Shown here in pieces: positions 1 through 64,000 of a stretch of DNA of 64,000 nucleotides. The notes under the pieces were generated by a model, which saw nothing but the letters and a program-made list of their open reading frames with translations, was not told the origin of the DNA and searched no databases. Positions within the stretch are counted from its first letter, which is position 1; the number at the start of each line of letters is the position of its first letter. Source of the DNA: an uncultured Bacteroidia bacterium (GTDB taxonomy: Bacteria; Bacteroidota; Bacteroidia; Bacteroidales; UBA932); assembly GCA_902768665.1 (NCBI GenBank), contig CACXMA010000003.1, forward strand, positions 86,454 to 150,453, given 5' to 3'. Both the position numbers and the translations under genes were made by a program.

Positions 1-4
1 GGGA

Positions 5-3000
5 TTAGAAATCCATACTGTAGGAGAGGCCGGCGGTGATGCGGGACTGGCCGGTCTGGTCGCGGACCTCGTCGAAGAGGGTGCCGCCGTTCCATTCGAC
101 ACAGACGCCGAAGGAGCCGCCGAAGGGGACAAAGAGGAAGTTGCTGAAGCGGGCGGAGAGTTCGGCGCCGATGCTGACGAGACAGTCCTTGCCGCCACCC
201 CAGGAGACATCGGCATAGGGCGTCAGTGCAAAGCTCGGGATATAGATGAGCGGGCTGAGGAAGGAGATGTCTCCGAGCGAAAAAGGTATGGCATAATCGG
301 CCGTCAGCTTACCTGCAAAGCCTCTTTTCTGTTCGATCAATGTGCCGGCCGTGGAGGTGAATCCGCGCGGCTGGAGGTTCATCCTGCTCTCTGCGAAGCG
401 CGGCTTTTCACCCTTGAGCAGATGCTGGACGGTGGCGCTCAGGCGGAGTCCCTGCTGGGGCAGCAGGCCCGGAAGATAGCCATAGACATAGCCGTAGAGG
501 CAGGGTGTGAAGAAGTCTGTGAGGCCGGGTCGCAGGAAGCCGCCGACTTCCGCGCCGATGCCGAGGCTCGGATAGACCTGACTGCCGGCCGTGGGACGGA
601 TGGCGTACCCGCGGAGCGACAGCGACAGGCCCTGCACCGGAACGCTTTTCCCGTCCCGGCTGTTGCCAAGGAACTCGGGCAGCAGGAGGTGGGCGTCCCC
701 AATCATATTGGCATAGCGAAAATAGAGGCGCTCGCGGCTGAAAATATCGTTGGAAATGCTCCAGCTCAGCTGCGGAATGAGGCCGCGGTTCCATCCGCTC
801 TTGCTGAAGGACAGCGGGACATAGGCTTTGAAACTCGCCTCTACGGCGTCTGCCGCCAGCTTCTGATAGCTGTTCTGCAGGACCTGCTCGCCGAAATAGT
901 CGATTTCATTGCGGAGATAGGTGAGCCGCTGGCGGTCGCCGACGGAAAAGCGGGCCTGCAGGACGGGATAGAGACCTGTGTAGGTCAGCTGGGCGTGATA
1001 GGAATGCCGCCGTCTTCCGCTCCCGAGGTCGTCCTGGTGATAGGCGTAGTTGGCAAAGCCATAGAAGTCCCCGAGGCGGTTCTGGAAAAGGATGGTTACT
1101 CCGGGATCGATGTCGCTGCGGACAAGGTCTCCGCTTGATCCGGCAACGGCGTCATAATCAAAGGCGAACGGGGCCCAGGAATGGGGCAGGAAAAGGTGCT
1201 GGAAACGACGGTAGCGCACCGGCTCATGGAATCCGAGCGTGTCGTGCGGCGGGGCAGGGGTCGTGATCAGGTCCTGCTCCTGGGCGCTCAGCGCATCGGC
1301 GACGCGGAAGGCGTGGGGCTCGAAACGGGCTTCCTGCGGCTCCAGAGCCTCTTTATCCGTTGTGAAAAGGCTTTTCCCGGAAGGGGTCATGGAGACGAAA
1401 ACGACCTTTTCCCCGTCGAGATTGAATTCCGCAGCTCCGTATGGGGTGCTCGTCAGGCGCTGGAGCGTCCGCTTGTCCGGATCGAAGCGGTAGAGTTCGT
1501 CGACCCCGCCGAGGTCGGAGACGAAAGTCAGTCCGAAGGGGTCTTCATGGATGCCGATGTCCTCCATCCTGGCGGAAACGGGTTCCGTCAGCCGCTCCCA
1601 GAGTTTCGTGCCGTCCGTCCGCCAGAGGCAGAAACCGCCTTCCGTGAGTCCGAGGGCATAGAGACCGTCGGCCGCCCAGCAGACTTCCGTGATCTGGACC
1701 CCGGCCGGGGCGGGAAGCGTCTTGAAGCAGCGGCCGTTGTCGGCGCGGAGGAAAACGACCTCCGAACCGCCCACGACAGGGTAGGAAACGGCGGCGATGA
1801 CACTGCCGTCATGGGGGGACGGAACGGGATTGAAAAGCCGGCCTTCGCGGGTCAGGTCATGGGGTTTGAAATCCTCTGTGGAGAGGTAGCGGATGCGGGA
1901 AGTGCCGCCGAGGGACCAGCGCGGGTCCGGCACGGCCTCGCTCCAGTAGAGGCGGTGGTTGTGCCCGTCGGGATGGAGCTTGCCGGTGCTGCCGGAGAAG
2001 GGACGGACCTCGTCTTCCGTGCCGTCGGGACGGATGCGCACAAGGGCGGTCGCCGAGACTTTCGAGGCCTTGAGGACGTAGTAGCTGCCGTCGAGGAAGA
2101 CGGGCTCGGCGTAGTTGGTCGCAAAGCGGGGTTCGGCACTGAGGCGCTCCATCGGCATGAAGGGAGCGCGGGCTTCGCGCTCGGCCGTCCAATCGGCGTG
2201 GAATCCTTCCTGGATCTGCCGGAAGGCCTTCCGGAACGAGGTCCCGGCGTCTTTTTTCAGCATGTGGCGGAAGCGCCCGATGCGGAAGGGATTGCGGGCG
2301 GCGTCGTGGAAATAGCGCTGCATGAAGAGCGTGTCGCCGAAAAAGACGCGGGCGCCGGCGATGGTCTGGTACCCGAGGGCATAGTGGTCCGGGGCATAGC
2401 TGCGATAGGATCCGTAGCGCCAGCGGTACCAGTTCCGCCAGTCGCCGTTGTCGTAGGCGACCTGGTAGTAGTTGAGGAAACCGGCCTGCCTGCCCCGTCC
2501 GGCGCTGGTCAGGGCCGTTTCCGCGACGACGGCATCGCCTTCGAGGAGGGCCTGTCCGGGGTAAATCCCTATGAGGGCGCCCGGGGACATCTCTCCGAAG
2601 ATGAACTCGAGCAGGCGGAAGAAACCGCTGCTGTAGCCGAACTGCATCTGGGCGTAGTGCCGCTGCTCATGGACGGCGAGCTGCTCCGCCCAGGGCGTGG
2701 CGTCGCTGCCGCTGGCCTCGGGAAGGGTGTAGAGTTCCATCCGCCGCGGGGCCCAGACGACAGACCCGTTGGAGAAGTTGCTGTAGGCGTGGAGGATGAC
2801 CGGCGCCTTGTTGTACTGCAGGCTGCCCGGGACCATGCCGAGACTCGCCCCGACGATGCCGTGGTACTTTTCCAGCAGGCGTCCGTACTCGTCAGCGAGA
2901 TACTCGCAGCCTTTTGGGTAGAGAATCTTGAACGAAGGGGTCTCCTGTTCCATCCAGCGGACCGAGGCGGGGTCGCCTCCGCCGGTCTCGATCTGGGCAT

Positions 3001-3064
3001 GGAGAGAACCGGCGCCCACTGTGAGGAGCGCCGGTATGAGGAGAATCCACCTTCTGATGGACAT
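5..3064 (-). CDS. Exported protein: HExxH protease-like domain, beta-propeller and C-terminal outer-membrane barrel
   Basis: A signal peptide (residues 1-23, ending LHAQ) is followed by a domain with an HEQRH motif at about 132-136 and a downstream LLEGDAVVAE segment, which fits a gluzincin-like zinc site (HExxH plus a distal Glu). Residues of about 300-600 carry TolB/WD40-like blades, for example LHPDGHNHRLYWSE and FNLDGEKVVFVSMTP. The last 370 or so residues alternate like a beta-barrel and end in an aromatic residue (YSMDF), as outer-membrane proteins do. The 1019-residue frame is complete at both ends. It starts 4 nt after the small secreted gene upstream, so the two are probably co-transcribed. 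The domain order suggests a surface-anchored peptidase or substrate-processing protein; catalysis is inferred from the motif only. I do not recognise a characterised homologue. Confidence 0.8.
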   Translation of the reverse strand: MSIRRWILLIPALLTVGAGSLHAQIETGGGDPASVRWMEQETPSFKILYPKGCEYLADEYGRLLEKYHGIVGASLGMVPGSLQYNKAPVILHAYSNFSNGSVVWAPRRMELYTLPEASGSDATPWAEQLAVHEQRHYAQMQFGYSSGFFRLLEFIFGEMSPGALIGIYPGQALLEGDAVVAETALTSAGRGRQAGFLNYYQVAYDNGDWRNWYRWRYGSYRSYAPDHYALGYQTIAGARVFFGDTLFMQRYFHDAARNPFRIGRFRHMLKKDAGTSFRKAFRQIQEGFHADWTAEREARAPFMPMERLSAEPRFATNYAEPVFLDGSYYVLKASKVSATALVRIRPDGTEDEVRPFSGSTGKLHPDGHNHRLYWSEAVPDPRWSLGGTSRIRYLSTEDFKPHDLTREGRLFNPVPSPHDGSVIAAVSYPVVGGSEVVFLRADNGRCFKTLPAPAGVQITEVCWAADGLYALGLTEGGFCLWRTDGTKLWERLTEPVSARMEDIGIHEDPFGLTFVSDLGGVDELYRFDPDKRTLQRLTSTPYGAAEFNLDGEKVVFVSMTPSGKSLFTTDKEALEPQEARFEPHAFRVADALSAQEQDLITTPAPPHDTLGFHEPVRYRRFQHLFLPHSWAPFAFDYDAVAGSSGDLVRSDIDPGVTILFQNRLGDFYGFANYAYHQDDLGSGRRRHSYHAQLTYTGLYPVLQARFSVGDRQRLTYLRNEIDYFGEQVLQNSYQKLAADAVEASFKAYVPLSFSKSGWNRGLIPQLSWSISNDIFSRERLYFRYANMIGDAHLLLPEFLGNSRDGKSVPVQGLSLSLRGYAIRPTAGSQVYPSLGIGAEVGGFLRPGLTDFFTPCLYGYVYGYLPGLLPQQGLRLSATVQHLLKGEKPRFAESRMNLQPRGFTSTAGTLIEQKRGFAGKLTADYAIPFSLGDISFLSPLIYIPSFALTPYADVSWGGGKDCLVSIGAELSARFSNFLFVPFGGSFGVCVEWNGGTLFDEVRDQTGQSRITAGLSYSMDF

Positions 3065-3068
3065 GGGA

Positions 3069-3704
3069 CTACTGCTTGATCAGCGTGAAGCCGACCTTGA
3101 AGGTGTCGTAGCCGTCTGCAAGCGAGGCGATGGCCGCGATCTCGGAGCTCCGCTGGCCCGCGACGGAGGCGCACTTCTTGAGGAAGCCCAGGAGCTTGTT
3201 GGCCGGGAAGAGCATCTTGAAACCGCCGCTGACGGACTCGAGCGTGCCGGTCATGCTGAAATATTTCAGCTTGCGGCCGAAGGTCAGGGTCACGGTCTTT
3301 TCGCCGGTACCGACCTTGTAGGTGCCATTGAGCGGAAGGCCCATGACGTTGCAGGTGAAGGTCTCGTCGGTGGCGTTGAAGGTGAAGGTCGTGACACCGG
3401 GCTTGACGCCGAACTTGGAGAGGGTCTTGTCGATCTTGTCCTCGACACCGGAGGTCACGGCCGTGCCGGCGAGGTTGGACAGGAGGTTGCCGTCGCTCTT
3501 TGTCATGCTGACGGCGGAACCGGTATAAGTATAGGTGCCGTTAAGGGATATCGGGGCGGAATAGATGACGTTGCCGAGGCTGCCGAGAATGTCGTTCACG
3601 GTGCTGTTGCTGGTCAGGCCTCCGAGGAGGTCGCCAAGACCCTGCGCGGAAGCGGAAAGGCTCATGGCCGCCGCGAGGGCGAAGATGGAGAGAATCTTTT
3701 TCAT
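3069..3704 (-). CDS. Small secreted protein, DUF4923-like
   Basis: 211 residues with a clear signal peptide (MKKILSIFALAAAMSLSASA, cleaved before QG), then a Gly/Leu-rich stretch (GLGDLLGGLTS) and a beta-rich body. The composition and the opening after the signal peptide resemble the Bacteroidota family DUF4923, whose function is unknown. It is the first gene of a two-gene minus-strand unit with the large barrel protein and is driven from the divergent palindromic promoter at 3727-3746. No catalytic residues are evident; a periplasmic or outer-membrane accessory role is a guess. Family assignment is from memory of the pattern. Confidence 0.75.
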   Translation of the reverse strand: MKKILSIFALAAAMSLSASAQGLGDLLGGLTSNSTVNDILGSLGNVIYSAPISLNGTYTYTGSAVSMTKSDGNLLSNLAGTAVTSGVEDKIDKTLSKFGVKPGVTTFTFNATDETFTCNVMGLPLNGTYKVGTGEKTVTLTFGRKLKYFSMTGTLESVSGGFKMLFPANKLLGFLKKCASVAGQRSSEIAAIASLADGYDTFKVGFTLIKQ

Positions 3705-3726
3705 GGTTTTATCACTTTATTATCTA

Positions 3727-3746
3727 CAAAAATATGCATATTTTTG
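3727..3746. promoter_or_regulatory. Back-to-back divergent -7 boxes on a palindrome
   Basis: Positions 3728-3745 are the perfect 18-bp palindrome AAAAATATGCATATTTTT. Its right half plus G3746 gives TATTTTTG (3739-3746, plus strand) and its left half plus C3727 gives the same box on the minus strand (3727-3734). Both match the Bacteroidota -7 consensus TAnnTTTG. The plus box should start RNA near 3753, 14 nt before the ATG at 3767; the minus box near 3720, 16 nt before the ATG at 3704. Confidence 0.7.
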
Positions 3747-3766
3747 CAGAAAGAAAAGAAACCGAC

Positions 3767-4588
3767 ATGAAGAAATTGCTGCTGACCGTCCTTCTGCTGC
3801 TGAGCGCGCTGCTTGCCGGCGCCCAGTCCCTGACGGTGATTTCCTATAATATCCGCCTCGGTGAGGCCAAGGACGGAACGAATTCCTGGCCCTTCCGCGC
3901 TGCCGCCTCCCGCGATATGGTGATGGATCAGCTGCCCGACATCATGGGCCTGCAGGAGGCCTTCCTCTATCAGGCCGCCTATCTCAAGGAGTATTGCAAG
4001 GGCTATAAATATGTCGGTGTCGGCCGCGAGGACGGAAAGAAGGAAGGCGAGATCATGGCCATCTTCTACCGCAAGGAAACGGTCAAGCTCCTGAGGTGGG
4101 GAACTTTCTGGCTCTCCGACACGCCGAAAAAGCCCTCCAAGGGCTGGGACGCCGCCTGCAAGCGCACGGCGACCTGGGCGCTGATGAAAGACAAGCGCAC
4201 CGGGAAGAAGTTCTACTATGTCAACACGCACCTCGACCATGTCGGCTGGGAAGCCCGCGAAAAGGGCCTGCAGCTGATTGTGGACCGTATTGCGGAGATG
4301 AATAAAGACAGTCTGCCGATGGTGCTGACGGGCGATCTCAACATGACGCCCGAGCGGCAGGAAATGGCTCCCCTCGACCGCAGCATGTCCTCCGCCCGCG
4401 AGGCTGCCTACAAGACGGACCATCTCGCCACTTTCCATGGCTGGGGCAAGCTCGACAAGGATATCATCGACTACATCTACTACAGCGGATTCTCCTCCTG
4501 TGTCGAGTATGAGACGGTCCGAAAGGGCTATGCGGACCGCAAGTTCATCTCCGACCACTATCCCATCAAGGCTGTGCTGGTGTTCTGA
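3767..4588 (+). CDS. Secreted endonuclease/exonuclease/phosphatase (EEP) family protein
   Basis: 273 residues from the ATG at 3767. An in-frame ATG at 3734 lies inside the promoter box and cannot be translated. A signal peptide (MKKLLLTVLLLLSALLAGAQ) precedes an EEP fold: SYNIRLG near the start, LQEAF (metal-binding Glu), VNTHLDHVG, TGDLNMTP (catalytic Asp/Asn) and the terminal SDHYPIKA (catalytic Asp-His). The family contains DNases, sphingomyelinases and phosphoinositide phosphatases; secreted Bacteroidota members of this size are usually annotated as endonuclease/exonuclease/phosphatase family and the substrate cannot be told here. It is followed 2 nt later by a thioredoxin-like lipoprotein, probably in one transcript. 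Confidence 0.9.
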   Translation: MKKLLLTVLLLLSALLAGAQSLTVISYNIRLGEAKDGTNSWPFRAAASRDMVMDQLPDIMGLQEAFLYQAAYLKEYCKGYKYVGVGREDGKKEGEIMAIFYRKETVKLLRWGTFWLSDTPKKPSKGWDAACKRTATWALMKDKRTGKKFYYVNTHLDHVGWEAREKGLQLIVDRIAEMNKDSLPMVLTGDLNMTPERQEMAPLDRSMSSAREAAYKTDHLATFHGWGKLDKDIIDYIYYSGFSSCVEYETVRKGYADRKFISDHYPIKAVLVF

Positions 4589-4590
4589 GT

Positions 4591-5553
4591 ATGGGGGGCT
4601 TGAAAAGAATCCTGCAGGGAGTCCTGCTCCTGGCTGTCCTGGCCGCCTGCGGCAGGGGGAAAACGGGTGAAAGCGCGCCGGCGCCGGCGGCACTTCCGAC
4701 CCGCGTTTTCCCGCGTGTGCAGCCCCCGCAGATGCATCCTGACGGACCGGTGATCTATACCGTGGACCATTTCTGGGATGCCTATTTCGCGGATCTCGGG
4801 AAATACCGCACGGACAGTCTCTATCTCGGCGGCGTGGAGAAAATCCGGCTGGAGGAGGCCTATGGCCTTTTTGCCACACTGCTGTGGAACGTGCCCCCGG
4901 AGACGGCCAAAGCCTCCACGGAACGCCTGTACGACCAGCTTGCCGCCGCGAAGAATCCTGCCGTCACGGATGCGCTGGTGGAGCTGACCTCCCGCTATCT
5001 CTATGACCCCAACTCCCCCGTCCGCTGCGAGGACTTCTACCGACCGTTCGTGGAAAAACTGGCGGAAGGAGATCTGGCGCCGGAGGATATGAAGCCGCAG
5101 TATGGTTTCCAGGCCCGTATGTGCGCGATGAACGCCATGGGGACCCCGGCAGCGGATTTCGCGTTCACGGATACCCGCGGCCGGAAGCGGACCCTTTACG
5201 GCATCGAGGCGGAGTACCTGCTGCTGATTTTCGGCAATCCCGACTGTACGGCCTGCAAGGATCTTGTCGTGCAGATGGAATCCTCCCCGGCGGTGGCGGA
5301 GCTCGGCGCTTCGGGCCGGCTGAAGGTGGTGGATATCTTCATCGATCGCGAGGTGGACCAGTGGAAGGCGCGGGTGGCCGATTACCCGGCCGCCTGGATC
5401 AACGGCTACGACCATACCTTCACGATCCGCGACGACATCCTCTACAATGTCAGGGCGGTGCCGTCGATGTACCTGCTGGACAAGGACAAACGGGTCATTT
5501 TCAAGGACGTACCACCGGAAATTCTCCTGACGTATCTGTCCATGCTGGGCTGA
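4591..5553 (+). CDS. Thioredoxin-like lipoprotein, DUF5106-type
   Basis: 320 residues with a lipobox (LLAVLAAC, Cys21), so probably anchored to a membrane facing the periplasm. The N-terminal half (VDHFWDAYFADLGKYRTDSLYLGG) resembles DUF5106, the helical domain found before thioredoxin folds in Bacteroidota. The C-terminal half contains FGNPDCTACKDLV with a CTAC redox pair and AVPSMYLLDKDKRVI with the cis-Pro loop typical of TlpA/thioredoxin folds. A periplasmic thiol-disulfide role is likely. It starts 2 nt after the EEP protein stop, suggesting co-translation. Confidence 0.85.
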   Translation: MGGLKRILQGVLLLAVLAACGRGKTGESAPAPAALPTRVFPRVQPPQMHPDGPVIYTVDHFWDAYFADLGKYRTDSLYLGGVEKIRLEEAYGLFATLLWNVPPETAKASTERLYDQLAAAKNPAVTDALVELTSRYLYDPNSPVRCEDFYRPFVEKLAEGDLAPEDMKPQYGFQARMCAMNAMGTPAADFAFTDTRGRKRTLYGIEAEYLLLIFGNPDCTACKDLVVQMESSPAVAELGASGRLKVVDIFIDREVDQWKARVADYPAAWINGYDHTFTIRDDILYNVRAVPSMYLLDKDKRVIFKDVPPEILLTYLSMLG

Positions 5554-5567
5554 TGCGTTTTTTTTAT

Positions 5568-5575
5568 TATATTTG
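5568..5575 (+). promoter_or_regulatory. -7 promoter box TATATTTG
   Basis: TATATTTG matches TAnnTTTG and lies in an AT-rich gap after the thioredoxin-like gene. Transcription would start near 5582, downstream of an in-frame GTG at 5575, so the ATG at 5599 is the start of the next gene. Confidence 0.65.
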
Positions 5576-5598
5576 TGCGTAATCCATCCGACAACACT

Positions 5599-8463
5599 AT
5601 GGACAACAACGGCGCACAAACTTTCGGCCAGTTCCTGAAAGGCTATTTCAAGGGACTGTTCCAGATGCTGAAGCACCCTCTGGCCCTTCTTCCGACGCTG
5701 CTGATTTCGGCGGCCTGGATCGTTCTGGGCATCGTGCATACCCGCTACGGGGAAAGCCAGTGGCTCTCATGGGCCAATTTCTTCACTTTCGCGCAGGGCG
5801 GCCTCTACGGCGGGACGGTCGGTGCCATCGGCGGCATCCTCGGAAAAATCCTCATCGCCACGCTCCTCAACGCGATGATCATGCCGCTGTTTGTCAAGGG
5901 CTGCCGGCCTTTCGCCCGCTTCGGCAGGGGTTTTGGCGGCTTCTTCAAGAGTTTCGCCTTCGACAGCCTTCGCGCCCTGTCGAGTTTTCTGATGGGCATG
6001 TCCGTCGCCCTGCTGCTCTACAGCGTCTTCAACATCACCCAGCGCTGGCAGGAGAGCCTTGTCGGCGTGACGGCCGCGATTCTGCTTCTTCGCAGCATCG
6101 GCCAGCGGGGCGGTCTGATATTCAGTTTCCTGTTCAGTCTCACCAAGACCTTCACCAGAGGGAAGAGCCCGTCCTATGTGGGCGTGTCCCGTTTCCTCTC
6201 GGGCATGGTGCTCGGTATGACGCTCGCCGTGGGCCTCAACGCCTTCGGGCTGAAATGGTGCATCGCTTTCGCGGCGGGTGCCCTGGCCCTGGCTCTGCTC
6301 TTCGTGTGGTTCGGCAAGCGGCAGCGGGCTGCCCTGACGGCTGCGACCGTCGCGGCGCTGCTGCTGATTCCGGTCTATGCCGGCAGCCCGGCTCCCCAGA
6401 GCCAGGAGGAGCTGAAAGAGGCCGGCAAGCGCCACGCGGCGGAGCTCGCCCCTTATCTCGACGAGATCAACCGCTGCATGGCCGATGTGCAGAACAATGG
6501 CGGCGACGCAGCGGAAAAACGCCTTTCCGAGGCCCAGAGCAAGTACTATCAGGCGCTCTCCCAGTTCGCCGTGCAGGACAAACAGACCCAGCAGATGCCG
6601 CAGGAGATGCAGGATCTGATCAAGCGTGCCACGGACTATGACGGCATCAACTCCAAGGTCGAATCGCTCCAGCGCCAGTATGAGTCTGCCGCGGCCAATA
6701 ATGACCAGCGGGAGATGGACCGCATCGCCGACGAAATCGCCAAGATCTACATGGGCCAGGCCAGCGATGCCATGCGCCTGAAAGATCTGGCGGAGCAGTA
6801 TAACAGCCAGATGTCTTCCGGAGGCGTTTCCCCGGCGGGAGATGTCGATACCGGCGGTACCGGCAATCCTTTCTTTGGCGGCGATGACGGCGGGTATGAC
6901 GATGGCGGATATGATGATGGCGGTGGCTATGGCGCGGACGAAGGCGGCTATGGCAGCGACCCCAATCCGTTCGGTATCGGAGCCGGGCATGGTGATTTGG
7001 ACTGGAAGCCGAGCAGCGAGGAAGGCGGGTTCCGACAGACGGTCGACCAGGCCGTTGACCAGGCCCTTGACGGCTGGGCCGACGAGGATTCCCGCGAGGA
7101 GGATGAGGACGATGTGACCGCGCTGGAAGGCGTCGGAGCCGGTGTCGCCATCGGCCTGGGTGCCGGCGGTGCGGCCGGTGCGGGCGGAGCCATCGGCGGC
7201 GGCGCCGGTGGGGCCGGCGGCAGTGGCGGCGGTGTTCCCGATCTGCCGGACAGCGGTGGAGAGTGGGAAGCGACCGAGCCCGAGAAGCGCGAGGAGGAGG
7301 ATGAAGAAGGGGAAGACGGGGAAGATGAAACCGACGGCGGCGACGGCGGTCCTGACGGCGAAGAGGAAGCGGCGAAGGAAAAGAAGGGGGAAAGAACGGA
7401 AGCGCCGGAGGAGGCTCCTGAAGAGGCTCCTGAGGAAGCCCCCGCCGAGGAGGCCCCCGAGGAAGATGACTACGATTATGAGAAGGAGCGTGAGGAGCGT
7501 GCGAGACAGCAGGCTGCCATCGACCAGAAATACAAGGACGCTTTCGACAAGGATGCCGAGAAGTTCAAGTCGAATTCCGACGAGGAGCGCATCAACAAGG
7601 AGGTCGAGCAGGATATGAAGAAGTGGGAGGAGGAGCAGCATCAGCAGGAGATTATCGACTCCATCAAATACGAGGCGGAGGACATGGGCGTCACCACCAA
7701 GGATGAAAACGGCAACGACCGCAGCATCGACGATATCCTCGACGACATGCAGAAAAAGTATGTGAAGGACACCCTTCGCGAGAACTGGCGGGAGTGGCAG
7801 GACACGCAGATGGAGGCGGCCCAGGAAGAGCTGGACGCTTCCCTGAACCTCGCCAATGCCGAGATTGTGGACAATGTGTCCGAAGGTACCGTCAACGTCC
7901 TGGCCGAATATGTCCCCGGCGGAGACAAGGTCAAGGATTTCCACACCTTCACGAAGGCGACGATGGTCGGCGCCACGGAAGGTTACCTCAAGGACGGTTG
8001 GAAGGGTGCCGCCAAGGGTGGAGCGGCCGGCGCCGTCGAAGGCGCCATCGGCGTCGGGCAGAACCACCTCAGCGACCTCACGAAGGGCGCTACGGGAAAC
8101 GAGTCTGTCGACAAACTGGCCGCCGATTTGATCAATATCCAGGCGGAAGGTATCAAGACGGTCGTTCACGATGCCGCCCGCGGAAAGAGTGCTGAGGAAA
8201 TCTATAACGACGTCCAGGAAGCCACCATCAAGAAAACGGGCGACGTGATCGTCGGCCGGATTCTCGGCGACGGCTTGGGAATGAACGATCATGACGCCAA
8301 TGCCGTCGGTGAGCTGATCAGCAAGGGCCACGACGACATCAAGTGGGGCGGAAACGGCAATCCGGAAGAAGACAAGACCCTGGCAGGCAACCTGGCTTCC
8401 GGCTGGCAGAACTTCAAGGACAAGACCGCCGAGAAGATGTACGACCTCTATTATGGTAATTAA
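5599..8463 (+). CDS. Large polytopic membrane protein with coiled-coil, Gly/Asp-rich and acidic regions (unknown function)
   Basis: 954 residues from the ATG at 5599. About seven hydrophobic segments fall in residues 28-262, the last ending LLLIPVYAGSPAP. Then come a Gln/Ala/Glu-rich helical region (about 275-415), a GGYDDGGYDDGGGYG-type low-complexity stretch (about 430-470), a second Gly/Ala-rich stretch (GAGGAAGAGGAIGGG), acidic EEAPEEAPEEAPAEE repeats, a charged coiled coil (DYEKEREERARQQA) and a C-terminal region with GWKGAAKGGAAGAVEGAIGVG, a glycine-zipper-like sequence seen in membrane-inserting and toxin-delivery proteins. I do not recognise the family. It is followed 11 nt later by a zinc-ribbon protein and then a single-pass zinc-ribbon protein, all apparently one transcript from the box at 5568. 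A membrane-bound assembly is inferred. Confidence 0.85.
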   Translation: MDNNGAQTFGQFLKGYFKGLFQMLKHPLALLPTLLISAAWIVLGIVHTRYGESQWLSWANFFTFAQGGLYGGTVGAIGGILGKILIATLLNAMIMPLFVKGCRPFARFGRGFGGFFKSFAFDSLRALSSFLMGMSVALLLYSVFNITQRWQESLVGVTAAILLLRSIGQRGGLIFSFLFSLTKTFTRGKSPSYVGVSRFLSGMVLGMTLAVGLNAFGLKWCIAFAAGALALALLFVWFGKRQRAALTAATVAALLLIPVYAGSPAPQSQEELKEAGKRHAAELAPYLDEINRCMADVQNNGGDAAEKRLSEAQSKYYQALSQFAVQDKQTQQMPQEMQDLIKRATDYDGINSKVESLQRQYESAAANNDQREMDRIADEIAKIYMGQASDAMRLKDLAEQYNSQMSSGGVSPAGDVDTGGTGNPFFGGDDGGYDDGGYDDGGGYGADEGGYGSDPNPFGIGAGHGDLDWKPSSEEGGFRQTVDQAVDQALDGWADEDSREEDEDDVTALEGVGAGVAIGLGAGGAAGAGGAIGGGAGGAGGSGGGVPDLPDSGGEWEATEPEKREEEDEEGEDGEDETDGGDGGPDGEEEAAKEKKGERTEAPEEAPEEAPEEAPAEEAPEEDDYDYEKEREERARQQAAIDQKYKDAFDKDAEKFKSNSDEERINKEVEQDMKKWEEEQHQQEIIDSIKYEAEDMGVTTKDENGNDRSIDDILDDMQKKYVKDTLRENWREWQDTQMEAAQEELDASLNLANAEIVDNVSEGTVNVLAEYVPGGDKVKDFHTFTKATMVGATEGYLKDGWKGAAKGGAAGAVEGAIGVGQNHLSDLTKGATGNESVDKLAADLINIQAEGIKTVVHDAARGKSAEEIYNDVQEATIKKTGDVIVGRILGDGLGMNDHDANAVGELISKGHDDIKWGGNGNPEEDKTLAGNLASGWQNFKDKTAEKMYDLYYGN

Positions 8464-8474
8464 GACTGAGAATT

Positions 8475-8966
8475 ATGGATAAAAACAAGAAGCTTTCCCT
8501 TGAGGAAAAGAAAATCCTGATCGGCCACTATCCCTACATGCTGCAGGCCCTGGCCGTGGCGGCCAGGCGTGTACCGGCCTGGCGGCTTGCCAAGGATGGC
8601 GCCCCCTGCTCGCTTTTCGACGTGTTCACCTTCGCCAAGAAGTATGATGAGTCGCATCCCCGCAAGGAAGGAGATCCGTCCTTTTTCTCCGTTTCCTTCG
8701 AAGGCGCCATCGGTTATTCCGAATCGGGGCTGGAATATGCCGTTTCCTGGCTTTTCCTTCCGATGGAGCCCGGAAAGGAACGGGATCTTCTCGTAAAGAA
8801 GGATATCCTCGAGTACAACAAGGCGGAAGTCGCGCTGAAGGCGGCGGAAGAAAAGCCGGCGGAAGAGAGCCCCGCTCCCGCCCCGAAGTTCTGTCCCCAC
8901 TGCGGCAAGCCCCTCAAGAACCCCAATGCAAAATTCTGCGGCAGCTGCGGCCAGCCGCTCCATTAA
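8475..8966 (+). CDS. Small cytoplasmic zinc-ribbon protein (unknown function)
   Basis: 163 residues, no signal peptide or membrane segment. Residues 1-115 form a compact uncharacterised domain (LIGHYPYMLQALAVAAR, FFSVSFEGAIGYSESG). An Ala/Glu/Pro linker leads to a C-terminal zinc ribbon with two CxxC knuckles, FCPHCGKPL and FCGSCGQPL. Ribbons of this type usually mediate protein or nucleic-acid contacts and need not be catalytic. The same type of ribbon ends the next protein, so the two may dimerise or share a partner. Gaps to its neighbours are 11 and 9 nt, indicating an operon. Confidence 0.85.
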   Translation: MDKNKKLSLEEKKILIGHYPYMLQALAVAARRVPAWRLAKDGAPCSLFDVFTFAKKYDESHPRKEGDPSFFSVSFEGAIGYSESGLEYAVSWLFLPMEPGKERDLLVKKDILEYNKAEVALKAAEEKPAEESPAPAPKFCPHCGKPLKNPNAKFCGSCGQPLH

Positions 8967-8975
8967 ACCGTCCCT

Positions 8976-10478
8976 ATGAAACGAATTCTTTCCCTTATCG
9001 GCGGACTCCTCCTTGCCGCCGTCATCGGCCTCGCCCAGGGCAAATGGGAGCAGGTCGGCGTCAGCCAGTACGGCACCGGCGGCATCAACCGCAGCGGTGA
9101 GCGTATCGACAACAGCTACAACGCCGGCAAGTTCAATTCCGAGGTTAAGTCTACCTCGAAGAACAACCCTTACGTCTATTTCCGGAAGGGCCAGTTCAGC
9201 GTACCGGCCAAAACGTATCAGCCCGGCCAGACCCTCACGGTCAGCATGAGCCTTTCCGTCAAGCGCCACAGCGGCAACGGAACGCCGAAAGGCAGCGCCG
9301 GAGCCACCCTCGTTGGCGGACAGGCCGGACAGGGCACCTCCGTGCCGAGCCAGATCAGCGTTTCCGGCAAGGATGCCGCCAAGAGCGGGTCGGTGGAAAT
9401 GGCCATTCCGAGCCGCTCCCAGGCCGGAAACAACTTCTCCATCGTCTATTCCTGCTTCGACATCAAGGTGGTCTATCTCTACCGCTGGGTGGAGGATAAA
9501 CCGGCCGCAGAATCGGTGCGGGAACCGGTTGTCGCCGCCGAGGCTCCCGTTCTCCCGGAGATACAGCTGACCGAGGAAGAGGTGCAGGATTCCATCCGGG
9601 CCAATGAAGGCATCATGCTGCCCGACGACACCATCCTGCCGCCGGCGGATTCCGCTTTCTTTGAGGAGTCTCTTGAGGACGAACCTGTCGATGCGTCGTA
9701 CATCGCGGAAGCGGCCGAGGCGCTGCAGAATGGAGAATTGACGAAGGAGGGTGTCAAAAATGCGCTGAAAGAGGCTGATACGGATACCGTCCTGTCCCTG
9801 CTGGGATTCGACCTTACCAAGAAGGATCTCATCCTCTACGGTATCATCGGCGGTCTGGGACTGCTGGTGCTGATCCTCCTGCTTGTTCTGCTCTTCCGGA
9901 AGAATCCGGCCAAGAAGGCCGCCAAGGAAGAGGCCCGGAAGGCGGCTGCGGAGGCCAAGGCTGCAGCCAAGGCCGAGGCCGCGGAAAAAGCGGCTGCCGC
10001 GAAAGCGGAGCGGGACGCGAAACTGGCGGAGCAGAGAGCTGCCGCTACAGAGAAGGCCGCTGCTGCCAAGGCTGCTCAGGAAGCGAAACGGGCAGAATTA
10101 CAGGCAGCCCAAGAGGCGAAACGGGCAGAGCTGAAGGCTGCTCAGGAAGCCAAGGCTGCCGAATTGAAGCAGAAGCAGGAAGCGGCTAAGACCGAAAGGG
10201 AAGCCAAACTTGCGGAGGCAAAAGCCGCTCAGGAGGCAAAGCGGGCTGAGCTAAAGGCGGCGCAGGAAGCGAAAGCCGCCGAGCTGAAGGCCAAACGGGA
10301 AGCTGCATTGGCCGCAAAAGCCGCCGCGACGGCTGCCGCTGCTGCAAAGGCCGAAGCGCCGAAGCCGGAAGAGAAACCGGCTGAAAAGCCTGCCGGCAAG
10401 AAATTCTGCGAAAACTGCGGCGCTCCGCTGGATCCGGATGCGGTCTTCTGTGAGAACTGCGGCACGAAGGTGCAGTAG
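8976..10478 (+). CDS. Single-pass membrane protein with secreted beta domain, Ala/Lys/Glu coiled coil and C-terminal zinc ribbon
   Basis: 500 residues: signal peptide (MKRILSLIGGLLLAAVIGLAQG), an exported domain of about 140 residues (WEQVGVSQYGTGGINRSG to VYLYRWVED), an acidic linker, one transmembrane helix at about 288-310 (LILYGIIGGLGLLVLILLL), a long repetitive AKAAQEAKRAELKAAQEAK-type helix (about 315-470) and a zinc ribbon (FCENCGAPL, FCENCGTKV). Topology would put the first domain in the periplasm and the coiled coil and ribbon in the cytoplasm. The heptad-like repeat may expand or contract. Last gene of the 5599-10478 unit, ending at a strong terminator. Function unknown; a trans-envelope scaffold or sensor is a hypothesis. 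Confidence 0.85.
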   Translation: MKRILSLIGGLLLAAVIGLAQGKWEQVGVSQYGTGGINRSGERIDNSYNAGKFNSEVKSTSKNNPYVYFRKGQFSVPAKTYQPGQTLTVSMSLSVKRHSGNGTPKGSAGATLVGGQAGQGTSVPSQISVSGKDAAKSGSVEMAIPSRSQAGNNFSIVYSCFDIKVVYLYRWVEDKPAAESVREPVVAAEAPVLPEIQLTEEEVQDSIRANEGIMLPDDTILPPADSAFFEESLEDEPVDASYIAEAAEALQNGELTKEGVKNALKEADTDTVLSLLGFDLTKKDLILYGIIGGLGLLVLILLLVLLFRKNPAKKAAKEEARKAAAEAKAAAKAEAAEKAAAAKAERDAKLAEQRAAATEKAAAAKAAQEAKRAELQAAQEAKRAELKAAQEAKAAELKQKQEAAKTEREAKLAEAKAAQEAKRAELKAAQEAKAAELKAKREAALAAKAAATAAAAAKAEAPKPEEKPAEKPAGKKFCENCGAPLDPDAVFCENCGTKVQ

Positions 10479-10500
10479 TTCCTGTTCTAACAGAAAAAAG

Positions 10501-10525
10501 CGCCGGCCCGTCATCTGGGCCGGCG
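10501..10525. terminator. Bidirectional intrinsic terminator
   Basis: A 9-bp stem CGCCGGCCC / GGGCCGGCG with a 7-nt loop, preceded by AAAAAAG and followed by TTTGTCTTA. It sits between the convergent stops at 10478 (plus) and 10532 (minus), so it can serve both strands. Confidence 0.85.
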
Positions 10526-10531
10526 TTTGTC

Positions 10532-10966
10532 TTATTTGTTGAGGCGGACCGGTCTGTCGCGCTTCGGGCCATGTTTCGGGCCGTTCTTCTTGATGTTCTT
10601 GATATCCTTCTTGTAGGCCTTGTACTGGTCTTTTGTCAGGATTTCCTTGACGGCTTTGTCGTAGGCGTCGCGGTCGGCTTTCATTTTGGATTTGTCGGGG
10701 GCGCCTTCCGGACGTTGGGCTTTCGGTCTGGCTTGGTGCTTCGCTTCGCGTTCCATGTTCAGTTCGAGAAGCCGGGCTTTCTGGTTTTCGTCGAGGCCAT
10801 AGCGTTCAGCCATGCGTTCGGTCTTTTTCTGGACCATCTCGATGCCGTCATGCTTGCCGCGTTCGTGTTTCTTGCAGTCGCACTTTTTTTCGCCGTCGGG
10901 ATTCTGTGCCAGCGCGACGCCGCTCATGAGGGCTGCCGCTGCGATAAGGGTGAGGATTCTTTTCAT
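10532..10966 (-). CDS. Periplasmic CpxP/Spy-like protein, DUF4890-type
   Basis: 144 residues: signal peptide (MKRILTLIAAAALMSGVALAQ) and a highly charged helical body. The segment RMAERYGLDENQKARLLELN followed by AVKEILTKDQYKAYK is the two-half LTxxQ-like arrangement of the Spy/CpxP/DUF4890 group, small periplasmic proteins that bind unfolded proteins or metal. A CDCKKH cluster just after the signal peptide could bind metal or form a disulfide. Convergent with the zinc-ribbon trio and separated by the terminator at 10501-10525. No -7 consensus is clear upstream. Confidence 0.8.
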   Translation of the reverse strand: MKRILTLIAAAALMSGVALAQNPDGEKKCDCKKHERGKHDGIEMVQKKTERMAERYGLDENQKARLLELNMEREAKHQARPKAQRPEGAPDKSKMKADRDAYDKAVKEILTKDQYKAYKKDIKNIKKNGPKHGPKRDRPVRLNK

Positions 10967-11024
10967 ACTAACTACTGTTTAAACCGCGTGCTTATAATTC
11001 AATTCCCGTGCCAGAGGGAGGGGG

Positions 11025-11059
11025 CTGGGCGGATGGGGCGAGGGGGCGAGATTCCGGCG
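11025..11059 (+). repeat. Dispersed repeat, copy A (GGGCGGATGGGG core)
   Basis: Shares the core GGGCGGATGGGG and the tail GGGCGAGATTCCGGCG with copy C at 13353-13385; a shorter related copy B is at 11804-11824. All three lie between genes in the accessory strip. Confidence 0.5.
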
Positions 11060-11101
11060 CATTGTAGTAGAATCCACCACAGTGGGGACAGTCGGATGCG
11101 C

Positions 11102-11109
11102 TATCTTTG
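11102..11109 (+). promoter_or_regulatory. -7 promoter box TATCTTTG
   Basis: Exact TAnnTTTG match 19 nt before the ATG at 11128. It overlaps an in-frame TTG (11107), ruling that codon out as a start. Confidence 0.7.
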
Positions 11110-11127
11110 CAGAAAAACTATCTGCGT

Positions 11128-11757
11128 ATGAAAAGATTATTTGTCGTCATTACTGCATTCGCACTTTTGTCCGCGTGTACTTCTGAGAATAATCCCGGCG
11201 ACGGGGATCAGCCGGGCCATAATCAGGAACAGGGTCATGATTACACCAACACCGACCAGTTGGCCTTCGTGGACATGGGCACGAATGTCCTGTGGGCCAC
11301 AATAAATGTCGGTGCATTACATTCCACCGAATTTGGCTCATATCTGGAGTGGAGCCCACTCACCGCTTCCTACGGAGATGAGTTTTCCAATTGCCGCCTG
11401 CCCACCTGGGCCGAATACGAAGAACTGGTTTCCGTCAAGACAAGCGACGGGAAATACACGAGCGGTCCCTGCCGGGCCACCTGGGGCAAGGTGAATGGTG
11501 TGTACGGTATAACCTATACTAACAAGAAGACGGGGAACGCCATCTTCATGCCTGCGGCGGGACAATACTCTCAGGGCTTACCTTATTTCGTAGGGCAGAG
11601 GGTGTATAACTGGACATTTGACTCCAAGGAAGAATGGGATGGATTGCGAGCCACCGCGACAGAGTTTCAGTCAGGGACATCCCCAAGCGCCGGAGCGCAC
11701 GTGGAAGAATCTGTCGCCATTGACCGCTGCACCGTACGCCTGGTGAAGGAAAAATAA
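11128..11757 (+). CDS. Lipoprotein with VDMG...WATxNVG / LPTWAEYEEL domain (Fib_succ_major/DUF1566-like)
   Basis: 209 residues from the ATG at 11128. A lipobox (FALLSAC, Cys16) predicts lipidation. After an Asp/Gly/Asn linker comes the pattern VDMGTNVLWATINVGA, then CRLPTWAEYEELV, IFMPAAGQYS and RCTVRLVKE, a recognisable Bacteroidota surface domain related to Fib_succ_major/DUF1566, often present in multiple copies per genome. Its function is poorly known; surface or adhesin-like roles are usually assumed. The gene is monocistronic, has a promoter box at 11102, and is more AT-rich than the core genes around it, in line with accessory origin. Confidence 0.8.
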   Translation: MKRLFVVITAFALLSACTSENNPGDGDQPGHNQEQGHDYTNTDQLAFVDMGTNVLWATINVGALHSTEFGSYLEWSPLTASYGDEFSNCRLPTWAEYEELVSVKTSDGKYTSGPCRATWGKVNGVYGITYTNKKTGNAIFMPAAGQYSQGLPYFVGQRVYNWTFDSKEEWDGLRATATEFQSGTSPSAGAHVEESVAIDRCTVRLVKEK

Positions 11758-11803
11758 AGTCATGACGCGTCTGCATCAGAGATAAGAGAGTTGCGGGGCT
11801 TGT

Positions 11804-11824
11804 CGGGCGGATGGGGAGAGGGCT
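11804..11824 (+). repeat. Dispersed repeat, copy B (short)
   Basis: CGGGCGGATGGGGAGAGGGC, related to the cores at 11025 and 13353 but lacking the GATTCCGGCG tail. Confidence 0.4.
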
Positions 11825-11946
11825 GGTAGAGCCACATATTACACCGCGTATTGTGAATCCAATCGTTTTTTGTCGAAACGAATCGCTCTTTCTATCATAG
11901 TGCGATGAAATCGACCTTTTATCGCACCACCCTACTATGTCGAGGA

Positions 11947-12807
11947 TTATTGATTGTCAATCTCAGGGCGTCCTGTTTCCAATGCGGCTTTATCCTTGGC
12001 GTTGAGTGAAGAGACTACGCTGGTACCCACACGCTTTTCGATATTCTCGCGGGCTTCTCCAGCAATCGACCCACCTTCTCTGGCGATGCTTTTGCTTTGA
12101 CTGAAAGTGGTGGGTTGTTTTGCTTGGGAGATGGCTTTTGTTGATACTTCTGCAAGCATATTCAAGACCAGCTCGATATCGGTCATGTTGTCTCTCAGAT
12201 TCTCCTTTTTTAGCCCCTTGAGGTCTTTATACTCCCGAACGGTAAGTCCACTCCAAGCCTTGGTAAGCTCGTTTGTGAGAATGGCATAATCTTTCTCCTT
12301 TTGAACACCTCTTGCTTTCCATTCATCCGTTAGCTCCTTGCGCATCTTGATAGATTGGAGCCGCTGGTTGATCCAACCTTCCGAATAACCCTTTATCCGG
12401 TAATAATCCGCACCCCTTAAGATAGCGAGCTCCGGGTCTTGGATTTCGTCAATCCGCTCACTGGCGACACGGGCCATCCATTGCTTGAAGGGTTCCGCTT
12501 TTTCGGACGGAACGGACTGAATGATGCGGAAAATCGTTTGAGTATCAGCGATATCCGTTTGTCTAAACTTTCCGTCCGCAGCTCTTAATCTTAACTGCTT
12601 ACAAGTTGTAAGCAATTCATCAGCTCCTTCTTTTTTGAGTCGGTTCTTTAATACCGCCCAATACGTGCTGGCTCTTTTGGGAGTCGGCTGTTCAGTTAGG
12701 GCGCCGACGACATCGACAACGGAGAAATACCATTTCTCCTCATCTTCCTGCCACGATACACGAATCTTCCATTCCCCAAAGGCTCTGACTATGTCGTTCT
12801 GTCCCAT
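11947..12807 (-). CDS. BRO family (Bro-N) phage-antirepressor-like protein
   Basis: 286 residues from the ATG at 12807; an in-frame ATG 45 nt further up would lie upstream of the likely transcription start. The N-terminal 100 residues ([39 protein letters not shown]) are a Bro-N-type domain, the DNA-binding module of phage antirepressors and baculovirus BRO proteins. The middle part ([20 protein letters not shown]) and the end ([16 protein letters not shown], typical of Bacteroidota versions) are family-specific. Such genes are common on mobile elements and often respond to DNA damage. No phage structural or integrase gene accompanies it. Visibly lower GC than core neighbours, and it lies on the 3' side of tRNA-Ser, a usual insertion site. 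Confidence 0.85.
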
Positions 12808-12821
12808 AATAAACGTTTTTA

Positions 12822-12829
12822 CGAAGATA
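12822..12829 (-). promoter_or_regulatory. Near-consensus -7 box TATCTTCG
   Basis: One mismatch to TAnnTTTG on the minus strand, 14 nt before the BRO-family ATG at 12807. Confidence 0.4.
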
Positions 12830-12941
12830 CGAATTCCGTCGTGAAACGTCAAATAAAAAATTGGCTTCTCTCGGTGGCAGACCCCGGCCGAATACTTCCG
12901 CGAGCACCCCGAAGCCCGCTAGCCCGACTGGCGCTACTCCT

Positions 12942-12970
12942 GTCATGCCCGACCCGATCGGGCATCTCGC
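12942..12970. repeat. REP-like palindromic element (ATGCCCGA stem)
   Basis: GTC followed by stem ATGCCCGA (12945-12952), loop CCCGA and stem TCGGGCAT (12958-12965), then CTC. It has the same layout (8-9 bp stem, 5-nt loop, GTC/TC flanks) as the elements at 44114 and 51446-51550. Confidence 0.6.
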
Positions 12971-13000
12971 ATGCGGCCGGGAATGGCAACCAGTGGATGA

Positions 13001-13162
13001 ATGCCCGTGGCTGGTGCGCTTTCATTATCCCTGGGCATTGAGATAATCTCTACGCCTCGAAACGTCTCTTATGAAGACTGCGCCATCCTGTCCCAGAAGC
13101 CGTATGTGGCCGAAGAAAGCGAGGCGCCGAGGGATATGCTGATGGGACTTGGGATGATTTAA
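13001..13162 (+). pseudogene. Possible C-terminal gene remnant (53 codons)
   Basis: An open frame from ATG 13001 to TAA 13162 ends in the coding-like stretch SYEDCAILSQKPYVAEESEA and PRDMLMGLGMI. A TGA lies directly before the ATG. The stretch reads like the tail of a longer lost protein or a very short gene; no family recognised. A second short coding-like tail ([13 protein letters not shown] then stop) lies just upstream at about 12880-12922. Apart from these and the repeats, 12830-13558 holds no gene that I can support. Confidence 0.25.
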
Positions 13163-13212
13163 AACGCACTTTTATCGTATGGCGAAAAACGTGCGGTAAG
13201 CTCTTTTGTAAG

Positions 13213-13247
13213 TGCGGAGATGGGCCAAAAACGGGGACATCTCCGCA
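13213..13247. repeat. 35-bp inverted-repeat unit, copy 1
   Basis: Begins TGCGGAGATG and ends CATCTCCGCA (perfect 10-bp inverted ends) around GGCCAAAAACGGGGA. Nearly identical to the next copy, 16 bp downstream. Confidence 0.7.
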
Positions 13248-13263
13248 GATTTCGGGCTTATAT

Positions 13264-13298
13264 TGCGGAGATGGGCCAAAGATGGGGACATCTCCGCA
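13264..13298. repeat. 35-bp inverted-repeat unit, copy 2
   Basis: Same ends TGCGGAGATG / CATCTCCGCA, with a centre that differs at one or two positions (GGCCAAAGATGGGGA). Direct tandem of copy 1; each copy could fold as a hairpin or bind a dimeric protein. Confidence 0.7.
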
Positions 13299-13352
13299 GG
13301 TGGTGGGGGAAGGAGGACGGTGGAGGGCACAGGGAGGATAGTGGAGAGAGCA

Positions 13353-13385
13353 GGGCGGATGGGGAGAAAGGGCGAGATTCCGGCG
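13353..13385 (+). repeat. Dispersed repeat, copy C
   Basis: GGGCGGATGGGG core plus GGGCGAGATTCCGGCG tail, matching copy A at 11025-11059. It runs directly into the GC hairpin at 13381-13400 (CGGCGGCC, loop GGGG, GGCCGCCG). Confidence 0.5.
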
Positions 13386-13436
13386 GCCGGGGGGCCGCCG
13401 CTATCTCTTTCCGCCCGGAGGGGTCCTGCAAAGCAT

Positions 13437-13552
13437 AGAATGGCATGTCCCTGCGGGACAAAGTGCTTTTTCGCTGTCAGACCCTTACGAAAGCAAGCTT
13501 TCGACGGGCCCGCCAACAAAAAAGCACCGCAGCTGCGCTGCGATGCCATTCT
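13437..13552. repeat. Long imperfect inverted repeat downstream of tRNA-Ser
   Basis: AGAATGGCAT (13437-13446) pairs with ATGCCATTCT (13543-13552), and inside them GTGCTTTTT pairs with AAAAAAGCAC. Smaller hairpins sit inside: GTCCC-TGC-GGGAC (13447-13459) and CGAAAG-CAAG-CTTTCG (13488-13503). This could be a MITE-like remnant; its right end also supplies the T-rich terminator region of the minus-strand tRNA. Confidence 0.45.
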
Positions 13553-13558
13553 TTTTTG

Positions 13559-13646
13559 CGGAGAGGACGAGATTCGAACTCGTGGTACACGGATAGCGTA
13601 CGGCAGTTTAGCAAACTGCTGGTTTCAGCCACTCACCCACCTCTCC
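13559..13646 (-). tRNA. tRNA-Ser (anticodon GCU)
   Basis: The minus strand folds as a class II tRNA. Acceptor arms GGAGAGG (starting 13646) and CCTCTCC (ending 13560) pair over 7 bp, with discriminator G at 13559. The anticodon arm is GCAGT-TTGCTAA-ACTGC, reading GCT (codons AGC/AGU), followed by a long variable arm, and the T arm contains GTTCGAATC. CCA is not encoded (GCAAAA follows). Its 3' terminal 27 nt recur in the opposite orientation at 23740-23766. Confidence 0.95.
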
Positions 13647-13684
13647 TGAGGTTTCGTCTGAAACTTCCGCATAAAAGCGGACTG

Positions 13685-13692
13685 CAAAGTTA
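13685..13692 (-). promoter_or_regulatory. -7 promoter box TAACTTTG for tRNA-Ser
   Basis: Exact TAnnTTTG match on the minus strand, about 40 nt before the mature tRNA 5' end. The expected leader contains a small hairpin (TCCGC...GCGGA, 13667-13682). Confidence 0.65.
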
Positions 13693-13770
13693 GGAAAAAA
13701 TCGGGAAACTCCAATCGTTTCCGGTTTTTCTTTTATCGATTTCTCCGCAATTTGCTGGGAATGGAGGGAT

Positions 13771-14613
13771 TTATTCAATGGTAACTTCGTAAAAAGTGGC
13801 CCCGTAGCCGCCCCAGAATCCGAGGGCGCCGTGCATGTTCGTCGCGGCGTTTTCGCTGACGGGGAAGAAGGGATTGCGCGAGAGGGCCGTCAGGTCGTCA
13901 TAGCTCTTCCAGTAGGCATAGCCCTGCGCATCGACCGTGCAGAACTTGACGGCGACCTTCTCCCCTTTCAGGAAAAGGGGCTGGCGGTATTTCTGGAGCA
14001 GCCCCCATCCCCGCGCGACCGGCACGGTGACGTCGCTTCCGTCCAGGAAGGCATCGTCGACCAGCCCGAGGAAGGATGAGTTCCAGGCGGTATTGCGCCC
14101 CTCCACCTTCGTGAAGAACTTGTAATAGTCCCGGGTCGCAGGATTGTCCCGGAAATGGGCGGTCAGCTTATAGAGCGAGTCCGTGCGTTCGGAAACCTCT
14201 ACCTCGAAACGGTCGATGGCGGCCGGCTCGGGGATGGTCGTTTCCGCCCAGGCGTTGATGCCCGGATAATCCACTTCCAGCCGGTAGCGCTTGCCCGCTT
14301 CGCCGACCATCTCGTCGGTCGTATAGATGTAGGGAGGGTAGTAATTGTCGTCGCGCTTTCCGTGTAGTTCGACCGTCCGGCTGCCGTCGGAGACCCTTAC
14401 CCGCGCATACGTCACGACCTTGGACATCAACGACGCCTCGTCATGGAGCGTTTCGCTCGGGGCGGCCGTCCGGCTCACCAGCACGACAGGCGCGCCGCCG
14501 GCATCGATCCATCCGTCCACCACCAGCGGCGTGTAATCCACCTCCGGCTCCGTCTTCGTGCAGGAAACCGCCGCGGCCGCAACGGCCATTATGAGAAGAA
14601 AGCGTAGGCGCAT
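13771..14613 (-). CDS. DUF4249 family lipoprotein
   Basis: 280 residues from the ATG at 14613. The lipobox (AVAAAAVSC) gives a lipidated Cys. The sequence TPLVVDGWIDAGGAPVVLVSRTAAP followed by VRVSDGSRTVELHGK and GKRYRLEVDYPG is the characteristic opening of DUF4249, a beta-rich Bacteroidota lipoprotein encoded next to TonB-dependent receptors, as here (4 nt after the receptor stop). It probably works with that receptor at the outer membrane; the ligand is unknown. Last gene of the six-gene minus operon that begins at 20223. Confidence 0.85.
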   Translation of the reverse strand: MRLRFLLIMAVAAAAVSCTKTEPEVDYTPLVVDGWIDAGGAPVVLVSRTAAPSETLHDEASLMSKVVTYARVRVSDGSRTVELHGKRDDNYYPPYIYTTDEMVGEAGKRYRLEVDYPGINAWAETTIPEPAAIDRFEVEVSERTDSLYKLTAHFRDNPATRDYYKFFTKVEGRNTAWNSSFLGLVDDAFLDGSDVTVPVARGWGLLQKYRQPLFLKGEKVAVKFCTVDAQGYAYWKSYDDLTALSRNPFFPVSENAATNMHGALGFWGGYGATFYEVTIE

Positions 14614-14617
14614 GGGG

Positions 14618-16618
14618 TCAGAATCGGTGGAAATAGCCGATGGACGGCAGGAACATGATCTTATAATAAATGGAGCGGTAGCGGAAGCGATGGTCCTCCT
14701 CGAGCAGGATGCGGTAGAAGATGTCGTTCCGCCGGCCAAGGGCGTTGTAGAGCGAGAAGTTCAGGCCGTTCTCGCGGCCGTCAGGGTGGCGGCGGAAATA
14801 ATAATTGGCGCTGACATCCAGGCGGACGTAGGGCCGGAGCCGTGCGCCGTTATGCTCGCCGAAATTGCACAGCAGCTGGTTCTGGGCGACGTAAAGGGAC
14901 TTCACGGCGGTGAAGGGCGTACCGTCGGCCGCGACGAAGGAGCCGCTGAGCTGCCACTTGCGGGCCGTCCAGGAGAGCATCAGATTGAACTCCTGCCGCC
15001 GTTCGTGGTTCGAAGGATAGACGTCCGGATAATCCGGATTGTCGAACCGGCGCAGCGAGCGGCCGATCGTATAGGCGGCCCATCCCGTCAGGCGTCCGGA
15101 CTGCTTGCGCAGGAACAGGCTGGCGCCGAAACTGCGGCCGTCGCCTTTGAGCAGGGCATTTTCCAGGGCATACGGCTCCCTCACGAAATCCAGGATGCTG
15201 CCCTTGTACTCCAGCTGGTTCGAGAGTTCGCGCCAGAAAACTTCCGCGCTGAAGCGCCAGGCACCGCCGTCGATGTCGTAATCATACGCCAGGTGGCCGA
15301 AGAGCGAGGACTGCGGCTTCCCGTATTCTCCGGCCATGAGCCAGAACTCATAGGGAAGGGCGATGCTGCTCAGGCCCGTCTGGAAGAGGAACTGGCGGGC
15401 GATGCCCACGGTGCCGGAAAGCTGTCCGGGACCGAGCCGGACCGAGCCGTCCACCTCCGGACTCAGGTAGGGGTGCAGTTTCGCGCCGTCATGCCAGAGC
15501 TGGCCTTTGAGCGAGGCGGACAGGGCCCAGACCGGCGTACGGACGAGCTCGTAGCGCCCGAGCAGCGACAGTTCGACGCCCTGCTGGAGCTGATCGGGCG
15601 AGACCTGGTGGAAGGAACCGCCTTCGGCATGGACATGCTGCGGATGGATCCGATGGCAGGCCAGTTCGGCGACCGCCCCGAGCCTTCCCCGCCGGTAATC
15701 CGCCCGGTAGGCCGTCGTGGCGATGGAAGAGGGCATCGTGATGTCGAAAAAGTCGTGGCGGATGTCCATCCCGAGCCCGAAGCGGGTGTGGTAGAGCGTC
15801 TGTTTCAGCTGCCAGGCCCCGCCCCGGCGGATCCAGTGGACGGCGCCAGCCCCATTGTGCCAGTCGAGATCGATGTCCATGCCGTTTTCGTAGCTGCCGT
15901 AGCCGAGATTGTCCATGCCGGCGTAGGCGTCGACCCATATCAGGTCCCGCGCCGTCGGTTTCCAGAGGAAGGTCAGGTTGGCGTCGCCGAAGCCATAGGA
16001 GAAAACGTTGTCGTCCAACTGGAGAAAACTGCCGTACAGGCCGTTGATATAGGATTTCCGGGCGGACAGAAAGACGGCCGCCGAAGAGCCGAGCGGGATG
16101 GATAGGGTCCCTTCGCTCGAGATCAAACCCATGGAAACAGATCCGGAAAAACGCTCGGGGCAGGTCTGCGGAAGCTTCATTTCGACGGTGCCGCCGAGGC
16201 GGTTGGCTTCGCGGCTGCCGCTGCTGTACTCCATCGCGCCGTAGTGGGACGGAATGAAAACGGAAAAGAGGCCGAGCAGATGGGACGCGCCGTAGATCGG
16301 GACGCCCTCGACGGAGATGAGCGTGTGCTGGTGTTCGGTTCCCTGGACGTGGATGCCGGCATCGAGCTCCGAGCCGGTCACGACACCGGGCAGCATCCTG
16401 ACGAATCGGAGCGGGTCGGCATTGCCGAGCAGGGACGGCGCCCGGTAGAGCAGGTCGGTCCGGACATGGCTTTCCACGCCCGGCCCCGGAATGACGAGGG
16501 AATTGTTCCGGCTGGCGCTCACGACGACACTGTCCAGCTTCTCCAGGTCCTGGCCCGAAACGGCGACCGGGATCAGCGCGGCGACAAGGAGCCAGATATG
16601 CCGGAACGCTTTACGCAT
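14618..16618 (-). CDS. TonB-dependent outer-membrane receptor
   Basis: 666 residues. I chose the ATG at 16618 over a TTG two codons upstream. The signal peptide ends VAVSGQ. A plug domain follows (LDSVVVSASRNN, LPGVVTGSELDAGIHVQGT, VEGVPIYGASHLLG, SSGSREANRLGGTVEMKLP), then a 22-strand-type barrel ending in an aromatic residue (GYFHRF). The N-terminal CarboxypepD_reg domain common in Bacteroidota receptors is absent. It overlaps the preceding small lipoprotein gene by 8 nt. Energised import of a bulky ligand across the outer membrane is the known family role; the surrounding lipase-like and NAPE-PLD-like enzymes hint at a lipid-derived ligand. Confidence 0.9.
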   Translation of the reverse strand: MRKAFRHIWLLVAALIPVAVSGQDLEKLDSVVVSASRNNSLVIPGPGVESHVRTDLLYRAPSLLGNADPLRFVRMLPGVVTGSELDAGIHVQGTEHQHTLISVEGVPIYGASHLLGLFSVFIPSHYGAMEYSSGSREANRLGGTVEMKLPQTCPERFSGSVSMGLISSEGTLSIPLGSSAAVFLSARKSYINGLYGSFLQLDDNVFSYGFGDANLTFLWKPTARDLIWVDAYAGMDNLGYGSYENGMDIDLDWHNGAGAVHWIRRGGAWQLKQTLYHTRFGLGMDIRHDFFDITMPSSIATTAYRADYRRGRLGAVAELACHRIHPQHVHAEGGSFHQVSPDQLQQGVELSLLGRYELVRTPVWALSASLKGQLWHDGAKLHPYLSPEVDGSVRLGPGQLSGTVGIARQFLFQTGLSSIALPYEFWLMAGEYGKPQSSLFGHLAYDYDIDGGAWRFSAEVFWRELSNQLEYKGSILDFVREPYALENALLKGDGRSFGASLFLRKQSGRLTGWAAYTIGRSLRRFDNPDYPDVYPSNHERRQEFNLMLSWTARKWQLSGSFVAADGTPFTAVKSLYVAQNQLLCNFGEHNGARLRPYVRLDVSANYYFRRHPDGRENGLNFSLYNALGRRNDIFYRILLEEDHRFRYRSIYYKIMFLPSIGYFHRF

Positions 16619-17168
16619 GCTCAAGGGAGGTTATGAGGTCCAGGAGCTGCTGCCGGTACGGCCGGAAATCGTCGCTTTCGAAGAAATGGCGGACGCCGAT
16701 GACCGAGCCGTTCCGGAAACGGAAGGTGAGCTCGTAGGCAAGGAATTCGCCGAAATGATCCCGGAGGCGCCTTACCTGGAGGGAAAGGGTCGCCGCCGGA
16801 GAGGTCGTCTGTCCGTCGTAATACATCCCGACATGGATGCAGGCGGCCGCATCGTCCAGCAGGCTGCGATACTGCTCTTCCGGCAGGGTGCCGTCCAGCT
16901 TCTCCGCCCGGGAAAGGAAGGCGGCGAGCTCCATCTCGCCAAGGAAGCGGACCTGGCCGCCCCGGTCGAGGCAGAAGTCGATTTCCAGCGTTTCCTCCCC
17001 CGAGTCGATCGCATCGGCAAGATCGGTCGGGAAATCCTCCGAAAGACCGGATGCCAGGGCGGCCGCGACCTTCTGGCGCTGGATCCGGAAATAGTCCGTC
17101 TCCGACATCTCCTTCCGGCAGGAAGGGAGAAGCAGGAGCAGCAGCAGTATGAGGTTTCGCAGCTTCAT
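16611..17168 (-). CDS. Small lipoprotein (unknown function)
   Basis: 185 residues with a very hydrophobic signal and lipobox (LLLLLLPSC, Cys17). The mature part is mixed alpha/beta with no family I recognise; KEMSETDYFRIQRQKVAAAL and FLAYELTFRFRNGSVIGVRHF are its most distinctive segments. Sandwiched with 1-nt spacing after the hydrolase and 8-nt overlap with the TonB receptor, it is tightly coupled to the operon and may be a partner of the receptor or of the hydrolase. Confidence 0.8.
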   Translation of the reverse strand: MKLRNLILLLLLLLPSCRKEMSETDYFRIQRQKVAAALASGLSEDFPTDLADAIDSGEETLEIDFCLDRGGQVRFLGEMELAAFLSRAEKLDGTLPEEQYRSLLDDAAACIHVGMYYDGQTTSPAATLSLQVRRLRDHFGEFLAYELTFRFRNGSVIGVRHFFESDDFRPYRQQLLDLITSLEHA

Positions 17169-17169
17169 C

Positions 17170-18366
17170 CTAGTTCAGGTACTTCAGCATCGTGATGCCC
17201 ATCTCATAAGCGGTGTGATGATGCCGCCCGGTCGTCTGCCTGTACTGCACATCGACGCCGGCCTGCCGGAGCCGTTCGACCAGCCTGTCGGAGCCGGCGC
17301 AGGGAATGACCTCGTCGTCGACGGAATGGAATACCCGGACCGGATAATCGGGCTTGAAATCCAGCGGAACAGTCTGGTCCTCCAGAGCCCGATGAAGCTT
17401 CTGCCAGTGCGCATTGTCCTCCCGGAAGAAATCGGGATTGAGATAGGCATCCAGAGAAGAGCCGTAGCGCTGCGTCAGGATATCGATCTCGATGTCGCCG
17501 TCGGCCAGCTCTTCGTAGCGCTCCCGCATCTCTCCGGAAAAGGCCTCGCGGAGGTCTATGCCGAGGTTTTCGTACCAGTTGAGGGCGTAGAGGATATTGG
17601 GAAGGATGGCATAGCCGCAGGTCCCGCGAGCGAGAATCTGATCGATCGTTTCCGCCGGTGCGTACGCGCCCGAGCCGATCCAGAGCTCCTTGACTTTCAC
17701 GCCCAGTTCCGGGTGCTGCTGGTAATGCCTGGCAAGCGCGAGCGCCCCGCTGCCTCCGAGGGAGAAACCGAAGATGTAATCCTCGCCGCCCAGGCGGATA
17801 TAGCGGTGATTATAAAGGAATTCGTAAGCAGCCTTGCGCATATCGGCGGCGACCCGGGCGATGTTTTCGTGCTGCAGGTAGGCGATGGGGTAGGAGTCGC
17901 TCTGGCCGCAGCCCAGCAAATCCGGAACGATCATGATATGGCCGCCGAGGCCGACCATCGCCTCCGCAACCGTCTTGTTGGCCGTACCGCAGCTTTCGCG
18001 GCACTTGTTGACGGGAAGGATCTCGATAATGCCCTGGATGTGGGTGGTTTCCGGGAAATAGACCAGTCCAGAGGCCTTTACGGGACGTCCCTGATGATCC
18101 ACCGTCCGGTAGGAAATCCCATAGACGGTAAAATCCTCGGCAATCAGTCTCGCCTGCTTCACCGCATCGTCAAAGCCTTCGTAGGTGCCTGTCGTCTCGC
18201 CATAATGATGCCGCATATCCGAGAGCATCGCGTCAAAGTCGACCTTCCGCTCGAAAAGCAGGTCCTCGAATACCTCGCACGCCAGCGGTTCCGGGTCCTC
18301 ATAACGGCAGGATCCGGCAAGAAGCGGCAGCAGAAGCAGCCAGGATTTCAAGTGTTTTCCTCTCAT
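17170..18366 (-). CDS. Alpha/beta hydrolase lipoprotein (lipase/esterase-like)
   Basis: 398 residues from ATG 18366, one nt after the upstream stop; a much longer open frame upstream is only an extension through the neighbouring gene. Lipobox LLAGSC. The nucleophile elbow is FGFSLGGSGALALA, the acid is in HSVDDEVIP and the catalytic His in TGRHHHTAYE. GLVYFPE and HIMIVPDLLGCGQSDSYP resemble secretory lipase and PHB-depolymerase-like hydrolases of Bacteroidota. It should act in the periplasm or at the surface. Its pairing with a NAPE-PLD-like enzyme suggests sequential lipid cleavage, which is inference. Confidence 0.85.
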   Translation of the reverse strand: MRGKHLKSWLLLLPLLAGSCRYEDPEPLACEVFEDLLFERKVDFDAMLSDMRHHYGETTGTYEGFDDAVKQARLIAEDFTVYGISYRTVDHQGRPVKASGLVYFPETTHIQGIIEILPVNKCRESCGTANKTVAEAMVGLGGHIMIVPDLLGCGQSDSYPIAYLQHENIARVAADMRKAAYEFLYNHRYIRLGGEDYIFGFSLGGSGALALARHYQQHPELGVKVKELWIGSGAYAPAETIDQILARGTCGYAILPNILYALNWYENLGIDLREAFSGEMRERYEELADGDIEIDILTQRYGSSLDAYLNPDFFREDNAHWQKLHRALEDQTVPLDFKPDYPVRVFHSVDDEVIPCAGSDRLVERLRQAGVDVQYRQTTGRHHHTAYEMGITMLKYLN

Positions 18367-18367
18367 C

Positions 18368-19522
18368 TTAATTCGCGGGATGGTCATCCATTTCTCGCCA
18401 CCAGGGGGCCGTCGGCAGGGATTCCGAGGCGAAGTCGACAAGGTCCCCGATCCTCGGGGTGAGGAGAAGATAGGGTTTCCCTTTCGCGCTTTCGTACAGG
18501 CGTTCCATCGGTTCGTCCCAGGGGTGTTTCGCCAGCGCATATTTGGCGTTGTGATACGGCAGGACCATCCGCGGTGCCAGCGCATCGATTTCCACCAGGA
18601 GTTCTTCCGGACGGGTATGGACCGTGTGGAACTGCTCGTTGTACTGCCCGTTTTCCATGACGGCCAGGTCGATGGGGCCGTAGTGCTCACGGATCTGCGC
18701 AAAATGCTTTCCGTAGCCGCCGTCGCCGGAGATAAAGACACGGTGGAGCCGGTCGGCGTCCCGCGTCTCGATGAGCGCCGCCATCCACAGGGTCTTGTCC
18801 TGCGTGATGAAACGGCGGCTGTTGTGGACCGTCGGGAGCGCCCGGATGGCGACGCCCGGGGCGATATCGACCTGCTCATCCCAGTCCAGTTCCCGGATCC
18901 GGTCGGCGGGACACCCCCAGTGCTCGAGGTAGGCTCCGACCCCCAGCGGGCAGACAAACAGCCCGACCCGGTCCTTGAGGGCACGGATGGTAAAATAGTC
19001 CAGGTGGTCCCAGTGGCTGTGGGTGATCAGCAGGACATCGATATCGGGAATGTCTTCCGGCGCGAAGGCGCGTTTCGTCCCTTTGAAAGGCCGGAGCAGC
19101 ATCCGCTGGGGCCAGACGTTGGTCAGGACGGGATCCACCAGGTATCGGACCCCGCCGACCTGCAGGAAAAGGGAGGCGTGGCCGAACCAGACCGCGCATT
19201 CTTTTTCCCGCCCGAGGCTGTGAAGATCCGTCTTTACGACCGGGACCGGACAGGACGGGCGGGTCCCGCCGCCCGAAAAGAGAAGGGAGACCGAATAGGA
19301 GAACCATCCCTCTTCATCCGGATTGCAGGCCTCCTGATTCCGGAATCTCCCGTCCTGCCAGTTGGGGGACTGTTCGATCCGCTGCCGGCGATCCTCGGAG
19401 AAATCGCCCCGGAAGGAACGGACCGTTCCGCACGACGGGGAAAGCAGGGCAAGAAAGAAAAGGCCGCAAGCGAAAGCAATGCGGCCGGTGCTATAAACTA
19501 TTTTTACCCTGCTAAGGTACAT
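18368..19522 (-). CDS. NAPE-PLD-like metallo-beta-lactamase-fold hydrolase (lipoprotein)
   Basis: 384 residues. An N-terminal hydrophobic stretch with lipobox-like FLALLSPSC suggests lipidation. The metal site is THSHWDHLDYFTIRAL, matching the HxHxDHLDY pattern of N-acylphosphatidylethanolamine phospholipase D. WFGHASLFLQVGGVRYLVDPV, FISGDGGYGKHF, YGPIDLAVMENGQYNE and VLPYHNAKYALAKH supply the remaining ligands expected for the family (COG2220). Known members cleave NAPE, but bacterial homologues also include UlaG-like enzymes, so the substrate is uncertain. Second gene in the operon, 5 nt after the barrel gene. Confidence 0.85.
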   Translation of the reverse strand: MYLSRVKIVYSTGRIAFACGLFFLALLSPSCGTVRSFRGDFSEDRRQRIEQSPNWQDGRFRNQEACNPDEEGWFSYSVSLLFSGGGTRPSCPVPVVKTDLHSLGREKECAVWFGHASLFLQVGGVRYLVDPVLTNVWPQRMLLRPFKGTKRAFAPEDIPDIDVLLITHSHWDHLDYFTIRALKDRVGLFVCPLGVGAYLEHWGCPADRIRELDWDEQVDIAPGVAIRALPTVHNSRRFITQDKTLWMAALIETRDADRLHRVFISGDGGYGKHFAQIREHYGPIDLAVMENGQYNEQFHTVHTRPEELLVEIDALAPRMVLPYHNAKYALAKHPWDEPMERLYESAKGKPYLLLTPRIGDLVDFASESLPTAPWWREMDDHPAN

Positions 19523-19527
19523 CGGAC

Positions 19528-20223
19528 TTAGAAGTGATACTCAACGCCGAAGGTGAGGTTTGCCGTGCCGGCATCCAGACCGAAACGGGTGATCTTCGGG
19601 CCGTCCGCGGTATTGTTACCCTGGAAGGCTTTCGTCGACACGCTCTCGAATCCGGCGGCGCCGAAACGGGAGACGAGTTTGAGGTCCTTGGTGATCTTGA
19701 AGGCGATACCCGGGCGGGCAACCAGCTCGAAGATGGTCGCTTTCGTACCCTGCTCGACGACAGTACCGGTACCGTCGTCAGCGTTTACGGAGGTCTTCAT
19801 GTTGGAGAAACCGAGGACGCCGTCGACGAAGATATCGAAAGTCTTGTTGGAAATCAGGGTGTGACGGATATAAGGGGCGAAAGTGAAGCCGAAGGTATCG
19901 TTGAGATTCAGGTCCGCGAAGGCTCCGACCAGCGCCTTGATGGCTTCTACATAACTGACATTGTCAAACGAGCCGAAGGACGCGATACCCGAAAGGATGC
20001 CCACCTGGACACCGAAAGAGTTCTTTTTGTTGAGATCGTAACCCAGATCTGCGATGATCTTGAAAGAGGTTCCGTCCGTGGATGTTCCGTCCGGATCCGA
20101 CTGGCTGGTGCTCGTGAAACCGACGGTACCGCCGACGTAGATATTCTTCTTGTCGAAGGACTGGGCATTGAGGGTCACCGAAACGGTCAGCAGTGTAGCG
20201 AGGACAAATAAAATCTTCTTCAT
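19528..20223 (-). CDS. Outer-membrane beta-barrel protein (PorT/OMP_b-brl type)
   Basis: 231 residues: signal peptide (MKKILFVLATLLTVSVTLNAQ) and alternating strands ending in Phe (LTFGVEYHF), the usual outer-membrane sorting signal. NIYVGGTVGFTSTSQ and GYDLNKKNSFGVQVG are typical strand-turn pairs of small Bacteroidota barrels. First gene of the six-gene operon; a promoter box lies at 20272-20279. It may be a channel or an assembly partner for the downstream surface proteins. Confidence 0.85.
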   Translation of the reverse strand: MKKILFVLATLLTVSVTLNAQSFDKKNIYVGGTVGFTSTSQSDPDGTSTDGTSFKIIADLGYDLNKKNSFGVQVGILSGIASFGSFDNVSYVEAIKALVGAFADLNLNDTFGFTFAPYIRHTLISNKTFDIFVDGVLGFSNMKTSVNADDGTGTVVEQGTKATIFELVARPGIAFKITKDLKLVSRFGAAGFESVSTKAFQGNNTADGPKITRFGLDAGTANLTFGVEYHF

Positions 20224-20271
20224 ACTAAGGGTTGTTTGGTTTAAAATACGTAGTTAGTCTAAGTGGCAACA

Positions 20272-20279
20272 CAAATGTA
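20272..20279 (-). promoter_or_regulatory. -7 promoter box TACATTTG for the barrel/NAPE-PLD/TonB operon
   Basis: Exact TAnnTTTG match on the minus strand, about 50 nt upstream of the ATG at 20223. Confidence 0.65.
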
Positions 20280-20350
20280 ATAAAACAGCCTGCGACCGCC
20301 AATGCGGGCTGTCGCAAATCGTAAAAAAAGTGTCGCGGTGCGTATAATAG

Positions 20351-21451
20351 CTACTTTTTCGCCATCCACTGACCCGGGCTGATCCCCGTTTCTTTCTTGA
20401 AGGAGCGATAGAACTGGCTGCGGGTCGAGAAGCCCGATTCCCAGCCGATTTTCTCCATGTTGGTCCCTTGCGGGGCGGCCGCCAGGCGCTCCTTCGCCTC
20501 CTCTACCCGATAGGATGCGATGTAATCGGAGAACGAGACGCCGAAGGCCCGGTTGATGCAATTGGAGACATAGGTGCGGTTGCTGCCCACCTTCGCGGCG
20601 AGGTCGTCGACCTTCAGTCCGTGCATCCGGTAGATCTTCTCCTCCTCCATCGCCCGGCGGATTCTTTCCCGGAGCTGGTCCTGGGAAAGGGTATGCGGCT
20701 TTGCTGCGGGGGCGGCCTCCTCCGGTTTCAGCTCGGCTTCGAAGTCCGTAATGTCAAAGACCGGTTGGTTGCCGATATAGCAGACGGAGTACAGCAGGAC
20801 CGAGAAGACCAGCGAAGGGATGACCAGCAGGCTCTTCCCGAGGAATACGTCCCTTCCGATCGTGCTGAAAACGAGCGAGCAGCCGGACACCACCAGCAGC
20901 AGGATCAGCAGGATGCCGACCGGACGGAGTTCCTTGTCATAGGTGTCCGAGTAATAATTGGCCACTTCCCGGCGGAATGTCCTGAGATCGCGCGAGCCGA
21001 TGACGATCGTGAGGATGACCTCGACCGCGAACAGGCCTTTTACGGCCAGCATCAAAAGGGCGGTATCCAGTCCGAAGTGGCTGAAGCCCGCCGAGAGGGC
21101 GCTCATCGCGAGGCTGATGGCGAACAGAATGCGATAATCGTATAATCCCTTAAGGGAACGATGTTTCTGCGGCACGGTCAGCCGATGGACCCAGATTCCG
21201 AAAAGCGGATACACGGAGAGGGTGCAGAAAATCCATATACTGTCGCTCAGCACCGCCAGGCGGGTCCCCGGAAAGCTGAAATGGATGAAATGGGTGATGT
21301 AGAGGAAACTGCTGACCACCACGAAGATAAAGAAAGGAAGCGCGGTCTTCATGCGCTTCCTGCAGAAGATGAAATCCACGGCCATGGTAACCGCCCACCA
21401 CAGGCAGGTCAGCGCAGGCAGTGCCGCGATCAGCAGATAGAAGTCATTCAC
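20351..21451 (-). CDS. Membrane-anchored AraC-family transcriptional regulator
   Basis: 366 residues starting at GTG 21451, preceded by an unusually purine-rich AGGAAAGGAAGG that can act as a Shine-Dalgarno sequence; an in-frame TAA lies five codons upstream. About seven transmembrane helices (residues 4-225) are followed by a linker and an AraC DNA-binding domain: LKVDDLAAKVGSNRTYVSNC and GWESGFSTRSQFYRSFKK. Seven-helix AraC proteins are known in Bacteroidota, but their signals are mostly unknown. It follows the C69 peptidase by 12 nt and is probably co-transcribed with it, so the pair may link peptide breakdown to gene control. Confidence 0.9.
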   Translation of the reverse strand: MNDFYLLIAALPALTCLWWAVTMAVDFIFCRKRMKTALPFFIFVVVSSFLYITHFIHFSFPGTRLAVLSDSIWIFCTLSVYPLFGIWVHRLTVPQKHRSLKGLYDYRILFAISLAMSALSAGFSHFGLDTALLMLAVKGLFAVEVILTIVIGSRDLRTFRREVANYYSDTYDKELRPVGILLILLLVVSGCSLVFSTIGRDVFLGKSLLVIPSLVFSVLLYSVCYIGNQPVFDITDFEAELKPEEAAPAAKPHTLSQDQLRERIRRAMEEEKIYRMHGLKVDDLAAKVGSNRTYVSNCINRAFGVSFSDYIASYRVEEAKERLAAAPQGTNMEKIGWESGFSTRSQFYRSFKKETGISPGQWMAKK

Positions 21452-21463
21452 CTTCCTTTCCTG

Positions 21464-23257
21464 TTATCTTACTTGAAGCACCTCTCCGGCATCGTTGGCA
21501 ACGACCTCTTTCCAGTGGTCGGTGTAGCCGGGCTGTTCGATCTTGTCGGGAATCTTTTCGGAGTACTTGCTGTGCTTGAAGCTGCCGTCCTCGTTCTGCG
21601 GCTTGACGTTGCCGTCGATGAACTTGACGAGAAGTTCCTCCTCGAGGGCCACCCAGGCGTTGAACTGGGCGTCGGCCGTCTCGACGGTATACTTGGTCAG
21701 GTATTTCCGGACGCTGGCGAACGGGTCGCCGGAGATCATCACGTCGCGCTTTTTGGCCTTCTCGAGCTTGTTCTGGATCTTGACCACTTCCTTGTTGTAG
21801 AGGATCAGGGCCGAGCTGTCGGCCTCGCGGACCTTCTTGAACATCTGGTCGTTCTCGAAGGCGTCAATGCGGGCACGCACGTGCGGGGCCATCTGGTTGT
21901 ACATGCGGTAGCAGGCGTTGGAGACGCGGTTGTTGACCCAGAAGGAGGAGGTGGCGCTGTAGTGCAGCAGGTCGCCGTTGCCCTCGCGGAAGCACTCGGG
22001 CACCTTGTTGGTGCTGGTGTAAATCGGGGTCAGGTAGGAGGTTGCCGCGTCGTCGGTGCCGAACCAGAGCAGGCCGCCGATCTCGTCGGGATAGTAGCTG
22101 CGGGCCTGGCCGACGAACCAGAAGCCGGTCTGCTGCGTGGCGATGGCGCGTTCGTTGACATATTCCTTGCCGTCCACGGAGAAGGTCATCGGGCGCCAGC
22201 GGTAGGGAAGACCGTTGCCGCCGGCTCCAATATCGACGGTCATGTCCATCGGGGTGCCCTCGTAGTGGTCGCGCATCGCATCTGCGACGTTCTTGACGGT
22301 CAGGCGCTTCTGCGGACGGATGAACAGCGGCAGGTCGCCCTCGAGGTCATAGCCCATGGCATAGTCGAGGAAGGTGTAGGCGTCGCGGGTGACGAGTTTC
22401 TCGCCGTCGACATAGGTGAACCAGCCGTTCGAAAGGATGTTGTAGGCGCTCCAGACGCGGGCGTCGCAGCCGCGGACGGTACCGAAGTCGACCGGGCAGT
22501 AGGCCTTCTTGAAGCTGAATTCCTCATCCTCGCCGGAGAAGTAGCCCTTGCGGCGGGCGAAGCTGATCACATCCTTGGAATAGAGGCAGTTCTCGGGGTC
22601 GTCGAGGGGGAACTTGCCGATGCGGGCCTGGTTGGCGTGGGCGCAAATGTATCCGTCTGGGACGCGCATGGCCACCCAGACGGCGCCCTTCATGATGTTG
22701 ACCCCGTTCTTGATGTTCATGCCCTTTCCGATCATCTCGAGGATCCAGGCCTCTTCCGTGTCGGCGATGGAGAAGGTTTCGCCCTCGGAGGCATAGCCGT
22801 ATTTGGCGACGAGGTCGGTCATCACCTTGATTGCCTCCCGGGCCGTCTTGGCGCGCTGGAGGGTGATGTAGATGAGGGAACCGTAGTCGATGCCGCCGCG
22901 CTTGTCCTCGAGCTCGGGCCGGCCGCCCCAGGTCGTCTCGCCGATGATGAGCTGGTGCTCGTTCATGTTGCCGACGGTCTTGTAGGTCTGCCCGACCTGC
23001 TCGATCTCGCCGATATAGCGGCTGGAATCCCAGTCGTAGACTTTCAGCATGGTACCGGCCTCATAGGTCGCTGCGGGGCGGTAATAGAGCTCGCCGAAGA
23101 GCCAGTGGGAGTCGGCTGCATAGGAAACCATGACGGATCCGTCCCGGCTGGCGCCCTTCGAGACGATGATGTTCGTGCAGGCGGAAGCCTCCGTGGCGAA
23201 GGCTCCGGAAAGAAGCGCGGCCAGGGTCAGGACCCGGAAGAAGTTGCGGTTTATCAT
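21464..23257 (-). CDS. C69 family dipeptidase (PepD-like Ntn hydrolase)
   Basis: 597 residues. The signal peptide ends ATEASA and the next residue is Cys27 in ACTNIIVSKGASRDGSVMV, the nucleophile that becomes the N-terminus of mature C69 peptidases. ETTWGGRPELEDKRGGIDYGSL, RAKTAREAIKVM and DTEEAWILEMIGKG match conserved family blocks. A periplasmic or secreted dipeptidase acting on dipeptides is expected. Length is usual for the Bacteroidota secreted form. Transcribed from the box at 23295-23302 together with the membrane AraC regulator. Confidence 0.9.
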   Translation of the reverse strand: MINRNFFRVLTLAALLSGAFATEASACTNIIVSKGASRDGSVMVSYAADSHWLFGELYYRPAATYEAGTMLKVYDWDSSRYIGEIEQVGQTYKTVGNMNEHQLIIGETTWGGRPELEDKRGGIDYGSLIYITLQRAKTAREAIKVMTDLVAKYGYASEGETFSIADTEEAWILEMIGKGMNIKNGVNIMKGAVWVAMRVPDGYICAHANQARIGKFPLDDPENCLYSKDVISFARRKGYFSGEDEEFSFKKAYCPVDFGTVRGCDARVWSAYNILSNGWFTYVDGEKLVTRDAYTFLDYAMGYDLEGDLPLFIRPQKRLTVKNVADAMRDHYEGTPMDMTVDIGAGGNGLPYRWRPMTFSVDGKEYVNERAIATQQTGFWFVGQARSYYPDEIGGLLWFGTDDAATSYLTPIYTSTNKVPECFREGNGDLLHYSATSSFWVNNRVSNACYRMYNQMAPHVRARIDAFENDQMFKKVREADSSALILYNKEVVKIQNKLEKAKKRDVMISGDPFASVRKYLTKYTVETADAQFNAWVALEEELLVKFIDGNVKPQNEDGSFKHSKYSEKIPDKIEQPGYTDHWKEVVANDAGEVLQVR

Positions 23258-23266
23258 ATTATTGTG

Positions 23267-23302
23267 TATTTTTGTCGCTTGTTAACACAGATTGCAAAGA
23301 TA
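23267..23302. promoter_or_regulatory. Overlapping face-to-face promoters
   Basis: A plus-strand box TATTTTTG (23267-23274) serves the small secreted gene, and a minus-strand box TATCTTTG (23295-23302) serves the C69 peptidase. Each predicted start (about 23281 and 23288) lies between the boxes, so each transcript runs through the other promoter and the 5' ends overlap by a few nt. Confidence 0.6.
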
Positions 23303-23312
23303 ATACTTTTCT

Positions 23313-23741
23313 ATGAAACACTTCATATCCATCGGGCTGATGCTGCTGCTTGCCCTCCCGCTTTTCGCACAGAATCAAATGTCTCCCGAAGAGGAAGCCA
23401 AGAAACTGCGCGAAGGAATCGACAAGGAAATCGACCGGCTGACAACCCTGCTGGACCTTGCCGACTGGCAGGTTTTCTATGTAGATTCGACCCTGACCTT
23501 CAATATCGAATCCATGCGTGCCGAACAGAAGGCCCTCGCCGCCGCCAAGGTTTCGAACACCGACCTCTACTGGGAGACCACAGACAAGTGGCAGGAAGCG
23601 ACATATATCCAGTACCGCAAGATCTTCAACGACAAGCAGTGGGAACGCTATCTCAAGTCGGGCGGCTCCAAGGAAAAGAAAGCCCGCGACAAGCGTGCTG
23701 CCAAGGCGGCCAAGGCCACCGCTGACACGCAAAAGAAATAG
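23313..23741 (+). CDS. Small secreted charged protein (unknown function)
   Basis: 142 residues: signal peptide (MKHFISIGLMLLLALPLFAQ), then a helical, charged body (EEEAKKLREGIDKEIDRLTT, DLADWQVFYVDSTLTFNIE) and a Lys/Ala-rich tail. The pattern resembles small periplasmic helical proteins of Bacteroidales but I cannot name a family. The TAG stop at 23739-23741 overlaps the first bases of the tRNA-Ser 3'-end copy (23740-23766), so the end of this gene coincides with a likely recombination junction; the original C-terminus may have been altered. Confidence 0.75.
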   Translation: MKHFISIGLMLLLALPLFAQNQMSPEEEAKKLREGIDKEIDRLTTLLDLADWQVFYVDSTLTFNIESMRAEQKALAAAKVSNTDLYWETTDKWQEATYIQYRKIFNDKQWERYLKSGGSKEKKARDKRAAKAAKATADTQKK

Positions 23742-23766
23742 TTCGAATCTCGTCCTCTCCGCAAAA
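23740..23766 (+). repeat. Copy of the tRNA-Ser 3' end (att-site remnant)
   Basis: 27 nt beginning AGTTCGAATCTCG and ending CTCTCCGCAAAA, identical to the T-arm, acceptor 3' strand and following bases of tRNA-Ser (13559-13646) but on the opposite strand. No tRNA 5' part is present. Such fragments are left when elements integrate at tRNA 3' ends. It marks the left edge of the AT-rich segment to its right. Confidence 0.75.
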
Positions 23767-23796
23767 CTGGCCCCCATATATCTGGGAGCTAGTTTT
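23763..23796. terminator. Bidirectional hairpin terminator
   Basis: AAAACT (23763-23768) pairs with AGTTTT (23791-23796) around an inner stem CCCA/TGGG, lying between the convergent stops at 23741 and 23803. The outer arm overlaps the end of the tRNA-like fragment. Confidence 0.6.
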
Positions 23797-23802
23797 GTAT
23801 TA

Positions 23803-26800
23803 TTATTGTTCCGCTGTCAGATGGGATTGATAATTCCCGTTGGCGCGATACTGAGGAGCGTAGAGCGATTCAACCGTTATCACAGGAGCTGTGAAAGTAC
23901 CGGCTTGCGTGACAAAGAAAGCATCTTCCCAGACCGTCGTTTCTTCCGGACAGACGTCGAGCCACCAGCAGGTTCTGTCTGTGCGAATATCCCGGTAGCA
24001 CTGCGGAAGGCGCGTCCAAATGCCGTCAATGAGAATGGGATTCATAATCTTTCCCTCCACCGGGCCCGACCTTTGATTGACGGGCAGCAGATTGGCTTCG
24101 CGGAAAGCATTGATACGGACAAAGGAGCGGTTCTCTTCGCTCCAGATCTCGTAACATGCGACAATCCGGTCTCCTACCTGAAGGGTGTCTCCGGGCTGTA
24201 TTTCTGTCCTGCTCCCATCCTTTTCCAGATAATACCTGCGCTCCACACGCATACCGTTTCCTGAAGCCCGGATTTCTTTGAATGGAAGGGCGCTCGTCGC
24301 TGTTAAAGAAACAAGCTGTCGGTTCAGCAAACTATCCGGAGCACTCTTAACAACCTGCAAGGCATCGAGATAGGCGGGATCTCCCGTCCAAGACTGGGTC
24401 TCGTTCTGAAGCATCAGCCAAAGCTTAATTCCATCGGAAACGGGACCTTTCAACAAGTCCGCAAGCAGAGAATGGGCATACACCTCCGAGGAAAGAAGCC
24501 CGCAGAATGGCAGTACCGCATTCGGATAATACAGGCCGCCGGAAGGATGCCGGACGGCATATTGCTCCAGCGAAGAGAGGTCCTTGGCGATGGACCGTTT
24601 AAAACGGGATGCCGTGAAGACCGACTCTCCCCAGGCCCTACCCAGAGCAATGCCTTCGTCCGTTGCGGTCAGGTTCTGCAACGTCCGAACGCGGCGGGCT
24701 TTGTCCAAGATCCAGCCATTGGCATAGTCATACCTTCCCGGCGTCAGATATGACCGGGCGAAACGGCGAAAATCTTTGATCCGGTAGCGGCGGACGGCCT
24801 TCTTTTCTATGCCGGTCAAGTCAAAGGGGACGGAGGACCACATCGCCCGGATATCCATATAGATGTCATCCGTCAGACCGCCGCACCACATAGGCATCCA
24901 GTTCCCAAACTGGCTGTTATCCAGATAATGGACCGATGCTTCCATATCAGGAATCGCGATACCTTTATCCCGCAAACGCGCGAATCGCTCCAGCAAGGTG
25001 GCCGTCACCAGCGGTGAGGATTCCATCCCCTCCGTCCACGCAAAACCACCATCCTCGCCACGGAGCGCCAACAGTTGCGTCAGGATGCCTGTCGTATCCC
25101 GTCCGAGCAGCGACCGGGCATAGAGGCTCGCTGAGAGCGAAATGGCATCCAGATCCTGCGGCTCTGTCCACGCAGAGAACCCCTCGTTCACGACTTCCCG
25201 AAGCGTACGGACCGTCATCTCCGCCTGCTCTCCCGGGACATTGACAAACATCCGGCGAAGCGAATCAACCGCCTCGGGACCTGCTAAAGCCGAATGGCAT
25301 TCCGTCAGCAGCTGTTCAGAGCGGTACACGGGCACGGAGTAGCGGACAGCATCCTGGAATCCGCCGCCGTCAAAAGTAAACAGGAGTATTACGGGACCCT
25401 CTCCCGAAGGGGCTCTGAACGAGAACCGGGCACTCGCAGACCCTCCGGCCGGAAGTTCCATATCCGCAAACTGCACGGACGAAGAATCATTTCCGGCCTC
25501 AGCCCGGAGATACAGGCGTCCGGACAAGGCCTCATCGGAAATGCTGGATACAACGACCGCTATCTCATATTCGTCCTGTTCATACAAATACCGGGGCGGT
25601 GTCACGGCAATCCGCACCGGAATCGTTACGACAAAATCCCTCTGCAGGGCAGCGTTTCGCATCGTTGCGTCATGGGCAAAGACATTGACATGGTAGGTGG
25701 AGAGTTTATCGGTAGTCTGGAACGAGACGTCCACCTTTCCACTTTCGTCCGGATAGAGGAAAGGCTCAAAGGCCAGGGCCTCGGAAAAGATTTCCCGGAA
25801 TTCATGATCCATTAGTTCAAGTTCTTCCACGTCCTCCTCTTCTTCCTCAACGATAACTTCTGATGCGGCGGTGTTCTTCTTTCTGGAAGCAGAGACCTGC
25901 ACACCAGAGGTCGTACCGGAGAGGGCGCTGGTAATGCTATTCACAGCCCGCGATCCAATCCCCCGAAGGCGTATCCCGGGACGGACACCATAGCCCACAA
26001 CAACTTCGTCCAAATACTGAACATCCTCTTCCAGAATGATTCTCATATTAGAACCGGCAGGAATGGACAAAGGCTGATATCCCAAGCATTCCACATTTAA
26101 CAGAGTACCTACCGGCACATTCAGAGAGAAGTTACCATAGATATCGGTAAGTGTGTATATCGTGCTAATCGCTGAAACGCTTGCAAAGGCAATTGACTCG
26201 CCGTTGGTATCTATCACCACGCCAGAGACCTGGCGATTATAGCGACTGGAAAGCGGAGCGTTTTCTCCCGTTATTGTTCCAGCCTTCATCTTAGGCCAAG
26301 GATTATTGAATACGGGAGAGAGCAGGCTTACGGTCCTCCATCCATTCGGATGGATCTCATCCAGACTCTTATCAAAAATAGCCACGGCAGTTTCTACCCC
26401 AGGTTCTGTCTGCAGAGAAAGGGTGTTGGGCGCTCCGGGCATAGTTCTGTCAACAAATCTGGAGACCATAAGCGGGAGATCCATTTCGTGCCGAGACCGA
26501 TAATAGACAGCCTCGTGAACGATTTGTTCCGCATGTCGGAAATAAAAGATTTGCAACCGAACGGCATCCGGATAGCTATTCTCATAGAGGAATTCGACAT
26601 TCAAAAGGGCATCTTCTTTCCCCGGGGTCCCTTCTAGAAATAGCTGACGTGAAGCAAGAACATCCCCGTTCGGAGCTATCAAAGAGGCTATAGCCCAGAT
26701 CGGTCCATCACCAGCCCCGAATCGGGCATGGATACTCTCTCCCTCTTCAAGAAGGGTCTTTCCGGGCAGAAATACAGATTGTACCTTAGCGTTCAACTCG

Positions 26801-29091
26801 GATGTCATCTTGAGGATAGGCAAGTCAACCAGGGATTTTTGTTTTCCTCCATCGACCTCCCCCTGCAGGAAATACAAACCGTCCGGAAAGGCCGATAAGT
26901 CGAGGTCGAGGGTTTCTTCAGATGTTCCTTCCAACACCAACTCCCCCTGCTCGTCTGTCAATCGATACGTGACGGGCGCACGAACCGTTTGAGTTAGATT
27001 CTTGACCGTCCACTCAATGTGCCCGTGCTGTTCGGTCAACACGGATTTTTCAAGGATCGAATAAGGCAGAGAAAAGGCACCCTCTTCCGCATTGGCAAGA
27101 ACGGCACTCAAAGACAGATTATAGTATACCGTGAAGCGATGCTCGAACTGACGAGTCTCGCCGGTCACGTCCACCGCGTGGATTTCCAAGATGTATTCAC
27201 CCGCGTGCGACAGCCTCAGCGGGATACGGAAAGCCCCTTCAGGCCCTATTGCAACTGGTCCTTCCCACTCCTTTTTACCTTGTTCGGAAACCTTGCCTTG
27301 CAGGGTTATGCCTTCCACCGGGTGATCGGAGTAGCTGACCAGGCGCCCAGTAATTTCTCCCAGTGAATCCGGGAAAAACGGCGCTTGCAGGGGATCGAAC
27401 GTCAATTCATAAGAAGGAAGAACGAAATCATCCACACGGAAAGAACTCCGGGCGATGGTTTTCTTCCGAAAGACAACCTCAATATTCCAGAGGCCATTTC
27501 GCTCCTGCGCGGGGATGGGCCATTCCCACGCTACCGATCCGAAAGAATTGGTTTTCAGGTCGATTTCGGACAAGCGTTTGTTCTCTGCGTTGACCATCCG
27601 GATCTGGACCTCTTTGCCCTTCGGAAGAGCCTTCACCCGATCATGCAGGTCACCCTCAAACAGAATGGCCTTGGCTTTTAAGATATCACCTGGCCGATAG
27701 GCACCGCGCTCCTTTAACACCCGCGCATGCATAAGAGCCGGAGTTACCCTGACTTCTTCCTTTTTCCGATCCAGGTTCAGTATAACACTTGCACTTCGAC
27801 GATCTCCGATCCGTGCAGAAAGAACGGCTGGCTTGCTTCCTATCTTATTCTGAAATTCTGCCGGCAGAAGAGTCAAACCATCAAGAGCTATTTCTTTCTC
27901 CTGGTAATTTTTCGTTTTCCATCTTTTCACGCGATCAAGACGCAGGGTGGCAGACGAAACAGGCTCACCAGTCTGGTAATCGGCAACATAAACAGCATAC
28001 CCGTCTTCCTTCTGACAGACTGCCAACGAGAGACTATGTTTTTCATAGTTGGAACTAGCATAGTATTTATCCGAATGGACATAATAGGAACCGTCTGGAA
28101 GATCCGGAATAGGAACGACCAGCGTATCCAGGGCATAAAATCGCCCATGCTTATTGTGGAACGAGACATCCCGACTGGTTCCGTTTGATAAAAACTCCAA
28201 CTTTCCCCGTACAAAATTTCTTCCAATCAAAACGACAGAGTCATTTTGAAATTCGATCCTGAGATCGGATTTGCTGAGCCTATCAAGAATGTGTTTTACG
28301 GACAAATCCACCCGTTGCTGGACTCCCCCCACTTTGATCGCTCTGGAAAAGGCCTCAGCATCGTTATACAAAGATCTGGCGTCGCCCTGGGTCACGGAAG
28401 GATCCCTCAGTAGTTTTTCAAACCGCATCTGCAACACTTCCTTTTCCGGAAGGAAACGGAAGGGATCATCAACATACTGCTTTGCGAGTTTCTTCATGGC
28501 CGCCAGCCGGTCTGTTTCCCGCCCAGCCATTACATACGACAGATAAGGTCGGGACGGATACCTATCGCCTATCTGTTCCACTAGAAGACGATACACTTCC
28601 GACGTGTCGGTAAGAGAATGGTCCTGAATCAGTTTGTCCCAGAGAATCCACTCGAAATCGTTGGCAATATCATCTACTTCTTTCGTTTGAAGAAAAGAAA
28701 TGCGATTGAATTGCAAATCAGGATGACATCCGGAGGACAATTCTTCGCGATGTGCCAAAGCGAAATCCCAGTCCCTGTTGAGCCAGCGATAGGTTAACAG
28801 AGGTTCTCCATATGATTCCACAACATCACGTAAAGAGGCTTTCAACGAATCACGGGATTTCCAGTCCACCCGGGAATAAATCCGCTCTTCTTTCCTACAT
28901 GTCGAGAAAAAATCCTCTGGAAGCCTCTGTTCAAGAGCGATGGCTCTTATTTCGTGGAGTTTTTGAATCTGGTCACGAGGGCGGTCCTTCCAGGCCAACC
29001 TATTATATTGCCTCCATTCCTTTTTTATATTTTGGGCCTGGAGGGTAGGAAGCGAAAGGAGTATCAGAAAAAGAATCAATACTTTCTTCAT
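23803..29091 (-). CDS. Alpha-2-macroglobulin-like protein with embedded CarboxypepD_reg domain
   Basis: 1762 residues from the ATG at 29091. An in-frame ATG 102 nt upstream lies beyond the promoter box at 29114. Signal peptide MKKVLILFLILLSLPTLQAQ. Macroglobulin-type beta domains follow (GAYRPGDILKAKAILFEGD, SYELTFDPLQAPFF). A CarboxypepD_reg-like domain at about 945-1035 (SGVVIDTNGESIAFASVSAI, DEVVVGYG) is inserted, then the A2M core (LSTYHVNVFAHDATMRNAAL) and a helical thioester-type domain (DGGFAWTEGMESSPLVTATL). I see no CxEQ thioester motif. Bacterial A2Ms trap proteases in the periplasm; without a thioester, binding would be non-covalent. More AT-rich than the core genes flanking the segment. 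Confidence 0.85.
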   Translation of the reverse strand: MKKVLILFLILLSLPTLQAQNIKKEWRQYNRLAWKDRPRDQIQKLHEIRAIALEQRLPEDFFSTCRKEERIYSRVDWKSRDSLKASLRDVVESYGEPLLTYRWLNRDWDFALAHREELSSGCHPDLQFNRISFLQTKEVDDIANDFEWILWDKLIQDHSLTDTSEVYRLLVEQIGDRYPSRPYLSYVMAGRETDRLAAMKKLAKQYVDDPFRFLPEKEVLQMRFEKLLRDPSVTQGDARSLYNDAEAFSRAIKVGGVQQRVDLSVKHILDRLSKSDLRIEFQNDSVVLIGRNFVRGKLEFLSNGTSRDVSFHNKHGRFYALDTLVVPIPDLPDGSYYVHSDKYYASSNYEKHSLSLAVCQKEDGYAVYVADYQTGEPVSSATLRLDRVKRWKTKNYQEKEIALDGLTLLPAEFQNKIGSKPAVLSARIGDRRSASVILNLDRKKEEVRVTPALMHARVLKERGAYRPGDILKAKAILFEGDLHDRVKALPKGKEVQIRMVNAENKRLSEIDLKTNSFGSVAWEWPIPAQERNGLWNIEVVFRKKTIARSSFRVDDFVLPSYELTFDPLQAPFFPDSLGEITGRLVSYSDHPVEGITLQGKVSEQGKKEWEGPVAIGPEGAFRIPLRLSHAGEYILEIHAVDVTGETRQFEHRFTVYYNLSLSAVLANAEEGAFSLPYSILEKSVLTEQHGHIEWTVKNLTQTVRAPVTYRLTDEQGELVLEGTSEETLDLDLSAFPDGLYFLQGEVDGGKQKSLVDLPILKMTSELNAKVQSVFLPGKTLLEEGESIHARFGAGDGPIWAIASLIAPNGDVLASRQLFLEGTPGKEDALLNVEFLYENSYPDAVRLQIFYFRHAEQIVHEAVYYRSRHEMDLPLMVSRFVDRTMPGAPNTLSLQTEPGVETAVAIFDKSLDEIHPNGWRTVSLLSPVFNNPWPKMKAGTITGENAPLSSRYNRQVSGVVIDTNGESIAFASVSAISTIYTLTDIYGNFSLNVPVGTLLNVECLGYQPLSIPAGSNMRIILEEDVQYLDEVVVGYGVRPGIRLRGIGSRAVNSITSALSGTTSGVQVSASRKKNTAASEVIVEEEEEDVEELELMDHEFREIFSEALAFEPFLYPDESGKVDVSFQTTDKLSTYHVNVFAHDATMRNAALQRDFVVTIPVRIAVTPPRYLYEQDEYEIAVVVSSISDEALSGRLYLRAEAGNDSSSVQFADMELPAGGSASARFSFRAPSGEGPVILLFTFDGGGFQDAVRYSVPVYRSEQLLTECHSALAGPEAVDSLRRMFVNVPGEQAEMTVRTLREVVNEGFSAWTEPQDLDAISLSASLYARSLLGRDTTGILTQLLALRGEDGGFAWTEGMESSPLVTATLLERFARLRDKGIAIPDMEASVHYLDNSQFGNWMPMWCGGLTDDIYMDIRAMWSSVPFDLTGIEKKAVRRYRIKDFRRFARSYLTPGRYDYANGWILDKARRVRTLQNLTATDEGIALGRAWGESVFTASRFKRSIAKDLSSLEQYAVRHPSGGLYYPNAVLPFCGLLSSEVYAHSLLADLLKGPVSDGIKLWLMLQNETQSWTGDPAYLDALQVVKSAPDSLLNRQLVSLTATSALPFKEIRASGNGMRVERRYYLEKDGSRTEIQPGDTLQVGDRIVACYEIWSEENRSFVRINAFREANLLPVNQRSGPVEGKIMNPILIDGIWTRLPQCYRDIRTDRTCWWLDVCPEETTVWEDAFFVTQAGTFTAPVITVESLYAPQYRANGNYQSHLTAEQ

Positions 29092-29113
29092 GATCGTCTG
29101 CGGTTGGTTAGAG

Positions 29114-29121
29114 CAAAGATA
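29114..29121 (-). promoter_or_regulatory. -7 promoter box TATCTTTG for the A2M gene
   Basis: Exact TAnnTTTG match on the minus strand, 22 nt upstream of the ATG at 29091; supports that start. Confidence 0.7.
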
Positions 29122-29178
29122 AACAATAATTTGTAAACATAGAACATATAAATGATATGCTATTCCAAATTTTCTTAT

Positions 29179-29186
29179 TACATTTG
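29179..29186 (+). promoter_or_regulatory. -7 promoter box TACATTTG for the AAA/DUF4143 gene
   Basis: Exact TAnnTTTG match, with predicted start near 29193 and a leader of about 55 nt. Confidence 0.65.
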
Positions 29187-29191
29187 CGACC

Positions 29192-29225
29192 ATACTCCAT
29201 AGATTTACAAAAAATTTTGGAGTAT
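29192..29225. promoter_or_regulatory. Inverted repeat in the leader of the ATPase gene
   Basis: ATACTCCA (29192-29199) and TGGAGTAT (29218-29225) are perfect 8-bp arms around an AT-rich centre, beginning at the predicted transcription start. Could be an operator or an mRNA 5' hairpin. Confidence 0.5.
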
Positions 29226-29247
29226 ACTATCAAATCTTTGATGCATT

Positions 29248-30387
29248 ATGTACAAAAGAGTATTTAATATTGAGAGTAAGCTGGATGAAGCAATGTTCCT
29301 ATTTGGCGCACGTCAGACTGGGAAATCCACCCTTTTGAAAGAGCGCTTCAAAGGGAAGATTTACTATGATTTGCTGAATCCGTCCCTGCGAAAAGCCTTT
29401 AAACTGAATCCCAACTCGTTAAAGGAGGCCCTATGGGACAAACCGACCGGCACCCTGGTCATCATCGATGAGATCCAAAAAGTGCCGGAGCTGCTTGATA
29501 TCATCCACACCCTGATGGTCGAAAAAGGGCTGTGGTTCATCCTCAGCGGCTCCAGCGCCAGGAAGCTCAAAAAGCATGGAGCCAACACCCTCGGCGGCCG
29601 TGCCATCCCGGAGACCCTGTATCCGCTTGTCTGGCCGGAAGTGACCGACTTCCAACTGGACCGTGCCGTCCAGAACGGAATGATTCCCCGTCACTATATG
29701 GTTGAGAATGCCACCAAGCGACTCAAAGGTTACGTGGAAGTGTACCTCAACGAAGAAATCCGTGAAGAGGGAGAAGTCCGGGAACTGGAAGCCTTCGAGC
29801 GATTCATGGAGGTAGCCGCCATCTCCGACGGAGAAATGCTGAACTACTCCAACATCGCCTCCGATTGCGGCGTTTCCACCAAGACGGTCCAGTCATACTT
29901 CCAGATTCTCTATGACACGCTGATCGGTTATGAGATTCCTGCTTACAGGAAGGCCGTCAAGCGGAAGATTGTCCAGGCCCCCAGGTTCTACTACTTCGAC
30001 GTGGGCCTGGCCAACTATCTGATGGGTCGCCACTCCCTGAAGCGTGGCACCGACGATTACGGCCATGCCTTTGAGCATCTGGTAATACAGGAAATCATCG
30101 CCTACAAAGGATACAACGACAAGAAGGACATTATTTCCTATTGGCATACCTACGATAAGAAGGAAGTGGATGCCGTTATTGGAGATGCCAAGGTTGCCAT
30201 TGAAATCAAATCCGTCGAACTGGTCAAGCCCAGACATAAGGCTGGATTGAAAGCCTTCAAGGAAGAGCACCCCGATTGTCGCTTGATGCTGGTGACTTTA
30301 GACCCTGTCTCCAGAACAGTAGAAGACATCGAGATGATTTATGTCATCGACTTCCTGAAGATGCTGTGGAACGGCGAGATCTTCTAA
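29248..30387 (+). CDS. ATP-binding protein, AAA_14 plus DUF4143
   Basis: 379 residues. Walker A is GARQTGKST (about residues 20-28), Walker B LVIIDEIQKVPELL, and sensor SGSSARKL. The C-terminal part (YFYFDVGLANYLMG-like segment at about 248-260, then GHAFEHLVIQEIIAY and EVDAVIGDAKVAIEIKS) is DUF4143, which contains a PD-(D/E)xK-like D...ExK motif. These ATPases are widespread in Bacteroidota, often multi-copy; the function is unknown, with suggested defence or DNA-related roles. Monocistronic, with its own promoter and leader inverted repeat, in the AT-rich segment. Confidence 0.9.
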   Translation: MYKRVFNIESKLDEAMFLFGARQTGKSTLLKERFKGKIYYDLLNPSLRKAFKLNPNSLKEALWDKPTGTLVIIDEIQKVPELLDIIHTLMVEKGLWFILSGSSARKLKKHGANTLGGRAIPETLYPLVWPEVTDFQLDRAVQNGMIPRHYMVENATKRLKGYVEVYLNEEIREEGEVRELEAFERFMEVAAISDGEMLNYSNIASDCGVSTKTVQSYFQILYDTLIGYEIPAYRKAVKRKIVQAPRFYYFDVGLANYLMGRHSLKRGTDDYGHAFEHLVIQEIIAYKGYNDKKDIISYWHTYDKKEVDAVIGDAKVAIEIKSVELVKPRHKAGLKAFKEEHPDCRLMLVTLDPVSRTVEDIEMIYVIDFLKMLWNGEIF

Positions 30388-30412
30388 TCTTTGCAGTAAC
30401 CCAAATAATTCT

Positions 30413-30420
30413 TATCTTTG
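30413..30420 (+). promoter_or_regulatory. -7 promoter box TATCTTTG for pheS
   Basis: Exact TAnnTTTG match 24 nt before the pheS ATG; also likely drives the kinase and ABC exporter genes that follow. Confidence 0.7.
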
Positions 30421-30444
30421 TAGGTTTTAAAAAAGATACGAAGT

Positions 30445-31479
30445 ATGAAAGAAGCCATTGAGCAGATTCTTGCAGAGCTGGACGCCCTCAAGTGTTCGTC
30501 CGAAAAGGAAGTCGAGGAAGCCCGCATCCATTTCCTCGGAAAGAAGGGTTCCGTGACCCGACTTTTTGAAGAATTCCGGACGGTCGCGCCCGAGATGAAG
30601 CGCGAGTTCGGCCAGAAGCTCAACCTGCTCAAGAAGCAGGCGACCGAGCGCATCGAATCGCTCAAGGAAAGCGTCGGCACTACGGCCGGCGCCGCCGCTT
30701 CCGGCGATGACCTGACCATGCCCGCCGACCCGATGGAACTCGGTTCCCGGCATCCGGTCTCGATTGTCCGCCAGGAGATTGTCGACATCTTCCGCAAGGT
30801 CGGCTACGATGTCGCCGAGGGCCCCGAGGTGGAGGACGACTGGCATGTCTTCGAAGCGCTGAACTTCCCGCCGGACCACCCGGCCCGTGACATGCAGGAC
30901 ACTTTCTTCGTCTCCGCCGGGCATCCGAATCCGCTGCTGCTCCGCACCCATACATCCTCCGTGCAGGTGCGCATGATGGAGACCCTCCCGCTGCCGATCC
31001 GCGTGATCTGCCCGGGCCGCGTCTTCCGCAACGAGGCGATTTCCGCCCGCGCCCACTGCATCTTCCACCAGGTGGAGGGCCTCTATATCGACAAGGGCGT
31101 CACCTTCGCCGACCTCAAGCAGGCGATCCTCATGTTCGCCCGCGAGATGTTCGGCGCCGACACGCAGATCCGCATGCGCCCGTCCTATTTCCCGTTCACG
31201 GAGCCTTCTTCCGAGGTGGACGTCAGTTGCAACATCTGCAAGGGAAAGGGCTGCAATATCTGCAAGGGCACCGGCTGGCTCGAGATCATGGGCTGCGGCA
31301 TGGTGGACCCGAACGTCCTCCGCGCCAGCGGCATTGACCCGACGGTCTACAGCGGCTTCGCCTTCGGTATGGGTGTCGAGCGCATCGCCATGCTCAAGTG
31401 GCAGGTCAACGACCTCCGTCACTACTTCGAGAATGACATGCGCTTCCTCGGCGAGTTCGCCACGGCTCCCGAAGTCTAG
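30445..31479 (+). CDS. pheS: Phenylalanine-tRNA ligase alpha subunit
   Basis: 344 residues, the usual PheS length. An N-terminal helical coiled coil is followed by class II synthetase motifs: HPVSIVRQEIVDIFRKVGY, FEALNFPPDHPARDMQDTF, RTHTSSVQVRMM, PGRVFRNEAISARAHCIFHQ (motif 2) and GFAFGMGVERIAMLKW (motif 3). A CNICKGKGCNICKGTG insert before motif 3, probably zinc-binding, is seen in this group. It charges tRNA-Phe as part of an alpha2beta2 enzyme with PheT, which is not in the window. First gene of a run with 5-nt spacing to the sugar kinase. Confidence 0.97.
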   Translation: MKEAIEQILAELDALKCSSEKEVEEARIHFLGKKGSVTRLFEEFRTVAPEMKREFGQKLNLLKKQATERIESLKESVGTTAGAAASGDDLTMPADPMELGSRHPVSIVRQEIVDIFRKVGYDVAEGPEVEDDWHVFEALNFPPDHPARDMQDTFFVSAGHPNPLLLRTHTSSVQVRMMETLPLPIRVICPGRVFRNEAISARAHCIFHQVEGLYIDKGVTFADLKQAILMFAREMFGADTQIRMRPSYFPFTEPSSEVDVSCNICKGKGCNICKGTGWLEIMGCGMVDPNVLRASGIDPTVYSGFAFGMGVERIAMLKWQVNDLRHYFENDMRFLGEFATAPEV

Positions 31480-31484
31480 CCGGC

Positions 31485-32507
31485 ATGGAAAAAGCCATCG
31501 TCACTTTCGGTGAGATCCTGATGCGCTGGTCCCCGCTCGGGGCGCTGCGTATGGGACAGAGCAACCTCTGGGAAGGCCAGTTCGGCGGTTCCGAGGCCAA
31601 TGTCGCCGTCTCGCTGGCGGTGCTCGGAGAGAAGGTCGGGTATGTGTCCCGGATTCCGGCGAACGCCGTCGGTGACAGCTGCCTGCACACGCTCCGCTGC
31701 CAGGGAATCGATGTCGGCGACGTCGTCCGCGGCGGCGATCGGCTGGGCGGATACTATTTCGAGCACGCCGCAGACCTCCGCAAGTCCCTTGTCGTCTATG
31801 ACCGGCAGGGTTCCTCCTTCTACAGTGCCGCGCCGGGCATGTTTCCCTGGCGGGATATCCTGAGCCGGGCGCATACCTTCCACTGCTCGGGCATCACCTG
31901 CGCCGTGTCCCGGTCGGCTGCCGACGCCACCTTTGAGGCGGTCCGGACCGCGCGGGAAATGGGCCTTCGGATCACCTGCGACATCAACTACCGCAAGAAT
32001 CTCTGGAAATATGAGGGCGCGAACGCCCACGATACCCTCAGCGCCCTGATGCAGTACAGCGACTTCATCTTCGGCGACCAGGACGAGTGGGAAGTCGCCA
32101 CCGGCGTGAAGAAGATTTCCGAGGAGGGGATGATGGCGGACTCGAAGCTCGACATGGAGGCCTACGGGCGCTATTTCGAGGAGATGCACCGGCAGTTCCC
32201 GCACTGCTCGGAGATGATGCTGGGCCTTCGGAACCAGCTCAGTACCAATCACCATACTCTTACCGCACTGCTCTGGTGCAAGGGTAAGATCTACCAGTCC
32301 CGGATCTACGACATCACGCACATCGTGGACTCCGTGGGCGTCGGCGACGCTTTCGTGGCGGCCTATCTCCACGCCTCCCGCAAGTGGCAGGACGACCCGC
32401 AGCTGTGGCTCGATTTCAGCATCGCGGCGGCCATGATGAAAAACTCCATCGTGGGCGACGCCAACCTCGTCACCGAGGAGGAAATCCTTGAGGTGCTCGG
32501 GGTATGA
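31485..32507 (+). CDS. PfkB-family sugar kinase, probably 2-dehydro-3-deoxygluconate kinase
   Basis: 340 residues. IVTFGEILMRWSP at the start, GGSEANVAVSLAVLGEKVGY (substrate-binding GG) and SVGVGDAFVAAYL near the end (anion-hole/catalytic Asp motif, normally TxGAGDxF) define the PfkB family. YRKNLWKYEGANAHDTLSAL is typical of Bacteroidota KDG kinases, which phosphorylate 2-keto-3-deoxygluconate from uronic-acid breakdown. The usual aldolase partner is not adjacent, so the exact sugar is less sure than the family. It overlaps the ABC transporter gene by 4 nt (ATGA). Confidence 0.85.
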   Translation: MEKAIVTFGEILMRWSPLGALRMGQSNLWEGQFGGSEANVAVSLAVLGEKVGYVSRIPANAVGDSCLHTLRCQGIDVGDVVRGGDRLGGYYFEHAADLRKSLVVYDRQGSSFYSAAPGMFPWRDILSRAHTFHCSGITCAVSRSAADATFEAVRTAREMGLRITCDINYRKNLWKYEGANAHDTLSALMQYSDFIFGDQDEWEVATGVKKISEEGMMADSKLDMEAYGRYFEEMHRQFPHCSEMMLGLRNQLSTNHHTLTALLWCKGKIYQSRIYDITHIVDSVGVGDAFVAAYLHASRKWQDDPQLWLDFSIAAAMMKNSIVGDANLVTEEEILEVLGV

Positions 32508-34291
32508 ACCTGCTGACCCTTTTCCGCAAGATCCGGCCGTTCGTGCGGCCCTACCGCCTGCTCGTGGCGGTGACGCTCATCCTTACCCTGGTCGGCGCGC
32601 TGATGCAGCAGGTGAACGCCATCGTGCTCGACCGCACGGTGGATGCCATCAACGCCCTCATCGGGACGGACTTCACCTGGAACAGCGCCGCCCGCATCAT
32701 GACGGTCATCTCGATCGTGCTGCTCGGCAAGGAAGTGCTCCTCGCGCTGGTCAACTTCGCCCAGAACTATTTCGGCGAGCGGATGCGCATCTTCGTTTCC
32801 CGCGACCTCTCGCAGTCCGTCATCGAGAAGGTGCTGACCTTCCGGATGGCCTATTTCTCCCGGGACGAAAACGCTACGGGAAAGGTCCAGGCGCGTATCG
32901 ACCAGGGCGTCAGCAGCCTGTCCCGGACGGTCCAGAACTTCTTCATCGACCTGCTGCCGTTGTTTACCAGCGCCCTGCTGGCCCTCATCCTGATGTTCGC
33001 CGCCAACGTCTATGTGGGACTGGTGGCGCTCGCCATCGTTCCGGTCTACTTCTGGATCACCTTCCGGCAGGCGCGCCGGCTCAAGGGATGGCGCCGCGAG
33101 ATGCGCGCGCACCTCGAGACCAAGAGCCAGGGCATCAAGAACATCATCGACTCGATCAACGTCATCAAGTCCTTCAACCGCGAGGGCATCGAGGCCGACA
33201 AGCAGCTGGCCATCCAGAACGCAGTGACCGCCAACCAGATGAAGACCCGGCGCGTGGGCTTCTACTATGGCGGCATCAAGAGTTTCGTCAAGCAGGTCGG
33301 GACGGTGCTGGTCATCATCCTGACGGCCTATCTGGTCCTCATCGAGTATCCGGGCATGACCATCGGTAAGATCATGTACCACGTGATGCTCTTCAGCAAC
33401 GTCATTGCGCCCATCACCCAGCTCCAGCGCATTTTCGACGACGTCAACGACGCGCTGATCTACGCCGAGGGCTTTTTCGACATCCTCGATTCCGACCGGG
33501 AGATCGAGCCCAGCGGCAGTTACCGCCCGGAGCAGATCAAGGGTCGGTTCGAGCTTCGGGACGTGGATTTCACCTATCCCAACGGCAACCAGGCGCTCTT
33601 CGACGTGAACATGACCATCGAGCCCGGCCGCATCACCGCCCTGGTGGGCCTGTCCGGCGCCGGAAAGAGCACAATCGTGAACCTGCTCGACAAATTCTAC
33701 GAGCCGCAGCGGGGTACGATCCTGCTGGACGGGGTGGATCTCCGCGATTACGACACGCACTATCTTCGGGACCATATCGGCCTCGTGCTGCAGAAGAACC
33801 ATATCTTCGACGGGACCATCGAGGAGAACATCCTCTACGGCAAGCCCGGCGCCACCCACGAGGAAGTGGTGGAGGCGGCGAAAAAGTCCTATATCTACGA
33901 CCAGATCATGGCGCTTCCGAAGCAGTTCGCAAACAAGGCCTCGGACCTTTCCGGCGGCCAGCAGCAGCGCATCGCCATCGCCCGCATGTTCCTCAAGAAC
34001 CCGCCCATCATCTTCCTCGACGAGCCCACGGCCTCGCTGGACGCCGTCGCGACGGAGCAGATCAAAAACTCCATCGACGCCATCAAGGAAGGCCGTACGG
34101 TCATCATCATCTCCCACAGCATCTCCCAGATCATCGACAGCGAGATGATCTTCGCCCTGCAGAAGGGCCGCGTGGAGGAATCCGGCACCCCGGATGACAT
34201 CTACAGGAAAGGCGGTGTCTACAAAGACATTCTCGATGCTTCCGCGCGCAGTCTCAACATTGAGAAAATCGCCCGGACCATCGATGTCTAA
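32504..34291 (+). CDS. ABC exporter, MsbA-like half transporter (membrane plus ATPase domains)
   Basis: 595 residues. The N-terminal 320 residues hold six transmembrane helices (LLVAVTLILTLVGALMQQV, TVLVIILTAYLVLIEYPG). The ATPase domain has Walker A GLSGAGKST, signature LSGGQQQR, Walker B IIFLDEPTASLD and H-loop ISHSISQI. Such homodimeric exporters move lipids, peptides or drugs outward. The start ATG is embedded in the kinase stop (ATGA), so translation is coupled. The substrate cannot be read from the sequence. Confidence 0.92.
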   Translation: MNLLTLFRKIRPFVRPYRLLVAVTLILTLVGALMQQVNAIVLDRTVDAINALIGTDFTWNSAARIMTVISIVLLGKEVLLALVNFAQNYFGERMRIFVSRDLSQSVIEKVLTFRMAYFSRDENATGKVQARIDQGVSSLSRTVQNFFIDLLPLFTSALLALILMFAANVYVGLVALAIVPVYFWITFRQARRLKGWRREMRAHLETKSQGIKNIIDSINVIKSFNREGIEADKQLAIQNAVTANQMKTRRVGFYYGGIKSFVKQVGTVLVIILTAYLVLIEYPGMTIGKIMYHVMLFSNVIAPITQLQRIFDDVNDALIYAEGFFDILDSDREIEPSGSYRPEQIKGRFELRDVDFTYPNGNQALFDVNMTIEPGRITALVGLSGAGKSTIVNLLDKFYEPQRGTILLDGVDLRDYDTHYLRDHIGLVLQKNHIFDGTIEENILYGKPGATHEEVVEAAKKSYIYDQIMALPKQFANKASDLSGGQQQRIAIARMFLKNPPIIFLDEPTASLDAVATEQIKNSIDAIKEGRTVIIISHSISQIIDSEMIFALQKGRVEESGTPDDIYRKGGVYKDILDASARSLNIEKIARTIDV

Positions 34292-34306
34292 CGCTGTTTC
34301 AGGGGG

Positions 34307-36154
34307 TTACCACCACTCCGGACGGGAGTAATCGTACTTTTCGCGCTCGGCCGCCCAGTTGTCGTCCTCGGCGACGATCTCGGTGCGGTCGATGTAGAGG
34401 ATGCCCTCGAGGTGGTCGATTTCGTGCTGGAAGATAATGGCCGTGAAGCCGGAAACGGTCTCGGTGCAGGCCTCCAGCGTCTCAGGATTGACATAACTGA
34501 CGGTGACCTCGCTGTGGCGGGCCACCATGCCGCGCATGCCCGGGACCGACAGGCAGCCTTCGGCGCCATGGACGATGGGGCCGGTCAGCGTGTCAATGCG
34601 GATGTTGGCGTAGGCTTCGAAGGGTTCGCCCTCCTTGTCGAGGCGCTGGACGAGGACGAGGCGGCGGTTGAGGCCGACCTGCGGCGCGGCGATGCCGACC
34701 CCTTCCTGTGACGGGGCGGTGACGGTTGCATGCATCTTCCGGATGAGGGTGTCGAGCAGCGGCGAAGCGAGTTCATCTTCCGTAAAATCAATGCTCCTAC
34801 GGCGCAGGATCAGGGAGTCCTGCGGCAGCGTGGTCACGTACATGACGGAATCCGACAGGGTGATGATCTGCCGCTCCCGGCGGGTGAAAAGGAGGTCTTC
34901 ACCGGGGGCGCTGCATACCCATGCATAAGGCTCGCGGACGGGTTTCGGGGCGGCGACCTTGTCGGGGTTGAGCACGAGGCCGTCCTCGAGGAAGAGGGCC
35001 TCGATGGCGCGGACTTCCTGCGTCAGGCGGGCGATTTCCTCGCGGAACTGCTCCTGGCGCTTTTCCGCGGCGAGGATGCGTTCCTGCAGCGGGCCGCGGA
35101 GGCTGTCCGGGGCTGCGGAATACTCGCTGCGGAGGCGGTCGGCGGCCTTGATGCCGAGGGACAGGGAATCACGGCAGGCGCGCACCTGGGCCATCCGGCG
35201 CATGTAGAGTTCGGCATGGTCACGGCCGGCGAAGGGATCATCCTCAACGCTTTCTTCCACAGGTACTTCCAGACGGGCGAGGGCTTCGAGGTCCGCGGGA
35301 TCCGTCATCGGGGTGTAGACCGGGACGGCGTTGAAACTGACGACGCAGACTTCGACGCTGTCGGCGGGGCAGCCGCGGGTCGTGGCGAAAAGGGCTTCGC
35401 TTCGGCCCGGGTCCTGCGCGAAGAGGAAGTCGTCGCCGGGGGAGTTGTAGGGGAAGCCGAGGTTTACCGGGGCGTCCCATCCGCGGCGGCGGGGGTTCCA
35501 GCGGATGCTGTAGAGGTCGTAACCGCCGACGCCGTAGAGGCCGTCGCAGGCGAAGTAGAGCCGCTCTCCGTCGGGGGACAGGACCGGGAAGATGCAGTTG
35601 GCGCCTTCCGGAACGCCGGCTTCGAAGGGTTCGGCGGGACGGATGCGGCCGTCGCTGCGCCTTTCCGCCTTCCAGAGGCGGTAGACGCCGGCCGAATCGG
35701 GAGCGGAGAAATAGATGTCGGGGGATTCTGGGAGCCGGAGGGTCGCCGGGGAGAGCGGGCTTGCCGCGCTGCGGTCGGCCCGGTTCGGTTTGGCGAGCCA
35801 GCTGCTGTCCGGGAAGGGATAATAGCGGAAGAAATCCGTGCGGGCGAAACGCCGCCGGGCGATGATGTCGGGCTGGTCCACGAATTCGGTCATGGCCAGG
35901 CCGTTGCGCGAGAGGAGCATCCGCGCCTCGATGGCCTGCATCGCGAGGGTGTCCGCCGCGGTCATGAGGCTGTCGGGCTTGTCCGTCAGCCGGTACAGCG
36001 CCTCGTCGAAGCAGTCCAGCGCTTCGTCAAAACGGTAGTGGCGGTGGTGTTCCCCGGCGAGAGCGACCAGCGAATCGACCGCCGTGCTTTGGGCACGGAC
36101 GGGAAGGGCCGGAAGGAGGGCCAGCAGCAGGGCAAAGAGCAGCAGGCGTTTCAA
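34307..36154 (-). CDS. Exported fusion: TPR-like/PD40 region plus peptide deformylase domain
   Basis: 615 residues beginning at TTG 36154, directly after an in-frame TAA; no upstream ATG exists in frame. Signal peptide MKRLLLFALLLALLPALPVRA. Residues 30-100 are helical (TPR-like) and 140-290 contain PD40/WD40-like blades (IFPVLSPDGERLYFACDG, PGDDFLFAQDPGRSEALFAT). A coiled coil at about 325-395 leads to a complete peptide deformylase: GVGIAAPQVG (485-494), EGCLSVP (Cys534) and HEIDHLEGILYID (577-589), with all three metal ligands and the catalytic Glu present. Deformylases normally act on nascent chains in the cytoplasm, so an exported version is odd. Convergent with the ABC exporter, 15 nt apart. 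Confidence 0.88.
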   Translation of the reverse strand: MKRLLLFALLLALLPALPVRAQSTAVDSLVALAGEHHRHYRFDEALDCFDEALYRLTDKPDSLMTAADTLAMQAIEARMLLSRNGLAMTEFVDQPDIIARRRFARTDFFRYYPFPDSSWLAKPNRADRSAASPLSPATLRLPESPDIYFSAPDSAGVYRLWKAERRSDGRIRPAEPFEAGVPEGANCIFPVLSPDGERLYFACDGLYGVGGYDLYSIRWNPRRRGWDAPVNLGFPYNSPGDDFLFAQDPGRSEALFATTRGCPADSVEVCVVSFNAVPVYTPMTDPADLEALARLEVPVEESVEDDPFAGRDHAELYMRRMAQVRACRDSLSLGIKAADRLRSEYSAAPDSLRGPLQERILAAEKRQEQFREEIARLTQEVRAIEALFLEDGLVLNPDKVAAPKPVREPYAWVCSAPGEDLLFTRRERQIITLSDSVMYVTTLPQDSLILRRRSIDFTEDELASPLLDTLIRKMHATVTAPSQEGVGIAAPQVGLNRRLVLVQRLDKEGEPFEAYANIRIDTLTGPIVHGAEGCLSVPGMRGMVARHSEVTVSYVNPETLEACTETVSGFTAIIFQHEIDHLEGILYIDRTEIVAEDDNWAAEREKYDYSRPEWW

Positions 36155-36174
36155 TTATCGTGGTTTTAATCGTG

Positions 36175-36182
36175 CAAAAGTA
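36175..36182 (-). promoter_or_regulatory. -7 promoter box TACTTTTG for the deformylase fusion
   Basis: Exact TAnnTTTG match on the minus strand. The predicted start near 36168 leaves a 13-14 nt leader before the TTG at 36154. Confidence 0.6.
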
Positions 36183-36216
36183 AGCATCTGTTTTGGATTT
36201 TAATGAAAAAATGTTG

Positions 36217-36224
36217 TAAATTTG
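36217..36224 (+). promoter_or_regulatory. -7 promoter box TAAATTTG for secDF
   Basis: Exact TAnnTTTG match; gives secDF a leader of about 75 nt. Confidence 0.65.
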
Positions 36225-36305
36225 TACCCTATTTTGCCCTGCCTGCGACGCGCCGGTGGGACAAAGTGTTGAAACTGAACGAGTTAATATTAAAAACAAT
36301 AAAAA

Positions 36306-39300
36306 ATGCAAAGTAAAGGTATCATCAGAGTACTGGCAATTCTTATTGCGATCGCCTGCATCTGGCAGCTTTCCTTCACTTTCGTCGCCCGTCACTATGA
36401 CAAGAAGGCCGAAACGGAAAGCCGCGCGCACGCCGAGCAGTTCTTTGCCGACAATTTCTCCTCTGACCCCGCTGCCGAAAACAAGTTCCTGTTTGTCGAA
36501 GGAAACGAGAAGTACATCCAGGACACCCTCGCCAGCAATTTCAAGAAGCGCTATATCGACTCCCTGAGCAAGCTGGATGTCTATTTCCGCTACACCTACA
36601 AGGATGTCAAGGAAAAGGAAATCAACCTCGGCCTTGACCTCCGCGGCGGTATGAACATCACCCTCCAGCTCCGCATCGAGGACCTGCTCGTGAACCTCGC
36701 CCAGACGAACGCTACGAACGAGTTCTTCACCGCAGCCCTCGCCGCAGCCCAGAAGGACGCTTCCAACAGTTCCGCCTTCATCGAGGCTTTCGACGCCGCC
36801 TGGAAGGCCCAGCGCGCCAAGGAAGGCTGCCCGAGCCTCGGTCAGCTCTTCTCCCTCTCCGATACGGAGGAGGATCCCTGGTCCGAGCGCAGCGACGCCC
36901 AGATCATCAATGTCCTCAGCGAGAAGGCCAAGGCGGCCATCGCTTCCGCCCGCAAGGTGTTCGAGAACCGCGTCAAGCGTCTCGGCGTGACCCAGCCGGA
37001 AATCCGTGAGGTCGGCGAAAGCGGCCGTATCCTCATCGAGCTCCCGGGTGTCAAGGAGCCGGAGCGCGTCAAGAAGATCCTCGGCGGCACCGCCTCCCTC
37101 GAGTTCTGGGAGACCTACAACGGCGCCGACATCCGCCGCGAGTTCGCGGAGGCCGACCGCTTCATCTATGAGAACACGAACGAGGTCCGCGACACCAACA
37201 ACCGCGCCCCGCTTTCCTCCCTGCTGATCACCGAGGGTGCCAGCGGCGCCTGCATTGGTTATGCCGTTGCCGACGATACGCTCCGCATCTCCCGCTATAT
37301 CCGCCAGATCCAGGAAGCCAACGCCGTTGAATGGCCGACCGACTTCCGTGCATACTGGGAGGTCAAGGGCGAGTCCCGCATCGACGCTTCCCGCGACTAC
37401 TTCGGCCTCGTCGCCATCAAGGTCGGCGAAACCGGTGTCGCCCCGCTCGACGGCAGCGCCATCTCCAGCGCCAATATCGACACCCGCAACAACGGTCAGG
37501 TGACCGTCTCCATGGCCATGAACAGCGACGGTACCCGCATCTGGGCTGCCCTCACCGAGCGCAACGCCCCGGGCCGCCGCGCTGACAACGGCACCAGCGG
37601 CCAGATCGCCGTCGTCCTCGACAACCTCGTGTACTCCTACCCGATCGTCAACGAGGCCATCACCGGCGGCCGCAGCGAAATCTCCGGCGACTTCACCATG
37701 ACGGAGGCCCAGGACCTTGTCAACGTCCTCCTTTCCGGTACCCTTCCGGTCGGTGCCCGCATCATCCACAGTGAGGTGGTCGGCCCGTCCCTCGGTCAGG
37801 AATCCATCAACAACGGTCTCCTCTCCTTCGCCATCGCGTTCTGCCTGGTGCTCCTGTATATGATCTTCTTCTATCAGGGTGCCGGTATCATCGCTGACAT
37901 CGCCCTCCTCGTGAACGTGCTCTTCCTCATCGGTACGCTCGTTTCCTTCAACCTCGTCCTGACGCTGCCCGGTATCGCCGGTCTCGTCCTGACCCTCGGT
38001 ATGGCGGTCGATGCCAACGTTATTATATATGAACGTATCAAGGAAGAAATCGCCGCAGGCAAGGGTCTCGGCAAGGCGGTCGCCGACGGTTACCGGAATG
38101 CCTATTCCGCCATCCTCGACGGTCAGATCACGACCCTCCTGACGGGTATCATCCTCTTCCTCCTCGGCGGCAACGGTCCGGTCCGCGGCTTTGCGACGAC
38201 CCTGATGATCGGTATCATCACCTCCATCGTGACGTCCATCTTCATCACCCGCATCATCATCGACGACCGTCTGGTGAAGGGCCGCAAGATCAGCTTCGAG
38301 AACAACCTTACGAAGAACTTTCTCAAGAACACGAAGATCGACTTTGTCGGCAAGCGCAAGTTCTCCTATGTGTTCTCCGGGATCCTGATCGCCCTGGCCA
38401 TCGGTTCCATCGCCATCAAGGGCTTTACCTACGGTGTCGACTTCAAGGGCGGCCGCAACTTCATCGTGAAGTTCGACCAGCCTGTCAAGGCCCAGGAAGT
38501 CCGCAGCGCGGTGACGGCCGAGTTCGAGGGTTCCTCGACCGAGGTCAAGCAGTACGGCGGCGAGACCCAGCTCCGTATCACGACGACCTATGGTCTCGAG
38601 TCACGCGAAGAGGGTATCGACAAGGAAGTCCAGGACAAGCTCTATGAGGCTCTCCTCCCGTTCTACGCCACCCCGATCTCCCAGGAAGACTTCGAGACCG
38701 TTGACGAGAACTCCCCGAACGGTATCGTGACCTCCGAAATGGTGAGCCCGTCCATCGCCAGCGAGACGACGAACAAGGCCCTCTGGGCTGTCGCCCTCGC
38801 CCTCGTGGTGATCTTCACCTACATCGCCATCCGCTTCAAGGGTCTGGCATGGGGTGTCGGCGGTGTCACTTCCCTGGCCCATACCGCCATCATCATCATC
38901 GGCTTCTTCTCGCTGTTCACCGGCATCCTGCCGTTCAACCTCGACGTTGACCAGACGTTTATCGCGGCGATCCTGACCATCATCGGTTACGCCATCAACG
39001 ACAACGTGGTTATCTTCGACCGTATCCGCGAGTACAAGGGTCTCCACCCGAAGGCCGACTTCAAGGAGACTGTCAACACCGCCGTGAACGCAACCCTGAC
39101 CCGTACGGTCAACACCTCCGTCTCCTCCCTCCTCCCGATGCTCACCATCGCGATCTTCGGCGGCGAGGCGATCAGGGGTCTTGCCGTCGCCCTCAGCCTC
39201 GGTATCATCATCGGTACCTATGCGTCCATCATGATCGGTACCCCGATTATGTACGATGTCTACACCGCCCGCGAGAAGCGCAAAGCCGCCAAGAAGGCCG

Positions 39301-39314
39301 CTGCACGCCGCTAA
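36306..39314 (+). CDS. secDF: Protein translocase subunit SecDF (fused)
   Basis: 1002 residues, a natural SecD-SecF fusion as usual in Bacteroidota. The SecD part has the first helix (VLAILIAIACIWQLSFTFV), the conserved LGLDLRGGMNITLQ, the large periplasmic P1 domain and GMAVDANVIIYERIKEE. The SecF part begins near FVGKRKFSYVFSG, with YGVDFKGGRNFIVKF, AIRFKGLAWGVGGVTSLAHT and GYAINDNVVIFDRIRE. Twelve helices are expected. It uses the proton-motive force to complete protein export through SecYEG. Monocistronic between its own promoter and a strong terminator. Confidence 0.97.
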   Translation: MQSKGIIRVLAILIAIACIWQLSFTFVARHYDKKAETESRAHAEQFFADNFSSDPAAENKFLFVEGNEKYIQDTLASNFKKRYIDSLSKLDVYFRYTYKDVKEKEINLGLDLRGGMNITLQLRIEDLLVNLAQTNATNEFFTAALAAAQKDASNSSAFIEAFDAAWKAQRAKEGCPSLGQLFSLSDTEEDPWSERSDAQIINVLSEKAKAAIASARKVFENRVKRLGVTQPEIREVGESGRILIELPGVKEPERVKKILGGTASLEFWETYNGADIRREFAEADRFIYENTNEVRDTNNRAPLSSLLITEGASGACIGYAVADDTLRISRYIRQIQEANAVEWPTDFRAYWEVKGESRIDASRDYFGLVAIKVGETGVAPLDGSAISSANIDTRNNGQVTVSMAMNSDGTRIWAALTERNAPGRRADNGTSGQIAVVLDNLVYSYPIVNEAITGGRSEISGDFTMTEAQDLVNVLLSGTLPVGARIIHSEVVGPSLGQESINNGLLSFAIAFCLVLLYMIFFYQGAGIIADIALLVNVLFLIGTLVSFNLVLTLPGIAGLVLTLGMAVDANVIIYERIKEEIAAGKGLGKAVADGYRNAYSAILDGQITTLLTGIILFLLGGNGPVRGFATTLMIGIITSIVTSIFITRIIIDDRLVKGRKISFENNLTKNFLKNTKIDFVGKRKFSYVFSGILIALAIGSIAIKGFTYGVDFKGGRNFIVKFDQPVKAQEVRSAVTAEFEGSSTEVKQYGGETQLRITTTYGLESREEGIDKEVQDKLYEALLPFYATPISQEDFETVDENSPNGIVTSEMVSPSIASETTNKALWAVALALVVIFTYIAIRFKGLAWGVGGVTSLAHTAIIIIGFFSLFTGILPFNLDVDQTFIAAILTIIGYAINDNVVIFDRIREYKGLHPKADFKETVNTAVNATLTRTVNTSVSSLLPMLTIAIFGGEAIRGLAVALSLGIIIGTYASIMIGTPIMYDVYTAREKRKAAKKAAARR

Positions 39315-39339
39315 TCTCCGCCCGGAAAAAATACTTTGA

Positions 39340-39378
39340 AAAGGTGACCAAGTTCTTTTGGTCACCTTTCTTTTTTTG
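39340..39378 (+). terminator. Intrinsic terminator after secDF
   Basis: 12-bp stem AAAGGTGACCAA / TTGGTCACCTTT with loop GTTCTT, followed by CTTTTTTT, 26 nt after the secDF stop. Confidence 0.9.
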
Positions 39379-39380
39379 CG

Positions 39381-39388
39381 TAACTTTG
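39381..39388 (+). promoter_or_regulatory. -7 promoter box TAACTTTG for dnaE
   Basis: Exact TAnnTTTG match 20 nt before the dnaE ATG, directly after the secDF terminator. Confidence 0.7.
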
Positions 39389-39407
39389 TTACCTAACGCC
39401 CTTGATT

Positions 39408-42400
39408 ATGGCCTTCGTTCACCTGCACGTACATACCCAGTATTCCATCCTGGACGGCCAGTCCGCCATCGAGAACCTGTTTGCCCGGGCGGAAGAGCTC
39501 GGCATGCCCGGCCTGGCCATCACCGACCATGGAAACATGTACGGTATCAAGGAGTTCTACAAGTTCGCCGGCAAGCACCCGGACATCAAGCCCATCGTCG
39601 GCTGCGAGATCTATGTCACGCGCGGGTACGACCACAAGATCAAGGACAGCGCCCACAAGCGGTACTACCACCTCATCCTTCTTGCGAAGAATTACAACGG
39701 CTACAAGAACCTCATGAAGATCGTCTCGACCGGTCACATCGAGGGTATGTACTACGGCAAGCCGAGGGTGAGCCACGAGGTGCTGGAAAAGTACCACGAG
39801 GACCTTATCTGCTGCTCCGCCTGCATGGCCGGCGAGATTCCGCAGAATATCCTCGCCGGGGACCTGGAGGCCGCCTCCAAGGCCATCGAGTGGCACAAGA
39901 GTCTGTTCGGGGAGGATTACTACCTCGAGGTAATGTACCACAAGACGGAGGTCCCGGGCGTCTCGCTCGATGTCTGGGAGGGGCAGCGGCAGTATGTGCC
40001 CGTCCTGTTCGAGCTGGCCGGGAGGCACGGCGTCAAGGTCGTGGCCACGAACGACGTCCACTTCGTCAACAAGGACGACGGCCCGGCCCATGACCGCCTT
40101 ATCTGTCTCAACACCGGCAAGTTCATCGACGAGCCCGACCGCCTGCGCTATACCCAGCAGGAGTACCTCAAGAGCGAGGAGGAGATGGCGGCCCTGTTCC
40201 CGGACCACCCGGAGGCGCTCGCCAACACCCTCGAGATCTGCGACAAGATCGAGCGCTATGAGATCGACCGCGACCACGTCCTTCCGAAATTCGAGCTGCC
40301 GGAGGAGTTCCTCGCGAAGATCGACTACTGGCTGGACAAGTACAAGGACGTCATCGACGAAGGCCGCAACGACGAGCACGGGAACTACCGGGGCGACGAG
40401 TTCTGCCAGTCGGTGGCCTACATGTGCAAGCTCTGCTACGACGGCGCGAAGATCCGCTACGGCGAGACGCTGACGGAAGAGCAGGCCGAGCGCCTCGACT
40501 TCGAGCTGAAGACCATCTCCCGCATGGGCTTCCCGGACTACTTCCTGATCGTCCAGGACTTTATCAACTGGGCGAAGAACCATGGCATTTCCGTCGGTCC
40601 GGGCCGTGGATCCGCCGCGGGCAGCGCCGCCGCCTACTGCTTCGGCATCACGAATCTCGACCCGATCCGCTACGACCTCCTCTTCGAGCGTTTCCTCAAT
40701 CCGGAGCGTATTTCCATGCCGGATATCGACGTGGATTTCGACGATGAGGGCCGCTACCGCGTCATCCAGTACGTCCAGGAAAAGTACGGCGAGGACCATA
40801 TCTCCCACGTCATCACCTTCGGCACCATGGCCGCGAAGCTGGCCATCAAGGACGTCGCCCGTGTGAGCCGCCTGCCGCTCGACGAGTCGAACCGCCTGGC
40901 GAAGCTCGTTCCCGACCGTCCCTTCACCGTCAAGGTGGACGGCGAGGAAAAGGAAATCAAGCCGACGCTGAAAAACTGCGTCAAGTACCTGCCGGAGCTT
41001 ATGCAGGAGTACGAGAACGGCACGCCCGAGGTCAAGGAGGTGCTCCAGTACGCGGTCAAGCTCGAGGGCTGCATCCGCCAGACAGGCATCCATGCTTGCG
41101 CGATGATCATCGGCCGCGGCGATCTCACGGATTACATCCCCATCACGATGGGTACCGACAAGGCCACCGGCCAGGACGTGTGGGTGTCGCAGTACGAAGG
41201 CTCCTACATCGAGGACGTCGGCATGCTGAAGATGGACTTCCTCGGCCTGCGCACCTTATCTATTATAAAGGAATGCCTCGCCCTCGTCAAGAAGCGCTAC
41301 GGGCACGACATCGACATCGAGAAGATCCCCATCGACGATCCCGAGACCTACGAACTCTACTCCCGCGGCGACACCAAGAGCGTGTTCCAGTTCGAATCCC
41401 CGGGCATGAAGGAATGGCTCCAGCGCCTGCACCCGCAGCGTTTCGAGGACCTCATCGCTATGAACGCCCTCTACCGGCCGGGCCCGATGGATTATATCCC
41501 GTCCTTCGTCGCCCGTAAGAGAGGCGAGGAAGAGATCGCCTACGACCTCCCGGTGATGGAGGAATACCTCCAGGAAACCTACGGCGTCACGGTCTACCAG
41601 GAGCAGGTCATGCGCATCTCCCAGAAGGTCGCCGGTTTCTCCAAAGGCAAGGCGGACAAGCTCCGCAAGGCCATGGGCAAGAAGAAAATCGACGTGCTGG
41701 AGGGGCTGCACAACGATTTCATCAAGGGTGCCGTCGAGCGCGGCCATCCGGTCGACACGCTGGAGAAGATCTGGGCCGACTGGCGCAAGTTCGCCTCCTA
41801 CGCCTTCAACAAGTCGCATGCGACCTGCTACGCCTGGGTTTCCTACCAGACGGGCTGGCTGAAGGCCCATTATCCCGCCGAGTTCCAGGCAGCGAACCTC
41901 TCCAACCAGCTCTCCAACATGGACGAGATCAAGGAGATCATGGACGACTGCAAGAAAAGCGGCATCCGCGTGCTGGGCCCCGATATCAACGAGTCCGTCA
42001 ATCACTTCTCCGTCAACGCCAAGGGCGACATCCGCTTCGGTCTCGGCGGCATCAAGGGCTTCGGCTCGAATGTCGTGGACGCCATCATCAAGGAGCGGGA
42101 GGAGCACGGCGACTTCAAGGACGTCTATGATTTCGTCGAGCGCATGGAGGGCGGCGTCAACCGCAAGTCCATCGAGACCCTCGTCCAGGCCGGCGCCTTC
42201 GACAGTTTCGGATACACGCGCGCGCAGTTCTTCCTGCCGTGCCGCAGCGGGAACCTTTTCATCGACGAGCTGGCGAACTATTCCGACTGCTTCCACCACG
42301 ATGCGGTCGATGCCGCGACGTCCCTGTTCGGCGGCATGGAGGAGATGGCCCCGACGCGTCCGGCCATGCCCGATATGGTCGGCGAGGAGGACATCCTCGA

Positions 42401-43091
42401 CAAGCTCCAGAAGGAGAAGGACCTTGTCGGGCGGTATCTGTCCTCGCATCCGCTGGACCGCTACGACTTCGAGATGGAGCATTTCACCAACTGCGAGATG
42501 GCCCGTCTGCCGGAGGCCATGGCCGAATGCGAGAAGCAGGGAGCCAAGCGCCGTGTCATGGTGGCGGGCATCATCACCGACTACAAGTCCCTGACCTCCC
42601 GCAGCGGCCGTCCGTTCTCCCGCACGACCATCGAGGACTACAGCGGCAGCTATGAACTCGCCCTCTACGCCAAGGATCACGAACAGTTCATGGGGTATAT
42701 GAGCCGGGTCCACGAATGCATCTGGTTCAGTGCCGACATCGAGCCGAAATACCAGCTCCGCCCCGAAGAAAAAGCCGCCGGGAAGACGGCCCCGTACGGC
42801 CTCAAGATCAAGGAAATCTCCCTGCTCGGGAATGTCGCGGACACGCACCTCGCCGGAGTCAGTGTGGATATCAGCACGCCGATGCTGACGGATTCCTTCC
42901 GCGGGAACCTGGTCAGCGTCATCAAGCACCACAAGGGCAACCTGCCCCTGATGATCAATTACTTCGACCCCGAGACGGGCTACCGGGTTCCCTTCTATTC
43001 GCGGAAGAACCAGGTCGCCGCGAATTCCGAGCTGATCCGCGCCCTTCGCGAGATGGGCATCGAGCATATCGACATCCAGAAGAAAAAATAG
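39408..43091 (+). CDS. dnaE: DNA polymerase III alpha subunit
   Basis: 1227 residues from ATG 39408 (a TTG two codons earlier is less likely). The PHP domain opens FVHLHVHTQYSILDG. The palm motifs are GPGRGSAAGSAAAYCFGIT and PDIDVDFDDEGRYRVI, with fingers including YRPGPMDYIPSFVARK and a helix-hairpin-helix GLGGIKGFGSNVVDAI. The OB domain (KRRVMVAGIITDYKSLTSRSG) follows. Some PHP residues that bind metal in proofreading versions are visible (HLHVH) but activity cannot be judged. It replicates the chromosome as the catalytic subunit. Followed 8 nt later by a ThiL-like gene, probably co-transcribed. Confidence 0.97.
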   Translation: MAFVHLHVHTQYSILDGQSAIENLFARAEELGMPGLAITDHGNMYGIKEFYKFAGKHPDIKPIVGCEIYVTRGYDHKIKDSAHKRYYHLILLAKNYNGYKNLMKIVSTGHIEGMYYGKPRVSHEVLEKYHEDLICCSACMAGEIPQNILAGDLEAASKAIEWHKSLFGEDYYLEVMYHKTEVPGVSLDVWEGQRQYVPVLFELAGRHGVKVVATNDVHFVNKDDGPAHDRLICLNTGKFIDEPDRLRYTQQEYLKSEEEMAALFPDHPEALANTLEICDKIERYEIDRDHVLPKFELPEEFLAKIDYWLDKYKDVIDEGRNDEHGNYRGDEFCQSVAYMCKLCYDGAKIRYGETLTEEQAERLDFELKTISRMGFPDYFLIVQDFINWAKNHGISVGPGRGSAAGSAAAYCFGITNLDPIRYDLLFERFLNPERISMPDIDVDFDDEGRYRVIQYVQEKYGEDHISHVITFGTMAAKLAIKDVARVSRLPLDESNRLAKLVPDRPFTVKVDGEEKEIKPTLKNCVKYLPELMQEYENGTPEVKEVLQYAVKLEGCIRQTGIHACAMIIGRGDLTDYIPITMGTDKATGQDVWVSQYEGSYIEDVGMLKMDFLGLRTLSIIKECLALVKKRYGHDIDIEKIPIDDPETYELYSRGDTKSVFQFESPGMKEWLQRLHPQRFEDLIAMNALYRPGPMDYIPSFVARKRGEEEIAYDLPVMEEYLQETYGVTVYQEQVMRISQKVAGFSKGKADKLRKAMGKKKIDVLEGLHNDFIKGAVERGHPVDTLEKIWADWRKFASYAFNKSHATCYAWVSYQTGWLKAHYPAEFQAANLSNQLSNMDEIKEIMDDCKKSGIRVLGPDINESVNHFSVNAKGDIRFGLGGIKGFGSNVVDAIIKEREEHGDFKDVYDFVERMEGGVNRKSIETLVQAGAFDSFGYTRAQFFLPCRSGNLFIDELANYSDCFHHDAVDAATSLFGGMEEMAPTRPAMPDMVGEEDILDKLQKEKDLVGRYLSSHPLDRYDFEMEHFTNCEMARLPEAMAECEKQGAKRRVMVAGIITDYKSLTSRSGRPFSRTTIEDYSGSYELALYAKDHEQFMGYMSRVHECIWFSADIEPKYQLRPEEKAAGKTAPYGLKIKEISLLGNVADTHLAGVSVDISTPMLTDSFRGNLVSVIKHHKGNLPLMINYFDPETGYRVPFYSRKNQVAANSELIRALREMGIEHIDIQKKK

Positions 43092-43099
43092 ACACGCTT

Positions 43100-44107
43100 A
43101 TGGCACAAAAGCAATCCCTGGCCGATCTCGGCAAGGTGGAAGCCATCCGCCAGCTTTTCGAATCGCTTCCTTTCCGCCTCAAAGAAGGCAAGGACTATAT
43201 CGCCGACGGCCGCAGTGCGGTCTCGACGGTCTCCCGGCTCTTTTCCGAGGGGACGGATTTCAACCTCGTCTATTTCCCGCTGCAGCACCTCGGCTACAAG
43301 TGTGTGCTGGCGGTGTGCGGCGAGCTGCAGGCCTGTCTGGCCCACGCCAAGGTTCTCAGCGTCGTCGTGGGCGTGTCGGCCAAGCTGGATTTCGAGATGG
43401 TGCGGAGTCTGTGGGGCGGCATCGCCCAGGCGGCCCACGAGCAGGGCTTCGAGGCGGTCAGCCTCGACCTCGTCCCTTCTCAGAACGGCCTGTATATCAG
43501 CCTGTCCGCAACCGGTGAGACTTCCGAGCTGACCCGCAAGCGCCGCCCGGCGCCCAGGTCCAAGGACCTTCTCTGCGTGACGGGCCGGCTCGGCGCGGCC
43601 TATCTCGGCATGCAGGTGCTCGAACGCGGCAACCGCGAATTCGAGAAAACCGGCAAGCAGCCGGAGGGGCTGGACAAGTACAAGATGCTCATCGGCGCCT
43701 ACCTCAAGCCCGAGCTCGCGGCGGACACCGTCACGCGCCTGGAGGATGCCGGCATCATGCCGAGCTGCGGTCTGTTCCTTCGCAGCGGCCTCGCCGACGC
43801 GGTCAAGCGTCTCGTGCGTGACACCGGTCTCGGCGCCAAGATCTACGCCGACAAGATTCCCTTCGAGGGCAACAGCTTCGCCCTCGGCCGCGAGATGGAC
43901 ATCGATCCCGTCTCGGCGGCCCTCAGCGGCGGCGACGACTGCCAGCTGCTTTTCGCCGTGCCGATCCTTTCACTGGAAAAGCTCCGCAAGGAGTTCCCGA
44001 CCTTCGATATCGTCGGGCACCTTGCAGAGCCTTCTGTCGGTGCTGTCCTCGTTACCCCCGACGGCGCGGAACTTCCCGTCCACGCCCCCGGCTGGCCGGA
44101 GGACTAA
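43100..44107 (+). CDS. ThiL-like (AIR synthase family) protein lacking catalytic aspartates
   Basis: 335 residues from ATG 43100. The whole length follows Bacteroidota thiamine-monophosphate kinase: SLADLGKVEAIRQL, FPLQHLGYKCVL, LCVTGRLGAAYLGMQVLE, YLKPELAADT, ALSGGDDCQLLFAVP and HAPGWPED. The metal and nucleotide motifs, however, are replaced: GDDAAV is DGRSAV (36-41), NFSDIYAM is VCGELQAC (72-79), GGDTT is SLDLVP (121-126) and MDISDGL is GLFLRSGL (224-231). It is therefore probably a pseudoenzyme or a repurposed binding protein. It follows dnaE by 8 nt and no thiamine gene is near. The frame is intact and GC-rich like its neighbours, so it is not a decaying pseudogene. Confidence 0.85.
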   Translation: MAQKQSLADLGKVEAIRQLFESLPFRLKEGKDYIADGRSAVSTVSRLFSEGTDFNLVYFPLQHLGYKCVLAVCGELQACLAHAKVLSVVVGVSAKLDFEMVRSLWGGIAQAAHEQGFEAVSLDLVPSQNGLYISLSATGETSELTRKRRPAPRSKDLLCVTGRLGAAYLGMQVLERGNREFEKTGKQPEGLDKYKMLIGAYLKPELAADTVTRLEDAGIMPSCGLFLRSGLADAVKRLVRDTGLGAKIYADKIPFEGNSFALGREMDIDPVSAALSGGDDCQLLFAVPILSLEKLRKEFPTFDIVGHLAEPSVGAVLVTPDGAELPVHAPGWPED

Positions 44108-44113
44108 CCCCTT

Positions 44114-44142
44114 CGTCATTCCACGGCCTGTCCGTGGAATCT
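44114..44142. repeat. REP-like palindromic element (ATTCCACGG stem)
   Basis: CGTC flank, 9-bp stem ATTCCACGG (44118-44126), loop CCTGT, stem CCGTGGAAT (44132-44140), then CTTT. It lies between the convergent stops of the ThiL-like gene and clpB. The same sequence with a CTTGT loop recurs inside the glycosyltransferase gene at 51519-51550. Confidence 0.75.
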
Positions 44143-46317
<2,175 letters not shown>

Positions 46318-46359
46318 ATCTGTGTCTCCTTTTTATCCCGCGGGCACAGACGCAGAAAG

Positions 46360-46387
46360 AGCCGTCTGTCCCGGGGGACAAACGGCT
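46360..46387 (-). promoter_or_regulatory. 5' leader hairpin of clpB
   Basis: AGCCGT (46360-46365) pairs with ACGGCT (46382-46387) and TGTCC with GGACA inside, interrupted by one mismatch. It sits at the predicted 5' end of the clpB mRNA, so it may protect the transcript or sense temperature. Confidence 0.5.
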
Positions 46388-46392
46388 ATGGT

Positions 46393-46432
46393 CAAATCGT
46401 ATTCCAATGGGAAAAGGCTGACAAATTGTCAG
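46393..46432 (-). promoter_or_regulatory. clpB promoter with operator-like inverted repeat
   Basis: The inverted repeat CTGACAAATTGTCAG (46418-46432) overlaps where the -33 element should be. On the minus strand a TACGATTTG (46393-46401), one base longer than TAnnTTTG, lies about 20 nt downstream of a TTG. The pair looks like a regulated stress promoter; the regulator is unknown. Confidence 0.5.
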
Positions 46433-46463
46433 TCCCGCCCGGAAAGACCTTTCTGAACTTCTC

Positions 46464-46691
46464 CTAGCGGAGGAAGTTGGTGATGATCGACGCGACGAAG
46501 ATGAAGGACACGAGGATCCAGGTGAAGCGCTCGAGACCGGAAGCGGTCTGGCGGACACCGAAGGTCTGGTTCGCCGCGACGAAGTTGCTGGCGAGGCCCT
46601 CACCCTTACCGGCCTGCAACAGGACGACGCCCGTCAGCAGGATGCTCGCAATGACGATCAGGATGATAAAAATCGTAAATAAAGCGTTCAT
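46464..46691 (-). CDS. secG: Preprotein translocase subunit SecG
   Basis: 75 residues with two hydrophobic helices (LFTIFIILIVIASILLTGVV and TWILVSFIFVASIITNF) separated by the conserved LLQAGKGEGLASNFV loop. SecG assists SecYEG during protein export. It ends the unit sigma-54 regulator, LptE, TPR-like protein, SecG, a gene order recurrent in Bacteroidales. The 13-nt gap to the upstream gene indicates co-transcription. Confidence 0.93.
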   Translation of the reverse strand: MNALFTIFIILIVIASILLTGVVLLQAGKGEGLASNFVAANQTFGVRQTASGLERFTWILVSFIFVASIITNFLR

Positions 46692-46704
46692 ATTGTAAGT
46701 TAAA

Positions 46705-47271
46705 TTAACTCAATTTTGAAATAAGGGACGCAAAGTAAGCATTTTTTTCTGGATTTGCCAAAATTAGCTTGCTATAAATGCGCTTTGCCTGGTCAAAATA
46801 GCCCTGATCGGCATAAATTGCGGCCATTGTTTCGGTGCAGAAGACGTCTTCGAGGGGGACGACGGTCCGGGCGGCCTTGTCGCCGTCGGTCTTCTCTTTC
46901 GCGGCCGCGGCGAAGCTCGAAAAGACGGAGTCGCTGCTGCGCCGGGCGTCGTCGTACTGGGCCTGCGTGAAGAAGTCGCCGCCGACCACGCGGACTTCCT
47001 TTTCCTCCTTGCGGACCTGCTGGAGCATGGCGGCGATGTCCTTGTCGGAGCAGTCCACCTTGCTGACGGAGCGGACGAGTTCCGAGATGGCGTGCCGGGC
47101 GCCTACATACAGGGCCTCGTCGGCATACTGGCTCCTGCCCCAGTCCTCGCCGCCGGAGCGGACCATCCGCCGGCAGAGTTCCTTGCGGGCCCCGCCGTAC
47201 CAGGGGTAGAGGTGGATGACGCCGGCGAGTTCGTCGAGGGTCAGTTTCTTGAGGTCGATATAGTCCGTCAT
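46705..47271 (-). CDS. Conserved Bacteroidales protein of the lptE-secG unit (TPR-like)
   Basis: 188 residues, no signal peptide. The C-terminal VFCTETMAAIYADQGYFDQA and KRIYSKLILANPEKNAYFAS resemble one TPR-type helix pair; the N-terminal half (LTLDELAGVIHLYPWYGGAR) is conserved-looking and helical. Function unknown. Position between lptE (4 nt away) and secG suggests a link with envelope assembly or secretion, but that rests on context only. Confidence 0.85.
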   Translation of the reverse strand: MTDYIDLKKLTLDELAGVIHLYPWYGGARKELCRRMVRSGGEDWGRSQYADEALYVGARHAISELVRSVSKVDCSDKDIAAMLQQVRKEEKEVRVVGGDFFTQAQYDDARRSSDSVFSSFAAAAKEKTDGDKAARTVVPLEDVFCTETMAAIYADQGYFDQAKRIYSKLILANPEKNAYFASLISKLS

Positions 47272-47275
47272 GGCG

Positions 47276-47781
47276 TTACCACTGTGCTACGGAGGCGTTG
47301 AACACGTCTTCCACGATTTTTTCGATGATTTCCTCGCAAAGACCGGCTTCCACGGCGTCCAGCGACTGCATGGAATCGTAGTCGGCATAGGCCGAGAAGG
47401 ACTTGTCGAAGTCGTCCTCGGGGTATTTCCGGTTGGTGAACGCGACCTTGACGGTCACGGTCAGGCGGTTCTGCGCGGCCACTTCGTCGGAGGTCACGGC
47501 CTGCGGCTTGACGTCGTAGCCCGTGATTTCGCCGGTCAGCTCGAGGTCGCCGTCCATGTCCACCTGTTCGAGACGCGTCAGCTTGCGGAACTTGTCCTTC
47601 ATGGCCTCGGTGAGGTCGTTGCTCAGGGAAGGATTGACCCGCAGGGCCTTGTACTCGAAGTAGTTGATGGTGATGGAATAGACGTCCGGCTGGATCGACG
47701 TTCCGGTGAAGGAATAGATCCCGCAGGAGGAGACGAGCACGACGAGAAGGGCCGTCGGCACGATGCGTCGGAGGAGCTTTT

Positions 47782-47785
<4 letters not shown>
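47276..47785 (-). CDS. LptE-family lipopolysaccharide assembly lipoprotein
   Basis: 169 residues with lipobox VLVSSC (Cys21) and the family opening CGIYSFTGTSIQPDVYSITI. The middle (RLEQVDMDGDLELTGEITGY) and VTVKVAFTNRKYPEDDF match the short Bacteroidota LptE-like family. LptE plugs LptD and helps place lipopolysaccharide in the outer leaflet. Its ATG overlaps the stop of the sigma-54 regulator (ATGA). Confidence 0.85.
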
Positions 47786-48972
<1,187 letters not shown>

Positions 48973-48980
48973 AGTAGGGG

Positions 48981-48988
48981 CAAAGTTA
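48981..48988 (-). promoter_or_regulatory. -7 promoter box TAACTTTG for the sigma-54 activator unit
   Basis: Exact TAnnTTTG match on the minus strand. The predicted start is within a few nt of the ATG at 48972, giving a very short leader. Confidence 0.6.
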
Positions 48989-49019
48989 CAAATAAATGGT
49001 GAAAAACTAAAAAATTGCC

Positions 49020-49052
49020 TATATTTGCAATCTATGCGGAGGGGTTCTCCGC
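49020..49052 (+). promoter_or_regulatory. -7 box TATATTTG and leader hairpin
   Basis: TATATTTG (49020-49027) matches TAnnTTTG. Immediately downstream is GCGGAG-GGGTT-CTCCGC (49036-49052), a hairpin at the expected 5' end of the mRNA for the lipoprotein starting at 49079. Confidence 0.6.
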
Positions 49053-49078
49053 CTCATCGATTACTATTTATTTGCGAT

Positions 49079-50722
49079 ATGAAGAAAACCATGAAATTCC
49101 TTGCCGGCGCAGTCCTCGTGATTGCCGCCGCTGCCTGTGCTTCCCCCGCCAAGATGGCGAAGATGGCCGAAAACGTCAAGATCGAGTCCGATCCCGCCGT
49201 CCTTGAGGCCGTCGCCGGACAGGTCGCCACGACCGTCTCCGTAACCTATCCGAAGGACTACTTAAACCCGAAGGCCATCCTCGAGGTCACGCCCGTGATC
49301 GTCTATGACGGCGGCGAGGCCAGGCTCCCCGCCCTGAAGTACCAGGGAGAGAAGGTCAAGGACAACTATAAAGTCGTCTCCTCCAACGGCCAGACCGTGA
49401 CCGAAAACCTCGTCTTCGACTATGTCGACGGCATGCAGAGTTGCTATCTCGAGCTCCGCGGCGTCGCCAAGGTCAAGAAAAAATCCGTCAACCTCCCGGC
49501 CCAGAAAGTCGCCGTCGGCTGCAACACGACCTATATGCTCGTCAAGACCGACGCCAAGACCCCGCTCAAGGCCGACGGTTACCAGGATGTGATCGCCCTC
49601 TCTTCCGAGGGTCAGATCCTCTATCTCGTGAACAGCTCCGAGGTCCGCAGCGGACAGCTCAATTCGCAGTCCATCAAGGATTTCCAGGCCGCTCTTGACA
49701 AGATCGCCGCCGATGAGCGCACGACCCTGAAGGGCACCGAGATCGTCGCCTACGCTTCCCCGGAAGGCGAAATCGACCTCAACAACAAGCTCTCCGGCAA
49801 GCGTTCCGAGAGCGCCAGCGAGGCCTGGAAGAAGGTCACCAAGGGCCACGAGGCCGCCGATCCCGAGCTGAAGAGCGCCGGTGAGGACTGGGAAGGCTTC
49901 CAGAAGCTCGTCTCCGAGTCCGACATCCAGGACAAGAACCTCATTCTCCGCGTCCTGTCGATGTACAGCGACCCGGCCGTCCGCGAAAGCGAGATCCGCA
50001 ACATGTCCGAGATCTTCACCGAGCTCAAGGGTGAGGTCCTTCCGGAGCTGCGCCGCGCCCGCCTGATCGTCAACAGCGAGTATCAGAACTACACCGCCGA
50101 CGAGCTCAAGGAAATCGTCGACAAGGATGTCGAGAGCCTCGACGAGGCCGCCCTTCTGCGCAGCGCCACCCTCTACAAGGACGCTTCCAAGAAGATTTCC
50201 CTCTACCAGAAGGCCATCGACAAGTTCGACAGCAACACCGCCCGCTTCAACCTCGCCACGGTCTATCTCGGCCAGGGCAAGCTCGACGCCGCCGAGAAGC
50301 TCGTCCGCAGCCTCGACAAGGACGCTGACGTCAAGAACCTCCTCGGTGTCATCGCCCTCCGTCAGGAAGAGTATGACGCAGCCGCCCGCTACTTCACCGA
50401 GGCCGGCACCGACGCCGCCAAGTACAACCTCGGCATCGTCGACATCCTCACCGGCGAGTACGAGAAGGCCATCGAGGACCTCAAGGACTGGAAGGGCTGC
50501 TGCTTCAACCGCAGCCTGGCCTTCGTTCTCAACGGCCAGCTCGAGGAAAGCCTCGCCAATATGCACTGCAACGACCCGAAGATCGCCTACCTCAAGGCCA
50601 TCATCGCTGCCCGCCAGGGCGACGGCGACAAGGTCACGCGCTTCCTCTCCGATGCCACTTCCCGTAGCGAGGAGCTCCGCGAGCGCGCCGCCACGGACAT
50701 CGAATTCGTCGATTTCCGCTAA
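49079..50722 (+). CDS. Lipoprotein with OmpA-like motif and TPR-like repeats
   Basis: 547 residues from ATG 49079; the frame is open further upstream but enters the promoter. Lipobox VIAAAAC (Cys18). A beta-rich N-terminal region (VSVTYPKDYLNPKAILEVTP) is followed by EIVAYASPEGEIDLNNKLSGKRSESA, similar to the peptidoglycan-binding core of OmpA-type domains, and then TPR-like helices (FNLATVYLGQGKLDAAEKLV, NLLGVIALRQEEYDAAARYF). It may tether the outer membrane to peptidoglycan or scaffold proteins in the periplasm. Followed without gap by the glycosyltransferase start. Confidence 0.85.
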   Translation: MKKTMKFLAGAVLVIAAAACASPAKMAKMAENVKIESDPAVLEAVAGQVATTVSVTYPKDYLNPKAILEVTPVIVYDGGEARLPALKYQGEKVKDNYKVVSSNGQTVTENLVFDYVDGMQSCYLELRGVAKVKKKSVNLPAQKVAVGCNTTYMLVKTDAKTPLKADGYQDVIALSSEGQILYLVNSSEVRSGQLNSQSIKDFQAALDKIAADERTTLKGTEIVAYASPEGEIDLNNKLSGKRSESASEAWKKVTKGHEAADPELKSAGEDWEGFQKLVSESDIQDKNLILRVLSMYSDPAVRESEIRNMSEIFTELKGEVLPELRRARLIVNSEYQNYTADELKEIVDKDVESLDEAALLRSATLYKDASKKISLYQKAIDKFDSNTARFNLATVYLGQGKLDAAEKLVRSLDKDADVKNLLGVIALRQEEYDAAARYFTEAGTDAAKYNLGIVDILTGEYEKAIEDLKDWKGCCFNRSLAFVLNGQLEESLANMHCNDPKIAYLKAIIAARQGDGDKVTRFLSDATSRSEELRERAATDIEFVDFR

Positions 50723-52105
50723 TTGAAACGGGTTCTCATCATTACCTACTACTGGCCGCCGTCCGGTGGATCGGGTGTCCAGCGGTGGGTCAAGTTCGCC
50801 AGGTATCTGCCATCCGAAGGGTGGCAGCCTGTCGTTTATGTGCCCGAGAACCCTTCCTATGACCTGCTGGACGAGACCCTGGCCGCGGAGATTCCGCCCG
50901 AGGCGGAGATCCTGCGCCGCCGGATCCGCGAGCCTTATGCGGCCTACCGCCGCCTGATGGGCCGGGGCGCGTCCACCGACATGAAAACCCTGACGGAGGT
51001 CACCCCCATCTCCTCCGGCCGCAAGAGCTGGAAGCAGCGCCTGTCGCTGTGGATCCGCGGGAACCTCTTCGTGCCTGATCCGCGCGTCGGGTGGGTCCGT
51101 CCGAGCGTCCGTTTCCTGAAAAAGTACCTGAAGGAGCATCCCGTGGACGTGATTGTCACGACAGGACCGCCGCATTCGATGCACCTGATCGGCCGGCGGC
51201 TCCATGCCGCGCTCGGGACGCCCTGGATCGCCGATTTCCGGGATCCGTGGACGAAGATGTACTATCTCAAGCACCTCGGCATGACAAAGCGCACCTGGCG
51301 CCGGCTCGAAAGGATGGAGCAGGCCGTGCTGGACGAGTGCTCGAGCGTGCTGGCCGTGACCCCAGCCGTGCAGGCGGATTTCCGCGCCCGCACCGCCACC
51401 CCCGTCGCCATGATCACCAACGGCTTCGACGACGCGGACTTCGGGACCCCCGATCAGGTCGGGGGTGACGGAAAGCATCCTTCGGGTGGCTCCCCGTCAT
51501 TCCACGGCTTGTCCGGTTCGTCATTCCACGGCTTGTCCGTGGAATCTTTCACCCTCACCCACACCGGCCTCTTCGCCTCGGACGGCAATCCGCTGACGCT
51601 GTGGAAGGTGCTCGGCGAAATGGCCGCCGCGGACCCGGCTTTCCGGGAGAGCCTGCGCCTGCGCCTGTGCGGCAAGGTGGACCGGGACGTTCTCGGGACC
51701 ATCGCCGAGGCGGGACTGGCCGCCAATGTGGTCGATCTCGGCTATGTGGACCACGCCACGGCCGTGCGGGAACAGCGCGCCGCGACCCTGCTGCTGCTGC
51801 CGCTGCGCAACGATCCGCAGTATAAGCCCATCCTCCCTGGCAAACTGTTCGAGTACCTCGCTGCCCGGCGCCCCATCCTCGGCATCGGCCAGGAAGACGG
51901 CGCCATGGCCGCCGTGCTGGAAGAGACCGCTGCCGGGACGATGTGCGACTGGGACAATGAAGCCGGCATGAAACGTTTCCTGACGGAGGCCTGGAAGTCC
52001 TTCCGCGAGGATGGCGGCGTCCCGGCGACATCCGGCCCCGTCGACCGCTATTCCCGCCGGAACCTGACCCGCGAGCTGGCCGCCCTGCTGGATAAAGTAA
52101 AATAG
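50723..52105 (+). CDS. Glycosyltransferase (GT4-like) with in-frame repeat insertion, TTG start
   Basis: 460 residues. The start is TTG at 50723, immediately after the TAA of the preceding gene; MKRVLIITYYWPPSGGSGVQ is the normal opening of this family and no in-frame ATG precedes it. GPPHSMHLIGRRLHAALGTP and WIADFRDPWTKMYYL are conserved N-domain blocks, and KPILPGKLFEYLAARRPILG is the nucleotide-sugar-binding part. Residues of about 242-275 (PDQVGGDGKHPSGGSPS, FHGLSGSSFHGLSVESF) are translated palindromic repeats (51446-51550) placed between ITNGFDDADFG and TLTHTGLF, which would otherwise be close to continuous. It probably adds a sugar to surface glycans; the insert lies in the inter-domain linker and may be tolerated. 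Confidence 0.88.
   Translation: MKRVLIITYYWPPSGGSGVQRWVKFARYLPSEGWQPVVYVPENPSYDLLDETLAAEIPPEAEILRRRIREPYAAYRRLMGRGASTDMKTLTEVTPISSGRKSWKQRLSLWIRGNLFVPDPRVGWVRPSVRFLKKYLKEHPVDVIVTTGPPHSMHLIGRRLHAALGTPWIADFRDPWTKMYYLKHLGMTKRTWRRLERMEQAVLDECSSVLAVTPAVQADFRARTATPVAMITNGFDDADFGTPDQVGGDGKHPSGGSPSFHGLSGSSFHGLSVESFTLTHTGLFASDGNPLTLWKVLGEMAAADPAFRESLRLRLCGKVDRDVLGTIAEAGLAANVVDLGYVDHATAVREQRAATLLLLPLRNDPQYKPILPGKLFEYLAARRPILGIGQEDGAMAAVLEETAAGTMCDWDNEAGMKRFLTEAWKSFREDGGVPATSGPVDRYSRRNLTRELAALLDKVK
51446..51466. repeat. Palindromic element inside the glycosyltransferase gene (ACCCCCGA stem)
   Basis: Stem ACCCCCGA (51446-51453), loop TCAGG, stem TCGGGGGT (51459-51466), followed by GACGG. Translated in frame as PDQVGG. 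Confidence 0.65.
51495..51550. repeat. One and a half REP-like elements inside the glycosyltransferase gene
   Basis: A left half (51495-51516, CGTCATTCCACGGCTTGTCC) is followed by a full copy (51519-51550: stem ATTCCACGG, loop CTTGT, stem CCGTGGAAT, then CTTTC). The full copy is the same as the intergenic element at 44114-44142 except for one loop base. Translated as SFHGLSGSSFHGLSVES. Confidence 0.75.
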
Positions 52106-52111
52106 AAGAAT

Positions 52112-54739
52112 ATGGACAAGAAACTCCTGCAAAAGATAGGCATCGGCATCGGCGCCGTGCTGTTTTTTCTCGGACTGTCGTATGCCTTCGTACCGGAGGT
52201 GCTGGACGGGAAAATCGTCAACCAGGCGGATATCTCGCACTACGTCGGGATGTCCCGTGAGATGACGGTGTGGAACGACACCCACCCGGACGATCCGACG
52301 CAGTGGACGGGCTCGATGTTCTCGGGCATGCCGACGACCCCGATCACGATCGTGGGGGGCGGGGACGCGACGCAGCCGGTGTATGATTTCCTGCTGTTGG
52401 GAAGGCGCCCCGCGACCTACCTTTTCATTGCCCTGCTGGGCGGATTCCTGCTGATGCTGGCTCTCGGGATCGACTGGCTCCTGGCCGTCGGCGGAGCCGT
52501 GGCCATCGCCTTCTGTTCCTATAATTTCCAGATTATCGAGGCCGGGCACAACACGAAGATGCAGGCCATCGCGTTCATCCCCTGGGTGCTGGCGGCGCTG
52601 ATCTGGACGTATAAGCAGGCACTGAAAGATTCCAAGGCTTCTTGGTGGGCAAAGGTGGTGCTGAGGGCGGCACTGTTCGGCCTGGCGCTGAGCCTGGAAA
52701 TCAAGGCCAACCATGTCCAGATTACCTATTATCTGGCGCTGATGATCCTGCTCTATGCCGTGACGATGACTGTCTGGGTGCTGTGGAAGCGGCGCGACCG
52801 CTGGAAAGAGTTTTTCATCGCCTCGGGGCTCCTCCTTGTTCTCGGCGGACTCGGCATTGCGACCAGTGCCAACAAACTCCTGCCGATCAGCGACTACAAG
52901 CCCGTTTCCACGCGTGGCGGCACCGAGCTGACCCAGTCCGGCGGCGGCAACCTGTCGCAGGGCGGCATGTCGCTCGACGCCATGACCCGTTACTCCTATG
53001 GATGGACGGAGCTGCCGAACCTCTTCATCCCGGACTGGAACGGCGGCGGCAGCGGGGCGCGCATCTCCCTGGAGAATTCCAGGGCCGAGGCGGCCTGGAA
53101 AGATGCCCTGACGGACGATTATGTCGGCCAGGCCATGCAGATGGGCTATTCCTACGGCGAGGCGGAGTCGCTGATCCGCCGGGAATACGGCAAAGAAATC
53201 GCCAAGGCGGCGCATTCCTATACGGAGGGACTGATGTACTGGGGACCGCAGGGCGGTACCAAGGGCCCGATGTATATGGGCTGCATCACGGTTTTCCTCT
53301 TCGTGCTCGGCCTCTGTCTCTACGACGGCAAGGAGCGCTGGTGGCTGCTGGCCGTGACGGTGATGGCTGTGTTCCTGTCCATCGGCTACAAGGTCGACGG
53401 CAGCTATTTCTACGGCGCCCAGCGCTGGGCCTCGGCCTGGTTGCCGATGTACGGTAACTTCCGGGCGGTGTCCATGATTCTGATCCTTCTGCAGGTCGCC
53501 CTGCCGATGCTCGGTTTCCTGGTGCTGGACCGCATCCTGAAGCGGCAGTATGAGCCGAAACGCTTCCTGCGCGGGCTCGGCATCGCATTCGGGGTCGCCG
53601 GCGGATTCGCCCTGCTGAGTCTCGTCATTCCGCGTTCCTTTATGGCCGCGGGCGACGCGAACTATATGGACGATACGCTGATGGCCGCTATGGCTGCGGA
53701 CCGAAAGGCCCTGCTGACGGCGGACGCCCTGCTGTGCTTCGCGCTTGTCGCCGCCGTCGCCGCCATCCTTGCGGGCTTCTACCTGCTGCCGGAAAAGGAC
53801 AGCTGGATCAGCCGCAACCGGCGCCCTGTCGCGGCCGGAGCCATCGGCCTGCTCGTGCTGCTGAACCTGTTCGGCGTCGGGCACCGCTATCTCAACGAAA
53901 GCCATTTCGTGACGCCGCGGGATTTCAACAAGGCCTATGCCGAGCGTCCCGTCGACAGGGAAATCAAGAAAAAGGATCCGAAGCGGACGGCGCGGGTGCT
54001 GGATCTCTCCGGCGATACCTTCAACAGCGCCATCGCCAGCTACCACCACCGCTGCATCGGCGGCTATTCACCGGCGAAACTCCAGCGCTACGACGACCTC
54101 ATCATGACCTACCTCTGGGGAGAAGTGAGCCTGGCCAAGGCCTATGCCGGCACCTACGACTGGAGCACCATCGGCTATAACATGCCGGTCGTGAACCTCC
54201 TGAACGGACGCTATATCATCGCGCCGGACGGGAAACTGGCGGAGAATCCCTATGCCTTCGGGCCCGCCTGGTTCGTGCAGGGGAGCGTCCAGACCGAGTC
54301 GGCGGATGAGGAAATCGACGCGATCGGCAACCCCGAGGCGCTCAGCCTCCACGAATGGGCTGTGCTGGGGCCGGACTTCCGCGGCGCCGCACCGGCGTCC
54401 CTGCCGGGCTCGGAGACGGACAGCGTGGAGCTGCTGTCCTATGCTCCGAACCAGATGCGCTACCGCTACGAAGCCGCTTCCGAGCGCCTCCTTGTCTTCA
54501 GCGAAATCTGGGACAAGGACTGGACGGCGACCGTGGACGGGCAGCCGCTGCCCCTTTTCCGCGCAGACTGGATCCTTCGCGCGGCCGTGGTGCCCGCCGG
54601 GAAGCACGAGATCGTGATGCGCTTCGAGCCGGAGGTCTATGTCCGCGGCCGCGCCATCTCCCGCTGGAGCTCCATCCCGCTGCTGCTGATCGTCCTTCTC
54701 GCCGCAGGCGCCTGTCTATGGCTGGGGCGGAAGAAGTAG
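52112..54739 (+). CDS. YfhO-family polytopic membrane protein
   Basis: 875 residues with about twelve hydrophobic helices, among them IGIGAVLFFLGLSYAFVPEV, FIALLGGFLLMLALGIDWLL and AAVAAILAGFYLLPE. Large exported loops contain TQWTGSMFSGMPTTPITIVG and YAPNQMRYRYEAASERLLVF, typical of the Bacteroidota YfhO family, which is thought to work in surface glycan or glycolipid modification. It begins 6 nt after the glycosyltransferase stop, supporting a joint role. C-terminal RAISRWSSIPLLLIVLLAAG is the last helix. Exact activity unknown. Confidence 0.88.
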   Translation: MDKKLLQKIGIGIGAVLFFLGLSYAFVPEVLDGKIVNQADISHYVGMSREMTVWNDTHPDDPTQWTGSMFSGMPTTPITIVGGGDATQPVYDFLLLGRRPATYLFIALLGGFLLMLALGIDWLLAVGGAVAIAFCSYNFQIIEAGHNTKMQAIAFIPWVLAALIWTYKQALKDSKASWWAKVVLRAALFGLALSLEIKANHVQITYYLALMILLYAVTMTVWVLWKRRDRWKEFFIASGLLLVLGGLGIATSANKLLPISDYKPVSTRGGTELTQSGGGNLSQGGMSLDAMTRYSYGWTELPNLFIPDWNGGGSGARISLENSRAEAAWKDALTDDYVGQAMQMGYSYGEAESLIRREYGKEIAKAAHSYTEGLMYWGPQGGTKGPMYMGCITVFLFVLGLCLYDGKERWWLLAVTVMAVFLSIGYKVDGSYFYGAQRWASAWLPMYGNFRAVSMILILLQVALPMLGFLVLDRILKRQYEPKRFLRGLGIAFGVAGGFALLSLVIPRSFMAAGDANYMDDTLMAAMAADRKALLTADALLCFALVAAVAAILAGFYLLPEKDSWISRNRRPVAAGAIGLLVLLNLFGVGHRYLNESHFVTPRDFNKAYAERPVDREIKKKDPKRTARVLDLSGDTFNSAIASYHHRCIGGYSPAKLQRYDDLIMTYLWGEVSLAKAYAGTYDWSTIGYNMPVVNLLNGRYIIAPDGKLAENPYAFGPAWFVQGSVQTESADEEIDAIGNPEALSLHEWAVLGPDFRGAAPASLPGSETDSVELLSYAPNQMRYRYEAASERLLVFSEIWDKDWTATVDGQPLPLFRADWILRAAVVPAGKHEIVMRFEPEVYVRGRAISRWSSIPLLLIVLLAAGACLWLGRKK

Positions 54740-54751
54740 GGAAGCTTCTCC

Positions 54752-54991
54752 TTATCGCACAATTCCATACTGCTCCCGCAGGCGCGCGGCCTGGCGGGCA
54801 CGGAGGTGGTGGATCATAGCCTCGCCGGAGAAGCCGAGCTCTTCGCCAAGCTCCAGGTCGAGCTCGGAGGGGCTGACGCCGATCCAGCGGCAGACGGTCG
54901 CGAAGGTCAGGGTCGGGTCTACATAAAGATTCTCCTCCGTCATCAGACGGCAGAAGGTTTCATAAGCCGGGGTGTTCATTTTTGTTTTCAT
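54752..54991 (-). CDS. Small protein with HTH-like N-terminus (unknown function)
   Basis: 79 residues (or 75 if it starts at the second Met). [21 protein letters not shown] followed by [18 protein letters not shown] looks like a helix-turn-helix related to AraC-type domains in Bacteroidales, but there is no second HTH. It is convergent with the YfhO gene (12-nt gap) and divergent from the XRE regulator. Promoter box at 55010-55017. Confidence 0.7.
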
Positions 54992-55009
54992 ACATCATCG
55001 AATTTTTTG

Positions 55010-55017
55010 CAAAGATA
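55010..55017 (-). promoter_or_regulatory. -7 promoter box TATCTTTG for the small HTH-like gene
   Basis: Exact TAnnTTTG match on the minus strand, 18 nt before the ATG at 54991, in an AT-rich divergent region. Confidence 0.6.
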
Positions 55018-55121
55018 GGCGGGTTGTTTCATTTTTGCAAACAAAAGATAACTTTATTTTTACAAATGAAAATAATTTTGAAACACCGCGCCGTAAACTT
55101 GCATTTCCGCTTTACATTTTT

Positions 55122-55129
55122 TATCTTTG
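55122..55129 (+). promoter_or_regulatory. -7 promoter box TATCTTTG for the XRE-rnhB unit
   Basis: Exact TAnnTTTG match. The predicted start near 55136 leaves only a few nt before the ATG at 55142, or 15 nt before the second ATG at 55151. Confidence 0.6.
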
Positions 55130-55141
55130 TGTCACTAACCG

Positions 55142-55516
55142 ATGTCCGCTATGGAGAACACGAATTTTCAGGAAAACGCCGTCAAGCTCCGCAAGGAGCG
55201 CAAACTGACGCAGCAGGAAGTGGCCGACCGCCTCGGCATCTCCCGGATCGCTTACTCGAAGCTCGAGCGGGGCGAGACCCGGCTGGTGAACGAAAGCGCC
55301 GAGAAGCTGGCGGAGCTCTTCGATATGCCGGCCGGCGAGCTGATTTACGGCAGCCGGCTCGGCGAGCGGGACATTCCCTATGGCCGCGAGGCGGATCTCG
55401 CCGCGAAGGACCGGGAGATCGCCCTGCAGAACGACGTGATCCGTTCGCTGCAGGAGACGCTGGAGTATCAGCGGCAGCTGATCCGCATGCTGCAGGAAAA
55501 GCTGGAGGCCCGGTGA
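55142..55516 (+). CDS. XRE-family HTH regulator with C-terminal coiled coil
   Basis: 124 residues; the in-frame ATG at 55151 is an equally good start given the nearby promoter. The HTH is [20 protein letters not shown] followed by [20 protein letters not shown] (Cro/CI type). The tail ([21 protein letters not shown]) is a leucine-rich coiled coil, probably for dimerisation. Its TGA shares one base with the rnhB ATG (TGATG), so the two are translationally coupled. Targets unknown. Confidence 0.9.
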
Positions 55517-56136
55517 TGGGAAAGCATCCTCAGCTGAAGCCTTATCTGGAGCCGGACCGGCTGGAGGCCGGCTGCGACGAAGCGGGACGGGGCCCACTGG
55601 CGGGTCCGGTCTATGCCGCCGCGGTCATCCTGCCGCCGGATTTCCACCACCCACTGCTGAACGACAGCAAGCAGCTGACGGAGCGGCAGCGGGACCTGCT
55701 GCGGCCGGTGATCGAGGCGGAAGCCCTCGCCTGGGCCGTGGAGGCCGTTTCGGCGGAGGAAATCGACCGGATCAACATCCTGAAGGCCTCGGTGACGGGT
55801 ATGCAGCGCGCCGTGCTGCGGCTCTCGCCGGCGCCGGATTTCCTGCTCATCGACGGGAACCGCTTCTATCCTTTCGACCGTTACACGCGCGAGCGTTTCC
55901 TGACGGTGGTCCATGGCGACGCGACCTATGCTTCGATCGCCGCAGCCTCGGTCCTGGCGAAAACCTGGCGCGACGAGAAGATGCGCGAGCTCGCGGCACA
56001 GTTTCCGCAGTACGGCTGGGACCGCAACATGGGCTACCCGACGCCCGAGCATATCGAGGCCGTTCGCCGCTACGGCCTGACGCCCTGGCACCGCAGGTCC
56101 TTCCACGTCAAGGAACTGGAACCGACCCTGTTTTGA
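55516..56136 (+). CDS. rnhB: Ribonuclease HII
   Basis: 206 residues. [20 protein letters not shown] contains the catalytic Asp-Glu pair, [12 protein letters not shown] and LIDGN the third acidic residue, and [21 protein letters not shown] the fourth; [16 protein letters not shown] closes the domain. It removes RNA from RNA-DNA hybrids and single ribonucleotides from DNA. It overlaps the XRE regulator by one base. Length and motifs are standard. Confidence 0.96.
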
Positions 56137-56158
56137 CAACAACAAATATTTATACATA

Positions 56159-58297
56159 ATGAAAAGAATCTTTGCTTCCCTCCTTCTCGCCGCGACGCTG
56201 GCCTTCCCGGCCGCCGCGGACGAGGGCATGTGGCTCCTGCCGCTGCTGGAATCGATGAACATCGACATCATGGCCGCCGAAGGCTGCCGGCTCACGGCCG
56301 AGCAGATCTACAGCGTCAACCATTCCTCCCTCAAGGACGCCATCGTCCAGTTCGACAATGGCTGCACGGCCGAAATGATCTCCAAAAAAGGCCTGCTGAT
56401 CACGAACCACCACTGCGGCTACAGCCGCATCCAGGAGCTCAGCACCCCGGAGCACAACTACCTCCGCGACGGTTTCTGGGCGGTAAAGCGCAGCCAGGAA
56501 CTGCCTTGCCCCGGCCTGACGGTCAAGTTCCTCCACCGGCTCATCGACGTGACCGATGAGGTCCGTGCCGCCGAGGAGCGGGATATCGCCTTCGAGTACA
56601 TCGAGGAAGGCATCCTCGCCAAGTACGGCAAGGATTTCGACTACGAGCAGCAGCAGATCGTCTCCTTCTACAACGACAACGTCTACTACCTGATTTCCTA
56701 TATCGAGTACAGGGACGTCCGTCTGGTCGGCACCCCGCCGGCCGCTGTCGGCAAGTTCGGCGGCGAGACGGACAACTGGATGTGGCCCCGCCACACCGGC
56801 GACTTCTCCATGTTCCGCATCTACGCCGACAAGAAGGGCGCCCCGGCCGATTACAGCGCCAAGAACGTCCCCCTCAGGCCGAAGCAGCACCTCAAGGTCA
56901 GCCTCAAGGGCGTGAAAGAGAATGACTTCGCCATGGTTATGGGCTATCCCGGCAGCACCGAGCGCTTCATGACCGCCGTCCAGCTCGAGGACATGGAAGC
57001 CAAGCAGGACGTGACCATCGCCGCCCGTGTCCTCCGCGAAGGCATCATGTGGGAGGCCATGTGCGCCGACCCGACCGTCCAACTGCAGTACGCCGACAAG
57101 TTCGCCTCCTCCAGCAACTACCGCAAGAACTTCCAGGGCATGAAGCAGTCCTTCAAGAAGCTCGACATCATCAACCGCGCCCGCGCCAAGGAAGCCGCCT
57201 TCATGGACTGGGTCGCCGAGGATCCCGCCCGCGTTGAAAAGTACGGCACCGCCATCGGGCAGATTGCCGAGAACACGAAAGCCGCCGCGCAGGTCTCCCA
57301 CGACTTCACCGTGGCCTACGAATCCCTCTGGAACACCGAGCTGCCGATGACCCTGAGTTTCGGCTTTGCCAACGCCTACATGGAGGCCCTGCAGGAAACC
57401 TCGAGCCGGGAAAAGGCCGCCGAAGCAGGCCTCAAAGCCTATGACAAGGCTTACAAGGACTACAACGAGGCGCTCGACCGCAAGGAGACCGTCGCGCTGC
57501 TGGGATTCTACCGCGACAACCAGAATCCCGAGCTCCTGCCCCAGCTGGATTCCCTCGCGGAGGGCTTCGACACCTTTGCCACGATGGACCTCCAGGCCTA
57601 CACGGACTACCTCTTCGAAAAGAGCATCTTCACTTCCCGCGAGAAGCTGGAAAAGAGCCTGGAGAGCGAGGAATTCCTCGGCACCCTGTTTACGGATCCG
57701 GCCTTCAAGCTCGCCCTGACGGCCTACCAGCAGGCCTTCACCCTCTACTCCCAGATGATGATGTTCGAGGAGGCCGGAAAGGAAGCGAACAAGGCCTACA
57801 CCGCCGGCCAGCTCGAATGGATGGCCGGACAGCCTTCCTACCCGGACGCCAACTTCACGATGCGTCTCAGCTACGGACAGGTCCTGCCCTATTCCCCGAA
57901 AGACGGTCTGGTCTACAACTACTTCACCACTTCCGACGGCATCCTCGAGAAAGAGAATCCGGATGATCCCGAGTTCATCGTCCCGGCAAAGCTCAAGGAA
58001 CTCATCCTCAAGAAGGACTTCGGCCGCTACGCCGACCCGGCCGACGGCAAGCTCCACGTCTGCTTCCTGACGAACAACGACATCACGGGCGGCAATTCCG
58101 GCTCGCCGGTGATGGACGGCGACGGCAACCTCATCGGCCTTGCTTTCGACGGCAACTGGGAGGCCATGAGTTCCGACGTGCTCTTCGAACCGGAGCTCCA
58201 GCGCTGCATCTGCGTGGACATCCGCTATGTCCTCTTCTGCATCGACAAGCTCGGCGGCGCCGGCTCCCTCCTCAAAGAAATGACCCTTGTAAAATAA
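56159..58297 (+). CDS. S46 family dipeptidyl-peptidase, DPP7-type (first of tandem pair)
   Basis: 712 residues with signal peptide MKRIFASLLLAATLAFPAAA. Catalytic His in LLITNHHCGY (about 84-85), Asp in GGETDNWMWPRHTGDFSMFR, and Ser in ITGGNSGSPVMD. The specificity segment reads LAFDGNWEAMSSD: a Gly here is typical of DPP7 (hydrophobic P1), while DPP11 has Arg (acidic P1). It should release dipeptides in the periplasm for peptide-based nutrition. The neighbour 7 nt downstream is a paralogue; the pair is followed by an Mrp ATPase. Confidence 0.93.
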   Translation: MKRIFASLLLAATLAFPAAADEGMWLLPLLESMNIDIMAAEGCRLTAEQIYSVNHSSLKDAIVQFDNGCTAEMISKKGLLITNHHCGYSRIQELSTPEHNYLRDGFWAVKRSQELPCPGLTVKFLHRLIDVTDEVRAAEERDIAFEYIEEGILAKYGKDFDYEQQQIVSFYNDNVYYLISYIEYRDVRLVGTPPAAVGKFGGETDNWMWPRHTGDFSMFRIYADKKGAPADYSAKNVPLRPKQHLKVSLKGVKENDFAMVMGYPGSTERFMTAVQLEDMEAKQDVTIAARVLREGIMWEAMCADPTVQLQYADKFASSSNYRKNFQGMKQSFKKLDIINRARAKEAAFMDWVAEDPARVEKYGTAIGQIAENTKAAAQVSHDFTVAYESLWNTELPMTLSFGFANAYMEALQETSSREKAAEAGLKAYDKAYKDYNEALDRKETVALLGFYRDNQNPELLPQLDSLAEGFDTFATMDLQAYTDYLFEKSIFTSREKLEKSLESEEFLGTLFTDPAFKLALTAYQQAFTLYSQMMMFEEAGKEANKAYTAGQLEWMAGQPSYPDANFTMRLSYGQVLPYSPKDGLVYNYFTTSDGILEKENPDDPEFIVPAKLKELILKKDFGRYADPADGKLHVCFLTNNDITGGNSGSPVMDGDGNLIGLAFDGNWEAMSSDVLFEPELQRCICVDIRYVLFCIDKLGGAGSLLKEMTLVK

Positions 58298-58304
58298 TCC
58301 GATC

Positions 58305-60401
58305 ATGAAAAAGATACTCTCCTCCATCCTCGCCCTGACCCTTTCCCTGTCCGCCTTTGCGGACGAGGGCATGTGGCTCCTTCCCCTGCTGGACCAGCTG
58401 AACGGCCGCTCCCTGATGGAAGCCGGCTGCAAGCTCACCCCCGAGGAAATCTACAGCATCAACCATAGCTCCCTCAAGGACGCCATCATCCACTTCGGCG
58501 GCGGCTGCACGGGCGAGATCGTCTCTTCCCAGGGCCTGATCGCCACGAACCACCACTGCGGTTACAGCTCCATCCAGGGCCTCAGCACGCCGGAGCACAA
58601 CTATCTCATGAACGGCTATTGGGCCAAAAGTTTCGAAGAGGAAATCCCCGCTCCGGGCCTTACCATCACCTTCCTCGTTTCCATGGAGGACGTGACCGAC
58701 AAGCTCGCGGGCCTCTACGGCGACGAGAAGGCTTACCGGAAGGCCGTCCAGGAGCTGACGGCGGCTTCTGACGCGAAGCATCCGAACTGCCGCAGCGTGG
58801 TGACCCCCTTCTACAACGACAACGTTTACTATCTCATTGTCTATAAGACCTACAGGGACATCCGCTTCGTCGGCGCCCCGCCGGCATCCATCGGCAAGTT
58901 CGGCGGTGAGACGGACAACTGGATGTGGCCCCGCCACACCGGCGACTTCTCCATGTTCCGCGTCTATGCCGGCGCCGACAACGAGCCGGCCGACTACTCC
59001 CCGGAGAACAAGCCCTACAAGGCCGAGCGCTTCCTCAAGACCTCCCTCAAGGGCGTCCAGGAAGGCGACTACACGATGATTCTCGGCTATCCGGGCCGCA
59101 CACAGCGGTTCCAGACAGCTGCCGAGCTGGAGAACATGATCGCGACGAACCGCGTCCGCATCGATGCCCGCACCGTCCGCCAGGACCTCATGTGGGAGGC
59201 CATGTGCGCGGATCCGGATGTCCAGCTCAAGTACGCCAACAAGTACGCTTCTTCCGCCAACGGCTGGAAGAAATGGCAGGGCGAGGAGCTGGCCTTTGGG
59301 AAGCTCGACATCATCGGCCGCCAGCAGGCCAAAGAGGCCGCGCTGACCGAGTGGATCAATCAGGATCCGAAGCGCCAGGAGAAATATGGCAAGGCGATCC
59401 GGGGCATTGCCGACGCCATCGCAGCGACCCGCGAGAACAGCCTCGCCGTGACCCTTCTCACCGAGGCGCCGTTCCGCATCGAACTCATTACCCTGGCGTC
59501 CATCTACTCCCGCGCTTACCGCGACGGCCGTGCGGGTTTGAGCGAGGCCGAGGCTGCCGAAAAGACGGCGGATTACTACCGCGATTACGAAGTCTCGCTG
59601 GATAAGAAAGAGGCCGTGGCGCTGCTGAGTTTCTACCGCGAACGCGCCCGCAAGGAAGACGGCCTGAAGAATCTCGGCGGCGGATTCGACTACGAGACGA
59701 TGGACATCGCCGCGTATGTGGACTACCTGTTCGAGAACAGCGCCTTCACCTCTTACGACAAGCTTATCGCCGCCGCCGCGGCCGGCAAGCTGAAGGAAGA
59801 TCCGGCCTTCGCCCTTCGCGATGCCATCTCCGCCCGCGCTATGGAGCTCTACTTCTCCATCGACCAGTTTGACAAGGACATGGAGGCCGATACAAAGGCC
59901 TACGGCGCTGCCCTGCTCGAGTGGCAGAAAGGCCAGGCGATGTATCCGGACGCCAACTCCACGATGCGCCTCACTTACGGCCACGTGCTGCCGTATTCCC
60001 CGAAGGACGCCGTGCATTTCAAGCACTTCACGACCCTCGAGGGCGTCATGGAGAAGGAAGACCCGACAAACCCCGAATTCATCGTTCCGGAAGGCCTCAA
60101 GACCCTTTTCCAGAAGAAGGACTTCGGCCGTTACGCCGATGCCGTCGACGGGAAGATCCACACCTGCTTCCTGACGAACAACGACATCACGGGCGGCAAC
60201 TCCGGCTCGCCGGTGCTGGACGCCGAGGGCAACTGGATCGGCCTCGCCTTTGACGGCAACTGGGAGTCCATGAGCTCCGACGTCATGTTCGAGCCCGACC
60301 TCCAGCGCTGCATCTGCGTGGATGTCCGCTATGTGCTCTTCCTTGTCGAGAAACTCGGCGGTGCCGAGCGCCTGATCGCCGAACTGGAATTTGTAAAATA
60401 A
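58305..60401 (+). CDS. S46 family dipeptidyl-peptidase, DPP7-type (second of tandem pair)
   Basis: 698 residues with signal peptide MKKILSSILALTLSLSAFA. The opening DEGMWLLPLLDQLNG, TNHHCGYSSIQGLSTPEHNY, GGETDNWMWPRHTGDFSMFR and ITGGNSGSPVLD mirror the preceding gene, including the Gly-type specificity segment LAFDGNWESMSSD. Full triad present. The two diverge most in the helical middle (for example LAGLYGDEKAYRKAVQELTA here), so they probably differ in substrate range. Its TAA shares a base with the next ATG (TAATG). Confidence 0.93.
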   Translation: MKKILSSILALTLSLSAFADEGMWLLPLLDQLNGRSLMEAGCKLTPEEIYSINHSSLKDAIIHFGGGCTGEIVSSQGLIATNHHCGYSSIQGLSTPEHNYLMNGYWAKSFEEEIPAPGLTITFLVSMEDVTDKLAGLYGDEKAYRKAVQELTAASDAKHPNCRSVVTPFYNDNVYYLIVYKTYRDIRFVGAPPASIGKFGGETDNWMWPRHTGDFSMFRVYAGADNEPADYSPENKPYKAERFLKTSLKGVQEGDYTMILGYPGRTQRFQTAAELENMIATNRVRIDARTVRQDLMWEAMCADPDVQLKYANKYASSANGWKKWQGEELAFGKLDIIGRQQAKEAALTEWINQDPKRQEKYGKAIRGIADAIAATRENSLAVTLLTEAPFRIELITLASIYSRAYRDGRAGLSEAEAAEKTADYYRDYEVSLDKKEAVALLSFYRERARKEDGLKNLGGGFDYETMDIAAYVDYLFENSAFTSYDKLIAAAAAGKLKEDPAFALRDAISARAMELYFSIDQFDKDMEADTKAYGAALLEWQKGQAMYPDANSTMRLTYGHVLPYSPKDAVHFKHFTTLEGVMEKEDPTNPEFIVPEGLKTLFQKKDFGRYADAVDGKIHTCFLTNNDITGGNSGSPVLDAEGNWIGLAFDGNWESMSSDVMFEPDLQRCICVDVRYVLFLVEKLGGAERLIAELEFVK

Positions 60402-61459
60402 TGGAAAAAGAACAAATCCTGCAAATCCTCTCCTCCGTCGTGCACCCCGCCCAGGAGGACCGGAGCATCGTTGAGCTGGGGCTGGTGGACGAAATCGCCA
60501 TCCGGGAAGGCAAGGTCAGCGTCACGCTGGCTTTCCCGAAACGCCCGGACCCGCTGAAGAACTACCTGGAGGGCGCTGCCAAGGCGGCGCTCTACAGGGA
60601 GCTTCCGGGCGGGACGGAGATCGAGGTCCGGAGCATCGTCCGGGCCGCCGCCCCGAAGAAAAAAGAGCCGGAATTCACGCTGGATTACGTCAACAACGTC
60701 CGCCACATCATCGGTGTCGCCTCCGGAAAGGGCGGTGTCGGCAAGTCCACCGTCGCGGTGAACCTCGCCATCGCCCTGGCCCGTCAGGGCTACCGCGTCG
60801 GCCTCGCCGATGCCGACGTCTACGGCCCTTCCATCCCGATCATGACCGGGACGGAAGGCGCGACCATCGAGATGGAAAAGGTGGACGGAAAAGACCTTTT
60901 CGTCCCCCTGGAGAAATACGGCGTCAAGTGGATGTCCGTTGGTTATTTCGCCCAGCCGGGGCAGGCGCTGATCTGGCGCGGCCCCATGGCCTGCGGCGCC
61001 CTGAAGCAGATGATCCTGCAGGTCAACTGGGGCGTGCTGGACTATCTGCTGATCGATATGCCCCCGGGAACGGGCGACATCCATATTTCCCTGCTGCAGG
61101 AAGTGCCCGTCGAGGGCGCCGTCATCGTGACGACCCCGCAGAGCGTGGCCCTCGCCGACGTGGAAAAGGGAGTCGACATGTTCCGGAACAAGAACATCGA
61201 CCGCCGGATTTTCGGCCTCGTGGAGAACATGGCCTGGTTTACGCCCGGGGAGCATCCCGACGAGAAGTACTTCATCTTCGGGCGGGAAGGCGGCGTGAGG
61301 ATGGCGGAACGCTTCGGGATTCCGCTGCTGGGGCAGATTCCGCTCGTGCAGTCGATCCGCGAAGGCGGCGACGACGGCGAGCCGGCCGCGCTGGGTTCCC
61401 GTCCCGACTCGCTGGCCTTCCTCGACCTTGCCGCAAAGCTCGCCGGCCAGTTGAATTAA
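60401..61459 (+). CDS. Mrp/NBP35-family Fe-S carrier ATPase
   Basis: 352 residues. An N-terminal MIP18/DUF59 domain (ILSSVVHPAQEDRSIVELGL) is followed by the deviant Walker A ASGKGGVGKSTVAVNLAIAL, DADVYGPSIPIM, LIDMPPGTGDIHIS and TTPQSVALADVEKGVDMF. The C-terminal cluster-binding CxxC found in most Mrp proteins is absent; ENMAWFTPGEHPDEKYFIFG occupies its place, a form I recall as usual in Bacteroidota. It helps deliver iron-sulfur clusters. It overlaps the DPP gene by one base. Confidence 0.9.
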   Translation: MEKEQILQILSSVVHPAQEDRSIVELGLVDEIAIREGKVSVTLAFPKRPDPLKNYLEGAAKAALYRELPGGTEIEVRSIVRAAAPKKKEPEFTLDYVNNVRHIIGVASGKGGVGKSTVAVNLAIALARQGYRVGLADADVYGPSIPIMTGTEGATIEMEKVDGKDLFVPLEKYGVKWMSVGYFAQPGQALIWRGPMACGALKQMILQVNWGVLDYLLIDMPPGTGDIHISLLQEVPVEGAVIVTTPQSVALADVEKGVDMFRNKNIDRRIFGLVENMAWFTPGEHPDEKYFIFGREGGVRMAERFGIPLLGQIPLVQSIREGGDDGEPAALGSRPDSLAFLDLAAKLAGQLN

Positions 61460-61486
61460 CGACCAATCATCAATCCCACAACCATT

Positions 61487-61867
61487 ATGAAAAAAATCTT
61501 TTTACTCCTTTCCCTCGCGGTCCTCTTCGCCGCCTGCGGGAACAACAATGGCAGAATGCAGGGTGATCCCAATTCGCCGGTCTCGCAGTACATTTCCCTT
61601 TCGTGTGAATGGATGGAACTGTCCCATCGGCTGGACAATCCCCGCCTCACCAATTCGCAGGAGAGCTCCATCCGGGATCAGATGGAAATCCTGGAAGGTC
61701 GCCTGGAAGGCCTGCAGAGCCGCTCCTGGGACTACAAATTGACCGAAGCGGACCGCGAGGCGCTGCGGAACTTCCTGGATAATGATCTGCCGAAATACGG
61801 CCGTACCGCCTCCAAGAAAGACTACCGCATCGTCGAGAGCGCCATCACCCTCTCAGACCTGGAATAA
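61487..61867 (+). CDS. Small lipoprotein (unknown function)
   Basis: 126 residues with lipobox VLFAAC (Cys17), an Asn/Gly-rich linker and a helical body (QYISLSCEWMELSHRLDNPR, SSIRDQMEILEGRLEGLQSR). No family recognised. It follows the Mrp gene by 27 nt and may belong to the same transcript. The region after it (61868-61935) shows no hairpin terminator. Confidence 0.8.
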   Translation: MKKIFLLLSLAVLFAACGNNNGRMQGDPNSPVSQYISLSCEWMELSHRLDNPRLTNSQESSIRDQMEILEGRLEGLQSRSWDYKLTEADREALRNFLDNDLPKYGRTASKKDYRIVESAITLSDLE

Positions 61868-61935
61868 GCCTTTTTCTCCGGGGGCAAGTACGTAGCAAAT
61901 ATCAAATAAATTGGTTGATATTGGAAAATAATACC

Positions 61936-61965
61936 TAACTTTGCGGGGTTATGCCCTAAAGGGCA
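61936..61965 (+). promoter_or_regulatory. -7 box TAACTTTG and leader hairpin of the EF-G-like gene
   Basis: TAACTTTG (61936-61943) matches TAnnTTTG. At the expected mRNA 5' end is the hairpin TGCCCT-AA-AGGGCA (61952-61965). The leader to the ATG at 62007 is about 57 nt. Confidence 0.6.
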
Positions 61966-62006
61966 GGACCTGAACCCTGGCAATATAATTAACAACCAAA
62001 TATCCA

Positions 62007-64000
62007 ATGAAAAGCTACACTACTAAAGACATCCGCAACGTCGTCCTCATTGGTGCTTCCCGCAGTGGTAAGACCACCCTTTCCGAGGCCATGCTCTTTG
62101 AAGGCAAGGTGATCGACCGCCGCGGGTCCGTGGAAGACAAGAACACCGTCTCCGACAACACTGAGTTCGAACAGACCAACCAGAAGTCCATCAACGCCAC
62201 TCCGCTGTATGCCGAGTTTAACGGCACGAAGATCAACTTCATCGATGCCCCGGGTTCCGACGACTTCTCCGGTGGCGCCCTCTCCGCTTTCAAGGTGGTC
62301 GAGGCCGCTGTCATGGTCATGAACGGCACGGCCGGCATCGAGGTCGGTACGACCCTGTTCGCCCGCTACGCCGACCAGTACCATATCCCGATGATCATCG
62401 CCGTCAACCAGCTCGACCACGACAAGGCCAACTGGGACGGTGTGCGTGCCGCCATCGCCGAGGAGTTCGGCAAAAAGGCCGTCATCTGCCAGTTCCCGGT
62501 GAATCCGGGTCTCGGCCTGGAAGGCTTTGTGGACGTCATCACGATGAAGTTCTACAACGCCAAGAACGAGGCCGTCGACATCCCCGCCGCCTACGCCGAC
62601 GAGGCTGAGGAGCTCCGCGCCGAGCTCATGGAGAAGGCCGCCGAAGGTTCCGACGAGCTGATGGAGAAGTTCTTCGAGACGATGGAGCTCTCCACCGACG
62701 AGATCCGCGAAGGTCTCCGCAGCGGTCTCGCCAAGGGTGAGGTCATCCCCGTGTTCTGCACCGCCGCCAAGGCCAACATCGGTGTCCGCCGCCTGATGGA
62801 ATTCATCGTCAACGTGTGCCCGAGCCCGGCCGGCAAGGTCGAGAAGACCATCGATGGCGGTGAGCTCGTCTGCACCCCTGCAGGCCCGACCTCCCTGTTC
62901 ATCTTCAAGACCAGCGTCGAGCAGCACCTCGGCGAGGTTTCCTACTTCAAGGTGATGAGCGGTACCCTCAACGAAGGTGCCGACCTCATCAACCCGGAGA
63001 CCGGCAACGGCGAGCGCCTCAGCGCTATCTACGCCGTCGCGGGCGCCAAGAAGGAGAAGGTTACGAGCATCGCCGCCGGCGACATCGGCTGCGTCATGAA
63101 GCTCAAGGCCGGCAAGACCGACGTCACCCTCGCCCAGAGCGGTTGCGAGGCCATCACCCACATGGTATTCCCGGATGCGAAGTACCGCTGCGCCGTCAAG
63201 GCCGTCGACAAGAACGACGAGGCCAAGGTCGGCGACGCCCTCAACAAGATCGCTGCACAGGATCCCACCATTAACGTCGAATACTCCAAGGAACTCCGCC
63301 AGACCATCCTTTCCGGTATGGGCGAGCAGCACATCAACTATGTGAAGTGGAGAGTCAACAACGAGTTCAAGCTCGACATCGAGCTCTACGCTCCGAAGGT
63401 GCCGTACCGCGAGACCATCACCAAGATCGCGACCGCCCAGTACCGTCACAAGAAGCAGTCCGGCGGCGCCGGCCAGTTCGGTGAGGTCCACCTCCTCGTC
63501 TGCCCCTACGTCGAAGGCGAAGAAGCCCCGAAGAACTTCAAGATCGACGGCAAGGACACCGTTTTCAACTTCAAGAGCCAGGATATCACCGACCTCGAGT
63601 GGGGCGGCAAGCTGGAGTTCTACAACTGCGTCGTCGGCGGTTCCATCGACCTGAGCTTCATGCCCGCCATCCTCAAGGGTATCAAGTCCAAGATGGAGGA
63701 AGGCCCGCTCACCGGTTCCTACGCCCGCGACATCCGCGTCTATGTCTACGACGGTAAGATGCACCCGGTCGACTCCAAGGAAATCGCCTTCATCATCGCC
63801 GGCCGCAACGCCTTCAAGGAGGCCTTCCGCCAGGCCGGTCCGAAGATCCTCGAACCGATCTACAACGTCGACATCATCACCCCGAACGACTATGTCGGTC
63901 CTTGCATGAGCGACCTCAACACCCGTCGCGGCATGATCATGAACCAGGACATGGACAAGGGCTTCACCGTCCTCCACGCCCGCGTTCCGCTCGCCGAGCT
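62007..64000 (+). CDS. EF-G2-like translation factor (partial, continues past window)
   Basis: The first 664 residues of a factor of about 718 residues, from ATG 62007, open at the window end. P-loop GASRSGKT (16-23), G3 DAPGSDDF (80-87), G4 NQLD (134-137). Domain IV and V blocks RHKKQSGGAGQFGEVHLLV, VGGSIDLSFMPAILKGIKSK and GSYARDIRVYVYDGKMHPVD are EF-G-like. In canonical EF-G the G3 reads DTPGHVDF; here Ser replaces the catalytic His. This is the pattern of the Bacteroidota EF-G2 group, whose B. thetaiotaomicron member is reported to promote translocation without GTP hydrolysis and to be needed under carbon limitation. The assignment to that group is by motif memory, not alignment. Confidence 0.92.
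   Translation, partial: MKSYTTKDIRNVVLIGASRSGKTTLSEAMLFEGKVIDRRGSVEDKNTVSDNTEFEQTNQKSINATPLYAEFNGTKINFIDAPGSDDFSGGALSAFKVVEAAVMVMNGTAGIEVGTTLFARYADQYHIPMIIAVNQLDHDKANWDGVRAAIAEEFGKKAVICQFPVNPGLGLEGFVDVITMKFYNAKNEAVDIPAAYADEAEELRAELMEKAAEGSDELMEKFFETMELSTDEIREGLRSGLAKGEVIPVFCTAAKANIGVRRLMEFIVNVCPSPAGKVEKTIDGGELVCTPAGPTSLFIFKTSVEQHLGEVSYFKVMSGTLNEGADLINPETGNGERLSAIYAVAGAKKEKVTSIAAGDIGCVMKLKAGKTDVTLAQSGCEAITHMVFPDAKYRCAVKAVDKNDEAKVGDALNKIAAQDPTINVEYSKELRQTILSGMGEQHINYVKWRVNNEFKLDIELYAPKVPYRETITKIATAQYRHKKQSGGAGQFGEVHLLVCPYVEGEEAPKNFKIDGKDTVFNFKSQDITDLEWGGKLEFYNCVVGGSIDLSFMPAILKGIKSKMEEGPLTGSYARDIRVYVYDGKMHPVDSKEIAFIIAGRNAFKEAFRQAGPKILEPIYNVDIITPNDYVGPCMSDLNTRRGMIMNQDMDKGFTVLHARVPLAE

Follow-up and report, generated by a model that had tools for sequence, protein, structure and literature searches.

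An export-type peptide deformylase fused to a TPR–PD40 scaffold beside secDF, a rare form of a deformylase family of Bacteroidota

The window, that is, the whole stretch of 64,000 nucleotides analysed here, contains on its minus strand an open reading frame of 615 aa without internal stop, running from 36154 to 34307 (gene 34307..36154, stop codon at 34307-34309). The frame starts with TTG, and an in-frame stop lies immediately 5' of this codon; therefore a longer start is impossible. About 20 bases 5' of the start codon a candidate promoter element, TACTTTTG (36175..36182, minus strand), was found by reading, and it matches TAnnTTTG, which we take to be the -7 consensus of Bacteroidota. Sequence, Pfam and an AlphaFold2 model give the order of the parts encoded in 34307..36154 as signal peptide, TPR-like helices, PD40-type beta region, coiled coil, linker and peptide deformylase (PDF). 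The divergent neighbour on the plus strand is secDF (36306..39314), named by resemblance, which marks the same locus in other species; the secDF copies at the other loci align with that of the window.

Residues 1–21 (36092..36154, minus strand) were judged by eye to be an apparently cleavable signal peptide without a lipobox Cys, MKRLLLFALLLALLPALPVRA followed by QS. The copy of the fusion in another MAG (L015) has ALPALAQS at this position, and its frame extends further, to an ATG upstream. The next parts, all on the minus strand, are TPR-like helices at residues 25–92 (35879..36082; AlphaFold2 model mf2790e91a422), for which the L015 copy gave a weak TPR_2 match (E 0.025), a PD40-type beta region at residues 146–273 (35336..35719; Pfam, model and partial NCBIfam matches) and a long helical hairpin or coiled coil at residues 311–390 (34985..35224; model). 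A sequence-only reading of this DNA had placed a signal peptide and a helical segment ahead of the deformylase, and both were found. A low-confidence linker (residues 396–420, 34895..34969, minus strand; pLDDT <50, alignment A1) holds Cys414 within WVCSAPGED; this residue may be what is left of the lipobox Cys that a stand-alone deformylase would have. The PDF domain covers residues 421–600 (34355..34894, minus strand; Pfam, model and Foldseek). A motif search located its three motifs on the same strand as GVGIAAPQVG at residues 485–494 (34673..34702), EGCLS at residues 532–536 with the metal ligand Cys534 (34547..34561), and HEIDH at residues 577–581 with the ligands His577 and His581 and with Glu578 (34412..34426).

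Pfam Pep_deformylase (PF01327) spans residues 441–591 with an E-value of 2.6e-35 and 121.8 bits against a cut-off of 22.8, and GxGxAAPQxG, EGCLS and HExxH with the Cys, His and His ligands are all intact, so the complete deformylase domain of the sequence-only reading is borne out. The NCBIfam equivalog TIGR00079 scored 103.5 bits against a cut-off of 103.95; among four scanned exported-type relatives, three were above this cut-off and L115 was below it (103.3). The AlphaFold2 model has a mean pLDDT of 78.8 and a pTM of 0.46, and therefore the mutual placing of the domains is uncertain, while the PDF domain was modelled at a pLDDT of 86–98 per ten-residue block. All fifty Foldseek matches listed are solved PDFs, the best ten with TMt 0.74–0.93 and E-values down to 2.6e-12. 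The domain shares the three motifs, the metal ligands and the fold with PDFs (Def, PF01327) such as those of Leptospira (1sv2) and Acinetobacter (6jf4-6jf8). In contrast to an ordinary Def, the window protein has a signal peptide and a large N-terminal scaffold, and its relatives are lipoproteins or membrane-anchored proteins with an extra FTxxExxxI...DSxxLR segment before the core, as seen in the consensus of alignment A2. A ribosome-associated PDF would be cytoplasmic and free of export signals, whereas the window protein carries a signal peptide as judged by eye. By domain, motifs and modelled fold, the gene product is a true deformylase, though not by its predicted location.

The N-terminal half is less easily named. 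PD40 scored 16.5 bits (E 0.0084) in the window protein, below the cut-off of 20.9, but it was above the cut-off in the L015 copy (23.4 bits) and in six of seven scanned non-fused relatives (27.6–36.2 bits). The remaining relative, L050, gave no Pfam match, and the Pfam scan of the diverged fusion in genome G009 gave no PD40 match. The PD40 repeats of the sequence-only reading are thus supported in a qualified way. Its propeller-like blades also hold in part: beta strands are present at residues 146–273, and "propeller-like" is a fair term for this modelled region of about 130 residues with nine strands of at least three residues, but it appears too short for a complete five-bladed propeller. 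The region belongs to a partly PorE-like N-half. NCBIfam matches to T9SS_PorE (residues 147–261, 5.7e-11) and CHU_0125_OmpA (residues 146–246, 8.2e-8) both lie far under the family cut-offs, with 41.4 bits against 600 for PorE (NF052230). The likeness to a PorE-type TPR and propeller N-half consists of the modelled helices, the short beta region and this partial NCBIfam match. According to passages of PMC7192894, PorE, a periplasmic scaffold protein of type IX secretion, likewise has TPR first and then a beta-propeller; this lipoprotein also has a CRD and ends in OmpA_C, which binds peptidoglycan. Unlike PorE, the window protein has no lipobox, CRD or OmpA_C and ends in a deformylase; some of its relatives have SPOR.

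The same fusion was found elsewhere, as the sequence-only reading had proposed to check. The L015 copy is 87% identical to the window protein, and G009 (L004/L033) carries a diverged fusion with 44% identity over the matched part. All three fusions divergently adjoin secDF, and dnaE flanks secDF on its other side in both the window and G009. It is extremely improbable that two genes were joined by an error of assembly or sequencing, which that reading had named as a danger: the genome is a draft (26 contigs) and few genomes have the fusion, 2 of 250 genus genomes among the matches listed, but the L015 copy in another MAG contradicts such an origin and the G009 fusion sits at the same place. 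In this sample of 250 genus genomes, the matches listed placed the fusion only in the window genome and G009, and twelve more places in the genus and family, mostly unusually long frames, yielded no other fusion of this kind.

Homologues of the N-half show what usually occupies this place. At 24 of 25 further N-half loci secDF adjoins divergently; L052, which lies at a short contig end, has no secDF, and L012 is cut by the contig. No deformylase was present in the C-terminal tails of these 25 homologues, as printed. The neighbour of secDF in the genus is usually a TPR–PD40 protein, and a SPOR domain was found in three of the seven scanned (24.9, 20.1 and 19.9 bits against a cut-off of 21). SPOR domains are peptidoglycan binders. 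Other N-half relatives have by eye a similar C-terminal segment, and some end earlier. This end of the scaffold, often SPOR-like, is absent in the fusions; therefore the deformylase occupies its place.

A first PDF tree set the G009 domain apart from those of the window and L015. In AU tests a single clade of the fused domains was not rejected for the PDF tree (p 0.69; the constrained tree scored higher), nor was a single clade of the fused N-halves for the N-half tree (p 0.142). Either one or two origins of the fusion would fit these results. The branches of the fused N-halves are long, 2.0 for the one common to the window and L015 and 2.28 for that of G009, whereas end branches have a median of 0.56; this suggests changed constraints on the fused N-halves. 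A mobile origin was considered and rejected, as the identity to PDFs of phages and plasmids stays <60%. Coverage of 80% of the query is reached by none of the 122 phage records with a match and by 4 of the 879 plasmid records with one, and the ten plasmid rows listed among the PDF matches are all from Pseudomonas.

A check for a second, cytoplasmic def gene, also proposed in the sequence-only reading, was positive. A PF01327 search of the window's genome, which is 88% complete, found two places, an ordinary cytosolic def of 184 aa (L001) and the fusion gene. The formyltransferase gene fmt is also present. This fmt shares one open frame with the C-terminus of an LptF/LptG permease (G000:C1:63370-63732; L175:1-1938, plus strand). 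The frame has 835 aa, and Pfam LptF_LptG, Formyl_trans_N and Formyl_trans_C all match within one translated piece of 646 aa; an LptFG–Fmt fusion and a lost stop are both possible.

Exported-type PDFs are common in the genus as separate proteins. Of 61 genus genomes searched, 53 have one, as counted from where and how closely the sequences match; this number includes two fusions and no fewer than two partial matches (G032, G059). The genus exported-type matches are 46–65% identical to residues 422–615 or most of them (44% for the G009 fusion), and the genus cytosolic def matches the window PDF at about 33–43% identity. Eight of the 61 genomes had no exported-type PDF, including G050, which is 96% complete. 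The genus copies that were read are lipoproteins, for example with LILAC-TAK or LVSC-SPW, or carry a membrane helix at the N-terminus. In the genus the exported-type PDF is usually a protein of its own, either a lipoprotein or anchored in the membrane, and the fusion is the rare form. Both the rarity of the fusion and the commonness of the stand-alone exported PDF go beyond what the window alone could show. Seven stand-alone PDFs (L018, L019, L020, L022, L032, L034 and L035) lie near a recurring group of genes that resemble, by eye, RadA, YfcE, Sua5 and RsmE.

The spread was followed outwards in sampled genomes, which are subsets of larger groups, with export signals read in the fetched loci. 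With a stand-alone copy as query, and among the matches listed, 107 of 199 family genomes scored at least 78 bits and 44 of 295 order genomes at least 87 bits. At least four more carriers in the order, G329, G417, G489 and G545 (L099-L101, L103), lie below the latter line. Profile A2 gave at least 170 bits in 12 of 392 phylum genomes among the matches listed, the window genome counted. One of these (L114) has no export signal, and the next-best match (145.6) also has none and groups with cytosolic rows. Since 92 of the 199 family genomes fall under the score line and 8 of the 61 genus genomes lack the gene, the function is dispensable. In G248 two exported-type PDF genes lie close together, the second being, in the frame found, only a C-terminal piece (L094:3373-5924). 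Several long frames, L090 (1025 aa), L011/L034, L166, L168, L169 and L170, were set aside as probably unreal fusions, because by eye an unrelated upstream frame precedes an ordinary signal peptide or membrane helix.

The N-termini of these proteins separate them from the cytosolic enzymes. By simple hydrophobicity and lipobox rules applied to the fetched loci, a hydrophobic stretch (threshold 1.6) precedes the domain in 81 of 82 exported-type rows and in 4 of 39 cytosolic rows, the latter passing narrowly at 1.62–1.90, and the lipobox rule was passed by 47/82 exported-type and 0/39 cytosolic rows. The count of 82 leaves out the partial copy L094 and four degenerate first domains (L088, L096-L098). 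A cytoplasmic N-terminus, which the sequence-only reading had named as evidence against export, is unlikely in view of this stretch in 81/82 rows. A looser rule found a Cys behind the hydrophobic stretch in 56 of 82 rows, although a few of these (for example L018, L058 and L101) are probably not lipoboxes. According to passages of PMC5080379, a K-(D/E)2-type signal marks surface lipoproteins of Bacteroidetes. Only 6 of the 56 rows have at least two acidic residues at +2 to +7 behind the Cys and only 3 (L084, L086 and L087) have a K-(D/E)2-like signal. From these counts, most exported-type PDF lipoproteins should face the periplasm, and the lipoproteins L084, L086 and L087 are possibly on the cell surface.

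The catalytic residues are conserved in the exported-type rows, and the loss of metal ligands in relatives, which the sequence-only reading had raised against its own proposal, was not seen. HExxH is present in 82/82 rows and the motif-2 Cys in 75/82. The other seven, all from f112 (L115-L121), have EGDLS, with Asp in place of the metal-ligand Cys in 7/7. The chemistry of these Asp-ligand PDFs may differ, and having Asp where others have an oxidisable Cys might be an advantage in a compartment with more oxidising conditions. A quick tree of 125 domains splits 86 exported-type rows (81 exported, the four degenerate first domains and L114) from 39 cytosolic rows with support of 92, which is not strong. 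L093, L105 and L106 fall between the main exported and cytosolic clades in the midpoint-rooted drawing. Since the exported-type label itself came from the score with a profile made of such rows, the grouping in the tree is not fully independent.

The exported-type domain also occurs with other partners. It is fused to DUF1684 (L113), to DUF4886 (L163, L164), to an AXE1 esterase (L174) and to a VTT-like membrane domain (L167, below the cut-off), and it is joined to DUF3667 with membrane helices in L093. In L099-L101 and L104 the PDF follows secreted-type N-parts without a passing Pfam match, and L092 and L172 have a C-terminal part without a Pfam match. Less expectedly, a PDF shares one frame with a flavin reductase (L091:3599-4855) or a nucleoside deaminase (L102:3919-5037). 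These two partners are usually cytosolic, which counts against the export reading, and each frame may be a fusion or reflect a lost stop. The f56 lipoproteins L095 (L095:3482-4633), L096, L097 and L098 have two PDF-like domains in tandem. The first domain lacks EGCLS in 4/4 and HExxH in 3/4, and the second is intact; L088 is the same gene as L095.

The product of the window gene is somewhat likely to be an active, exported, metal-dependent deformylase of the periplasm that clears N-formyl ends escaping the cytosolic enzyme. We infer its catalytic activity, metal, periplasmic place and substrates. The passages of PMC5454389 considered here state that SRP keeps the cytosolic deformylase off signal-bearing nascent chains, that membrane proteins, above all N-out ones, can retain formyl-Met, and that the role of formyl groups left on membrane and periplasmic proteins is unknown. 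Since formyl-Met is retained on exported ends, fMet ends exist outside the cytosol. The sequence-only reading had supposed that a periplasmic deformylase would need a substrate other than nascent chains, such as formylated peptides or a metal-dependent hydrolysis; in view of the same passages a non-formyl substrate is not required. In the mechanism that we propose, the fusion protein would be exported by the Sec route into the periplasm. N-out membrane proteins would keep formyl-Met because SRP shields the nascent chain, and their ends would reach the periplasm, where the exported PDF would remove the formyl group. It would also deformylate formyl peptides freed by proteolysis. A lipid or a helix at the N-terminus would tether the enzyme to a membrane in most of the relatives that were read; in the window genome and two related ones, this role would fall to the TPR–PD40 scaffold. 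More tentatively, Bacteroidota could have a dedicated post-export deformylation step, in which lipoprotein, membrane-anchored and scaffold-fused PDFs act on SRP-shielded N-out proteins and on peptides; two compartments would then share N-terminal processing.

The nearest rival is compatible with the same biochemistry. In it, peptides that are imported or set free nearby would lose their formyl groups and so become digestible for aminopeptidases and dipeptidyl peptidases of the periplasm. The mostly periplasm-facing lipoprotein signals agree with such nutritional unblocking, the patchy presence fits an accessory metabolic role, and the fusion partners include the AXE1 esterase and DUF4886. However, the genus loci L016-L035 showed by eye no conserved peptidase neighbour, and the neighbours vary; we regard this explanation as unlikely, though worth keeping in view. 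That the enzyme clears formyl peptides which would alert neutrophils of a host is improbable. Formyl peptides of membrane proteins and signal peptides do attract neutrophils, as passages of PMC5454389 report, but several further families and classes of Bacteroidota also have exported-type PDFs, a spread that makes a purely host-directed role less likely, and among the features seen at the locus nothing is host-related. Loss of formyl cleavage, with the PDF fold kept as a binding module, would accord with the degenerate first PDF-like domain ahead of an intact one in L095-L098 and with the Asp for the ligand Cys in f112. As the motif residues of the window protein are all intact and HExxH is present in 82/82 rows, we consider such a loss very improbable for this family.

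There is also a small chance that the exported enzyme soaks up actinonin and other natural inhibitors of deformylases and, as such a sink, shields the cytosolic enzyme. At the position aligned with Arg97, which we take to be Cys+7 by the E. coli offset, Arg is present in 48/82 exported-type rows, the window included. Arg at position 97 is the type that binds actinonin well, and the genus cytosolic Defs have Tyr there in 5/5 read (L001, L151-L154). On the other side, this Arg is missing in 34/82 exported-type rows, high abundance would be required of a sink, and the published accessory PDFs are resistant substitutes and not sinks. In Vibrio cholerae, Arg97Tyr lowers actinonin susceptibility, according to passages of PMC12690207. 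The cytosolic Defs of the genus (5/5 read) are thus of the Tyr97 type that has been linked elsewhere to low actinonin susceptibility. An accessory resistant PDF was ruled against, because the Arg/Tyr97 pattern is reversed in the genus rows read; judged by this residue, the genus exported enzyme does not look like the resistant substitutes of PMC12690207.

The accessory PDFs described in passages of PMC12690207 (Lamberioux et al. 2025) are likewise second PDFs beside an essential one. They are plasmid-, integron- or chromosome-borne, and some were shown to replace the main enzyme. On a word search, the available text of PMC12690207 gave neither "lipoprotein" nor "Bacteroid", and it gave "periplasm" and "signal peptide" once each, for a cloning vector and for exported substrates, respectively. 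The def-fmt fusion of Exiguobacterium in the same source is also a deformylase within a fused protein, and its activity was shown there; its partner is a formyltransferase, and it complements a cytosolic function. Literature searches of open-licence papers found no earlier description of an exported deformylase and no paper on "periplasmic peptide deformylase" or like phrases. The exported deformylases are a little-noticed family of Bacteroidota.

Our data indicate that the window species has an ordinary cytosolic PDF and, in addition, one with an export signal, which suggests deformylation outside the cytoplasm. Deformylation is known as a ribosome-side step, and an extracytoplasmic PDF would make the question of formyl retention directly testable. 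It would also affect views on how formyl peptides of Bacteroidota reach a host, and on what deformylase inhibitors encounter first.
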